Assembly (NCBI RefSeq): GCF_037975245.1
Contig: NC_092575.1
Coordinates: forward strand, 1,865,001 to 1,929,000
Direction: 5' to 3'
Length of the DNA stretch: 64,000 bases
DNA from: Apostichopus japonicus
Lineage: Eukaryota; Echinodermata; Holothuroidea; Aspidochirotida; Stichopodidae
Shown here: in pieces, positions 1 to 64,000 of the stretch
Layout of the letters: each line of letters begins with the position of its first letter
Position numbering within the stretch: position 1 is the stretch's first letter
Program-made: the position numbers and the translations under genes
Notes under the pieces: model-generated
What the model was told of the DNA's origin: nothing
The model's input: only the letters and a program-made list of their open reading frames with translations
The model's database searches: none

Positions 1-3000
1 TTCAGCTCCCCTCTCGGACAAATTAACATCTATATCCTTGCGGACATCGCCCGCTCTCCTCAGTCTTAATAACACACTGCAGTCCTGTGTAGAAGGATCT
101 GTAGGTAAGGGTGGATTTTGAGAAGGCTTTTAATTTCTAGAAAGCCTGTTTCTTTCCATAACCATATTCCATTTATCTCTCAAGATTCATTCAAGCTACA
201 TGGATAATGTTCAGTAAAGATTATGTCAGGGAGTTCTCCTTTTTGCTACAACAGTGTAAGTTACTAGTTAACCTCAACTACAACAGTGTGTAAGTTAATA
301 GTTAACCTCAACTACAACAGTGTGTAAGTTAATAGTTAACCTCAACTACAACAGTGTGTAAGTTACTGGTTAACCTCAACTACAACAGTGTGTAAGTTAC
401 TAGTTAACCTCAACTACAACAGTGTAAGTTACTAGTTAACCTCAACTACAACAGTGTGTAAGTTAATAGTTAACCTTAACTACAACAGTGTGTAAGTTAA
501 TAGTTAACCTCAACTACAACAGTGTGTAAGTTAATAGTTAACCTCAACTACAACAGTGTGTAAGTTAATAGTTAACCTCAACTACAACAGTGTGTAAGTT
601 ACTAGTTAACCTCAACTACAACAGTGTAAGTTACTAGTTAACCTCAACTACAACAGTGTGTAAGTTACTGGTTCATGCAAGTTGTATGAGGATATTATAT
701 TAAATGAAATATAATTATGTCTGTTAGTTAGTGGATTTGCTATTGTTGCCATTTATTAATTGCTGTTTAGAAATCATCTCTATATTAAAATCCTACGGAA
801 TATGGGAATAATGAATTTTTGTAAGCTATCTTCTTTCCTTTCAAGCAGATGCTGAATTGAGTCATCTTGATGAGAAGTTAATCCAAGTTTTAGCCTGGCA
901 AAGGCTTCAACAACTTCTGCCCTCAAAGGTACTACTTCTTTCTCTCTGAAAGTTAACCAATGAAATACTCTTTAATATTAACATAACTTTTAACATTTCT
1001 CCAGTTTACATCTTTCATTGGTTACAGGACATTTCCATGTTCTGTTAACTTTGTGACAAGACTTTTGCAAATTATTTTGATTGAATTTGCTACGTGGTGA
1101 AAAAACAATTAAATTTTCCCTGCAACTTTTGAAAATTTCATACATACATTGAAAGCAGCTTAAATGTAAAGGAATTAATTTATAACATTTCAAAGTAGTT
1201 TTTACTCTTTTAATTTAGTTCCTGTTATAGAAATAGATGCTAATCTCAATGGATAGGTCAACATAAAATGGACAAAAATGTTTGTAGTTTTTAAACATCC
1301 TCCCTCATCTCATTAATGCAGACACCGCCTGCAGCTACTACCAAAGATTCACCAAATAGTGACATCGACCAACCCTCTCCGGTGCCAACCAAGGACACGC
1401 CTACACCCATTTTGGGTGTGTTCTGCCCTCTTCCATCTAAGGACTGTTTGAAGTCTGTAAAGATGAGGAGGAAATATTTCAGTATTGGAAACAGTGAGTA
1501 TTTAATTGCGCTGGTTATTGAATTCACATTGTTTTTATTTTCGTTCCCGTTGGTATGAAATACGGTTATTCTGTTATCTGTAACAGGGTATAAAGGGTTG
1601 ATTAAACCATTTGCTTTTGAATTAAGCACTTGGAAAAATTTTTGAATGCATCATCTTGAAAGTGAAATTAATGGAAACAAAGTTAGTATTTGTAGAGTAA
1701 TATATCTTACTGCGCAAATACCAAAAATGTGTATCTACAGAGGAACGTGTGGATTTCTGATTTGAGCAATAGAAGTCTATAGAATCTTTAAATGTCAAGA
1801 CATGTAGTATAATAGCTGTATCAAATATCACTCTTTTGATCCCTTCCTGAAGGCAGAAGGAATCTATGCGATGGTAATGGTGTGTTGTGACACTTGCTCG
1901 TAAACGCTTGTAAACTTCAAAAGGATAATACTTCATATTTGGTGTGTAGGTTCCCCTTTGGTTGAACTGGTTTGGGATTGTTGTTGGTATTGGTCAAAGG
2001 TCATTTGAGGTCAGGACAGGTCAAAGTCTGAAAACATTGTTCAACACAATTTTCTCAAGAAGTGGAAGTCGGGTGAAATTCAAACTTGGTGTGTAGCTTG
2101 CCGTTGGTGAGTAGATGATCTGTAGTGTTTATCATGAATGTCAAAGGTCAGAATTTACTGCACAATATCTTAATTTTTCTTGCATACCAGCTTTTGTGTT
2201 TGTTATATACATATATATATATATGCACATACACACACATGTTTTTAGCCATTGATGTTCACAGTGCTAACCATGTATTTCTTTCCACGTAGGTTCTGAT
2301 GCAGACATGTGCCTCAGCTATTATGGACATTGCAACTTTATCTCTGCCAAACATGCAAGCATTTTCTATGATGAGGTGAGGTTGTCATTTTTCAGTACAA
2401 AGTGGTGTTCAAATGGTAGACAGTTCTGATACTTTGTGGGCAATAAATTGCTCCATCTTTTTTTTCTATTATTTTTTTTTTTGATCTCCAAAATATCTTA
2501 TGGATCTGATTAAAAAGAAATTTTTGCAGGAAGTATACCCATCGTTGGTAAAGATGACACACAAATCTTCAACCAGCAAAGTATCCTGGGTAAAAAAGAA
2601 ATTGCTTAGTGTCGGTGGTGAGAAATGCTGTTGATATTTAAACGTCTGAAATATCTTTCATCACCAGTTACTATTTTTTCTTTTCTCTTCCTCTGTTTTT
2701 GGGGCTTTTTTACCTCCTCACTCAGGCGTCGAGGCACTTTGAACTCTTAAATTATAGTGAATTCGGAACGACGGTCGACAGGGTGACATATACGGGGGCG
2801 GTGATCGAAAGATCTGTGAACAAAGTATCCTCGTCTTTTGTGAAGTCGGTGCGGAAGTTTTCCAAGAGGACTAAGTCGTCTGAATCTACAGACAGGACGT
2901 CAGTGGTGAGGCTGGTCGAAAGACCTTGCCGATGTGCAACGGACGTTCAGTCGGACAATGCTGGTTGGGAAGGCACAGCAATGTTACATCACGGCAGTCA

Positions 3001-3073
3001 TGTGCAATTTGGCTGCCTGGAATTTGTATTTAGTGTAGCAGAGGCTGCAGTTTTACCTAAGTCGGTCACATGA
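1..3073 (+). CDS. PHF12: PHF12-like protein (PHD finger protein 12), 3' part with FHA-like domain
   Basis: Five exons of the 3' end of a gene that starts before the window: 1-104 (frame opens at base 2), 849-928, 1322-1493, 2293-2375 and 2726-3073. They join in frame through GT-AG introns to give about 261 residues ending at a TGA. Exon 2 encodes [19 protein letters not shown]. The last three exons carry the FHA-like fold: KYFSIGN, then [19 protein letters not shown], then [15 protein letters not shown] and finally [20 protein letters not shown]. These match what I recall of the C-terminal part of vertebrate PHF12 (Pf1), a PHD-finger subunit that links MRG15 and Sin3/HDAC corepressor to chromatin in the nucleus. 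The PHD fingers would lie upstream. A basic Ser/Lys-rich stretch (around 2810-2880) separates the last FHA strands and is poorly conserved. Identification is from recognised motifs, not a search. Confidence 0.88.
246..672. repeat. 34-bp minisatellite in PHF12 intron
   Basis: About 12 to 13 direct copies of a 34-bp unit (some copies 32 bp) fill much of the intron between 104 and 849. Each copy holds the self-complementary GTTAAC and the donor-like string TGTGTAAGTTA, so the intron carries a dozen GTAAGT sites downstream of the real donor at 105 (GTAAGG). Copies differ by only a few bases, which suggests recent amplification or homogenisation. Confidence 0.95.
1991..2023 (+). promoter_or_regulatory. 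Cluster of AGGTCA nuclear-receptor half-sites
   Basis: In the PHF12 intron between 1493 and 2293, AGGTCA occurs at 1998, 2008 and 2018, a 10-bp period. The first is part of TGGTCAAAGGTCA, a DR1-type arrangement as bound by RXR/HNF4-class receptors. A further AAAGGTCA lies near 2142. This may be a real site or a fragment of a repeat family with similar text; AGGTCA-like strings also occur near 5214 and, reversed, near 59140 and 59770. Confidence 0.25.
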
Positions 3074-6000
3074 TACAGGCGAATGCAGTCGTTTTAACTG
3101 GTCCTTGCATTCACGAGTCATGGAAAAGTCATGTCCAAGCTGCTGTGTAGTTTCCAGAGCCATTTTACGATACAGATGGGAAAAAATCATGGCTGGTGTC
3201 TTGCAGGTTTATGAGTCTTGGAAAAGTCACGTCCACGTCGATCTACCGTTACCCGAGCTGTTGTGGATACAGACGAGAGAGAAGTTGTCCGCAGGTTTGG
3301 CAGGGTCTTGCGTAAATGGAAAAATCATGTCGGTGTCGACCAAAGCCATCCGGGGTACTGTCGAAAGTCATCACGAGGAAAAGATTGAGAAGTATCGTTA
3401 ATAAATCACAAGCAGGGTGGGATGGTGAGTCGTGCCGCTGCAATAGCAACAGTATTACCAGACTTATTCAGAACATGGATGGAAAACTATAGTGGGGTTT
3501 AACATTCAACAGACCTTCAAATATTCAGCAAAGTGAAAATAAGTTTTGTGAGAAATGTTAGCAAATGAAACGGGAGACCTTCGGGTCAAACGGTAGGCCT
3601 CTTCTGTCACGATTCCGTCAATTTTATTTATGTTCACATGATAAACACGTTGGTATTCGTCAAACTCAGGATGTCATTTTTTATCCCAAGGGCTTGCCAT
3701 AAATGGAATGAACCCGAGGAGGTGCCATATGTACTTCTTGGGTCAAAGGCAGAAAAGGTTACAAATGTTAATATGGTTGCAAATGAGTAGTTGTAGGAAT
3801 ATCTAAACTTATTTAACTTTCAAGTCCAAACATGAATGGACCAGCATTTTGTACTTAACTCCTTGGCTTAGAAGTAAGAACAGGCTACTGTACACATGGA
3901 GATGTGTGTGTACTGGTGGTTCCATGACCAGTGAAGCGGTTGATCGCATAGTAAAGAGGCTGCCTATTGGTATTCTTTAGAGTGTCTTTTTGACTATACT
4001 GTTAGTACTTACTGATAGACAACTGTGTCAAATCTTAACAGCAAACACCGCTTGGCTGGAATGTTGGAAAGGTAAACGGTACACATAGAGATATGGCTGT
4101 GATCATATACTGCTGGTTCACAACCAGTTTAGCAGTACATGTACGCTGCTTGGTCTCTCCTTAATAAGCTAGCTATTCCACTATGCATTTAGTATTTATC
4201 AATAAACAGTCACATCAAACGGTGTCCCAACTATACCTTCCTCCTAGTTAAGAAAATATTCCAAAATTAGATAACTGGCAAGATTGTTTTAGTGTTTATG
4301 AACTATGGAACCTTGTTGACTTAAAGTAACAATGCAAAAGTCGCAACAATTTCAGCGACACCCATAATCCCAGTTTGTAGTAGATTTTTGTCTCAAAGCA
4401 AGGCATCTGCTAAAAGGGTGTTCATTGTTAAGTAGGTTATCATTTGTTTAGCTAGATTTTGGAATACAAACAACATACACATAGTTTGTATTTGGGCAAG
4501 TTTGAAAATGGCAATGGACTTGTGCAATGGAGATGGAGTACAAAGTATGGAAAGGCTTATTGAGGCCAACCTACCTCAGGGGTGCATATGTCTTCCGCAA
4601 GACAAAAGCTGTTACCCTTTTGTCACATTCTCAATTCTTTGAATCAAGAATCCAAATTTGAAACTGACAGATATCCAGGATTGTGATGAAAGCAATCTTG
4701 AACAACTGTGTTAAGTTTGCTGCCAGATGGTAAATGTGTGATATTAGAGGACTTGTTATGTTAATCTGAAATTATCTTGTAGGTCAGAATAAAAGGAAAT
4801 TTGTGACGAAATTCACACTTTTGAATTAAAATTTAAATATTATCAGAGCTGTTAGTTTAAATTTTGTTTGAATTTTAATATGTAAGGGTTGTAGTGCTGA
4901 ACTAGTGGGATGAAGTGCTGGATAATCTAACAGGCAGCTGAGAAAAATGCTGAGGGTACTGTCAACCATACGTTTCAATTATTAAGGATTCTACCGTTTT
5001 GGTAACAAAATTATATATTGTCTTTCCAGCAAAACTAATAGTCCCCGTTGTTCAGAGTTGATTGTGTGGTTCAAACGTAACACTGCGTTTATTAGATGCA
5101 GCTGATTTTAAAGGATGTCGGTTATTTGCATCATGTTATAAGTGACCATTTCTATGTAGCCCTCTTTAAAGTCCAAAGTTTCTTCTAGGTAACCCTAGCT
5201 AATTGGCCAGCAAGGTCATGGGGTCCTCCAAGGTCAACAGATTTCTGTAAGCACTTCAGGCCAAAACATACCAACTTTGTATTCAGGTTGTGCCTTCAAA
5301 AGTCACTTTAAAGGGACGAAGGGGGCTGTTGGGAAAGCATATGGTGCCTCTGTGCCCCAGAGGGAGTTAGGTTGGCACTTTGCTAACCTGTTATATATGC
5401 AGAATTATGTAAGGTTAGCTACCTCTGCAATTAAAGTGTGGTAGATCAGAAACAAACTGTGGAACAGACTTCTCCAAATTTTACAGAAGTATGTTTGATG
5501 TCCAAAGGAGAAGCAAACCCAATTAACATCCATAGCTTTAATTCATGCTGAACAACAACTCCAAAACTGCTAACAACAAAAGATAACCAAAGATTTGATC
5601 AACCACATCAAGCTTGTTTGTGAAGAAACAAACTGATATCTCAGATATGGAAGGGAATTTTTCATACCTGTTTGCAGAAGCCTTGCATCGGAAGTATTTC
5701 TATGACATAGACCAAATGACGATGATGTTGCTAGACCTTACTTCTCCTGTATTGAAACAACAAACTATTTATTCTCCAAAGATGATTTGATGGCAAGAGA
5801 AAGTATCTTTCAACAAGAGCAAAACTGCAACCAGTTATATCAAATACCTCCATCTGGTCACTTACCTCCTTGAATATGGTAGAGGGGGTAAGAAGAGGCC
5901 ATGTTCACTACTACTGTTTTTTCTTCTACAAGCCGTTCTTTTGTTCCTGACGGTAGGCAGCAAGGAATCATTTGTTGTTTTTGTTTTGTTTTTAATTACC

Positions 6001-6801
6001 AATCAGAAAATGTCCAAGAAATCCTGTGTTGATGAGATTGGATCATCCTTCAAGTTCTTGACCACACTCACACATCCTTCAATAGAATATTGAAAGTAGT
6101 TTGCAGATTTGAAAATTGTTTATTTTTTTTTTTTTATCATTGTTTTCACCGTGAATACACTTTATACGACTGCCAATCAGCCTTTTACCATTATTTGGAA
6201 TGAGTTGCATTTTTAAAACGATTATGTCACCGAAAGATACCACATTAGGAAAAAGTGTTGCCTTAGTTGGTACCAGGGGCAATACAGGACAGTATAATTC
6301 TTACCTACATAGCTCATATGAGCTCCAAATTTCCTTGCAGTGGACAGGGAAGGGGGGGGGGGCGGTGTGGGGAGGACTGGAAGACTTGTTGGGAGGTACT
6401 TAAGATGTGAGCAGTGAAATAGGGGCCTACCATCCTAGTGATCCTCCAGTAAAATGGAAGTCTTATTTGTGTATTATTCTCATGATGACGATTTGATGGG
6501 AATCTTTGTGTAAGGTATTTCGTAGAAGATTCCATGTTTTTGCGAAACCTGTTTCTGAATGATTTAATGGAAGAATTTCTATTGATCTAATAATTGGAAT
6601 GTTTCTCAGAGAAATGCATTTGATAGTAGCCACATATTATAAACCTCTTTGATGTAATCAACTTCCCCAAAATAGCTGAAAAACCCATGATGTATGCTTA
6701 ACCAGTCATTGGAAACGATGGCTTCAGGATTAGTTAAAACTAAGAATACCATGTGAATACTGTGTACAAAAACATGTTAGTTGTGTTATTCATAACAAAC
6801 G
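3074..6801 (+). other. Probable long 3' UTR of PHF12-like gene / intergenic
   Basis: No convincing exon. Between about 3110 and 3330 there are three diverged copies of a roughly 100-bp stretch built around GGAAAAGTCATGTC-like text, probably an old tandem duplication just after the stop codon. The rest is unique AT-rich sequence with a G run near 6352. It leads to a poly(A) signal at 6802, so much of it may be 3' UTR. Confidence 0.4.
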
Positions 6802-6807
6802 AATAAA
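6802..6807 (+). terminator. Candidate poly(A) signal for PHF12-like gene
   Basis: AATAAA followed 20 to 50 bases later by a GT-rich tract (TGTACTTGTGTTGTGTC and more), the normal arrangement of a cleavage and polyadenylation site. It would imply a 3' UTR of about 3.7 kb. Confidence 0.4.
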
Positions 6808-6830
6808 TTGCATTTAAAAATGATGTACTT

Positions 6831-9022
6831 GTGTTGTGTCTTCTGTTTATTGGTTTTGTTTAATTTTCTTTTGTTTTACACGGATATTGACATGCAAATC
6901 TTTACTTTATTATTTTATGAATATTTAATTACTGATATTGTCAAAATTAATTGACAAAGGAACACGTTACGTTAGAATGGAATCTACGTGTAATATTTTG
7001 TGATTTATATGATCAACTCTCATACAATGGAAGGCGTGGGAGGGTTCAAACTTTATCAAAAATTTAAAGTCAAAGTGATACATATACCTAGGTCTGTAAA
7101 GCAAAATTCAGGTTATGCAAATTTCAGAGATTCGCTTCTCTGCAGAACTTACAGGGATCATCTCTAAATCAATTTTTCCCGAAAACGAGGATCGGAATTG
7201 TACGCAACAGTTTCATTTGAAGACATTGGCTCAAGTGTACGGGGTGGCCTAGCAGAATGTTGTTGAATACACATCTATTTCGAAATGATATTCTGTACCC
7301 TTCAGATTCTTTCAAAACCATGAGAAAATCAGGCATGAGACTCTTCCGCGGAAACGCGGATTTCCGATTTTTTTTTTTTTCATTTTCGCGTTTTTTCTCG
7401 TAATTCGCGTTTTTTATTATTTTTTTATTAATTTTTTTTTATTAATTTTTTTATTAATTTTTTTTTTTTTTTTTTTGCCGAACATGCTGGACTGTGAAGG
7501 GAAGGAACACCGAATTTGACCAGTGGTGGAATCAAGTAGCACAAAGCAAGCAAAAAAGCCTTTTTTTGGTTCAAAAAAGCTAATGGATAAATTATACAAG
7601 CAGAAATTCCACACTTTTTTGGCGAGTTACGTGATGTGATAGATTCCATCTAGAGTCCACCATTTTGCATTTAAGCCCTCCTTACCTGACAAAAAAATTC
7701 TAAAGGGGAGGGGCCCCCTCCCCTTAAACCCCTCCCCCAGGACGGCGATCGATAAATTTCAGATTTTTTTTCCCCAGCTCAGTCTCATCCCTGGAAATGA
7801 TGGACCTTTATTATCGTGGAGTGTGGAATTCAAATGCTTGATAAATTAGCAGCTGTAAGTTTTTGAGAGGTTAACAATAGTCATTGCCATACCCGATGAC
7901 CCTCACATGCATTCAGTTCATGATAACGACCACTAGTGACCTCAAATGTTTTTTTTTCCTAAAGCAGCCGAGTGATCAGAGATGGTAAACGGGAAGATAA
8001 TTTTATCTGCACAATGTAACGTTTCAAAGTGAAAGTACGCCCCACTTTTGGTACATCCCGGTTTGAAAGTGACGGGCGTCGGGAGCTATAGGTTGGGTCC
8101 ATGGTCCCATGGACAATTATGCCACACATCCTGACACATAATTCAGACCTCTAAGCAATCGTTGGCTTTCGGATTTGTCAGTTCCTCTTGATCCACCCTC
8201 TCTGCAGACTGCAGGCCAACCTGAAGTAGTAGAAATACGTAGTAGAAATTACCATGGTCCAGAATTAGGACACATGCGATCATGATTGCGATATATGCTG
8301 CCTGGTCAATCAAAGGACCAGCTTTTTCCGCGAACTTTTACAACAGCAGGATTTTTTTCCATTTGCAATTATAGGAATAGTTCTATTTCAACGTCTTTGC
8401 CATGGACTTCTGGTTACACTTGCTTATCAATGGTCACATGGCGTGTATATGGCCTATAATGAAGGAAACAAATGCTCTACCAGCTTTGGCATTATAAATT
8501 CGGACCGTAGAACAGCTCTAACGACCCTTAAGACTATGTAAAGCAATAATTTTGGATTAGTTTGTGGTAAACTAAGCTATACTAAATGTACACTATTCCT
8601 GACTGAACCTGAGAAACTCCTCACCATGATGCCCCACCCCCTCCCCCCCCCCCGAAAAGTGTCTGGTCACGTAATGATTCAAATTTCATTCTTAATTTGA
8701 AAAACAAAATGAACTTACAGTTATTTGATTAGATACACATACCATTTGTAGTTGCAGTCTTTCGATTTCGCTACTCTCTCGAAGTCAATATGACAGTCAG
8801 ACGAGGAGGTATTTCTTTTTTGTGTAGTGGTACCGTAGCGTGAGCTTTTAAGGATATACAGTACAGTATAGTAAAATTCCATTTGAATCCACGCACGTTC
8901 TGCTGTACACCGAACTCCTGTTGCCAACAGCTAGTCTTCTACTATACCTAGTGCTTGCCGACACACTGACCCGCAAATTGTTATTCTATTTCTACCTATT
9001 CAATCGCCCAACAGCTTTAACC
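6831..9022. other. Intergenic region and MDH2 5' flank
   Basis: No gene seen apart from the MITE at 7330-7793. There is a C run at 8641-8653. The last 150 bases before the MDH2 ATG should hold its promoter and 5' UTR; I see no clear TATA box. The MDH2 start lies in a good context, with A at -3 and CC just before the ATG. Confidence 0.4.
7330..7793. mobile_element. hAT-like MITE (degraded)
   Basis: The ends are inverted repeats: CAGGCATGAGACT at the left, and CAGGGATGAGACT when the right end is reverse-complemented. The flanking 8-mers (GAGAAAAT and GAAATGAT) agree only partly. The interior holds T-rich tracts and a segment near 7700-7735 (AAAGGGGAGGGG, CCCCTCCCC) that resembles the internal unit of the element at 19074. 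There is no transposase. Probably an old non-autonomous copy. Confidence 0.5.
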
Positions 9023-12000
9023 ATGTTTCGCTCTTGTGCTGCTAAAGTTCTTTCACCTGCAAGAGGGTTTTCAACTACCACACAGGTAAATGATGGTTTT
9101 CCTTCGAAAACTTTGAGTTTGTCTCACTCTCAGCTTTGCCTAATATTTGGTGTTAGTAGCCTAACGTGTGGAATATTAGGAATTGCTACAAGGCTAGGCC
9201 TAGCTTAGGCTAATTTTACACTGCAGTCAAGCAGATGCAGATACATAATGTACTATTATGGTGGCATACAGAAGCGAAAAGCAGTTATTCATAACTCTAT
9301 GATTTCTTTTTATGTTCTGTTAGATTCAGAATCCATATTGGTTACAATGTCGGTTTAGGGCCTAACTTTAGAATCCATACCAAATGAATGGGAAAGCTTA
9401 CTTCGAATCGGCAGAATAACAACTGTATAATCCGGCTGAACATGTGTGCTCAATAGAATAACAGTCAGTGAATAGGTGCGTCGTGTGAATGATTCGCTGG
9501 AATGAATTAAAGGGGTAGGGAATAGGGTTATTAGGGTAAGTCGAATGGTACGGATTCTAAATTAGTACCGGTTTAGGGCCTAGACAAAGTCTCAAAACAA
9601 AGCATTTCAAGTTCAATTTGCCATTGAAGTCAACCAGTCCCTTTCTGGTAGTGGTATAGGCCTATGCCTAATTCATAGCACTGAGGTATTCATAACACTG
9701 ATTACCTGTAAACATAAATGTTGTCACTTGTGGGAATGTTGAAATCCAAGATGAAAATTATAAAATATGTTGAAATTTCCAAATGACATGTTGTCACAAC
9801 AGTTATTTTGGTGTTGTTTATTTTACATTTACAAACTCTCATATCATCATTTTGTCTAGCAACTCAACAAAGTCGCTGTTCTTGGTGCTGCAGGAGGCAT
9901 TGGACAGCCTTTGTCTCTTCTCCTTAAAGCCAGCCCTCTTATAACAAGGCTTTCCCTTTTTGATATTGTAAACACCCCTGGAGTTGCTGCTGATCTTAGT
10001 CACATCGAGACACCAGCACATGTAACTGGACATCAAGGTCCTGAACAGTTAAATGAAGCCTTAGAAGGATGTGATGTTGTTCTTATACCAGCAGGAGTAC
10101 CTAGGAAGCCAGGTAGGTACTAACAGAGCACATGGCTCTATGTTTCATGCAGCTTAATGGGTTAATAATAATATTAAATTTAGTAAATTTGTGATCTTAA
10201 AATATGTGAAAATAAATATATGAAAAATTGCAATTCATCAGTTTGGCCAGTCAAGCTTGATATCAAACATAATATTGTAAATATCAGCTTTGCACTGTAT
10301 TTTACTGTGTATTTAAAAAAAAAAATTTTTTAATGATTCTTTAATCTGAGTAAACCCTTGATTCTTGCCTTAAAGGTCTGCTGTATAGACCTCAACTATA
10401 GCACGCTATCATGGAAAAGTTTCTTGAGATTACGTAATTGACCTGCCTTGGTCGTAAAATGACCTCTTTTTACCAATTAGTCTGCAACGGCTGCCACATT
10501 TTTTCTTGTATGAGGGTCTTTGTGTGAACGCTGTATGATTAACTACGCTGTAGACATGAACATATTTCCACACAGTGCGTACACAAATAGCCTTATGGTC
10601 TTAAGAAGCTATGCAGGCTTATTGTTGAGCCTGAAGTTGATTTACGACCGTGGCAGGTCGATTACGTAATCACAAAACTTTCCTAGCTATAGCATGCTAT
10701 TATTGGAGACAATAAAGCAGAACTTTAAGTACTGTAACTGATGTTCTTGCAGGGAATGCATCTTGTTTTAATATCCTATTTCTCATTTCAATTTCTGACA
10801 GGTATGACAAGGGATGACCTTTTTAATACCAACGCAGGCATTGTGAAGAACCTCTGCGAAGCAGCTGCCAAGACGTGCCCTAATGCTGTCATTGGTATTA
10901 TTACCAACCCTGTAAGCAACTTTAACATACAACTATTAAAGCAGTATTGTGACTGTCTTGAGCTCATATCGATAAATTTGTTTTATGCTGTTTGATAATA
11001 ACATCGTACAATGAAGTGTATTATTAGTTTGAACAGCCAAGTTTCATTTTGAATAATGAAGTAAAATTTGGGAATTTACAGTTTATTACATGTGATTAAT
11101 GATTACATGTTAAATGACTATGGGGGGGGGGTGGAGGGGGGAACGTTGAGAACCAAATGGAATCGTTTCTTTAAGTTCTTTATAGGATAACATCTGTATA
11201 TCATAGTTTGAGCAAATTGACCCATTGCCATCTTATTTGGAATAATGCCCAGCATGTTTGACAAAATCATCTACCAGAAGCAGATAGCTGTTTTCAAACA
11301 AATCACACTTAAGCTGGTACATAATACACGTACCAGGGGTGAATCCAGGATTTAATAGGAGGTGGTGAGGCCCTGAGGTCTTTGAAGCTGATTCCAATGT
11401 ATTGCGGGGGGGGGGGGGGGGGTGGCCTCCCCCCAGAAAGATAAACTTTTAGCAGTGTAACGGTGCATTCTGATTCATGTAGAAGTCACTATTAGGTCTA
11501 CATGCAAGTCTTGGTTGTGCTAATTGTAATAATGTTTGAGGTTGAAAAAGAGGGGTGTTCCTCTTTCATTCTACAATTAAATGGCTATTCCTTGAGTAGT
11601 TAAGTTCATATGCATTTTTCCTGTAGGTAAATTCAACTGTACCCATAGCCTGTGAGATTTACAAAGCAGCCGGCGTCTACGACTGGAGGAAAATAATTGG
11701 TGTCACCACACTAGACATTGTGCGTTCAAATACCTTTGTCGCTGAAAAGAAGGGACTAGACGTAACAACTGTAAACGTACCCGTCATTGGCGGCCACTCT
11801 GGAATCACAATTATACCACTGCTCTCCCAGGTCAGTCAAAACATTATACCTCTGCTCTCCCAGGTCAGTCAAAACATTATACCTCTGCTCTCCCAGGTCA
11901 GTCAAAACATTATACCTCTGCCCTCCCAGGTCAGTCAAAACATTATACCTATGCCCTCCCAGGTCAGTCAAAACATTATACCTCTGCTCTCTCAGGTTAG

Positions 12001-15000
12001 TCAAAACATTATACCTCTGCTCTCCCAAGTCAGTCAAAACAATATACCTCTGCTCTCCCAGGTCAGTCAAAACAGCTGGTTCTGGTATCACAATTATACC
12101 TCTGCTCTCCCAGACCAGTCAAAACATTATACCTCTGCCCTCCCAGGTCAGTCAAAACATTATACCTCTGCCCTCCCTGGTCAGTCAAAACTATATACCT
12201 CTGCTCTCTCAGGTTAGTCAAAACATTATACCTCTGCTCTCCCAGGTCAGTCAAAACATTATACCTCTGCCCTCCCAGGTCAGTCAAAACATTATACCTC
12301 TGCTCTCCCAGGTCAGTCAAAACAGCTGGTTCTGGTATCACAATTATACCTCTGCTCTCCCAGGTCAGTCAAAACATTATACCCCTGCTCTCCCAGGTCA
12401 GTCAAAACATTATACCTCTGCTCTCCCAGGTCAGTCAAAACATTAAACCTCTGCTCTCTCAGGTTAGTCAGAACATTATACCTCTGCTCTCCCAGGTCAG
12501 TCAAAACATTATACCTCTGCCCTCCCAGGTCAGTCAAAACATTATACCTCTGCTCTCCCAGGTCAGTCAAAACAGCTGGTTCTGGTATCACAATTATACC
12601 CCTGCTCTCCCAGGTCAGTCAAAACATTATACCTCTGCTCTCCCAGGTCAGTCAAAACAGCTGGTTCTGGTATCACAATTTTACCTCTGCTCTCCCAGAC
12701 CAGTCAAAACATTATACCTCTGCTCTCCCAGGTTAGTCAAAACATTATACCTCTGCTACCCCAGGTCAGTCAAAACATTATACCTCTTTCTCTCCCAGGT
12801 TAGTCAAAACATTATACCTCTGCTCTCCCATGTCAGTTAAAACAGCTGGTTCTGGTATCACAATAATACCTCTGCTCTCCCAGGTCAGTCAAAACATTAT
12901 ACCTCTGCTCTCCCAGGTCAGTCAAAACATTCTACCTCTGCTCTCCCAGGCCAGTCGAAACATTATACCTCTGCTCTCCCATGTAATTCGAAACATTATA
13001 CCTCTGCTCTCCCAGGTCAGGACAAAAGACCTGGAGGATGTATAAAATGTGAGGAAAATTCTGTCTCTAGTTTTAGATAAATTGTCACAGAAAAGCCATC
13101 CAAACTAACCATCTGGATACAAACTTGAAGTTACTCCAGGAACTACTCTAGGTCTATTTGCACATGAGTCTATTACTAGTATGGAGATATTACACCACTA
13201 ATGCACAGTTTTATGTGACAAAAGGTTTTCTTTTCCTCCAACAGGCGACACCAGCAGTTTCATTTGATGATGATGTCCTGGAGAAACTGACAGACAGGAT
13301 TCAGAATGCTGGCACTGAAGTAGTCAACGCTAAAGCTGGAGCTGTAAGTACCTCATTAATATTCAACAGCTGGAACAGTCGTTGTTGTCCAGGTTAACCG
13401 GCATTCATTCTACCTTGTCAGAGTATGGTAGTCAACTTGTTAAAGACAACAGATCTACGGATTGCAGGTATGAGTGTCCTGGCCGGGTCATTAAGTTGTC
13501 TCCCTTAATCCCATTGTCAATTCAACCCTGTGCATAACTGACAGCCAAGTTGGTACTCAACTTGTAAAAACAGTTGTGTGTGCAGGAGTTTGACTGCAGC
13601 CTATGGGATGCCCCCATCCCCAACCCCTCACCCCTGTGGACTCGTAGATGTGGCACCCTGCTGTCAGTTTGAATTGTGCACAGTTGTGTTTTTGAGTGTG
13701 ACAAGTTACCAGTGCTAACTTTTGTAAGTAATGTGAAAATGGATTTACATGTCTCCAAACTAAGAAGAACTATAACAACTGTGCATCATTATATGCCCTA
13801 CTTGTTTCAAACATTCATTTCAAGTTGGGCAAAAACTCAATTCCATCTGCTCGTCAACTAGCAAATTAGTGACAGTATCCCCTTCTCTGCAACGTAAATG
13901 TGGAAATGACTAATTGTGGCCTTTAAAAAAGCCTGAAAGCATTTAATTACTTATCAGTCACAAAGGGAATCTCAGGAATGTTATCTTCATTTGATATCAC
14001 ACTTTGATGGAGGATCCAGCCGCTACAATGTATTCCCAGATATTTGCAAAAGATAAGACGAAACAACCAATTGTCTCAGTGATGGACAAATGTTTGGGAG
14101 GGTTACATTATTTTCTGCTTTAACGAGTTGGGCATTTCTTTTGTTTTCTTGTCATTCTTTTTGTGTCTATATCTGCTTGGAAATATGAAGACAATGGTAC
14201 TACTTAGGATTTAATTGTTCTTTGGTCATTCCTTTGCAAGGAAATTCACCCAAAAACTGATGATTCTTTGACCTTAGTTTTATTGAGCTTTGGCTTGATG
14301 GTGGTAATTGTGAACAAAAATTATAGTAAGCTGATTAGAATTTTGTATTTTTTTTTCTTTTTGTTACCGTCAATTTCTTTAATCTGCCCATCCAGGGTTC
14401 GGCAACACTTTCAATGGCCTATGCCGCGTCAAGATTCTGCAATTCGGTAAGTAAAATAAGGATCTCTTAAATTAAGATTGCCCCTAACTTTCTGATTCTG
14501 ATAGTTATTTAACTTATTTATGAGAGAAAATAGTAGTATACCAAGGGATGAAATTTTCTGTTCTGGATGAGTTCAATATCTTCTGACAGAAGTACAAAAT
14601 GATCGGGGAAATAATGAGAAAATGATCGAGGAAATGAAAGGAGTTGGTTAATAGAAGCTGAAGAAAAAGTTGTCAAGTCACTCTTTGGTTGAATATTCAT
14701 TAGGTTGTTTGTTGTTTCTTTAAATATTCATGAATAAATCGCTGTGAAATATGAGCAATTTGCAAGTGGATTATGAAGAGATGATACAGGATTGTAGTTG
14801 ATAGCAGTTTCTTTTTGGGGGGGCAGTGGGAGGGGTGTAAAAGAAGAGGATGGGGGAGTGGGAGGGGTGTAAAAGAAGAGGATGCGGGAAGTGGGAGGGG
14901 TGTAAAAGAAGAGGATGCAAAAGTGAACCCTTGGTTTGTAAAGCTATGAAAAGATTGAAGCACCTTGCATGAGTTTATCAATAGTTTCTCTATGGTAACT

Positions 15001-16768
15001 ATTGGGTAATTTTTGAGTGAGTACTTGCAACTAATATATATGTTAGTCAAACAGAATGCTTGTCAGAATTGCTAACATGCTACTGTAAATTAAATTTATT
15101 ACCGATATATATATATATCCTGACACAAGTCAAAACAGAGATTCATTTGATTAATTTAATGATTACTGAACACATTTTTATATATTTAAGTACATTTAAC
15201 CTTATCCTCATAGCCATCTTTTTGTTTCTTAATGGATGATAGATTGTTACAACTCTAGGTTACAGGGGTAATAATAAATAAAGTATAGATCAAAATAATA
15301 TTAAATAAATAAAAAAAAATTAGCTTTAAGATATATACTCTGAAAAGCTCCTTTAAGTCTAACTTGGTAAAGATGTCGGCTCCTCAGTGCAGGCCACAGT
15401 GTTTATGTTAATCCATTTTCGTAACAATATTTAAATAACTCAACTAAAACATGTGCTGTTTTTTTGAGCAGCGAGGCCCAGCTTGGCAAACAATCAATGT
15501 TATGTGAAGTTTGTTTGTCTGTGATGGATGATATTCCTCTCAAAGAAATATTCTGACTTTTTTTTTCTTCAATCAGCTTCTCGAGGCAATGAACGGCAAG
15601 GAAGGCGTCGTGGAGTGCGCTTTCGTGCAATCGGATCTCACAGAAGCTGCATACTTTGCATCGCCCGTTCTTCTTGGGGTAAGAGTCGACCAATGCCGGT
15701 TTATGTTAGTCTTGGGTTTTCGAGTTCATTCCATTTATTCTGGCTGTCAGTTTGGAAACCTGCAATAAAACTTACGAACCAGGGATCGGGTTTCTGTTGA
15801 CGATAAGACTAAGTTTACTCTTGGAACTATAGTGGTTGACATGCAGTCATGATATGTTGAGATACGAATGTCATTTTTGGATTTTATGACATCCATTTCT
15901 GGGTCCGATTTTGTGAGTGGCCAGAGAGCAATAGGTGGTTTTTCTCATCTGTCCATTTGATGAGGCTAGTTTTGTAGATACTTGCTGGGCCAAGAATTTC
16001 CTGACTCACATCTCTACTATGAGAATGAACAGCTTGTGAGCATTCCTCATCTATCGTAATAAAAACAGGTTTCTTGTTAAAGGCAGATAGGTTGTTAGTC
16101 TGATGATGGCTGCCGATTGTTGCCAGATTCATGCTACTTGCTCTACCATAGGCGCACCATGTATGTTTAATATTTTACATAGCCAGATAGTAGGGTATAA
16201 TTTACAATTCAAATTTCCTCTAGCAGTTTATGAGGCTCTGAATTTTATGACTTTTACAATAAACCATTATTTAAGAAGGAAATTTGCACTTGTATCACAT
16301 TCTGACATTTTAACATAGCATTTTTGGAGTGCGATACTGGAAAATTATTTGTCCCTGGATAGTTGTGTTAATGGACCATAAAATATCAGTTTTTATGTGT
16401 ATGGGTGAATCATCTAGTCTTGTATGTTGAAACACATGTACTTTACTTTGTAAAGAACCCGCTTGTAACATGACCTTTGTAAATTAATCAGTCCCTACTC
16501 TTTTAGCACAAACGTGACCAAATTTGTTTGATTTTTTGTGCCCCTTTTTGTGATGAAAATGCATTCCCTTTTTAAATTTTTTTAATACTATCTATTTCAT
16601 GCTATTCTCTCAAAGTCTTTTGGTCTTTTCATCATGACACAGAAAAATGGAGTTGAGAAGAATCTAGGCTTCGGTTCCCTCTCAGATTATGAAAAGCAAC
16701 TGGTAGCAAAGGCTATGCCCGAATTGGTCGGAAACATCAAGAAGGGAGAGGCATTCGCCGCCAGTTAA
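9023..16768 (+). CDS. MDH2: Malate dehydrogenase, mitochondrial (NAD-dependent)
   Basis: Complete gene. Exons: 9023-9085, 9860-10112, 10802-10911, 11627-11830, 13245-13343, 14396-14446, 15577-15678 and 16643-16768; total 1008 bases, 335 residues plus stop, close to the usual 338 for MDH2. Residues 1-21 ([21 protein letters not shown]; Arg/Ser/Thr-rich, no acidic residue) look like a matrix-targeting peptide and form exon 1. Then come the Rossmann loop GAAGGIGQ, the substrate loop [35 protein letters not shown], and the catalytic histidine in VPVIGGHSG. The C-terminal part reads [33 protein letters not shown] and [14 protein letters not shown], as in animal MDH2. It interconverts malate and oxaloacetate with NAD in the TCA cycle and the malate-aspartate shuttle. 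Exon 4 ends in PLLSQ at a GTCAGT donor that has been amplified into the adjoining array (11811-13018). Introns also hold a MITE (10370-10728). Very secure. Confidence 0.97.
10370..10728 (+). mobile_element. TTAA-flanked MITE, family 1, in MDH2 intron 2
   Basis: TTAA at 10370-10373 and 10725-10728 bounds an element with long imperfect inverted ends of about 75 bp: AAGGTCTGCTGTATAGAC at the left against AAGTTCTGCTTTATTGTC reading in from the right; both arms include GATTACGTAAT and GACCTGCC. No coding capacity. A second copy in the same orientation lies at 58600-58957. TTAA target choice fits piggyBac- or Kolobok-type transposases; I cannot tell which. Confidence 0.8.
11334..11440 (+). mobile_element. 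Possible fragment of hAT-like element
   Basis: CAGGGGTGAATCCAGGATTT resembles a hAT-type terminus and is followed by a G run at 11404-11421. No matching right end is visible, so this is at best a truncated copy in MDH2 intron 3. Confidence 0.25.
11811..13018 (+). repeat. 33-bp minisatellite built from the MDH2 exon 4 end and its splice donor
   Basis: Roughly 35 tandem copies of a 33-bp unit (CATTATACCTCTGCTCTCCC joined to AGGTCAGTCAAAA). The unit includes the last 20 or so bases of MDH2 exon 4 and the first bases of intron 4. Longer variants beginning AGCTGGTTCTGGTATCAC at 12073, 12323, 12573, 12659 and 12843 copy about 33 bases of the exon end. The first three are 250 bp apart, a higher-order period. 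Most copies repeat the donor CAG/GTCAGT. Because the unit is 11 codons, the exon frame stays open from the true donor to about 12217. Confidence 0.97.
14825..14918. repeat. Three-copy 32-bp tandem repeat in MDH2 intron
   Basis: AGTGGGAGGGGTGTAAAAGA followed by AGAGGATG occurs at 14825, 14857 and 14890, with a G run just before. It lies in the intron between exons 6 and 7. Confidence 0.9.
15320..15453 (-). repeat. Dispersed repeat, copy 1 (inverted partner at 18636)
   Basis: The reverse complement of this stretch matches 18636-18770 along about 130 bases, including GTTTTAGTTGAG, GGATTAACATAAACA, GGAGCCGACATC, TACCAAGTTAG and CAGAGTATATATC. Family unknown; it could be part of a SINE or MITE. 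Confidence 0.75.
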
Positions 16769-17157
16769 TCCGTGCGATTGATTTTTGAAACACGGAGAGG
16801 ATAGCAGCTTTGAGAAATTAGTGTCAATTGCTCATTTGGCATACACAGTCCATCTAGAAAATAGAGGTTCACAATTATTTGCAGTTTACGTTGAAAACGA
16901 TATATCGTTTGACCCTTACAGAGTTACAAAATCAGTTGTTCTCTCAATTTTTGTTTCCTACTTTTCTCATAATTTGTTAAGCATAAAGAAAGTAGGACAT
17001 AGCAGCTTTCAGAATTGCATATTTATTTAAAGTTTTTCAAGGGAATGTTTAGGGGATATTAACCACTCCTATGTTCGAGATTAACGGAGAAAGTTGCAGG
17101 GTAAATTGTACTTCTTTGTCATTTTTTTTTGCTTACTTATGGCTGTCATGATACTAC

Positions 17158-17163
17158 AATAAA
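17158..17163 (+). terminator. Candidate poly(A) signal of MDH2
   Basis: AATAAA 390 bases after the MDH2 stop codon, followed by T-rich and G-rich sequence (G run near 17202). It is the first canonical signal after the stop that I noticed. Confidence 0.5.
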
Positions 17164-19065
17164 ATAATTTTTTTTATCGGAATTGACAGATATGGGAAAG
17201 TTGGGGGGGGGGGGGGTGGGTGGATGGGTTACAACCAGGATCCTGCCTCTCTTCTTGTGGATGCTTAAAAAAAAAACGTTTATAACTTAATTAAATTACT
17301 GAAACTTTGCTTCCGGATAAAGTGAGTAAGTCATTTAAAAAAAAAAAATCTTTAGTGATTGCAGATATGACAGGATTTTGTCTTTCCGGGTACCTGAAAT
17401 TGCTCATTGATTTCAATATAATTGAGAATATATATTTTGAGTGTTTCCTCTCACCAGTTTGACTTTGAAAACGATTTGTTCGATTTAGACTGATGACAAT
17501 TTTATTTATTTACTTATTGTCCCTAAACAAAATTAGCAACAGAACAATAGATTATTTTGCAACTAGACTTTAATAATTTACCTATTCAATCAGATGTATT
17601 TATATATCACATAAAATGTCTACCTTATTCACCATGTAGGGTTCAATTAGCAATATTTTTCACAGCAAATATGACCCTAACTTTTGAAAATGAGGGATAT
17701 CACCCAAGTTTTGCAATAAATCTGCCTCAACAAGTGTTAGCAATTTATCTTCAGTTTTCTTTTTTTGTCCATGTAGGGGTGCAATCTCTTCTTTATGTAC
17801 TGGTTGGGGAATGGGGGGGGGGCAGATGTTAAGTCGTCAAGGGTAGCCCCTACCAATGTTGGTAAAATGAAAGGTGCTTAATTAGATTCAAATTGGAACT
17901 AATTGGAGATAATTAAGAACTGTTGAAACATTGTAGAAGTATCGTTGACTGCATAGCTTGTACTGCATATGCATGTGATACAGTTATGTACTGTACATTA
18001 AGTATTTTTTGTGATATTCTGCCTGCCAGTGGCAGGGCGAGGGGGGCGGGGCTGGGGCAGCTGACATTTTACCATAGAAATATGAAGAGGAAAACAAAAG
18101 TTAAAGCCTTCAGATGCTTATGGAATCTTGACATCACAGATCTACAAACTGACAGCTCTCACACAATTTTTAAACAAGGATATCTCGAAAAAACAGATCA
18201 AGGTTTTCCTTGGCTGTGTGGGTTGTTCATTTTAAATATCTATGTCATATAAGATAAAGATGGCGGCTGGTTTGTGCTCCCTTTAAAGCTATTTATCCTG
18301 CTTACATATTTGACTAGGATTTGAGCTATTATATATTTGAAGGGTCTTTAGGTTGATTACAAATATTCTCAAGCTCATAATGGATGTTTTAGTCGCGAGA
18401 TAAATGTTGATATGTTGTAGACCTTTAAACAAACACTGCTACCTCTATTGAATTTCTATGTCACCTATTTTCCTGCGAAATGAATAACCCTCTAACAATT
18501 ATAGTCAAAGCTCTAATAGAGGAAGACAAGTCAATGACCTCCAATAACATGTTTCAATGCATTAACAAATTTGACATGGTTGAACGATGTTGGATGCGAT
18601 CCAAAGGTGCTAGGTTGTCCATTGGAAGCTATAACAATGTTTTAGTTGAGCTATTGAAATATTGATACGAAAATTTGGATTAACATAAACATTGTGGCCT
18701 ACACTGGGAGCCGACATCATTACCAAGTTAGCCTTAAATGAGCTTTCCAGAGTATATATCTAAGAGCTGATCATTATGAAAACCAGAAGAGCCAGAGGAC
18801 TACTTATAGACACTCCAATTTTTTATGTTTATATAAAAAAAAAATTAGGGGGGGAGGGGCTTCTTGGACTATCGACACCAACACTACAATTCTGCTTAAA
18901 GTCACGTTTTATTCCTCTTTTTGTAAAGCAAAATAGGTGGTGTGGTGGGTGACATTCAAATTGTTTTTTTTTTGTGGAGAGCTGTTAACCGGTCGTTACT
19001 TTCAAAGTATTTATCTTAGAAAACGATACATTTGAAAAAACATTCGCTCTTTTATGTATGAGCTG
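17164..19065. other. Intergenic sequence between MDH2 and the hAT-like MITE
   Basis: AT-rich with G runs near 17202 and 17813 and A runs near 17336 and 18836. No exon with convincing splice sites was found. It contains dispersed repeat copy 2 (18636-18770). GC-rich text near 18030 (CAGTGGCAGGGCGAGG) resembles a hAT-type end but has no partner. Confidence 0.4.
18636..18770 (+). repeat. Dispersed repeat, copy 2
   Basis: Inverted relative to the copy at 15320-15453 and about 85-90 percent alike by eye. The sequence outside the two copies differs, so this is a transposed or dispersed unit rather than one long inverted duplication. Confidence 0.75.
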
Positions 19066-19073
19066 GGGGAAAC

Positions 19074-19839
19074 CAGGGGCGTAGCGAGCGGGGGGGTGTG
19101 GGGGGGTGTCACACCCCCCCCAATAATTTGGTCGCTGTCGGCAAATTTTGGGTCTGTCGGCAAAAGGAGAAAAGGTGAAGAGAGCGGAAGGGGAAGAAAG
19201 AAGAAAGCTGAATCGAGAAAAGGAGAACGGGAGCTTCTTCCGTGCCAAATTTGACTTAAAATATGCACCAGATTGCATCTAAAGACGTTTCAAAACTAAA
19301 AATTTCCAAAGGGGAGGGGTAGACCCCATACCCTTAGACCCCTCCCCCATTTCAGTCACCACTTCCAGATCCGTCGGCAATTGAAATTTGACTTAAAATA
19401 TGCACCAGATTGCATCTAAGGACGTTTCAAATCTAAAAAATTGCCAAAGGGGAGGGGGAACCCCCTCCCCTTAGACCCCTCCTCCATTTCAGTCACCACT
19501 TCCAGATCCGTCGGCAAATCAAATTTGACTTATAATATACACCAGATTGCATCTAAGGACGTTTCAAAACTAAAAATTTTCCAAAGGGGAGGGGACACCA
19601 CCTCCCCTTAGACCCCTCCCCCATTTCAGTCACCACTTCCAGATCCGTCGGCAATTGAAATTGGACTTAAAATATGCACCAGATTGCATCTAAGGACGTT
19701 TCAAAACTAAAAATTTTCCAAAGGGGAGGGGACACCCCCTCCCCTTAGACCCCTCCCCCATTTCAGTCACCACTTCCAGATCCGTCGGCAAATCAAATTC
19801 TCCACACCCCCCAACAAAAACCCCTTCGCTACGCCCCTG
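19074..19839. mobile_element. hAT-like MITE with internal 137-bp tandem repeats
   Basis: Terminal inverted repeat CAGGGGCGTAGCG at both ends, flanked by an exact 8-bp target duplication GGGGAAAC (19066-19073 and 19840-19847), the hAT signature. The interior is four tandem copies of a 137-bp unit starting near 19251, 19388, 19525 and 19661, each holding TTGACTTAAAATATGCACC, AAAGGGGAGGGG and CCAGATCCGTCGGCAA. There is no transposase frame. The exact target duplication argues for a fairly young insertion. Confidence 0.92.
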
Positions 19840-20854
19840 GGGGAAACGTTTACATCAAAATCAAATATTGCTATTTAATTGGGCTACCGGAGCAGCCCAT
19901 AGCCATAATGTTATATTTGCAAATAACAGGAAGATTCCGTTCGCGGGGTAAGTCGTTCCACTTCCCCGGAGAACCACGGTTGATCTCGAGGCAATCCCCT
20001 GCGCCATCTTTGTTGTTTTAGGTTTCCGATTGAAGATAGTTATTTCCGTGCCAACCTGCTGTGTTGCCTTTTGCAAAGAGGAAAAGTCAAAAGTGTACTA
20101 CATTAACAAGAGGTATAATGTACATTGAATGTTGAGACCTTCGTTGGAAAGTAGTAAGTTATCATTTCCGTCATATTCCAAAAATGCCCTCAGCATATCC
20201 TGAGTTGTGCTGGAGCCCGATAGAGGAGGGGAGTGGGTGAGGGGTGGTTGACAACAATTTAAGGAAAGGTACAATACTATTGCCCAGTAACTTTGAAGTA
20301 AGTTGTGAATATTCTTGAGCGGTGACACAAAGGGGGATGAAGTTAGTGGTGATTTTTCAGGTAATTAATTGTCAATGAACGGAGCTGTAAAAGGAATTAT
20401 TCATACACACCATTCAGTTAACTAGCGACCTGGGAACCAACAAACCCATGTACCGAACAAAATCGAAAATGGTAAGACACTTGATATATTTTGCTCACAA
20501 TAAACATAACGCTATCCGGCAGCATTTCTATGATATATGCAAATGAGGTCAAAATAAAATATCATGTTCAATATTTGTACACATATTTTCCCCATAAAGT
20601 TTTGGAAACATATCTATCCTACTACCGTTCTCATAAAATACTACAAAAAAATTAAACAGAAAAAAAATTCTTTCCCATCAGTAAAGACATAAAAGACTGA
20701 TTATTTCTGACTATCGGCGATTCTTCTTGTTTTACTTTATAAGTGACTACTTTTGATCCAGGTTAATTAAAATCATTTTTATTTGGAAGTTTATCTTTTA
20801 CTCTCCTACGTTACAGAACTGTGTTGAATCTCTGTGTTCCAAGATTAGCTACAA

Positions 20855-21009
20855 CGGAAGTAGATGACGTCATACTTAGAGGGGAATCCCAGTTTTTATA
20901 TCGAGGGTTCGTTTTTTGCGCCTTTTGCTTTTTGCCAACGCCGTTGTTGTCTTCCTTGTACTCGGTTCCTGGTTTTGCATTCAAGCTGCGTCGAGTTACT
21001 TTAGCCTAG
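20855..21009 (+). promoter_or_regulatory. Candidate promoter and 5' non-coding exon (possibly of the CNP-like gene)
   Basis: ACGGAAGTAG (ETS-type core) sits beside a perfect cAMP-response palindrome TGACGTCA at 20865-20872, followed by a TATA-like TTTTTATATCG near 20895. About 120 bases later TTAGCCTAG/GTACTA could be a splice donor. The next + strand exon is that of the CNP-like protein, which has a good acceptor at 25020, so this could be its 5' UTR exon. Inference only. Confidence 0.3.
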
Positions 21010-21780
21010 GTACTACCTTTTGATTTATCATAATATTATTTTAATAAACGTATTTACAGGTTTGTGACCACAGAATAACAATTTGATTGTTGTAAGGTTA
21101 AACGTTACTACGTTATGGCATCTTTGACAATAATTAAGCCTAGTAATCATAGGCTCAACATAGACGTAAAGCCTAGGCTAGGCTGGTATCATTATTAACA
21201 TTAGTCTTTGAAAATAATCAACTAGTTATAGGCCTAACATGACCGTTTAGGCCTTGGCTGGTATTAACATTAGTACAGAGTTGTCACAAAGGCTACATAC
21301 TTAGTCAAACAATAGGTTGCATGTACTTGTACGAAGATATTGCCACCATATGGAACAATAAGTGCCATGAAAGATTGCAGTTTATCCTTACCAGTCCACT
21401 GAAATAATGTTAAGACAAGTACGGCAGTGAGAACTCACACAAGATCTGGAGTATATGCTGAGAAAATATATTTATACTGGTGACTGTCTCAGAGTATAAT
21501 GGTGATGTTTTCGAGTACTTAACAATAGAGATAAATAATGAATCACCCAATTTAGTTATCTAGCTAGCATAGGCCATGTCCAAACGCAAACATGAAATTA
21601 AGAAATAAAACAGCTCGGTGCCGTTCCACTGCCTTTCAGCTATCAGTTATTATCTCCCAAAAATAATTATCCGTACGAAGAACGAAACGGTGATTAAAAC
21701 TTGATTATCTGTGAATTGAAGACCAGTCTCAAAATCTCTGTAGAAAGAATAAAACGATGAAACAAATGTTCCGTATATAG

Positions 21781-22971
21781 TAGTGTTTGCACGGGTTATC
21801 CGGGTACCCGCCCGACGCGAAACTACCCGGTTCCTAATTTATTACCCGAATCCTACGCAAAGTGTGATTTAAAAAAAAAAAAAAAACAATTGGCAAACCG
21901 ACGGTTAGGCAGATTTCCCATTGACTTAGTGTGCTGTTAGGCTACAATGTGGTCGAAGATAACATGAATAACGAAGCTACCCGCCCGACGCGAAACTACC
22001 CGGTTCCTAATTTAATACCCGAATCCTACGCAAAGTGTGATTGTTTTAAAAAAAATTGAAAACCGATGATTAGGCAGATTTCCGATTGACTTAGTGTGTT
22101 GTTAGGCTACCATGTGGTCGAAGATAACAGCAATAACGAAAGCTTTCCATAGATATCTTATAACTGCGTCACAATTTCAGCTAGTAAACAGATGGCTAGG
22201 CTAGATTACCCCCATTGACTTAGTGTGGTGTTAGGCAACCATGTGGTCGAACGTAACAGCAATAACGAAAGTATTCCATGGATGTCTTATAACTGCGTCA
22301 CAACTTCAGCAAATAAACAGATGGTTAGGCTTAGCTAGATTTCTCATTGACTTAGTGTGGTGTTAGGCTACCATGTGGAAGAAATTATTATTTATTCATT
22401 CGTTTATTTCATAGAAGGAAAGGCTGACAAGGAATTTTATGAGATGTTTATGGATTAAAGACGGGATAACTAAAAAATAGTAATCGCAAGTGGCTTTTTA
22501 CTTGCGATCAAATTGCGCGAATCGCGCAATCTCGCGGCAAATGCGAACACTGGGCCTGCATAATAGATAGTAGTAGGCCTAGTAGTAACAACTGTTTAAG
22601 AGCTAAATGGGATATTTATATGGTTTGATCCAATAGACGTGCACGAGCAAGCATAAGCAGCGGCGGCAGTGCGATTTTAGTAGTAATGCTAATTATAAAT
22701 AAATAATTTATTTATTAACAAATTATTGAAAGAAACAAAAGCAAATAAAAAATATTGAGGAAGGTTTTTTACCTTATCTTACACCAACGTATTTGAACAT
22801 GAAAGCATTGTCAGTAGAGAATATAATGCATTTATTACAGCATCCAATATGTAATTTCTTGAAAATCGTGATACACGAGGGTAAACAATTTTTTTTCCGG
22901 GTACCCGGATACCCGACGGGTAACGGCCCTCGGGTACCCGGTTCCCGATTTTTGGACCCGTGTAAACACTA
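21781..22971. mobile_element. hAT-like non-autonomous transposon, 1.19 kb
   Basis: Ends TAGTGTTTGCACGGGT at the left and TAGTGTTTACACGGGT reading in from the right, with an exact 8-bp target duplication GTATATAG (21773-21780 and 22972-22979). Both subterminal regions are rich in CGGGTACCCG-type motifs. Inside are four imperfect copies of a roughly 120- to 180-bp unit containing GACTTAGTGTGGTGTTAGGC, and a duplicated CCGACGCGAAACTACCCGG stretch. No transposase was seen. Confidence 0.9.
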
Positions 22972-23238
22972 GTATATAGTGAATTTATAAAATTAATCCT
23001 AATTAAAAGTGAAATTGAAATGATGAAATTTAAAGCCGAGCTGAGCGAGCTAGTACCTAGATGTTGTCTCACTGCTAGCGAGTGTCAGTAAAACAAAAGA
23101 AACATTTATACTAAATGAAGAAAATGTTTCTTCTACAATTTTTCTTCCTTCCGAAAAAACGTTTTCATGACAATTTTTCTTCCTTGTGGAAAACATTTTC
23201 CTGACGATTTGGCCAAAAAATAGAGGGCGTATCAAACG

Positions 23239-24044
23239 ATGGCGAAACTGCTACAAAATGTGATGGTCTGTACAATGAGGTACTATGCCACAAGATGCAG
23301 TTCCAACTTCAAGTCAACATCGACTTCATCCCTTAAAGTGGCAGATAGAAAATGCAAACAGTATGTTTGTAGGCATGCGACATCTCCCTTTTCTTTAGTG
23401 AGTTTACTAACTTCCAGTTATGTAAAATGACAAACGGCATTTTCTTGCTGTTACTGTATCACCATGTACTGTATGACAGCTGTTTTAAGAACTATTAAAG
23501 TTAGGTTATTTTCTTTCTGTCACTTGTTACTTAAAGGCATTGAAGACTCGCCCCAAACCGTGTGCCGCTCTGAAAAAGTTAACTTTCCGTTGCTTGCAAG
23601 TGGAGTGTTCTTCTTGTCGCTACAAAATGCAGACAGTAATGAAACGTGATACCTTGTTATCTTTTATCTAGACCTGAGATGTCCATCGCTGCTGTGTACA
23701 CTGTGTTGCGGGTATTGACCGTAGCTGTGTGTATTGACTGTACACTAGTGTCTAATTACCGACGGTAGCAAGCTGCGTGTGTATTTTCTGGGATCGATGG
23801 TGGTGTCTAACACTTCTGTTACACCTCACTCGAAACTAGGTCAGATTACCGGCATGAGACGTTTCTTTGTGCGAGAGTCTTCACACCCTTTAACAATAAC
23901 TTGATTTCTAACATCTTCTCTGTCAACTCTCATAGGGATAATTCCTTCTCTTGGGAAGGCCAACATGCAAATGGTACAATAAACAATCATAAAAGTAATA
24001 ACACAGAACAAGTGTTTCCTGCTCAGACACAGACCATTTTATGA
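23239..24044 (+). CDS. Possible small two-exon gene, N-terminus resembling a mitochondrial presequence
   Basis: Weak candidate. The ATG at 23239 is in the context AACGATGGCG. Exon 23239-23360 ends at a consensus donor GTATGT, and 23936 follows a strong acceptor (a CTAAC branch-like site, pyrimidines, then CATAG). The two join in phase to a 76-residue protein. Its first 30 residues (MAKLLQNVMVCTMRYYATRC and on) are basic and Ser/Thr-rich without acids, like a mitochondrial presequence. I do not recognise the product. A MITE (23531-23893) lies in the putative intron. It could equally be chance or a relic. Confidence 0.2.
23531..23893 (+). mobile_element. TTAA-flanked MITE, family 2, copy A
   Basis: TTAA at both ends. 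The terminal inverted repeats read AAGGCATTGAAGACTCGC at the left and AAGGGTGTGAAGACTCTC in from the right. It shares its interior (GACCTGAGATGTCCATCGCT, TGTACACTAGTGTCTAATTA, GATGGTGGTGTCTAACAC) with copies at 27562, 46984 and, partly, 38299. Confidence 0.85.
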
Positions 24045-25039
24045 AAAGAGATAAACACATAAGGTAATCTACCAGACTTTAAATTGTTAGATGTCAGAAC
24101 AGCTTCCAAGTCATTGGCACCAAAGGAATGAGACAAGGTTAAACTTTTATAACATATATCATGGTTATGTTGACCATACTTTTTCAGGAAATCCAGGGAC
24201 ATACTGGTGGTGCTCCCCACCCCCCCCCTCCCTCCCAACTCATTTGGACATCATTGGAATAGTAGTAGTATATACCTACAATCTACTTTCAAATGAAGAC
24301 ATTTTGAGGGTCTCAGTGGTTTGTTGGTCCTATGTCTTCAATTGCTGAAGGTGAAAACACCAAACCCAGAATTAAATATTTGTCCCAGATATAAAGTCCA
24401 ATGCCAAATCCTTGAAAATGACCAAAAGCATGAAGTGCAAAATGATGCTTTATGTGAAATGCAGGCTTATTCACTGATCTGGGTTTTCATGTGTATGAAA
24501 TTTACATTTTTTAGCCTAGTAGTAAACAATCACCACTCAGCCTAGTTACCAGCTCTATCTCTATGGATGGTAGGCTACACACTACTGTATTTGCCAATAA
24601 TAAACTAAATATTTTCAATATTAATGACTTTGCAAGAATTTCAATCACTTAAGGAAGTTATTCATTGTTATATACAGTTCAGAATGCATATCTAATGAAT
24701 ATTCATTAGGATCGTGTGAGAGCACTCTTGATTGGTTGGCATTACCTTCAATTGTTCATCCAACCATATATGACAGTTACTGGTAGATCTACTGTATGCT
24801 AAAGTCTGTCATTTGGCTGCTGCTGTTTCTGCCAGTAGCATTGTGAATTTGCTCTTTTTGTGTGCAATTCTCGAGCCTGATTGTGTACAGTTACTGTGAC
24901 AAGTTGGTCAAATACAAAAGATACAGATATTTCAGCATATATACTCTAAATTAGATAAAGTCAAGATAGTATGTACAGCATGTCGACACTCTGGCAATTA
25001 TGTCTTCTTGTTACTTTCCAGATTTCGTCGATAAATGTT

Positions 25040-28000
25040 ATGGGCATATTTTCCAGTAGCTATTGGAAAATGGACCGTTTCCCATTCTTCGAAGACCCAA
25101 ATTCCATTCATTACATCAAACAATCTCGGCTGCTAGTTTTTATCCCAGGAGACGACGACCTCTGCAAAAAGTTTCGCGAAGTCTATCCCAGTGCAAAGAT
25201 ATTCCAAGGACCGCCCCCGTCAGACGAAGATGGCGAAGATGAATCGTTTGTTTCAAAGGTGAAAGAATGGATGGAAAAGGTGCCAAACGACAGTTCAGAA
25301 ATGGCCGTTATCAACCATGAGAAACTGGCAACGGTTGAAGAGCTTCAACCGTTCTCACAACTGGGAGTCAAGTATCAATTTGTTGAGTTGTACCCATATA
25401 AGTCGGATCGTGAACCTCTCATCCCTCTCTTCTATGGGTGGTTCTTCAATCTTCGTGATTCCGGGGACACCCTTCGTCGGCGGGCTGATGACCTTCTGAG
25501 AAAAGTGAGCAAACAAGACAGATTCAACAAGGAGTTTTCTAAGTTTGCCATGGACTGGGACTCCAAAAGTAAGTTTTTGACATTTTTCATGCATGTATGC
25601 CTGCATACATACATGTTGGGGTGGGTTTGGGTTGGGGGGGAGGGTCTAAGGCATGTAGCCAGCCTATGTGTGAGGGGCCAAAGCCAGCTCTTTGACCTGA
25701 CTTTTAAGAGTCAGACAATTTAAAGTTTGCTGGTGGTGATAAAGACTTTTCATGGCAGACATATAGGCACCAGTCTCTGTTAATAAGAGTTCAATTCATT
25801 TTAGTGGTGGGGGTCACAAAATTTGGCTGACGTCCCTTAAGAGGAGAGGGTCGGCCCTTTAGCGACATTCTTTTTTTGGTAAGGGGGATTAGATGCAAAA
25901 TGGTGCTATCATACCCATGATCATTTTAACTAATTTGGGGCAGCACATGTACTATAATTGTTTCCAGTGTATACAACTTTCCTAATGTGTGTAATGAAAT
26001 GTAAGACATTTGGAAGTAAGTTTTAGGGAGGGGAGGGCACTGGAGGGGAGGGGATGAGGCCCAAGTCATGTAACTTTCAAGATAACTTGTTAAGAGGAAC
26101 TTTATTCTTAGTATTGCAAATGAGGAAAAGAGAAGCAAATAACACCATGGATGATATAAGACAATTCAAGCAGATACAGACTTATTATGTATTGCCTAAA
26201 ATATTTCTATTTAGTCAATTCCATGCGACCGGTTTTCCCCTGAAAAATTCTCTGCTTCCCCCAGTTTTCCCCCGCACCTCTCCCCCCAGTCACACTCTTA
26301 CTTTGTCAAATACCTTGTTTGATTGCAAAACTAGTATGTGAAAAAATTAGTAATCCCAATTATTGGTTCCTATAAGAATTTTAATTTGTTTCGGCCACAT
26401 TGTAGATACATGACAAATATATGAAATAGAAAAAGAAACTGTTCTCTCACCCAGCCTACAAAACATGTATACAATTACTGTTTTATTGGAACACTCTTTA
26501 TTTCTTTAATCATAAAAAAAATCATAAAAAGATTTCATGAATACGTTAATACTGGCCAGATACAAAACTTCACATTTTATTTATTTAATCTAATAGTGTC
26601 TTTGACATTGTTCATAGAATTTTGCCCCCAGGCTACCCGTACATACAGTACAGTATTATCATTTGCAAACATGTGCTAAGGGTTGATTCATGCACAAATG
26701 TTCATAAAGTAATTACCAACCAAAACATATATGTTTAACACAACATCTGATGACTATTCATTGAACAAGGAACAGAGTGTGCACCAAGGTTATAGATAGT
26801 ACAACATAACACATTAATGCTGTACAGGTTTCATTGATTTATCAAGTGTACCGACAATACAAAAATGTGTTTTTCTTGTACTTTGCTCCTCACTTACCTG
26901 TCTCTTACTATCACTACAATCGCACTTAATTTCCCATCTACCTACATACATACACATGTAGTTCAGGTCTAGATAGGAATTCAGAGTGCATGAGTTGGAG
27001 ACAGGTTCAGTAAGTACCGTCGCTCGTAATTCACTAAACCAGTATCTTTGGGGGAAACAATGATTTAGTTTTGCCATGTGAAGCAAAAAAAATTAATTGA
27101 AGCAACACATACTGTGCACCCACGCAATAAACTGATAAACTAGCCTTGAGCAGAGGGTTTTATTTGGTGTATATTTCATCTAGCTGTTCGTGAAACGATA
27201 TGTGAATTGTTTTTATACGCACAATTAACAAAACACTTTGTCCTAATGATTTCATTGAAAGAGTAAACCTTGGATATGTTCACAGGCGATATTAGGGATG
27301 TTAATTTTTAATTACATTAAGACACACCCTTTATTAAAACATAATTTGCAATAAATATACTGTTCATAATAAATTTCATGTATCATGAAAGATTTTCATT
27401 ATATCAGAATTTTCTAATATTTTCAGCTGTTTTTTTTCATAAATATTTGCACATGTATGTAGGCTGATGATGTCATCGTTAAACTTGATCCAGTCTTAGA
27501 TCAGCCCTGTAAGTAATGGAACATGAAATCTCTGACATCAAGATTTCAACTTGAAAGTTTCCTAAAGGCATTGAAGACTCTCCCCAAACTGCGTGCCGCA
27601 CTCTATAAAAGGTTAACTTTCCATTGCTTGCAAGTGAAGTTTTCTGCTTGTCGCTACAAAATGCAGACAGTAATGAAACGTGATACTGTACCTTGTAATC
27701 TTTAGCTGGACCTGAGATGTCCATCGCTGTATCGTTTGTACACTGTGCTGTGGGTATTGACCGCAGCTGTATGTACTGACTGTACACTAGTGTCTAATTA
27801 CCGAAGGAAGCAAGCTGTGTGCATATTTTCTGGGATTGATGGTGGTGTCTAACACTTCTGTTACACCTCATTCGAAACTAGGTCAGATTACCGGCAATAG
27901 ACGTTTCTTCATCACACCCCTTTAGTAGCTGTACATGAAAATTATTTTCATCTTATAGACATACTGTAGATGATGATAGTTGTGTGTGTGTCTACTTTTT

Positions 28001-31000
28001 TTTAAATTAATTCATTCATTCATTAATTAAATATTCACTTAACCCCTTACTCAATAAAGTGGTGTTGACTACAGTAGACTTAACAGTTAACACCCTTGTT
28101 CAAAGGCATTACGAGTCAATGCCATACATACAAAAAAAATGACATGTAGGTTTGAAGGCAATTTAAGCATTTTTGGATTCCATATTTCCTGCCTGTAAGC
28201 AAACAAAATAATTACCAGTTTCTATAAAAATAGAACCGACTGCTGTTACGACAGAGACACGCAGTCCATAAATGTCAGCACCTCTGGTCGCAAATATCCA
28301 AAGGTTAAACCTAGGATATTACTCTTGCTGGTGGTTGGATGATTAATTATTATGTGAAATACACCTTTTTATGGGCGAGAACTTCCTTTTTGATCTGACA
28401 AATTAATAGGCATATGACTGTGGTTTATTGTTATGTATGGGAGCTGCCATCAAGACACCTGTGAAACCTGTAAATTTAGCATCTGAAGATAAAAAGTACT
28501 TTAACGATCAACGTCGATCATAGGGAACTGAGAGTTTCCAAACACATTATACTGTAGTGGTACAGTACATTTAATATGTACATACAGTGATGCTGGAAAC
28601 TGTCCATACCTGAAGCGACATTAAAACTGTCTATAATAAAGCACAATAATAAAGACTTCCTAGTAATCCATGCAGTAAAAATTAGTAACAGGAAGTTATG
28701 ATGTCTGACAAAGTGACAAGAAAACACAAAAACATGTATATTTCAGACAAATTCATTAAGTACATTGTACTCTGGCTGTTAACAGTAACTAGCTGAAGTT
28801 GTATACATGTAGCGTGTTTACAACTTTACATAGTGTATTAATTCTGGAAAATTTAACCAATCGCAGAGCTGTAAATGAAACCATTGTAGGTAATATTGTT
28901 CTTTATCGATCTAGCAAAACATAACAATACGTGAGAATGTCACATTCATAAGTTACTGTACATGACAAAACTGTCACAGACCTGTGTCACGTGAGTTTAG
29001 TTACTAACATCCATTAATATCAAGAGCAAGTTTTGTTTTGTTTTTTGCCTTGGGCAGAGAGATTCCAGAAAGCAGAGTTAATAACATACTTTTGAAAAAA
29101 TAAATGTGCTAATTTAAAAAAAAAAAGGGTTTTGAAAAAGTCACTGATGGTTTATTTGATTTGAATAAGTACTTAGTCTACAAGTTGCATCTTTAATTGT
29201 TTAGTTCAAGGAAGTCTAACTGAACAAAATATGACATTAACAGTACCTCAAATTTCCTCTATGTCCCATGTACTGGTTTGAATCCAGTTTATTTTCCTTT
29301 CCTCTTTAGAACAGACCAAAAGTTTATTGTCATATGTCTGTGACACTAAAAACTGACGTAGTTAAATTAATTGAGACAGTGAAGTAATAAGTACTTTTAA
29401 AAGTTTTGGATATCATAAAGTAAGTTATTGTCCACTTCATCATGGAATTTCCCCAAATAAATTGATCTCTCCGGCAGAAAGTGAAATTGTCATTAAGTTT
29501 AATTACGAGTTAAGAACTAAATGCAGTACTAAAACAGTAAAACTAGTCGCTGTCCCAGTTAATATTCAATCATACTGTTTTGCAATATAGAGGATTTAGA
29601 AGTCAGATCTTTATTACCCGATGATGTATGCATGCAAACATTGTTTGATCATGCAATATTGCGATGAAGGTTGAAGTCTGTTATTGATAATTAACATCTG
29701 CTCGCATAGAAACCACCGACAGCTCAGTTAATGCATAGTGTAGTACAGTGGTTGTGGATATGGTTGGATAAATTTGGGACGCCGAGCATGAAGGGAAATT
29801 AACCTACAGTAATTGGGAGATTTGATCAGGGAGTACTTTATCCTGTATCCCATCACAAAACAATGCTCTGAAAAATAGTCAAAACTGCTACAGCTAGTAT
29901 AAAAACTGTGCAAAGATGTGAAGCAGTTTCTGTGGATGGAACTTAACCGTACGTAGTGCATGATATTAGACAAATTTCGAAGCCTTCAATACCGTTATTA
30001 AACCAAATTTTGAACACTTAAATCATTGCCCGGTGAGTAATAGGTAATTATCAGGGTCATAACGACACAAGTCATCAAATTTCAATCCATCACTCGAACA
30101 GTTTTTCCAAATAGAAATAATATAGTGACGGGAGCCTGTGCCTCGACCGAGCCAGGATAATCATCGATAGTGGTTCAGCTGGACCTTAAAATTACGTGAT
30201 ATGTTACATCTCTTGTAAATACTGTATTATTTACTTGTTTTGCAGTGTAAATATGTACACAGTTGGTGTACTGTGCAAATTTTATAGCCCCCAGGTGAAA
30301 GTTAGGGAAATTACTGCCTTCGTATTACAATCTATGACAATGCACTGGTTTGAATACAAAACTTCACACAGCATAAAGCCCAAAGAATCGCTGTGCACTA
30401 TCTGCATTCTAACCTAGGCTTTACAGTACGTGCACATGTACTGTACGGTTTATATTTGTTTTCTAGAAAGAGCTCATCATTTCATGATGGGATCATCTTG
30501 ATGTATAAAAATGATTGAGTTCGAGGGAGTGATGTCCAAAAAGAAGATGCATTTTTCAAAGTTTATGTACCTTTCCAGACACTTTATGCTCAAATATATA
30601 CTACAGTAGTTTTAATGTAGTTCTATTCAACTTTAATCCTGTGTGCTATGGATCTTCCTCCTCCTTCACACAAAGATGTGATAGTGTACCACTGTACTTC
30701 TCCACCGTAACAATAGTTCAGGAATATTATGGAAGAAGGGAGAATTCATTTGAAAAAAAATGGTATGCTGCAATTTTTAAACATAACAGATCTCTATACT
30801 TTATAATCTTTCAGACAAGTTTGACATCAAGAAGTACTTTTCCACAAAAACTCTCTTCACTGGCGAGACGTTACTTCATTGCACGGGATACTTTACCAAT
30901 TTCAAGCCGACCGAAGAAGCCACCAAGTACCACCGGCAGCATGCGGAATCTTTCGGGAAGGCCTTTGATATGAAGGTCATCGGCTACATCATCACTCCGA

Positions 31001-31497
31001 GGACATTTGGGGTGAGACTTGAACTCAACGATGAGGAGCTGAAACTTTGGCACGAAGATGATAGAGATCAACTTGATGTTCTTAGAGATCAACTTGATGA
31101 AGAAGATAGAGCTCAACTTGATGAAGAAGATAGAGCTCAACTTGATGAAGAAGATAGAGGTCAACTTGCTGAAGAAGATAGAGCTCAACTTGCCGAAGGC
31201 AGCAGAAAAGGTGATCTGGAATGGGAGCCGTCTAAGTTTTCACCGACGAATGGACCAGGCAGCAGGGCCCACCTGACCTTGGCTGTCAGGGAGAAAGTTC
31301 ATCCCTTACAGACAGGTCTGGACTTGAAGGAAATCATCAAGAAAGAGGTAGAAGACCAGAAAACTGGAAAGGATAGGTTAACAATCAACTTAGAATGCGG
31401 AGTGGCCAGGTGCTATGGAAACGGCTCCTGGGCTGTTTACTTGAACAAGTCCCAAGAATATCAAGCATTGTTTTCAAGCATGTATCTCAAGAAATGA
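25040..31497 (+). CDS. CNP: 2',3'-cyclic-nucleotide 3'-phosphodiesterase (CNP)-like protein with degenerate kinase half
   Basis: Two coding exons, 25040-25568 and 30815-31497, give 403 residues (mammalian CNP 401-421). The C-terminal 2H phosphoesterase domain keeps both HxT motifs: LLHCTGYF and SRAHLTLAV. It also keeps GSRAHLTL, QTGLDL and YGNGSWAVYL, in the order known from CNP. The N-terminal half aligns with the CNP polynucleotide-kinase-like domain (FPFFEDPNSI, LLVFIPG, PLFYGWFF, DTLRRRADDLL), but GDDDLCKKF stands where the P-loop GLPGSGKST should be, so it cannot bind ATP in the usual way. The start at 25040 gives MGIFSSS, a plausible N-myristoylation signal; an upstream in-frame ATG at 24971 would add 23 hydrophobic residues, but a strong acceptor at 25020 suggests the upstream part is intron. 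The C-terminus (SSMYLKK) lacks the mammalian prenylation box. An acidic repeat lies between the two catalytic motifs. CNP hydrolyses 2',3'-cyclic nucleotides to 2'-nucleotides. Confidence 0.88.
25569..30814 (+). other. Single large intron of the CNP-like gene
   Basis: Donor GTAAGT at 25569 and acceptor TCTTTCAG ending at 30814. Apart from a MITE (27562-27924) it holds AT-rich unique sequence, with short G-rich tracts near 25630 and 26025-26055. I see no nested gene or RNA. Confidence 0.7.
27562..27924 (+). mobile_element. TTAA-type MITE, family 2, copy B (in CNP intron)
   Basis: Homologous over its whole length to the copy at 23531-23893. Its flanking tetranucleotides have decayed (CTAA and TTAG) and part of the right terminal repeat is missing, so it is older than copy A or mutated. 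Confidence 0.8.
31059..31198 (+). repeat. Coding 24-bp tandem repeat (acidic octapeptide) in CNP exon 2
   Basis: Six units of about 24 bases encode variants of DRAQLDEE. They lie in the loop between LWHED and the second HxT segment, where mammalian CNP has only a short linker. The frame is kept because the unit is 8 codons; the second unit is one codon shorter. Some other frames are also open here, as expected for a repeat, and are not genes. Confidence 0.93.
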
Positions 31498-31856
31498 ATT
31501 TCGAAAGTTCTTGCCTGTGGTGTACTGTTGAAATGTGATATACCACAGTGAAATGTTGTGGAGCATAAGGGTAGGGGAGGGTGGAGGGTGGGTGGGTGGG
31601 CAGGGGAAGCTGTTGTTGGGAAGGGATTGAGAGGAGTGCTTGTATATCCAAAGTATTGGGGTCAAATATGTTTAGGGAGGGGTTAGGAGAAGTGCTTTCC
31701 CAAGATGTTGGGGGTCTAATATCTGTGAAAGGTTTTGTTGGTGGAGTGCTTGTCCAATAACTTAGGTCAAATATCAGTGTTGAAGGGGTTTAAGAGTGGG
31801 TACTTGCCGGAAACATGGGGAATGTACATAATATTTTCTTTCTTTTTTTGAAGTTA

Positions 31857-34215
31857 GTTAAACAATATTGAAAGGAGCAGTTGTAAACAATATTGAAGGA
31901 AATTAGTTTTAGTACACAATATTGAAACAAATTACACTGTAGTTAGTAAACAAAATTGAGAGTAACCAGGTTACAAAAGTTAAAGTAAGCAACATTGAAT
32001 TAGAAACAATAGCACTTTTAGTAAAATAACATGTAAGAAATTAAGTTATAAATAACATTGAAAGAAACTGTAGTTTTAAAACAATTTGGAAGATACTTAG
32101 CATTGAAAGCAACTTAGTTACATTAATCAATATTGAAAGCAACTTAGTTATCATAAACAATGTTGAAAGCAACTTAGTTGTAGTAAACAATGTTGAAAGC
32201 AACTAAGTTATAATAAACAATGTTGAAAGCAACTTAGTTATAGTAAACAATATTGAAAGCAACTTAGTTATATTAAACAATATTGAAAGCAACTTAGTTA
32301 TATTAAACAATATTGAAAGCAACTTAGTTATAATAAACAATGTTGCAAGCAACTTGCATATAATAAACAATGCTGAAAGCGTATATTAATCAATATTGAA
32401 AGCAACTTAGTTATAATAAACAATGTTGAAAGCAACTTAGTTATATTTATCAATATTGAAAGTGACTTAGTTATAATAAACAATTATGAAAGCAACTTAG
32501 TTATAATAAACAATGCTGAAAGCAACTTAGTATATTAATCAATATTGAAAGCAACTTTGTTATAACAAACAATGCTGAAAGCAACTTAAGTATGTTAATC
32601 AATATTGAAAGCAACTTAGTTATAATAAACAATGTTGAAAGCAAATTACTTATATTAATCAATATTGAAAGCAACTTAGTTATAATAAACAATATTGAAA
32701 GCAACTTAGTTATAATAAACAATGCTGAAAGCAACTTAAGTATATTAATCAATGTTGAAAGCAACTTAGTTATAATAAACAATGTTGAGAGCAACTTAGT
32801 TATATTAATCAATATTGAAAGCAACTTAGTTATAATAAACAATGTTGAAAGCAATTTAGATATATTAAACAATATTGAAAGCAACTTAGTTATAATTAAC
32901 AATGTTGAAAGCAACTTAGTTATAGTACACATTATTGAAAGCAACTTAGTTATAATAAACAATATTGAAAGCAACTTAGTTGTAATAAACAATGTTGAAA
33001 GCAACTTTGTTATAATAAACAATGCTGAAACAACTTAAGTATATTAATCAATATTGAAAGCAACTTAGTTGTAATAAACAATGTTGAAAGCAACTTAGTT
33101 ATATTAATTAATATTGAAAGCAACTTAGTTGTAATAAACAATGTTGAAAGCAACTTAGTTATAATTAATAATGTTGAAAGCAACTTAGTTATAGTAAACA
33201 ATATTGGACGCAACTTAGTTATAGTAAGCAATATTGAAAGCAACTTAGTTATAATAAACAATATTGAAAGCAACTTAGTTATAATAAACAATTATGAAAG
33301 CAACGTAGTTATATTTATCAATATTGAAAGTGACTTAGTTATAATAAACAATTATGAAAGCAACTTAGTTATAATAAACAATGCTGAAAGCAACTTAGTA
33401 TATTAATCAATATTGAAAGCAACTTTGTTATAACAAACAATGCTGAAAGCAACTTAAGTATGTTAATCAATATTGAAAGCAACTTAGTTATAATAAACAA
33501 TGTTGAAAGCAAATTACTTATATTAATCAATATTGAAAGCAACTTAGTTATAATAAACAATATTGAAAGCAACTTAGTTATAATAAACAATGCTGAAAGC
33601 AACTTAAGTATATTAATCAATGTTGAAAGCAACTTAGTTATAATAAACAATGTTGAGAGCAACTTAGTTATATTAATCAATATTGAAAGCAACTTAGTTA
33701 TAATAAACAATGTTGAAAGCAATTTAGATATATTAAACAATATTGAAAGCAACTTAGTTATAATTAACAATGTTGAAAGCAACTTAGTTATAGTACACAT
33801 TATTGAAAGCAACTTAGTTATAATAAACAATATTGAAAGCAACTTAGTTGTAATAAACAATGTTGAAAGCAACTTTGTTATAATAAACAATGCTGAAACA
33901 ACTTAAGTATATTAATCAATATTGAAAGCAACTTAGTTGTAATAAACAATGTTGAAAGCAACTTAGTTATATTAATTAATATTGAAAGCAACTTAGTTGT
34001 AATAAACAATGTTGAAAGCAACTTAGTTATAATTAATAATGTTGAAAGCAACTTAGTTATAGTAAACAATATTGGACGCAACTTAGTTATAGTAAGCAAT
34101 ATTGAAAGCAACTTAGTTATAATAAACAATATTGAAAGCAACTTAGTTATAATAAACAATTATGAAAGCAACGTAGTTATAGTAAACACTATTAAAAGCA
34201 ACTTATCTTATTACC
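31857..34215. repeat. 30-bp satellite array with 868-bp higher-order duplication
   Basis: About 78 copies of a 30-bp unit (GAAAGCAACTTAGTTATAAT plus AAACAATGTT). The left edge (31857-32100) is diverged and the middle is more regular. A block of 868 bp is tandemly duplicated: 32439-33306 and 33307-34174. The two blocks carry the same pattern of variant monomers and look identical wherever I compared them. The open frames that run through on both strands (ESNLVIINNV, ITKLLS) are by-products of a unit of 10 codons. Confidence 0.96.
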
Positions 34216-35448
34216 AATATCTTCTCACAATCGATGCTAATATTTCAGGAAGCAAAATTGTAGCAAACACTTAGATAATGGACCTACTCCAAAAACACTT
34301 ATTGTACCAGTTTAGTGTACATGAATGAAATCTGTTTAGATAAAGAAATGGTTCACACAAATCTATATTCCTTACAAATATTGGGAATTTTCCCCTTAGA
34401 ATCTATGCAGTTTGGAGAATTGGTAAAGAGTCCTACCATGCAACAGTTATGAGACCTTTCAATGAACTAATTCAGATGTAGGCCTAAACAATTCTTCCTG
34501 TACAAAATCAGTTTGAAAGGGGTTCCTGGTTCCTGGTTTACCTGTAATATCACGTTGCTGCTGTAAATAAACAAAGGCATTTCTTTAGTATTCAAGAGCT
34601 GAGCAATACCCATAAGAAACATTAGGGGTCACAATTAAGCTCATGTAATTTAATGTTGATACATTCAAATTTTTTCTGTTTCTTTGTTGCATAGCTGCAT
34701 GCAGTTAGCAGACTATTCATTTAAAAGGTGCAATTTTGTTTGAAACATGAAATAAATTTGAACGATTGCAAAAAGGCATCTATTCCCTGTTTGAATGTAC
34801 CTTAGTTCAATCGCTGACCTTTAGAGGGACGGAGAGAGTAGGAGGGAGGGGTGGTGAGGGGTAAGTTAATTGTTGGACACGATTTGCCAATAACCGAGTC
34901 TCATATCACATTTATATTTTCTCTTTAAATCGTATGATGTCCCAGAGTATAACACTTTCTTTATTATTTCTGGCAAGAAGAGGATTAACTAGTACATATA
35001 CTTACGCTATTTAAAACCTTGTATATACAGTTGTGTAACCTGTTTTCTTTCCCCTTTTTCATCTTCCGTTTATCTATGCTATGTTATTAGATATATCTTG
35101 CATCCGTCTCAGATAAGCGGACGCTACAGGGAATTTCCCAGAGTATTTTCCCCTTTTGGGTCGGGCAGCACCAATCCACAGTCCTGTAAAAGCTTAAATC
35201 TCCGCAAGGTCTGTTCCAAACATATCTACGAGGTAGAAAATAAATATGGCATGTTATCATGCTCAAAGTCTGATCCCTGTTTCCCTAAGACACTAGGACG
35301 AACTAGCTAATTTCGGAAGTGGGGTGAACTTGGTTGGAGATTAATGTGTGCTAAGATAAGATTTCCAGACACTTGAATACTGATCGAATGAGCGTAATGT
35401 TTATTAAAGCGTTATTTATAAAAAAAAAAAAAATAACTCAAATCAGAA
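34216..35448. other. Unannotated sequence after the satellite
   Basis: AT-rich and without convincing exons. An AATAAA near 34750 could serve as the CNP poly(A) signal if the satellite were in its 3' UTR, but nothing proves that. Confidence 0.3.
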
Positions 35449-35450
35449 GT

Positions 35451-35533
35451 GGTACAGCAGCTGTACCATTTTTACCTACAAATGTACTTCTAGAAGTACA
35501 TTTGTAGGTACATAATTGTACCTACAAATGTAA
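35451..35533. repeat. Perfect 38-bp palindrome with a second small palindrome
   Basis: 35473-35510 reads the same on both strands (TACCTACAAATGTACTTC then its complement). A third copy of the arm (TGTACCTACAAATGTA) follows at 35518-35533. Just upstream GGTACAGC A GCTGTACC is an 8-bp inverted repeat with a one-base centre. Likely cruciform or hairpin forming; possibly the core of a palindromic MITE. Confidence 0.9.
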
Positions 35534-35982
35534 TTTGAACTGATAACAGTTATCTTCAAAGGACTACAGATGGCCTAGCCAATTTACCCTATATTCAGTA
35601 CATTTGTTGTGAATGATAATCTCATTCAAAATCTGTTGAAAGTTTTCGAAAAGCTAATTTCGTTTCCAATAAATACACATTTGGAACAAGCTCATTGAAT
35701 ATGTACAAACTATGACGTGGAGTGTTGCGCTCATCAAAGTTTCATATTTTAGGGCTCAAAAACGGTCAAACCCTAATCAAAAGCCCTCGTATATATGTTC
35801 CTCTTTTCAAAGAAGACAACATATTTCAAACTATCGCATTAGGCCACAAACCTGTGTTGAAACGAAGGGCTGTGACAACAAAGGGATAGCATAACAGAAA
35901 AATAGGCAGTCACTCCCTTTTCATCATTAATGTGCATAATTAGCTAATGTTCATAAATAAAAAATAAAAAGACTTGCCGCTC

Positions 35983-36878
35983 GCGAAATTATTTTTCCCA
36001 CTTCGACGCGGCCACATGGGCGTGGCTTATGAAATACGTCACAGGCCGGCAAGTTTGTGACTTCGACTTCGAGCTCTAACGTATAGCTCTTTAATAATAT
36101 ACTCAGCTAATATACTCAGGCCTAATATACTCAGGCCTAAGACATGACTTCATGAGATCCATGATGATGTGCGACTGCTCCTCCCAGTCAATCGGGTCTT
36201 ATGGAGCTCTTGAGGTAAATTCCATCACAAAATCAAACTGTGTTTGTTTATTAGATGTGTTATGAACCTCCCGTGTTTGGAAAAGAACCTCCCGTGACAG
36301 CAGGGTCTGGAAAAGTTATAAATGAACCTCCCGTGGTATTGATTATTACACTTCATATTACACCAGGTAGGCCCACTGACCTTTCAATGCTAAAAACCTA
36401 CAAAGATACATGTATTGTATTGTGCCCCATATTGTTTTATCCATCATTCTAAATTATTTGTTCATTTATAAATGAACCCCCTTTTAAACGGCAGTAAGGA
36501 GCCTACGTGCTTTCATCATTAGTTTACGTACGCTACTGGGTATTGTTACGGACTTGAAATATTCTACCCATTTTATTAAACAGTTGTCACTTGCGTCTGT
36601 ATTAACTATAACCAGGGAGCTGTTACTGTTAGAGTAGCAGCTCCCTGCTATAACTATGCCTAAATAGCAACGTCCCTCTGTACTATACTATTTATTATAC
36701 TGGTTCGTGTACTAGAATCCCTGACATGTAACTTAATTGAGAACTTTCAGCACCCAAACAAACACCCGAGAGATATCACTGCATAGTCTGTGACGTGACC
36801 AATAAGCCGTAACAACGACCGATAGTCCACGCCCATTATGCTAATATGGCCGCGTCGAAGTGGGAAAAATAATTTCGC
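35983..36878. mobile_element. Mutator-like non-autonomous transposon, 896 bp
   Basis: Terminal inverted repeats of about 32 bp match perfectly (GCGAAATTATTTTTCCCACT and on to GACGCGGCCA), then continue imperfectly through GGGCGTGG. The element is flanked by an exact 9-bp duplication TTGCCGCTC (35974-35982 and 36879-36887). A 9-bp duplication with long inverted ends is typical of Mutator-like elements; Merlin or P-type are alternatives. Inside are a hairpin (36615-36649, CAGGGAGCTG arms), a small AATATACTCAGGCCT repeat near 36110-36140, and a GAACCTCCCGTG repeat near 36263-36333. No transposase. Confidence 0.9.
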
Positions 36879-38106
36879 TTGCCGCTCAGTTGGGACATTT
36901 TTTTTTTATACTGTAGTGCCTGTCCCGCTTTCAGAGCACTCGTATTCCCAGTACGAGAAGCATGAATGTCATGTTTCTATCAGATCAAGGTTAGGAACTG
37001 CTTGTACTGTCAATACCAGTGCTTTGAATCATGATATCGGAGAACAGTTTAGACAGGTATTAGCGTTAGGAAATTGTCCCAACTGGCTGGATTTGTAAAA
37101 TGGTCCATCTGTAATGGATTTTGACGGTGTTGCAGCTAATTTCATGATTTCTAATGCCTGTAACTATTAGAGTGATAAGGACAATATTGTTCTTAGGTGT
37201 CGGCAGACCTTTAACGATCTACGACAAATACAAATGAATCTTGTGCCAACAGTCATCGTTTCATAAGATACTATCCACAAGTCAGTTGCGGTCGCTGATC
37301 CTTAGGAAATAATAAAGAGCCGTCGTCACCTACCTAATCAGTAATTCACGTGCGGCGAAAAATGTAAAGATGGCGCTAGACTACTTTTCATAAACATAAC
37401 AATGATAGCAACAAAAATCAAAACAAATGGGCGCGAAGCCATGTCGGCGTGGCGTCAGTACATGTGCCCACCACAGGTACCCTTAGAGAGGGCCGGGGGA
37501 GGGGACGCGGCAAGGGAGCGAAACGTTGCATGTTGAGTCTTTATGTTAAGTGCTGGACAAATTTTTCTGTGTTATTCCTACACCATGTGTCTTGGATTGT
37601 CTTTGTATTTTGGTGTGAAATAAATCAAATCGAATACATTAGTTTCAAATCAGCAAATTTTTTGAAGAAGACGGTGGGTAAATCATAGTCAAAAGAAGTA
37701 AACATGGTTGTGTATCTAATTCCTGTTTATGGTTTGCTTGTAGACAGTAAATTTCAGTTGAGGCCATCCCTTCGATATTAAGAGAATTGTACGTTATTTT
37801 ATATAGGGAAATAATGACGATATTTCACGTTGGTTCTGTGAAGTTGGTGCATGTCTGTTTCAAAAACCAGAAGAAACTATTTGTTTCGCACCCTCAGATC
37901 TGTCAAAGATTAGACCCATCTCGTTATGCAACAACAGCTCGGTATCCGTTTAACTTCTTCAGAATGTTCATGGTGCGTAAACGGTACATTTACATTTTTA
38001 TTCAAACAGAAGGGTAAAAAAAAAACGAATGAGGTTAGGAAATTCTTCAAAATTAGCACTTTTAATGTATCCGTATATTGCATAGAACATTTTCAGTTTT
38101 TAAACA

Positions 38107-38200
38107 AGAGATATCGGTAATGAGAATTTTCAGTACATTTTGAACGGTAGGTCAAATATCAATTGCAATTGACTTTTGTAACATTAGGTCTCAATGATGT
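38107..38200 (+). repeat. Dispersed repeat, copy 1 (partner at 39296)
   Basis: Shares with 39296-39387 the order AGAGATAT, TTCAGTACA, TTTGAACG, TAGGTCA and TTTTGTAACATTAGGTCTCA. The two direct copies are 1.2 kb apart and about 80 percent alike by eye. Confidence 0.7.
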
Positions 38201-38240
38201 AACGGTTCGCTCGGGCCCAGTTTCAGCTGCAAATTCGAAG

Positions 38241-38264
38241 GGTAGGTAGGTAGGTAGGTAGGTA
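38241..38264. repeat. GGTA tetranucleotide microsatellite
   Basis: Six uninterrupted GGTA units. Confidence 0.95.
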
Positions 38265-38298
38265 AAGGCGGTGTCATACGCCTCCCTAAAACTACAGT

Positions 38299-38354
38299 AG
38301 GTCAGATTACCGGCATTAGACGTTTCTTTTTGCGCGAGTCTTCACACCCTTTAA
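38299..38354 (+). mobile_element. TTAA-type MITE, family 2, copy D (right-end fragment)
   Basis: Only the last 55 bases of the family remain (AGGTCAGATTACCGGCAT, GCGAGTCTTCACACCCTTTAA). The rest of the element is absent to the left. Confidence 0.75.
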
Positions 38355-39295
38355 GGGTCCGTGACAAAACTACGTCAGAAGAAGCAACTAGGATCCTTAT
38401 TCTGATGACAACCATATATAAATTACCTTGCGCCCGTTTGCACTATAATTGCCGATTTATTTTACCGTCAAGCTTATTTTTTTGTGCCATATGGAGAACT
38501 TGCCCGATTTTTCGCATTCTCTATTGAGACAAAATAAAAAAACTTATAGATCTGTTGGTGAGAGTCACATTAATGTATGTATTCTTTCTTTTCAAGCTTC
38601 ATTCTAAGAATTAAATGTTGTGTTTATTCATAAATTACACTATATGTGAGTTTATTTACAATGGAAGGAAAGGACAACGATTGGTGAACAACCTCGCCGA
38701 CTGTTCGGGCCCATCAAGAAAACACTCAGTCAACGATACACTGAAGAAGATGAAAATGTAATAAACAAGTAGCAATTCGAAGATATCGGGTAATGTTTGA
38801 TCACTTTGTGTTCCGTCCCTCCCCCTCTCCTCCATTCTGGCATTTAACACAGCCCCACTCACATATACGCATGTATTTACCACTATAAATGCTGTACTAT
38901 ACAAGAGTTGCCGCCACTGAGTAGTTTGATTCCTACCCCCCCCCCCCCCAACAACCCTTTCATCTCAGCCGACCCATAGGTTGCGGTCACTGCTCTATGT
39001 GGCTACTCCTCACAGCAGATATGTGTTACTCAGCAGTAATTCTTTCTCGTTCCATTGACCTTTTCCGTGGATAGTAAATTTAAATCGTCGGCTAAGAAGA
39101 ACCTTATCAATAGCTGTAACTTGTTCACTTCATCATATGATCTTTCAAAGACACCGTACATAAATCTGGTCTTCGGTTTTTGAAAATTTCCATCCAATAG
39201 CATGGTAGAAATGCAAAGAAAGCTACAAGAAGATTTTGACATGATTACTTTCAATGAATTTATGCTTTTCATTTAACCTCTTCTTTTTCAAACTA

Positions 39296-39387
39296 AGAGA
39301 TATTGCCAATGTTATATTCAGTACACTTTGAACGTTAGGTCATCCACCAATTACTGTGCAATTTTGTAACATTAGGTCTCAATATTA
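39296..39387 (+). repeat. Dispersed repeat, copy 2
   Basis: Direct partner of 38107-38200. The text after it (ATTACCGACTGCGG) differs from that after copy 1, so the similarity ends near 39387. Confidence 0.7.
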
Positions 39388-39639
39388 CCGACTGCGGACG
39401 CATTTCCGACCGCTTAGGAGCTGCTGAAACGCCTTTCAAAGGTACGGTATCCTGTAAACGACTTTCCAGTGGATGCATACCACTGATGACCTCCACGGTC
39501 AGTGATGCATACACATGGCAGACTTGAAATCTACCCACACATATACTGAGACTCGGTAAGCACCCTATACCGAGCATTTTATGTGAATTGTAGGCCATAC
39601 GGGCAATAATTGCGGATTTAATGTCCGTACGAATGAAAA

Positions 39640-39812
39640 TTTAATACCGGCATTAATTCACAGCCAATCACCATGCAGCTTCATATGCCGGTATTAAATA
39701 GAAATAATACCGACATTTAATATAGAATTAATACCGGCTTTAAATAGAATAATTACCGGCATTAAATAGTATTCATACTGGTATAAATAGAATCAATACC
39801 GGCATTAAATAG
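39640..39812. repeat. Short degenerate tandem repeat of TACCGGCATTAAATAGAA type
   Basis: Seven or so imperfect copies spaced 25 to 30 bases apart, each with a form of TACCGGCATTAAATAG. CCGG is in every well-kept copy. Confidence 0.8.
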
Positions 39813-41258
39813 ACCATCTTTGTTTAGTTGGCACTTTTACTTTAAATTTAGTTGCGCTTATGTATAATATGCAATATTATTGACAAGCTTCCTTACATGT
39901 TTCCAGCTCTTGCGCCAGGCGCAAAACTTGCCCAGTTAGGTCATCCATCTTAGTTCAGGAGTCTTCCAATCTTTCATAGCGTAATGCTCTTCGAAGATTA
40001 ACAAAACGGCTCAAAACATTGCGAACTGGTAAAAAGATCGGATTGGGAGTCAACATTTGTCAATAAACTACAAGTATCTTTCGCTTCTCGACAAAAATCT
40101 TGCAGAAATTGTGTTTGGCTGTGCAAATGCGTGCCATTGCGTTATACTTTGCTTTCTTCATCAGAAAAAAAATGCGCTGCTTTCACGCTGCAGCAAGAGG
40201 GATTAACACTATCTCAGAAGTCGCCCAGGAAAGAACCTGGGCACGAAAACCAAACTACCAAACGACTGATCCGCTCTCAGCCCCAGTCCCCTTGCATCGG
40301 GACTGTGACTGTGTGATCATCGTCGGGTGTGCATCCCCATTCCCTTCGAAAAGGAACAGATACTACACAGCATATAGCTTCAAAATTCGCTAATGTGATT
40401 GACAAATAATCAGCATATACTTCTCGTATGGCCTACCATATATGTGTAACCTTATAACAACATGTCGCAATGAACCATGAAGCATTTTAATTTCTTACGC
40501 AACACTCCAGCAGGTTCTGGGAATAATTTGAAAGATCAAAACGATAGAGTTGTCAAGTTTTCGTTACTGTATGTATGTTGATAGTTGCCGGCGTTATGGG
40601 ACGGGGAGAAGGGCAAAGTGGGGTCAGGGTAGGGGTTTGAGGAGACGGAAGGGAGTTGAAAGAGTTGAGCAGTGGCATCACCTCTCATTGGAATGAGGAG
40701 TGGGCGGAGGGAGAAAACAGAATGAGAGTCACAAAAGCCTGCTGTCGACGTGGCCAGTCCAGGGGCCCGCAATAGGGCATCTGATGGGGATCGCCACCGA
40801 AATTTTTTGGGTTTCGCCGTTATCAGAACTTACTCAGCTTTTAAGTCAGGAAATATTTTGGTATACGTATAACTAGTTGATTACTAAGTAGAAGTCACGG
40901 TGTATCTTCCTGTCTATATTGGTTCTTTTGAAACATGATGGCAATGTTGATAGTAGGATATGGAGGGTAAGGGGGAACCAAACATTTTGGGGATTATTTA
41001 TCCCGAATTTCGCCTCCAATATCCTCCAATATCTCCTCCCATTGAAGACGCCAATGCAGGTGGGGGGGGGGGGGAGAAGGGTGCATATGAGGGGAGACAG
41101 GGACTATAGGAGAGGAGACTGGAGGGAAAGAGACTAGGAGAGGGAGGTGGAAGGTGACCGATAGAAAGGAGAAAGAGAAGAGTGGGGTGGCGGTGTTGAG
41201 GGGAAATAGATTGGAAAGCGAGGAGAAAGAGGCATAAGTATGATATGTCTGTTGATCG

Positions 41259-41341
41259 TTCGATCATCCAGGCTAGCAGGATCTTCTTTAACCTGGGCTG
41301 AATTGTTTGTTTACTTCGAAGAAGATCCTGCTTGGATCGAA
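41259..41341. repeat. Inverted repeat just upstream of APPBP2
   Basis: TTCGATC...GCAGGATCTTCTT (41259-41288) pairs with AAGAAGATCCTGC...GATCGAA (41319-41341), leaving a 30-base loop. It ends about 270 bases before the APPBP2 ATG, so it would be in the promoter or 5' UTR. Confidence 0.75.
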
Positions 41342-41614
41342 AGGCCAGGCCATCTAAATTTTACGTATTTACCTACACAGGCTTGATGCAATATATTAGC
41401 AGTTCGTTAAGCGTTTGTTCTCTTTGATAAGTTTGATTTCATATTTCTAATAAGTCTAGGTACGGTTCGTGTAAAACAATATTATACTCCTTCATTGCCA
41501 CACATTTCATTGTAGAACGCCTCACAGCAGACGTATAGCATCTTTGTGTATGTTTTTATGGTAACTCTGTTGTCTATATTAAAGGTAAAACCGAGTTGCG
41601 GTGAAAATGATAAC

Positions 41615-44600
41615 ATGGCGATTGTCGCAAGTGAACTTCATTGGGTTCCCGAAACTTTATATAATGCTTCTGTTTCATGTATCGTAGTTAACTTTAAGAA
41701 ATACAGGAGAGAACTTCCACAATTGCCTCGTAATGTGCAATTTGATGTTTATTACAAGGTAAAGTTATTACTCATCCTTCGTTAGGTGCATGTAGTACAG
41801 TAGGGAGGCTTATGGATTAATTAACGTTAGTATATTAGCCAGCCTAATACGGTGCTGATATCATGTAGGATAAGTTGACGGCGTAGGCTACTGAAGTGAA
41901 TTATGTGTGTACCAGGTAGTCTACGTCACTGTAGTCAAAAGTCACGAAGTAAATGCCCTGCCTTACTACCATCGAAAATTCACTTAGGCCTATGTCTAGA
42001 CTAGATTGCTCCCTATGCCGGAAAATGGCCTAGTCATAGGCCGAGTACATTCCATAAAACATAAAGCTCTGAAGTAAACAGACTGCATGGAATAATTGTG
42101 CCAATAATGAAATATCAGAGACAAGTTACATAATTAAGTCTACAATTACCTACAGGACTATTACTTGAGTATGTCATGATATTGATAGCTGACAATGTTT
42201 CATGAAACAGTCAACAACATGTAATTTTACGAATCATCTCTGTATGTAAATAACATCTGCATACTGCTTTACCCACACAAACTCCTTCATTTTTTGTCCT
42301 AATGATGACATTCAGGGCAGTTTGTAACTTTGAAGTACCATTTCTGTTAAACATAATAATAGGTTGACTTATGTTATGCAGCAGTCTGATTTAGTTTCAG
42401 ATATTAAGGTGGGGCATGGAATTCCTCCAGTGTTTTAGAAAGACTATCTTGTGTTCAACTTCCTATACAATTATAACGTGACGAGGAAGATCTTGGAAGT
42501 CGTAAGGACTTTAATTTGCATATTGATTCCTTCTGTATACCGGACAGAAACATATCACATCACAGTATTTAGAAACCTAACAGATAAAAAGATTAACAGT
42601 CCTAGATCTAATTTTTAAATTTCAGTTATAGAAAAGATGTGAAGTTAACAACTAAGACATCAAGGGTTTTGCTCTTAGTGTCAAGATGGTCTTCAAGGGT
42701 GTTGTAGAACATAAGCACTGTATGTTTGGTTTTTGAAAGGTACATCAAACGTGTATTGAAGTATTTTCACTGGCTTTCTGCTAGTAGTAGTCTAGTGTTA
42801 TTCCTAGGACTACAGATTTACACAAGCAAACAGACAAACACACACACACACATACAAAAAGCAATTATTTTAATATTAATCATATCTCGTCATGTGACCC
42901 AATTATTGTATTTGCTATTTTTGCCACACGTTTGTGACAAAATTGCCAGAGAGATGTTAACTTTCACAATGTTTTGAGACTATTTTCTTTTCATTTTTTC
43001 CTTTTGCTCTTTACAGCTGTATAAACAGGGCAATCTCTGCCAACTGGCTATGGAATTTAGTGACCTAGGTCAATTTGAAGTAGTCTTGAAAGCTTCTCAT
43101 GTCAGAAATAAAAGGTAAACATGTAAATTTATTGTCTTAGATTTTGTTTAACTTTACTGTTCAGGCAACCATTTTCCAAATGTAAAACTTTTGTAAGATG
43201 AAAATGTTTGTTTGTTAAAAGAGGGATTGTATGTCGAGTTTGATCAATCTTTGACAAATTTTGATACCAAAGGATCTACATGTTGCAAGTTAGTTCTTTA
43301 CTAGCTTGAGTGGTGAAAATTCTATTTAAATTTAATGTAGAAAAACTTTAGTTTTCCCAAATCCTTTTAATGACATGTGTCTATTTTTAAAACTGTCTGT
43401 GCAAAAAAAAAAAATCTGGATGAAAAAGAATGTCAATAAACACTCACTGTACAAGTGTGTAACAGCCCTCTCCCCTTCCCCTAATGGAGACAAATAACTC
43501 CCATGTTTGTACCACCACTGTGTACACAGAAACTATACACAAAATATGGTACTGCTCCTGAAATTCAGAATTCCTGGCTACAGGACCTACTTTTCAATGG
43601 TTGTCTTCATTGTCTATGCCTACAGGAATCTACTTCATCACTGTTTCCAAGCATTAATGGACCACGGTATGAATCTGGCCACCATCCTCTCCGATGCTTT
43701 TAGTTCTCGTGCTACTCTCCTGCAGAGTGACCAGCGGGTTGAACAAGAGAGGGGCTTACACTTAGGGCTTCTACTGGGTAAAATGGATATGTTGTATATT
43801 ATGGAAGGGGAATCCCTTCATGCTAATTACCAACTAGCCATCCTGGCTGTCAAAAAGTAACTTTTCATGAAGGTGCCCTTGCTCACAGAGTCAGTGATAA
43901 TTGGGATGCAGAGTACAACATACATGTGCATGTTCCTTTATAGTAGTGAGAAGTTAGCTTACCTAATTTTAATGTTTCCAACCTTCAGACCTTTACAGAA
44001 TGAATAGCAAGGTTAGAATGTCAAATGTGGGCATTGTGATTAAGTCCAAGGTATAAGGCAATGGAGTTTTGATCTGAGGATTGCTCGTTCGAGTCCTGAA
44101 CAGATCATAACATGTTGTTTTTAGGCGAGGCATTGGTATTCCAATTGTGCTTTGCCTATTAGGTATATTTAATAGGGATCTACGATGTAAATGTTAAAAC
44201 GTCTCCATGCGATGAATTGTGGCAGCATCAAATGTGTTGTCACAATGGGTTCTCATAGATACAGCATTTCCAATTCCCTGGGAAGGGGCAATTTGACTGG
44301 ATACTGTTGGGTGTGTTGGGACAGGTTATCGAGTGAATAGGTGTAAATTGAACGTTGTAACTAAGGAATTTGAGGAATTATGGAAACTGAGGCCTTGGAT
44401 TTCATACGAGAAAGGCAATAAACCTGCAAATTTGTGGGGTTCTGTGATGTCATCATGACTCATGTTCTTCTGTATCTGTACTTGGGCTTTTATAACCTTC
44501 TTGTCGATTTATTCTTGAAACCAGAGACATTTTGAATGTTTTTGCGTAGCTGTCAATATTCTCTGAAGTATTTTAAATTTGATCAAAATGGACCTTGTTT

Positions 44601-47600
44601 GTTGAAATATTATTTTTCCCTGTGGATAAATAATTGAAATAATGATTTGATTTGTGGATAACTGATTGGAATATTATAAAGAAATAAAAGACGTTTTCAG
44701 TTCAATTGCTTTGATGACATCATTCACTGAGCTGTTGCCAGATGCATTTTGAGAAAAAATATCACAACATTTTGAGAAAAAAATTACTTTCTAACCTGAC
44801 AGATGCTCTGGAATATACAGTAGGCTTATGGTCACGGGAGAAGAATAGCTTGGCTTTTTGTTCTTTGGCAATGACATTCACCACTTCCTCTTGTCACCAT
44901 CAAGAGTAAAACCTTCCATCCATTAACCTGACTATTATGTCCGGACTCCCGTTCAGATAAAAGTCTAGGTATTCTGTATTGAAATATCAGAAAATTATTG
45001 TAGTCTCGCAACAGTTGCTGTTACCGTTCCAGTACAGAAATCTCTATCTGTTGTTTGATGTATTTCTAGGCGACTTTTTATCCGAGGCTGGCTGGTTCCT
45101 TCAAGCGGAGAAGACGTACAACTCCTGTCTGAAGATCTGTGAGCAGTATGAGGACAACCAGAGCTTGGCTCGAGTATTTGAATGCTGTACACGGTGAGTG
45201 ATTACAGGGACCGCAAAGAAAATAATTAGCTGAAATAGGTGGTTGTATATAAAAACACATGAGCTTAGAATGCATTGCTGTCTTGGTGAGTGAGCACAGG
45301 ACTTCATATACGGTGATAATGTAGCATGGCGTGCCTGTTGTCACACCATGTTACGTGTAAATTCATTTGAATGTTGTAAATCTATTTTGCATTCCTTAAA
45401 GCTCATCTTACCTCCATGAGAACGCATCATACGTCTATGTTAAGTCGTTATATGTCCATGGATGTAAAGTAATCATAAGCCTATGTAAAATCATTTTACC
45501 TCTATGTAACTCTTCATAGAATTATATCATTAAATCATCATTAAGTCTCATGATGTGATGTAAAGCATTTATGTCTTGTATAACACTAAGGCTTTGTTAA
45601 TTTATTATGCTATGCAAAGTAGTTACCCATCATAAAGTAACTGACCATGCAAAGTTATTGTACTGTGTTAGTTGTTTGCTATGCAGTGTTAAGTATTTAT
45701 TACTGCATAAGTTGTTTATGTGCAGCGTGAGCTCATTTTACATTGTAAACTCATTTTGCCCTTTGTTAAGTCGTTCTGCGTAAACCAATCGCAGTCGACA
45801 GAGAAAATGGCCAGAGTTGCATTTCATAGCAAGTGCATGGAACCCTCAGAATTAATTCTGTGGTGGAACCATGCTGCACAAAACTGTGTGTGTCCTCTAC
45901 TGTAGCCGAATCCAAGCCTACCACAGCATACGACAGTGTGACATCTTGCTATATATTAAGCATCTATCACATGTACAAATCTTAAGGATCTCAAGCAATA
46001 TACACAGCCTTTCCATGAAACAAAACGATATGAAGTTGAAAACGGTTTTGTCAAATTTCAATCGAAATCCAAAGAGAGGAGACTTTCAGAGGCAAAGCTG
46101 CGGATGCCAATAACCTCAAACAATTAACCAATTTGATAATGAATTGTAACCTTTGTTTTCCGATGCTTTTTCATCCAGCTTAATCCACGTACAGACGTCA
46201 AATTGTAGATATACAGAAGCTGAGGCCTCGTACCAGCTAGGTACAAAAATCTTGCATCAGTTGCAGAACTCGGGATTAAAGATCGGAGCATCTGTCCTGG
46301 AAGCTGAGAAATGTGCTCTTCTCTTTTCAAGAAGCCATTATGATGAGGTATGTCAACAATATTTTTCTTATTTTTTTTCTTAATTATTTATTTATTATTT
46401 ATATATTATATGTTATTATATATATATTATATGTATTATTATTATATATATATGATTATTATTTATATATTATTATTTATTATCCATTAAATTCAACACA
46501 AAAATTGTTTGCCATCAAATTTGAATTTGAAGTATTGTTTCATTTGCACTCTCGTGCCTGACATTTTCATTCCCAGTGTAAATTTCGGGGATTCTGTTCT
46601 ACAGTCAATTGTCTTTCCTTTAGCATCCTGCCTCCACCCTTTTCTTTATATCAAAATTTTCAACTCAATAGGTAGCTTTATTGAACAATTTTTTGTTCTT
46701 TCTGTTTTACAAAGCTCTTAGTTACAATCAGGTTGCTGAATAACCTTGTGAAAATGTTGAAACATTAATTGTGTATCAACATATTTCTTTCACTAGGCTT
46801 ACCAATACTGTCTGCGATCTCTACATGCCATGAATAGCTCCTCACCAATACACAGTATCATTAACGTCTTGAGAACAGCGTCCAAAGCGTGTGTTGTCAA
46901 ACGAGAATTTAAAAAGGCGGAACTTCTCATACGGCATGCGGTGTCTCTAGTGCGGTAAGTATTGACAGAAGTGATCATCATTCTTAAAGGGAGTGAAGAC
47001 TCGCGCACAAAGAATCGTCTCATGCCGAAAATTTGACCTAGTTTCGAATGAGGTGTAACAGAAGTGTTAGACACCACCATCGATCCCAGAATATACACAC
47101 AGCTTGCTACCGTCGGTAATCAGACACTAGTGTTCAGTCAATACATACAGCTACAGTCAATACCCACAACACAGTGTACATAGCAGTGATGGACATCTCA
47201 GGTCTAGATAACAAGGTATCACGTTTCATTTTGTAGCTACAAGACAAAACTTCACTTGCTAGCAACGGAAAGTTAACTTTTTCAGAGGGTGGCACGTGGT
47301 TTGGGCGAGTCTTCAATGCCTTTAAGTTGATATCTCAGAATTTTTTCAGCCAAGGTTGTCTCCAACTCTGGTAAAGTTTCTCAAGTCTTGGAAATTTTAA
47401 ATTAAGATTGTGAAGTGTAACACACAGTAAAACTGTGATATGAATGCTTTTAATGCTATTCAACTCATTGTTTTAAGTGGAATTGCAAAAAATAGGGTTG
47501 TCATGGTTACCGTAGCATTTTATTTCTTTTTACATCCTTGGTTTTTGCTGGTGGCCATTAGATGCATTGAGAATCATATCAGGCAGCATTGTACTTTAAT

Positions 47601-50600
47601 GTAAAATTGGGAACACTAGGCTGCCAGTGTACCATTAAATTTAACATTATAATTTTGCACTTTTCTGTAATAGTCTGTCTCCCCACGGGACGTTCGTGCC
47701 GAAAAAATGATCAGTTTTCACATTTTCTGAAAGAGTAATCAATAAGTGTAGAAATTACAATAAATCTCTCTTCCTGGAGTGAGAACAGCAGTTGGAAATT
47801 GAGAGAGCCACAAAGTTTCATATTTGAGGAATATATTGACCATACCAAATGCTTCACTCTGTGTTTGTGTAACTTTTGCTCTTCGACAGAGAACATTGCG
47901 GAACGAGGCATCCTAAATATTCTGACGTTCTCTTAGACTTTGGCTTTTACTTACTCAACGTAGACTCTATCATACAATGCACAGCCGTATATCAAGTACG
48001 TACAAAAACGTTCCTTACATTTTTTTTCATTTTTTTCCTATTCATTGTTTAGCAGGTGTAAAAATATCTATTCCAATATTTCATTTTTCGCCATATGGTT
48101 TGAAACAAGAGCTTGGGATCTAATGTTCTACGTTATCATCTTTACTTTATCCTCTGATGGAGAGGCTAATGAGATGCTGTAAAGAGTGTCACTTCAGTAT
48201 TGTCTGTGGTTATTTTCATGCTAACAGTGATCATCTTGACCAATATCTTCACTCAAAATGAAAACCTTTTTCCTGGTATATTTGCTGACATCTTTGATAT
48301 AATTTTTCTCCCGTTGTCTGTCCGACCTCACAGCAAGCACTCGATATAAGGTTGGCAGCTTTCGGTGGTCAGAATCTGCATGTGGCCGTGGCACATGAGG
48401 ATCTGGCCTACGCATCTTATGTGCACCAGTACAGCTCAGGAAGGTTCCGAGATGCCAAGTAAGTTTAGACCTTTTAGTAGTTATTTGGATCTGAATGTCC
48501 AATGGTAGTACTTCAGGTGAGAATCCTTGTCAAGATATTGGCTATAAATTAGGGCGCCATCCTCCACTCCCCAACCCACCCTCTGTTTGGGTAATGAAGT
48601 TTTGGCCAAGTTTAGCTATTATATCTCTTATATGTTTGTATCTGGTTTTCATATGTATGGGGGAATTTAGGAGCAAATTAATTCCATAACATAGCTGGCA
48701 AGTATAACCTCCTTACTAGGGCAAGAACATTCAAGAAGTGACTTAAGCTAAAAAGTCAAAGCAAAAAATGATTTTATTCAATGTTTCTTTAATGTGAACT
48801 ACAAATATATTATGGTAATTTCATGAAGAATATCATCTGCTAAATGATTTTTCTTTCTATCTTCATCTATTTTCTGTTTATAGAGACCATGCTGAGAAAG
48901 CTATCTCCATAATCACACAAATCCTCCCTGACGACCATCTCCTGCTTGCGTCCTCCAGAAGGGTCAAAGGTTAGTCCTTACTCTCAATGGGATGCACGGA
49001 ATAATTAATCCTGTAACCGATTCGGGAATCGCTTTACTACAATTATAATGGAAGTGTTAGGCAAATCAGATGGTGTATTATAGCATGTGTTTGTACACAA
49101 GACCATAATGTGCCCAGTGTTTTATAACTAAGCAATTGATGAGGTGTGAAAATTTGCTATGCAAACTATATATAATTATTCCCCTGGGATGCCCATTGTG
49201 ACAATTTTGCTCAGTGTGTAATCAGTTTGGATATTAGGATCAGTGGGATCATGAAGACTATAAATGTGGGAGATTTTAAATGCAAACCAGTAGTGCAACA
49301 TTCTCCTTCCCACAAGTTTTGAAAGTCCTTATGATCAGCCTGGTGCAGTCCAGTTTTAATGCTGTGGTGGTCTTTCCACCAAATAAATTCTCTTGTTTGC
49401 ATGAATAAATAAAGATATGCAGTATTTCCTCATATCTAAAAATTTTTGTTATAAGATTTGGGATAGAGTTTCTCTGAAAAATGTTGCACTTGTGTTACCT
49501 TAGTGAGTCTGCAAGGAATATGCAAAAAGTGCTTCATAATTTTTGGAAACTTTTTACAAGTTGCTGTGAATACGAAGTTGATGCAACTCTGAGCTTTAAC
49601 ACGTGATAGCATTTTCATCAGAGCTCTGAGATAAAGAGTTGGATCTCAAACAAAAGCTGAAGTCATTTATTCGTCTCCTTCCAAACTGAAACCAACTCTG
49701 TCACAGGACAATAAACTTGCATGTGACCTAGAGGAGCAACAGTAGATAACAGAAACAGTTGCCGTCCAGTGGTGGTCAATCGATCAGTGTGCGTTTTTCA
49801 ATGGTAAGGCCATGCGTCGGGCAGTGTGCCACCGGCTTCGAAGAGACCAACGTGATATGTGTTTTGACTGGATGTATGAATTTGTCGTGTCCAGCTCTGT
49901 AACCTAATATCATTAAGTTTTATTATTTCTTCTTGGCAGCTTTAATACTGGAGGAGTTAGCCATCGACTCGGACGATAAACAGAGGGAAAGCAAACTACT
50001 TCAGGAGGCCCACGACCTGCACTCATCATCACTCAATCTTGCCATCAAAGCGTTCGGAGAGTTTAACGTTCAGACTGCAAAGCATTATGGGAACTTAGGT
50101 AGACTTTATCAGTCCATGAAGAAATACAAGGTATGTCTCTCCATGGTAACCAACTTTATAAAAACTTTACACTGCTCTGCCTGATATTCACATATACACA
50201 TTTATGTATTCGTTTGCCTTGGTTGTTAATTTCAATCACAATTAACCAAGTTATCTTCAAAGTATTTCTTTCGAGATCCAGCCGGAAGATCCGCAAATAA
50301 TTTCGAGTTGGTTAGTTAGCATCATGATTGATCTCTAGATCAAAACTTAATCCGTGATTCCATAACTGTAACAAAGAGCACAGGAAAAGAAAAAAAAATT
50401 TGGTCTGACTGTTGTTCGTGCTTTTCATGCTTTTCATGTTTTTCATGTTTTATTATTTTTTAAATTAATTTTGTCTTTTTCTTCCTCAAATTCTGCAGGA
50501 AGCCGAGAAGATGCATTTGAAAGCGATTGAGATCAAGGAAAATCTGCTCGGCGAGGACGATTACGAGGTCGCTCTATCTGTCGGCCATCTTGCGTCCCTC

Positions 50601-51607
50601 TACAACTATGACATGGCACTGTTTGAAAAAGCAGAGAAACTCTACCTGCGGTCAATCAGCATCGGTGAGTTCCTGTTACTGTTATCATTGAAGTGATTGA
50701 AGGCATCTGAAAGGGTTATAAGAAGTAAACAGGGGGTGGGGAAGGGGGCATAGTCCATCCTGCATAAAGAATGAACCTACAACATTGGGGATTGGGAGGG
50801 GTGAAGCAGTGGAATGAGTTTAAGAAAGGATTTGAAAATAAGTTAACGGTAACGATCCCCCACAATTCAGTGCAGTAGCAGCTAGCTTGCCGAAGATGAT
50901 GGAACTTGCAGTAAAAAGTAATAGTGGGAGGAATACTGCAAATATGTACATCATCTCCCCATACCCAACTCCCTATCCCATCCACCATCCCCCGCCCTGG
51001 ATCCTCTTCCCCAAAGAATTGAAGAATAAGGGTATGTTCTGGGTGGCTTAATAGTTAAAAAGTGGGTCACAAGAATGTTTGTGGGTCATGGAATTGTCCA
51101 GACTTTGGGATATATTCCTCTAGAGTTTTCAGAGTTTACCAACATCTACAGTTCCAGCTTAATTTTCAGGCACTCTGAGCATCGAATCTGAGGGGTTGGG
51201 GATTGGGGTGGAGGAGTGGGGCCGTCTGGTGGGTCATGAGTCCAGATAATTTTCGAACCGCCGGCGTCAGCAGTTTTGTTTATATCCATCTATTGGTATT
51301 TGCAGGTAAGAAACTGTTCGGTCCAGGCTACAGCGGACTGGAGTACGACTACAGAGGTCTAACGAGACTGTACGCCAAGACGAGTAACTTTGAGAAGGTC
51401 ATGCAATACCACAACATACTGACCCAGTGGAGCCAAATGAGGGAGAAGACCTCGGGCCCGGTCGACATACTAGAGTACCTCGCCAACTGTCACAGTGAAA
51501 ATACCACCATGGAAATCGTGGACACGTTTTTCAAGATGGACTCGCATCAGTCTTGCATCGGATCCGGTCCGAGTCGCGATGACGCAAAGCGTCCGGCGGT
51601 CAAGTAA
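41615..51607 (+). CDS. APPBP2: Amyloid protein-binding protein 2 (CUL2 ubiquitin-ligase substrate receptor)
   Basis: Complete gene of 12 coding exons: 41615-41758, 43017-43114, 43626-43777, 45070-45193, 46179-46347, 46797-46954, 47890-47995, 48334-48458, 48884-48969, 49940-50130, 50499-50664 and 51306-51607. Total 1821 bases, 606 residues (human 585). Exon phases agree throughout. The N-terminus HWVPETLYNASVS and NVQFDVYYKLYKQGNLCQLA includes the region used to bind Elongin B/C. TPR-type helical repeats follow: LLHHCFQALMDHG, CVVKREFKKAELLIRHAVSL, HPKYSDVLLDFGFYLLNVD, HVAVAHEDLAYASYVHQYSS, FGEFNVQTAKHYGNLGRLYQ, EVALSVGHLASLYNYDM and SGLEYDYRGL. In vertebrates APPBP2 also binds the APP tail and is a CRL2 receptor that recognises C-terminal degrons. 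The last 60 residues (Ser/Asp-rich) are not conserved. Introns hold a SINE, a MITE and simple repeats. Confidence 0.96.
44022..44345 (+). mobile_element. tRNA-derived SINE in APPBP2 intron 3
   Basis: The 5' part looks like a tRNA: A-box-like GTGGGCATTGTGATTAAG, an anticodon-arm-like GGAGTTTTGATCTGAGGATT, and the B-box GTTCGAGTCC at 44087-44096. The body includes GGCGAGGCATTGGTATTCC, GTGCTTTGCCTATTAGGTAT and CTGGGAAGGGGCAATTTGAC, the layout I associate with animal tRNA-SINE bodies. The exact 3' end and target duplication are not clear. It is in gene orientation. Confidence 0.75.
45390..45790. repeat. Degenerate tandem repeat of about 30 bp in APPBP2 intron 4
   Basis: Many imperfect variants of TCATTTTACCTCTATGTAAA-like text (TATGTTAAGTCGTTATATGT, TATGTAAAATCATTTTACCT, CATGCAAAGTTATTGTACTG). 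Looks like an old, diverged satellite. Confidence 0.45.
46375..46486. repeat. AT-rich simple repeat
   Basis: Mixed TAT, ATT and TA tracts just after the exon 5 donor of APPBP2. Confidence 0.9.
46984..47325 (-). mobile_element. TTAA-flanked MITE, family 2, copy C (in APPBP2 intron 6)
   Basis: Bounded by TTAA on both sides and inverted relative to copies A and B. It starts 30 bases after the exon 6 donor (46955). Terminal repeats AAGGGAGTGAAGACTCGC and, from the other side, AAGGCATTGAAGACTCGCCC. Confidence 0.85.
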
Positions 51608-51874
51608 CTTCCTTAATCGTGTCGTCATGCGAGCATTCTGTATCGGTGATTACCCATGGAGTCTGGAATCGTGTTCACTTGTTTTTTCCGGACTCTCGAA
51701 CTTGAGCAATTTTTAAGACGGTAAGGCAAGAAAGTGCACAAAAGTTTGTTGTTTTTTTGGTTTATTTATGTTTTGGTAGATTCCAATACTACAAAGTATT
51801 TCCATTAATTATTTTATTAGGATCAGAAAATACAAATACAAAATGTTTTCAGTGAAATAGAAACAAGCCTTGGG

Positions 51875-51906
51875 AATAAACATAAAAGGTTTTCCCAGTG
51901 AATAAA
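51875..51906 (+). terminator. Candidate poly(A) signals of APPBP2
   Basis: Two AATAAA hexamers at 51875-51880 and 51901-51906, 270-300 bases after the stop codon, with no competing signal nearer. Confidence 0.5.
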
Positions 51907-51980
51907 AATGTGGAACATATATTGAAGAGAAAAATATTTGACACCGCTAGTTGAAATACCCCATCTCGATATCTCGCCCC

Positions 51981-52367
51981 TTAAAGGAATTGTCTGGTGG
52001 AAGATTTTGATACATTTTCCTTGTAGTTCTTACTTTGCTCTTTCTGACCATGTGAAAATTGCCCCCATTCGACGTTTTCTTCTTGTAGAAATCTGGTTTT
52101 CAAATTCAACAGTTTCTCACCAAAAGTTTTAGTTGTGATTACTGTAGGTGCTGTACGGAGCGTGGGTTATGTCGCAATCTGCATTAGCGAAGATGACGTC
52201 ACATTTGTAACTGTTCAAATCATATTTGAAATGTCCATCCTTAACGATTAAAAAATTGTTTCTCCGTCAAACGCAACATTAGCATTCTCATACTTTGACA
52301 ACATGTTTGGAAAATTATTGATCGTTTTATAAGGTTACTTCTTAGGGCTACCAGACAATCCTTTTAA
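51981..52367. mobile_element. TTAA-flanked MITE, family 3
   Basis: TTAA at 51981-51984 and 52364-52367. Terminal inverted repeats AAGGAATTGTCTGGTGG and AAGGATTGTCTGGTAG. The interior has a perfect TGACGTCA at 52194. No coding capacity. Confidence 0.88.
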
Positions 52368-52599
52368 CTTGAGATATAGTTGATTCAATGTATTAAGCTA
52401 CTGTATTTTGACTGGCTTAACCTTTCAACTACTCCAGGAAGTTGTATCATTGTAGGACCAGGTGGGGGGGGGGGTGGTGTCTGTGATGCCCTCTGGGAGA
52501 ATGCTCTTGAAAAGCTTTACTCAGGCTATTATAATCTTCCTCTTCACTTATCCTTGAAACTTGTTCTAGAATTTCATGAAAATGTATCTATTTTTCTAG

Positions 52600-54363
52600 A
52601 AAACAGACATTTTCAACTGAATTGCATGATGACATCCAATTACTGTTGGCAGATGCATTTAAAAAATACGACAAACATTTTGTTGAAAGATTCAGTAAAA
52701 CTTTATTAGGAAATCAACTTCAGTCACCAGAAAGTATTTTTAAGTTTGTAGTTCTCATTTGGGGGGGGGGGGGGGGAAGGGGGCATGAACATAGCAAATG
52801 TTTAATGAAATTGTTATGTCTCCAAGGGCCTTTGTCTTGTCCACAGTTGTGGAGAAAGCACGTTAATTTTTCTCTGTCTTGGCTTTAACTCAGTAACCCT
52901 AGGCTGATGGATCCCTATTTTGCATGCTTATCTTGTGTAGCCTTTCTCTTTGCTATGGAATTGTCACAAAAAAGGTATGGTTGTCATCCTAATCTACCCA
53001 AGATTAGACCTTGGAATGCCATTCTTGAGAAGGGTTTGATCAAAGTTGTAGTTTTGTATTTGACAGGCTTTTAAAGTTTAAATCAAAGTAACCCATCTAA
53101 CATTCATAGTGTTTGTTTTATTTACCATTTTTTGGGGTACGAATTACAGCTAGGTCCTTGTTTTTTTGGTTTAAATTGTAACAAATGTATCAAATAGTTT
53201 ATTATCTAATAATTCATATAAATGGAGGCAAAAACTTGATTTTAGATGGTTGATAATTCATCTCCGTGGTAACTGTGTGAACTACTTGTGTTGAAACCAG
53301 TGAATAAAATGACAGTCACTTCGGTCTCAAAGTTTGTGGACAAAGCAGAGATTACTCTAGTAATGAAAGTTCACAAGGCAAACCATCTTGCATTTGGCAG
53401 GCTGGTGATCTTTTAGAAAATTAAGCAAAAAATGATGCCAATGTGAGCTGGTTTATAGCTAAAGTCTGTTAATAAATAACAACACATAGATACATATCCA
53501 TTCAGGAAGTGATGTCAGTTTCTATTGGATGTGTTGTTGATGATTGTGTTGAAAATCTACCGAAACAAAGTGTATCGTTCATGTAACTTTAATATGTGAT
53601 GGTTAATGTGTTTACATTGCAAACACAGCAAGCTGTTCTTTAAACTTCTGTGGTCCAATAATCCACTTGGATTCATTCTGCAAATTATATTTCCGACTCC
53701 AGTTTTTTGGTTACTTTTGAATAAAATACGATACAGATAAAATGTCTTACTGATGTTCATATTGAACCCAAAAATGATGGACTGACACTTTTTGTTCTTA
53801 TCTTTAGCAGTATTTATTTTATTTCAATTGTAGCAAAATACAGGCAGGAGATGAGTGATGACTGACATTCAGTGCTTTAATGTACAATTTTTCAAGAGTA
53901 TTATTGATCTCATTCTTGCAAAATATTAAGCATTAAAATTTCATATTCTTGTTTCGTAGTCCGGCAGTTTTAATTCACAACCAACGTGTACTTAATATTC
54001 TCGACTATAGACTCATCCTCGTCTGGAAATATGCTGACTAGATGAGATGCGACTGATTTTTTTTTTTTTTTTAAAGTGTTTTCTCTTTTCATTTATAGAA
54101 ATGCAGAAATAAGTTTCATGGGTTTGAGTAAAGAAACAGCAAATGTCATGATATGCAAATTTTGTTGTTGTCGATTTTGTTGGTAGTAGAAAAGTTATAT
54201 AATAAAAATACTACACAGGAATGGTTTTGATATCTAGTAAAATGTTCATTGCTTTTTTCAGAGACCAGATCTAAAGAATCAATATCTGAGTGATGATGCT
54301 AAGAAAAATCTGACAAGTGCCCTGAGAAATATCGCTGTGTTTAAGATGGTGTTATTCTATTGA
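52600..54363 (+). CDS. Possible terminal exons of an unrecognised gene
   Basis: Weak candidate. After a good acceptor (ATTTTTCTAG) an open stretch 52600-52747 encodes QTFSTELHDDIQLLLADAFK and on, with balanced protein-like composition. A second stretch 54262-54363, after TGCTTTTTTCAG, encodes RPDLKNQYLSDDAKKNLTSA and on, ending in a TGA (33 residues). They join in phase only with a weak donor (TTT/GTAGTT at 52748). I found no upstream exons between the APPBP2 stop and 52600. I do not recognise the protein; it may be a relic of a gene or a chance pair. Confidence 0.25.
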
Positions 54364-55660
54364 CTTAAAACTTTTGATTGACTTTGAATTTAACTTAAAA
54401 TTAACTTAAAAAAAGAAAAACCTTACTGGAATTGCACTTTGGGGGATTATTTTGATATTTTTTCCTTGACTGTTTAAGTTTACAATTAAAGTGAATCTTA
54501 AAGGTGAAAACTTTTTGTTATAAATGAGAATGAAGTATTACGTGTAAAAATACTACTCATTTCTACTGTTATCATATTGGTTAGAGGGTGCATGCAATAT
54601 TTAAAATGCAATATGAAGCATCGCTTGAAATATTTGTTAAAAATTTATTTGTTATCTATTAGGAACTTTATGGGTACAGTTATTTTCTGTATGTTCTTTG
54701 ACATACTTTGACTATTGAAAGGAGTTGGTGTGGGGTGGGGGAGTGGTACTGGAGGTGTTTTAGGGAGGGTGTGACACACAGCTATCAGGGGAGTCTTGAA
54801 AGGTTTTACCTATGGATGGGAGAAGAAACAAAAGGGGAAAAGTCTGAATAATAAGAAGATGTAAATTGAACTTACCATTGATATTAACAATAATTTCTAT
54901 ATTTCAAAAAAAAAAATTGTTGTTGAATGGAGGTTGCTGCAATCAACTGTAGAGTTACATTGAGAGGTTACATGGGAGACATTTGTAATAGATGGTAAAG
55001 ATGATTAAAAGTGAATTGCCTCATTATCAAGTTAGCTGTACTGGTTGCTACTGTTCAGTCAATATATGCATGGGTGGATGTGGAAAGGAGGTTGGGGTGG
55101 TATGGGTGGAAGGGAGGTTTGGGCTTGAAGGAGGGGGGAGGGTGTTTGTCTCATGTGGGAGATGGAGAAGAATGTGAGCTGGTATCACCTCTTAAAGATG
55201 CAAAAGGTGAAAAACTTTGACAGAGTGATATAAAGACATGATATCTGTCAAATCTTAGTTTACAAACGTATTGCATCCTTGTATACAATTTTGTTTCCTT
55301 TTGTATTTATTTATTGAAGCCATCATGAAAGGGCATAAACAAAGTGTGGTTGATCGATGTTGAGGGTTGTGTAAGAGAGGCTGTACAGGTAGTTGTTAGT
55401 AAGAAATAAATTATAGTCACAATTGTTTCAATTTGTTTTCTTGTCTTCTTTAACTTTTGTTCTTTTTAAATTTTGTTTCATAAACTTTTGTTTTACGCAA
55501 TGTTCCATTTAATTTGGCACAAACTTCAAGATAACAAATGGGTGTGTTTCTCGTTAGGAACTTAGTCTCACCATTGTGTGTACAAATTTAAAATTAAAGA
55601 AGAAAGGAACCATTCTGGTACTAATTCGGTGAGGGAAAGTACCCATGCAGCAACATTCCT
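54364..55660. other. Unannotated AT-rich sequence before the 313-bp satellite
   Basis: G-rich tract near 55080-55145, otherwise AT-rich. The short open frames here do not have splice or family support. Confidence 0.35.
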
Positions 55661-57930
55661 CAATGATCGGATAAAAAAAAAATTGAGCCGAAAAATTAAA
55701 GTTCTCAAATACAGTATCAATCAGGATGCTCGTAATGGAAAAGTAGCAGTCTATGGAATTTTGAAAGCTGATAATTAAAATCATTTTCAAAATATATTTT
55801 ATCAAATTTGTTTCTAAATGGAAACGTATCTTGTCATAATTTCATTATTTTCTAACTCAGAAGGTCGTCCTCTATCTAAAGCATAATTTTTGGACGAATT
55901 AAAAAGTTCATGATTTTGGCCGAAAATTGAAAAAATCATAAGGGTATAGCCTTACAAAATAGTCAAATTTGGCCCCAAAATGAAATTTTCCAAATATCAA
56001 TCAGGATGCTCCAAATGGATCAGCAGGGCACAGATATGCTTTTCTTTGAAGTAAAATTAGCAATTTATGGAATTTTGAGAGCCGATATTAACATCATTTT
56101 CAAAATATATTTTATTAAATTTGTTTCTAAATGGAAACGTATCTTGTCATAATTTCATTATTTTCTAACTCAGAAGGTCGTCCTCTATCTAAAGCATAAT
56201 TTTTGGACGAATTAAAAAGTTCATGATTTTGGCCGAAAATTGAAAAAATCATAAGGGTATAGCCTTACAAAATAGTCAAATTTGGCCCCAAAATGAAATT
56301 TTCCAAATATCAATCAGGATGCTCCAAATGGATCAGCAGGGCACAGATATGCTTTTCTTTGAAGTAAAATTAGCAATTTATGGAATTTTGAGAGCCGATA
56401 TTAACATCATTTTCAAAATATATTTTTTGAAATTTGTTTCTAAATGGAAACGTATCTTGTCATAATTTCATTATTTTCTAAATCAGAAGGGCGTCTTCTA
56501 TCTAAAGTATAATTTTGGGACGAATTAAAAAGTTCATGATTTTGGCCGAAAATTGAAAAAATCATAAGGGTATAGCCTTACAAAATAGTCAAATTTGGCC
56601 CCAAAATGAAATTTTCCAAATATCAATCAGGATGCTCCAAATGGATCAGCAGGGCACAGATATGCTTTTCTTTGAAGTAAAATTAGCAATTTATGGAATT
56701 TTGAGAGCCGATATTAACATCATTTTCAAAATATATTTTATTAAATTTGTTTCTAAATGGAAACGTATCTTGTCATAATTTCATTATTTTTTTAAATCAG
56801 AAGGTCGTCCTCTATCTAAAGCATAATTTTTGGACGAATTAAAAAGTTCATGATTTTGGCCGAAAATTGAAAAAAATCATAAGGGTATAGCCTTACAAAA
56901 TAGTCAAATTTGGCCCCAAAATGAAATTTTCCAAATATCAATCAGGATGCTCCAAATGGATCAGCAGGGCACAGATATGCTTTTCTTTGAAGTAAAATTA
57001 GCAATTTATGGAATTTTGAGAGCCGATATTAACATCATTTTCAAAATATATTTTATTAAATTTGTTTCTAAATGGAAACGTATCTTGTCATAAATTCATT
57101 ATTTTCTAACTCAGAAGGTCGTCCTCTATCTAAAGCATAATTTTTGGACGAATTAAAAAGTTCATGATTTTGGCCGAAAATTGAAAAAATCATAAGGGTA
57201 TAGCCTTACAAAATAGTCAAATTTGGCCCCAAAATGAAAGGTTCCAAATATCAATCAGGATGCTCCAGATGGATCAGCAGAGCCCAGATATGCTTTTCTT
57301 TGAAGTAAAATTAGCAATTTATGGAATTTTGAGTGCCGATATTAAAATGATTTTCAATATATATTTTTTGAAATTTGTTTCTAAATGGAAACGTATCTTG
57401 TCATAATTTCATTATTGTCTAACTCAGAAGGGCGTCTTCTATCTAAAGCATGATTTTGGGACGAATTCAAAAGTTCATGATTTTGGCCCAAAATTGAAAA
57501 AAATCATAAGGGTATAGCCCTACAAAATAGTCAAATTTGGCCCCAAAATAAAAGGTTCCAAATATCAATCAGGATGCTCCAGATGGATCCGCAGAGCCCA
57601 GATATGCTTTTCTTTGAAGTAAAATTAGCAATTTATGGAATTTTGAGAGCCGATATTAAAATGATTTTCAAAATATATTTTATTAAATTTGTTTCTAAAT
57701 GGAAACGTATCTTGTCATAAATTCATTATTGTCTAACTCAGAAGGGCGTCCTCTATCTAAAGCATAATTTTGGGACGAAATAAAAAAAAAGGTCATGATT
57801 TTGGCCCAAAATTGAAAATATCATAAGGGTATAGCCTTACAAAATAGTCAAATTTGGCCCCAAAATGAAAGATTCCAAATATCAATCAGGATGTTCGTAA
57901 TGGGCTAGCAGAGCTCAGATGAAGACAAAA
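55661..57930. repeat. 313-bp satellite, about seven units
   Basis: The marker GAAACGTATCTTGTCATAA recurs at 55821, 56134, 56447, 56760, 57075, 57388 and 57702, a period of 313-315 bp. Each unit also has AGGTCGTCCTCTATCTAAAG, GATTTTGGCCGAAAATTG, AAGGGTATAGCCTTACAAAA and TATCAATCAGGATGCTC. Middle units differ by few bases; the outer ones are more diverged. Related text recurs at 58425-58590, showing a longer original array. Confidence 0.96.
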
Positions 57931-58599
57931 TGAAGACACAAAGAAGGTTATATAGATTCCTTTTATTTTAAATAAACACTTGTAATCACGAACAGAAATT
58001 AGGTCTATATGTAAATATAGGACCGTTCTCCTAATATGTTAAACTTAAGCTTTGTTTTAGTGTAATTTCTTAATGGGATAGGGAGGACTGACCTTCTCTA
58101 TAGCGTACGTCGACCCGGGGTTAGCGGTAACGAATTAGACAAAGAAAATTATGTTCCTCGCGAGAAACGATTAAACAGAATGTCCCAATGTTAAATCCGA
58201 AACCAAAACGAAGACAGCATGTTCCTACAAGAGCCAAAAAAAAGACAAAGAGATCGCGCGTCTCTAACGTGGTTTCTTTTAATACGAAATGGATCGTTCC
58301 ATTAAATTCCTGACAGTATTGTATTTGACCAGCGGACACACCTGGAAATGCCACAGTTACAAGATTATAAGAAGTCTTGGATTGAACGGTCAGCTTCGTC
58401 ACACATTACATAAGATCATTATTGGCTAATTCAGAAGGACGGCCTCTACTTTACGCTAAGTACACTTTAAGTTCATGATTTTAGACCAAGACTTGAAGAA
58501 ACAAATCATTAAATTAATTTTGTTCAAAATATGAAATTTCTCAAATATCAATCAGGATGCTCGTTATGGATTCCCAGAGCTAAAATGTGCTTGTGTTTT
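57931..58599. other. Spacer with remnant of the 313-bp satellite
   Basis: 58425-58590 holds diverged satellite text (GGCTAATTCAGAAGGACGGC, AATATCAATCAGGATGCTCG). Between 58080 and 58420 is a unique stretch with a 93-codon open frame on the minus strand that has no start context or family match that I can see. Confidence 0.4.
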
Positions 58600-58957
58600 T
58601 TAAAGGTCTGCTGTATAGACCCCAAACTATAGCACGCTATTATCATGGAACAGTTTCTTGAAATTACGAAACCGACCTGCCTTGGTCGTAAAATGACCTC
58701 TTTTTACCAATTTGTCTGCAACGCCTGCTACATAGTTTTTCTTGTATGAGGGTCTTTGTGTGAGCGCTGTATGATTAACTACACTGTAGACATGAACATA
58801 TTTCCACACAGTGTTTATACAAAGAGCCTGATGGTGTTAAGAAGCTATGCAGGCTGATTGTAGAGTCTGAGGTCGATTTACGACCGTGGCAGGTCGATTC
58901 ACAAAACCTCCATAGTTATGGCGTGCTATTATTGGAGCCAATAAAGCAGCAATCTAA
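58600..58957 (+). mobile_element. TTAA-type MITE, family 1, copy 2
   Basis: Same family and orientation as 10370-10728, about 90 percent alike by eye. The right-hand tetranucleotide has decayed to CTAA. It sits among satellite remnants. Confidence 0.82.
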
Positions 58958-58974
58958 GGAATTTAAAAAAAAAA

Positions 58975-59283
58975 TCATGATTTTGGCAACAATTAAAATC
59001 AGAAATCCACCAGGCTTAGCGATTCCTTTTCACATTTTAAAAGTACTTCAGAACACCTAATGTAAATAACATGTTCACCTGTATTCAGATCTTACCAACT
59101 TTCTGGTATCTTCTTGGTTGATTCGACCTCTGGTGACCTCAGATTACCTTTGACAGACATTTACTGTGATGTGTATGATGTATTCACATACCGATTATAT
59201 CAAGTTCACAACATGTGAACCATATTGTTTTTTAGTTATCTTGTTATCAATTCTTGCGCAAGGCAATGATTTTGCAAGTCATC
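58975..59283 (+). repeat. Direct duplication, copy 1
   Basis: Matches 59605-59930: TTTTGGCAACAATTAAAATC, AGAACACCTAATGTAAATA, TTCGACCTCTGGTGACCTCA and TCAATTCTTGCGCAAGGCA in the same order. Confidence 0.88.
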
Positions 59284-59604
59284 GCGTCGCAACGACAACT
59301 GACGCCACTGTCCATTTGATTGAGTAACAACCATTACGACACAGTCACACCCGGCCAGGATAAACAAATAAATAAATCTATTTAGAATATTTTACTACAA
59401 TAAATAAAGCAATAAATTAAAGTCCCAGCTCCGCAATTATTTGAGAAAAAAGGTTACGGTAGATTCGAGTTTCACTGACTCCGTCGAAAATCACCTAGAC
59501 ATGATGCTCCCATAAATCCTCTATAATCCTCTTAAACGAATCATATCATAATCTGGTGTATTCATTATCAGGACACCCTTCATCCTGCGCAAGAACGACA
59601 AAAA

Positions 59605-59930
59605 TTCATGTTTTTGGCAACAATTAAAATCAGAAATCCACTAGGCTTAGCGACTCCTTTCCACTCTTTTTACCGAATTTCAGAACACCTAATGTAAATA
59701 GCATGTTCACCTCTATTCAGTTCTTAAACCTTTCACATTTAAGGTTTATTCTTGGTTGCAGAATTCGACCTCTGGTGACCTCAAATTACCTTTGACAAGC
59801 ATTTTGTTGTACTGTGTATGATGTACTCACATACCAATCATATGCATGAAGTTCACTGCATGTGAACCGTTCTGTTTTTTAGTTATCTTGTTATCAATTC
59901 TTGCGCAAGGCATTGATTTTGCAAGTCATC
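59605..59930 (+). repeat. Direct duplication, copy 2
   Basis: Partner of 58975-59283, 630 bases downstream and about 85 percent alike by eye. The GGTGACCTCA-AATTACCTTTGAC stretch again holds reversed AGGTCA half-sites. Confidence 0.88.
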
Positions 59931-59998
59931 TTGTGACTTCTTGTCGACGAAATTGATAATAATAACTAATAACAATTATTAATAACAATAACAATTAA

Positions 59999-60255
<257 letters not shown>

Positions 60256-60589
60256 CAAGAATTCATATGCACATAATTAATAAACAACATCAGTCACTGA
60301 CAGGTTCATTAGTTACCCTATCTGTCTATGCAAGCAATATTGCCGATACTTCATAACAGGCTTTACACGTATATACGCACCTTAACGTATATATGAAGAT
60401 AACATGGAACAAAGTACATAACAGATAAGCGGCGATGCGATGTAAAAGTAGCCACGTAAAGAAAATGAAAAATAAAAGACAATAACAATTTGTAAAAAAC
60501 TTCTAGCTTATGCATTGATGTTACAAACATGGGTGCTTAATTTCTCAAGGAACGTTCGTCAGTTATTTGTTAGCAAAACCCGCCCACGC

Positions 60590-60938
60590 CAGTGGCGTAG
60601 GAACGTACTTTTGAGTGGGGGGCTGAAGACTGATGGCCGGCCTGGGGAGTGGTCTAAGGGGAGTGGGTGGAATTTTTTTGCATTTCCAGGTTGCCTCAGA
60701 TGCAATTTGGTGCAATATAGCACACATCAACACCCACTCCATTTTGTAAATAATTTTGCATTTTCACCTGGCCTTAAATGCAATTTGGTGCTCCAAATGA
60801 GATTTTTTTCTCAATTGGAAATGAAAAAGGGGTTTTCTGACTTGCGAAGCGGGGGGGGGGGGGCGGAATGATACTTCCGCCCCACCATATTTTTCACTGG
60901 GGGGCTGGCGCCCCCAGCCCCCGGTTCCTACGCCCTTG
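60590..60938. mobile_element. hAT-like MITE, 349 bp
   Basis: Ends CAGTGGCGTAGGAAC and, read in from the right, CAAGGGCGTAGGAAC, flanked by an exact 8-bp duplication GCCCACGC (60582-60589 and 60939-60946). The interior has two GCAATTTGGTGC units and a G run at 60851-60863. A truncated relative lies at 63118. Confidence 0.92.
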
Positions 60939-60946
60939 GCCCACGC

Positions 60947-61015
60947 CTCCCCTTGCCACGCCGCCTACACCTCCCCTCGTCACCCCGCCAACACCTCCCC
61001 TCGTGACCTCCTCTT
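60947..61015. repeat. Short CT-rich tandem repeat
   Basis: Three imperfect units of about 23 bases (CACCTCCCCTCGTCACCCCG type) directly beside the MITE. Confidence 0.7.
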
Positions 61016-62793
61016 GTCAATGATCAACACTTGTCAGTGCATGGCTACAGCTTGTTTCGTATAGCAAGTATACCGTAGATCTCCGGCTATGTATTGGCAG
61101 TTGTTTGCACCAATGCCCCACTTTACATAGAGGCATATAAACGCGTTCACAATGCATTTGAGATACCTGATTCAGAATATTATTAACGAATATATCTTTG
61201 GGTAGTTCGCTATTTTTGATTATTTTTAAAGGAAACGGGCATGTTACGAATAATTCACATACAATGAACGTTTGTCTAAATTCCGTGTTAAACGCAGAGT
61301 GTATACTTTTAAATTTAATTACGGAATAAAGCATTTTACTGGCGACTGCTAGATGGTTGCATAACTGGCCGGCCATGATTTTGAAATTACGCCCCTTAGG
61401 ATTGGAAGCCCCCCCCCCCACCTTCCTGCGTCCAAACCCCTTCCCTCCTCGCAACTGCAGTCTGTGAATATTTTTGACAGCGTCTGGTACAGTAACTCTT
61501 TAAACGGGATAAAAATTCATCAATATATGCATTATTACGTGTAAATTTGTATAGGTACTATACCAAAGTTTATATCGTATTGTCAGAATGGATTGCTTTG
61601 CACAAATAAAGCATGCACAAACACACTGCACGTACAAACAAACTACGTCAGGGGTTTCAAGTCCATCGTTAATATAATAAATGCAAGTCATCCAATGCTT
61701 TAAAGCGGTGTATGTATATTACCTGACAAATAAAACAACGGGGGGGGGGGGGGATGGGGGGAGGAGAGGTTCGATATTGATACATGACCCCATGTTACGT
61801 ACATTTACTACGTAATAGGTCTTATAGCACTTAACCCCGGAGGACACAATAACCACAAACAAATTTTCATTTTCCTTCTGCAGTTTCGTTATAGGTTAAC
61901 TCGTAGCCTACGTCCGTGATATATCCTCCGAATGGTACATGTAGGCCTATTTATAACAATCATACTTTCGCTAGATAGTTTGTATCCCTCAGCTCTCACT
62001 CTAACCTTGTTAACTTTGTTTGATTGTTTGTTTTTCTCTACGGACGATCGTCACCTGTCTTTTGAAAAGTATTGCTATTAGGTCGGTTAGACATACAATG
62101 TCCGATTAAAATAAGGACGATTATGACGGGCATAGTGCCATAGTTACAGATAGTCCAATAGTCATAACAACTCATCCGGCACGCAGTGAATTAACGACTG
62201 ATGAAAGCGCGCTGAACGAATGTGTCAGTCAATGACTGGCGCTCATTCACTGATCACAAGCAAACATTACTTTCCCAGCGTGATTGGTTTCATTTTTGTT
62301 GAAACTGAACATGAGTCCTTGAAGCCTCTTACCCTGAATGACGGTAGTCGACAGCCATGTAGTCGGGAACCTCGGAACAGTCGACGCGGCTTGGTAAACG
62401 ACTTGAAGCAAGTTAAATATTGAAAAATCATGGTCATAAGTACATGCACACTACCTGAATATTCACGTGACGTCGTTCTAATCAATTCGTGATCCGTATT
62501 GTTCAGCGCACAGCCAGTTAAATTTTGCTCCTAAATTTTGCACAGATCTGCGATCGGGCGCTCAGCCTATTCCCGTACCTGCATGGTCAATTAGCTCCAC
62601 GAATACGACACAGATGAGATGACTGGAGCCTGGGCGAGGCGGGGGCTGGGGTGGGAGTTGGAGGGGAGGCTGAAGTAACGCTACTTTTATACCTAAATGC
62701 ATCACTTGCGCACTTGTAATATACATCGGCAAATTTAAACCATTACACAATACTCCTTTAATATCAACAGTAGCAAAGTGCAGGCCTTTTGTG
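61016..62793. other. Intergenic sequence upstream of the GST gene
   Basis: Holds C and G runs near 61410 and 61741 and an E-box-like CACGTGACGTCG near 62465. No exon was found. The last few hundred bases should hold the GST promoter. Confidence 0.35.
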
Positions 62794-62801
62794 TTTAAAT
62801 A
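62794..62801 (+). promoter_or_regulatory. Candidate TATA-like box of the GST gene
   Basis: TTTAAATA lies 110 bases before the ATG at 62912, a reasonable distance for a short 5' UTR. Weak evidence. Confidence 0.25.
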
Positions 62802-62911
62802 GAGCAGTACGCGACCTGGGTAAGCTCACTAAATCTTTGCCACTCACCGATGAAAGATTCAAGTCACTGGTTTGAAGAATTCTCCAATCAAACCCACATA
62901 ACAGTGAAACT

Positions 62912-64000
62912 ATGCCGACCTATAAGCTAATTTACTTTGACGGTAAGGCTAGGGCCGAGGCTATCAGGTACCTGTTTCAACTTTCCGGTACAGAGTTCGA
63001 AGACTGCAGGGTTGAGTATGAGAAATGGCCTGAACTTAAACCAAGTAAGTATATCGAATTTATTATGCTTTATAAGTATTTTGTCCATTTCATCTGAGAT
63101 GCATATTTGTACAAAGGCAGTGGCGTAGGAAGGTACTTTTGAGTGGGGGGGGGGGGGCTGAAGACTGATGGACGGTCTGGGGGAGGGGTCTAAGGACCCT
63201 GATGGGGAGGGTGGATGTGGTGCGGGGGGGGGGGGAGACGGATCTCAGACGATGCTTATAGTGTTATAACAGAAAGCGCCGATTGGTGAAGTGAATTGAG
63301 GGACCATTTGTCAAACTGCCACCCCACCTCCCCCCCCCCCCCCGCTATACCAACAGATCAGTTTCATAAGAGAAAAAAATCTTCGTGAAAACATGTCTCA
63401 TGTTCAAGAAAATATTGGATATCTTTATCAGCGTTTGCATTCGCTAACTTATTAACCTCCACAGAAATTGGACTTGGTCAGCTCCCTGTTCTCGAAATCG
63501 ATGGCACAGAATACCCTCAGAGCCATGCTGCCTACAGACACCTATCACGGAAATTCGGTAGGTGATACTTTTGATCACGTGGTTGCTATATCATATTTTC
63601 ACGTTGTTTTATTTTATTTTGTTCTATACAATTCTCTTGAGAAATGTTACGAATAACTTTGCATAATTATTTGCAAAATACTGCAATATATATATATGAC
63701 AAAGATTGTTCACTTCCTAATACAAAAGTGCTCAATACATAGAAGTAGAGCGGCAAGCCTACATAATATAGTATACCTGATACGGTAACTTACAGCTTGT
63801 CGTTACTCGAGTTTCACGCCTGGGCGGCGATTGTCGGGCACCTGGACGCAAACAATCAAGTGATCTTATTTATTCATATATAGCACGGCTGGGTGGTTTG
63901 TTACCATAGCTACCCATTAAAGTGCTTTATATAAAAGAATACACGCATACATGGATTTTTGTTAGGGAATCATACAACCCCTTGTCACTTTTCGTTACAG
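62912..64000 (+). CDS. Glutathione S-transferase, sigma-like, first two coding exons
   Basis: Partial: exons 62912-63044 and 63465-63557, with the next exon beginning just past the window, since bases 63992-64000 form the acceptor TCGTTACAG. The first 76 residues read MPTYKLIYFDGKARAEAIRY, FEDCRVEYEKWPELKPKIGL, GQLPVLEIDGTEYPQSHAAY and RHLSRKFG. That is the N-terminal thioredoxin-like domain of a sigma-class GST, the class that includes haematopoietic prostaglandin D synthase. Tyr8 is the expected catalytic residue; QLPVLEIDG and the following Gln-Ser are the glutathione-binding segment. The all-helical C-terminal domain is missing only because the window ends. Sigma class is inferred from the motif pattern; mu or pi class is less likely. 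Cytosolic conjugation of glutathione or prostaglandin isomerisation are the known roles. Confidence 0.92.
63118..63205 (+). mobile_element. Left-end fragment of the hAT-like MITE of 60590, in GST intron 1
   Basis: CAGTGGCGTAGGAAGGTACT, then CTGAAGACTGATGG and GGGTCTAAGG, match the left part of the element at 60590-60938. No right terminus was found before the next exon, so the copy is truncated or diverged after about 90 bases. G and C runs follow (63147-63160 and 63330-63343). Confidence 0.75.

Follow-up and report, generated by a model that had tools for sequence, protein, structure and literature searches.

A minisatellite derived from the exon 4 donor boundary of MDH2 in Apostichopus japonicus

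Introduction

How does splicing proceed when an exon is followed by many copies of its own donor, and can those copies lengthen the protein? The question is raised by the MDH2 gene of Apostichopus japonicus. The window analysed here is the whole 64,000-nucleotide stretch of contig NC_092575.1 (positions 1,865,001 to 1,929,000), in which an animal MDH2 gene lies on the + strand at 8.9-16.8 kb. A first-pass annotation had read the start of intron 4 as a splice donor amplified into a minisatellite with a frame-preserving unit, and had suggested that MDH2 length isoforms could result.

Results

The gene was delimited by tblastn, with a human MDH2 sequence as the query. Seven hits correspond to exons 2 to 8, that for exon 6 being weak on its own (E 0.027), and exon 1 was assigned by eye from its open reading frame. 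Tblastn, Pfam and comparison with solved MDHs assign exon 4 and the exons around it to mitochondrial MDH, and exon 4 itself matches Pfam Ldh_1_C at 1.8e-12. The Pfam scan covered nine stretches from a list of 72 open reading frames; elsewhere in the window there is a CNPase-family gene and a TPR-like stretch that falls just below the Pfam cut-off, and the window holds no tRNAs and no Rfam families at gathering score. Seven MDH2 introns were placed, intron 4 running from 11831 to 13244 (1414 bases), with the following features at its borders.

11627..11830, + strand: MDH2 exon 4, ending in PLLSQ in phase 0 and including copy 1 of the exonic portion of the unit (tblastn, Pfam Ldh_1_C, solved MDHs)
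11831..11836, + strand: real intron 4 donor, CAG/GTCAGT (conserved protein once joined to 13245)
13245..13343, + strand: MDH2 exon 5, acceptor TTTTCCTCCAACAG/GCG (tblastn and splice placement)

The peptide of exons 4-5-6, joined without an insert, matched 45 solved sequences, of which the best seven are equal to it in length and cover residues 1-116 or 1-117 of 118; the exon 4-5 join is ungapped in the three alignments printed. Lower-ranked matches include several bacterial MDHs that are one residue shorter over the exons 4-6 stretch and the more distant 5zi2, which is longer by 10 residues. As the insert-free peptide is equal in length to the best seven of the 45 solved matches, the comparison favours donor 1 as the site mainly used.

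Tandem Repeats Finder identified a 33-bp array with higher-order periods of 217/250 bp, which a consensus scan divided into 34 copies; the array occupies 1189 of the 1414 bases of intron 4.

11810..13020 (end approximate), + strand: minisatellite of 34 copies with higher-order periods of 217 and 250 bp (Tandem Repeats Finder and consensus scan)
12074..12092, + strand: extra 19 bp of the first long (52-bp) unit, which shifts the frame
12324..12342, + strand: extra 19 bp of the second long unit
12574..12592, + strand: extra 19 bp of the third long unit
12659..12677, + strand: extra 19 bp of the fourth long unit
12844..12862, + strand: extra 19 bp of the fifth long unit

The proposal that the array was made from the end of exon 4 and its donor is borne out: the first copy consists of the last 21 bases of the exon with its own donor, and a long unit matches the exon end at 31 of 33 bases. 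Other parts of the first description need amendment. A unit of 33 bp accounts for 27 of the 33 copy spacings, the other six being of 52 bp (five) or 34 bp (one). In place of the estimated 35 or so donors there are 34 copies, real donor included, and GT is kept in 31 of them; CAG/GT is present in 27/34, and CAG/GTCAGT or CAG/GTTAGT (CAG/GTYAGT) in 26/34, so that the statement that every unit restates CAG/GTCAGT does not hold. For these 26 intact array donors the predicted U1 pairing amounts to -7.5 or -7.7 kcal/mol; across the seven donors of the gene it ranges from -4.3 to -11.3 kcal/mol.

The array contains the motif CAGGTCAGT 21 times on its + strand, and both strands of the window outside 11781-13030 lack it. 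A 30-base probe for the intron 4 donor found 32 further + strand matches of at least 22/30 within 2.5 kb; probes for the other 13 MDH2 splice junctions (that for the intron 1 acceptor being placed 3 bases early) gave none over the same strand and distance, the best reaching 19/30. For that strand and distance, duplication of other MDH2 boundaries is unsupported by these 13 probes.

Translation defines how much of the array could be coding.

11831..12061, + strand: donors 2 to 8, the sole extra donors whose join to exon 5 is in frame and stop-free (translation)

With the real donor, these make eight of 34 positions that give an in-frame, stop-free join to exon 5; donors past the eighth would give messages that are frameshifted or carry a stop. 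Six of the seven extra donors equal the real donor in predicted U1 pairing, the exception being donor 7, which is CAA/GT (-1.2 vs -7.5 kcal/mol). The frame was earlier said to stay open to about 12217, and it does, yet it leaves the register of the exon at the first 52-bp unit, through the extra bases 12074-12092. In-frame isoforms growing by 11 residues are thus available from at most seven extra donors and not from some 35, the register being lost at that unit. That a tandem frame is open is in any case weak evidence, because 3765 of 20000 shuffled 33-mers, when tandemised, were also open in all three frames.

The copies fall into 23 unit types among 34, long units being counted apart. The higher-order periods of 217/250 bp and a recurring order of blocks could reflect turnover in blocks. 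The last two copies carry four changes each, a number equalled by two inner copies, and a gradient of divergence along the array was not supported, there being no significant trend over copies 2-33 (rho 0.21, p 0.25). At one synonymous site the copy within the exon is unlike the 33 others, and homogenisation has therefore not overwritten the exon at that site.

Constraint on the repeats was assessed from their substitutions, the samples being small and the copies not independent. Among copies 2-33, 16 of 42 changes fall in the nine donor positions against 11.5 expected (p=0.12), or 8 of 24 when distinct changes are counted (p=0.50); protection of the donors by selection is unsupported. The synonymous share of distinct changes is 9/24 against an expected 24-29% (p 0.15-0.37), which likewise lends no support to a protein-coding array. 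Donor positions mutate like the rest of the unit, and coding is not significantly preserved. We also considered that RNA structure might mask the downstream donors; the three stretches of the array that were folded were no better than shuffles (z 1.46, 1.23 and 0.66), and this idea was set aside. Overall, the sequence gives no sign of use of the array or of selection on it.

The exon end CTGCTCTCCCAG can also be read as a 3' splice site. The 15 bases before the junction contain 11 to 14 pyrimidines over the 34 units, compared with 10 to 13 in six real MDH2 acceptors (the intron 1 acceptor being omitted), and AG and GT occur together in 27/34 units. On these two counts, an exon end legible as a 3' splice site and a pyrimidine content like that of real acceptors, the unit resembles a ratchet point.

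The long units retain information on the origin of the array.

11798..11830, + strand: last 33 bases of exon 4, source of the founder's exonic part (31/33 identical to 12331-12363, in the second 52-bp unit)
13016..13036, + strand: probable original start of intron 4, GTCAGGACAAAAGACCTGGAG, beyond the final exonic copy (similar to the 19 intronic bases in the long unit)

The dissection into exonic and intronic parts was done on the second long unit. Its last 33 bases are identical to the end of exon 4 at 31 positions, which none of 2000 shuffles equalled, and the 13 bases before this exonic part are unlike the exon (1829/2000 shuffles as good). When 13016-13036 was compared with the intronic 19 bases of the long unit, donor included, 2 of 2000 shuffles reached the score, and 6 of 2000 did so once the donor hexamer was left out; this match is short, and the pair was chosen by eye before scoring. 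The 52-bp unit thus looks like the founder, with 33 exonic and about 19 intronic bases.

Discussion

We propose a history for the array that is drawn from these comparisons. A stretch of 52 bp, comprising 33 bases from the exon end and 19 from the intron start of MDH2, would have been duplicated in tandem, and a loss of 19 bp in one copy would have given rise to the 33-bp unit. The junction of that deletion has a single base of microhomology, and a microhomology deletion is unsupported. The units may then have spread by unequal exchange or slippage in blocks of about six or seven, the amplification displacing the original start of the intron 1.2 kb downstream. Intron 4 seems to be older than the array, given that its original start may persist, as a short match, downstream of the last copy. 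This would distinguish the locus from intron gain by tandem genomic duplication of AGGT, in which, as reviewed, the duplicated AG/GT is able to act as both donor and acceptor (PMC3443670).

Arrays of donors at exon boundaries are already in print for amphioxus and for human ABCA7, and the MDH2 array therefore has precedents. The amphioxus mirages are described as exon-intron boundaries duplicated in the manner of minisatellites, in units of 10-160 bp of which many carry AG/GT, and as unstable in length; they are reported in Adh3 (units of 10-72 bp), in the globins BflGb6 and BflGb9 and in TnC, with similar repeats in PGBD5, and are believed to be harmless to splicing (PMC3087553; PMC3902484). 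The MDH2 array shares with them a tandem unit derived from a boundary and adjoining a working splice site, and the presence of AG/GT in many but not all units: here the exon end serves as the first copy, the long unit reproduces 31 of 33 exon bases and 27 of 34 units carry AG/GT. It differs from the mirages as reported in its 34 copies, its two main unit sizes, its higher-order period and its position at the MDH2 donor. In human ABCA7, the intron 18 VNTR (25-bp unit, 23.7 units in the reference genome) starts with the exon 18 donor (PMC5954066). Both arrays follow directly on an exon, and in both the GT of the first unit is the exon's own donor. The ABCA7 array begins at GT, whereas that of MDH2 includes 21 exon bases; retention of 25 bp shifts the ABCA7 frame, whereas 33 bp keeps that of MDH2 for the first seven extra donors. 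MDH2 was not named among the matches listed by our literature search, from which we claim no absence from print. What the MDH2 array adds is its number of intact donors, a frame kept for the first seven extra ones and a readable founder.

The most probable explanation for the data, and one that we hold with considerable confidence, is that the array is a near-neutral intronic minisatellite of the mirage type in which the first donor is dominant. The spliceosome would mainly pick the first donor, attached to a defined exon 4, and join it to 13245. Donor 2 and the donors closest to it would be expected to be used at a low level, each unit contributing 11 residues. The predicted U1 pairing of the 26 intact donors, which falls inside the range of the gene's own donors, favours this explanation. 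Against it stand the seven extra donors in frame and a synonymous share that is slightly, not significantly, above expectation, and on account of both some limited coding use may occur. Also against it, among competing donors SRSF1 is cited as favouring the intron-proximal and hnRNP A1 the distal one (PMC5585400), and a preference of the SRSF1 kind would favour the downstream copies. The shortness of the intron-start match, chosen by eye, and the single base of microhomology weigh against the proposed history as well.

ABCA7 gives some measure of what downstream use might amount to. Retention of one unit through the next donor is reported at 2 +/- 1%, a figure that we assigned to this event by the order of listing, as the second of two frameshifting isoforms (PMC5954066). 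That isoform contains a premature stop and is exposed to decay; isoforms of this kind rose when decay was blocked, so that 2% may understate use of the second donor. A longer VNTR is reported to increase skipping of exon 19 and to leave one-unit retention unchanged (PMC5954066). This precedent for use of a donor one unit downstream could be taken to suggest that the MDH2 array is a functional generator of isoforms, in which donors 2 to 8 are regularly used and place one to seven blocks of 11 residues after PLLSQ. That these donors join exon 5 in frame and free of stops, six of the seven with the predicted U1 pairing of the real donor, fits such a role. We nevertheless consider it very unlikely: donor and coding positions are preserved no more than by chance, the frame is broken by the 52-bp and 34-bp spacings, and no additional residues are present across exons 4-6 in the seven best-matching solved MDHs, the 10 found in 5zi2 belonging to a more distant match. 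It is comparably improbable that the array, although real, has been collapsed or expanded in assembly and that its copy number or order is wrong. The copies are highly identical, and the draft-genome version of one mirage is reported to have seemed aberrantly assembled (PMC3087553); against this, individual copies bear distinct substitutions, making up the 23 unit types, and unique sequence lies at both edges of the array.

Another possibility is that splicing within the array removes multiples of the unit and rebuilds the donor each time, leaving the message unchanged or with added 33-base cassettes. The juxtaposition of acceptor and donor at one point, with the donor rebuilt on splicing (a prediction in the case of MDH2), is the mark of Drosophila ratchet points (PMC8605326), and the unit has a pyrimidine tract and AG abutting a donor (27/34 CAG/GT; 11-14 of 15 pyrimidines). 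AG is found at the junction in 30/34 units and GT in 31/34. Joining to exon 4 would rebuild CAG/GTYAGT at 24 of the 28 AG-bearing units in the range 3-34, and 305 of the 428 donor-acceptor pairs separated by two units or more would do likewise. Of the 33 adjacent pairs, 26 show AG followed by GT, and 23 of the 26 resulting cassettes are open and in frame whatever their place in the array. However, fly ratchet points are reported mainly from long introns (PMC8605326), whereas the 34 copies here lie in an intron of 1.4 kb, and inspection by eye turned up no good branch-point motif in the unit. Moreover, regenerated splice sites are reported to be suppressed by the exon junction complex once splicing has taken place (PMC8605326), which disfavours easy reuse of a rebuilt donor. 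We regard repeated splicing within the array as unlikely. It is slightly less likely still that the units, acceptor- and donor-like in phase 0, form a self-repairing ladder of splice sites through which exon 4 would be processed recursively without change to the message, with occasional in-frame cassettes of 11 residues arising from anywhere in the array.

We return to the near-neutral minisatellite with a dominant first donor as the preferred reading of this locus. The MDH2 gene, in which 26 nearly identical donors stand next to an exon of a housekeeping enzyme, offers a natural experiment on how the spliceosome selects between equal donors: the effect of position is separable from that of strength, and whichever donor is chosen leaves its own length in the message. 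The record of its birth would also be legible, in a probable 52-bp founder, a 33-bp derivative and an intron start that appears to have been displaced.

MDH2 exon 4 begins TAG/GTAAAT (11618-11632), so that its 5' end is itself donor-like and resembles that of exons undergoing recursive splicing, in which an acceptor and a donor meet at one point and the donor is rebuilt after splicing. The donor-like start may be a mere consequence of coding VN.

Other repeats lie elsewhere in the window. A CNPase-family gene (PF05881, 3.8e-30) carries within its ORF a coding 24-bp tandem repeat of LDEEDRAQ type (31054-31192), and downstream of this ORF is an A+T-rich repeat with a 30-bp unit and approximately 70 copies (32102-34205). 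Two 172-aa ORFs inside the latter array (32520-33038 and 33388-33906) are identical in reading when compared by eye, which suggests a recent block duplication within it. A satellite-like array occupies 55739-57893 (313-bp unit, 6.9 copies, 96% match).

A second donor-rich minisatellite is present at 246-673, with approximately 12.8 copies of a 34-bp unit and 13 GTAAGT hexamers. It seems to lie mid-intron between two possible exons read by eye (~1-104 and 847-930) and therefore, unlike the MDH2 intron 4 array, away from an exon-intron boundary. From its sequence, this minisatellite is predicted to be a source of many decoy donors.
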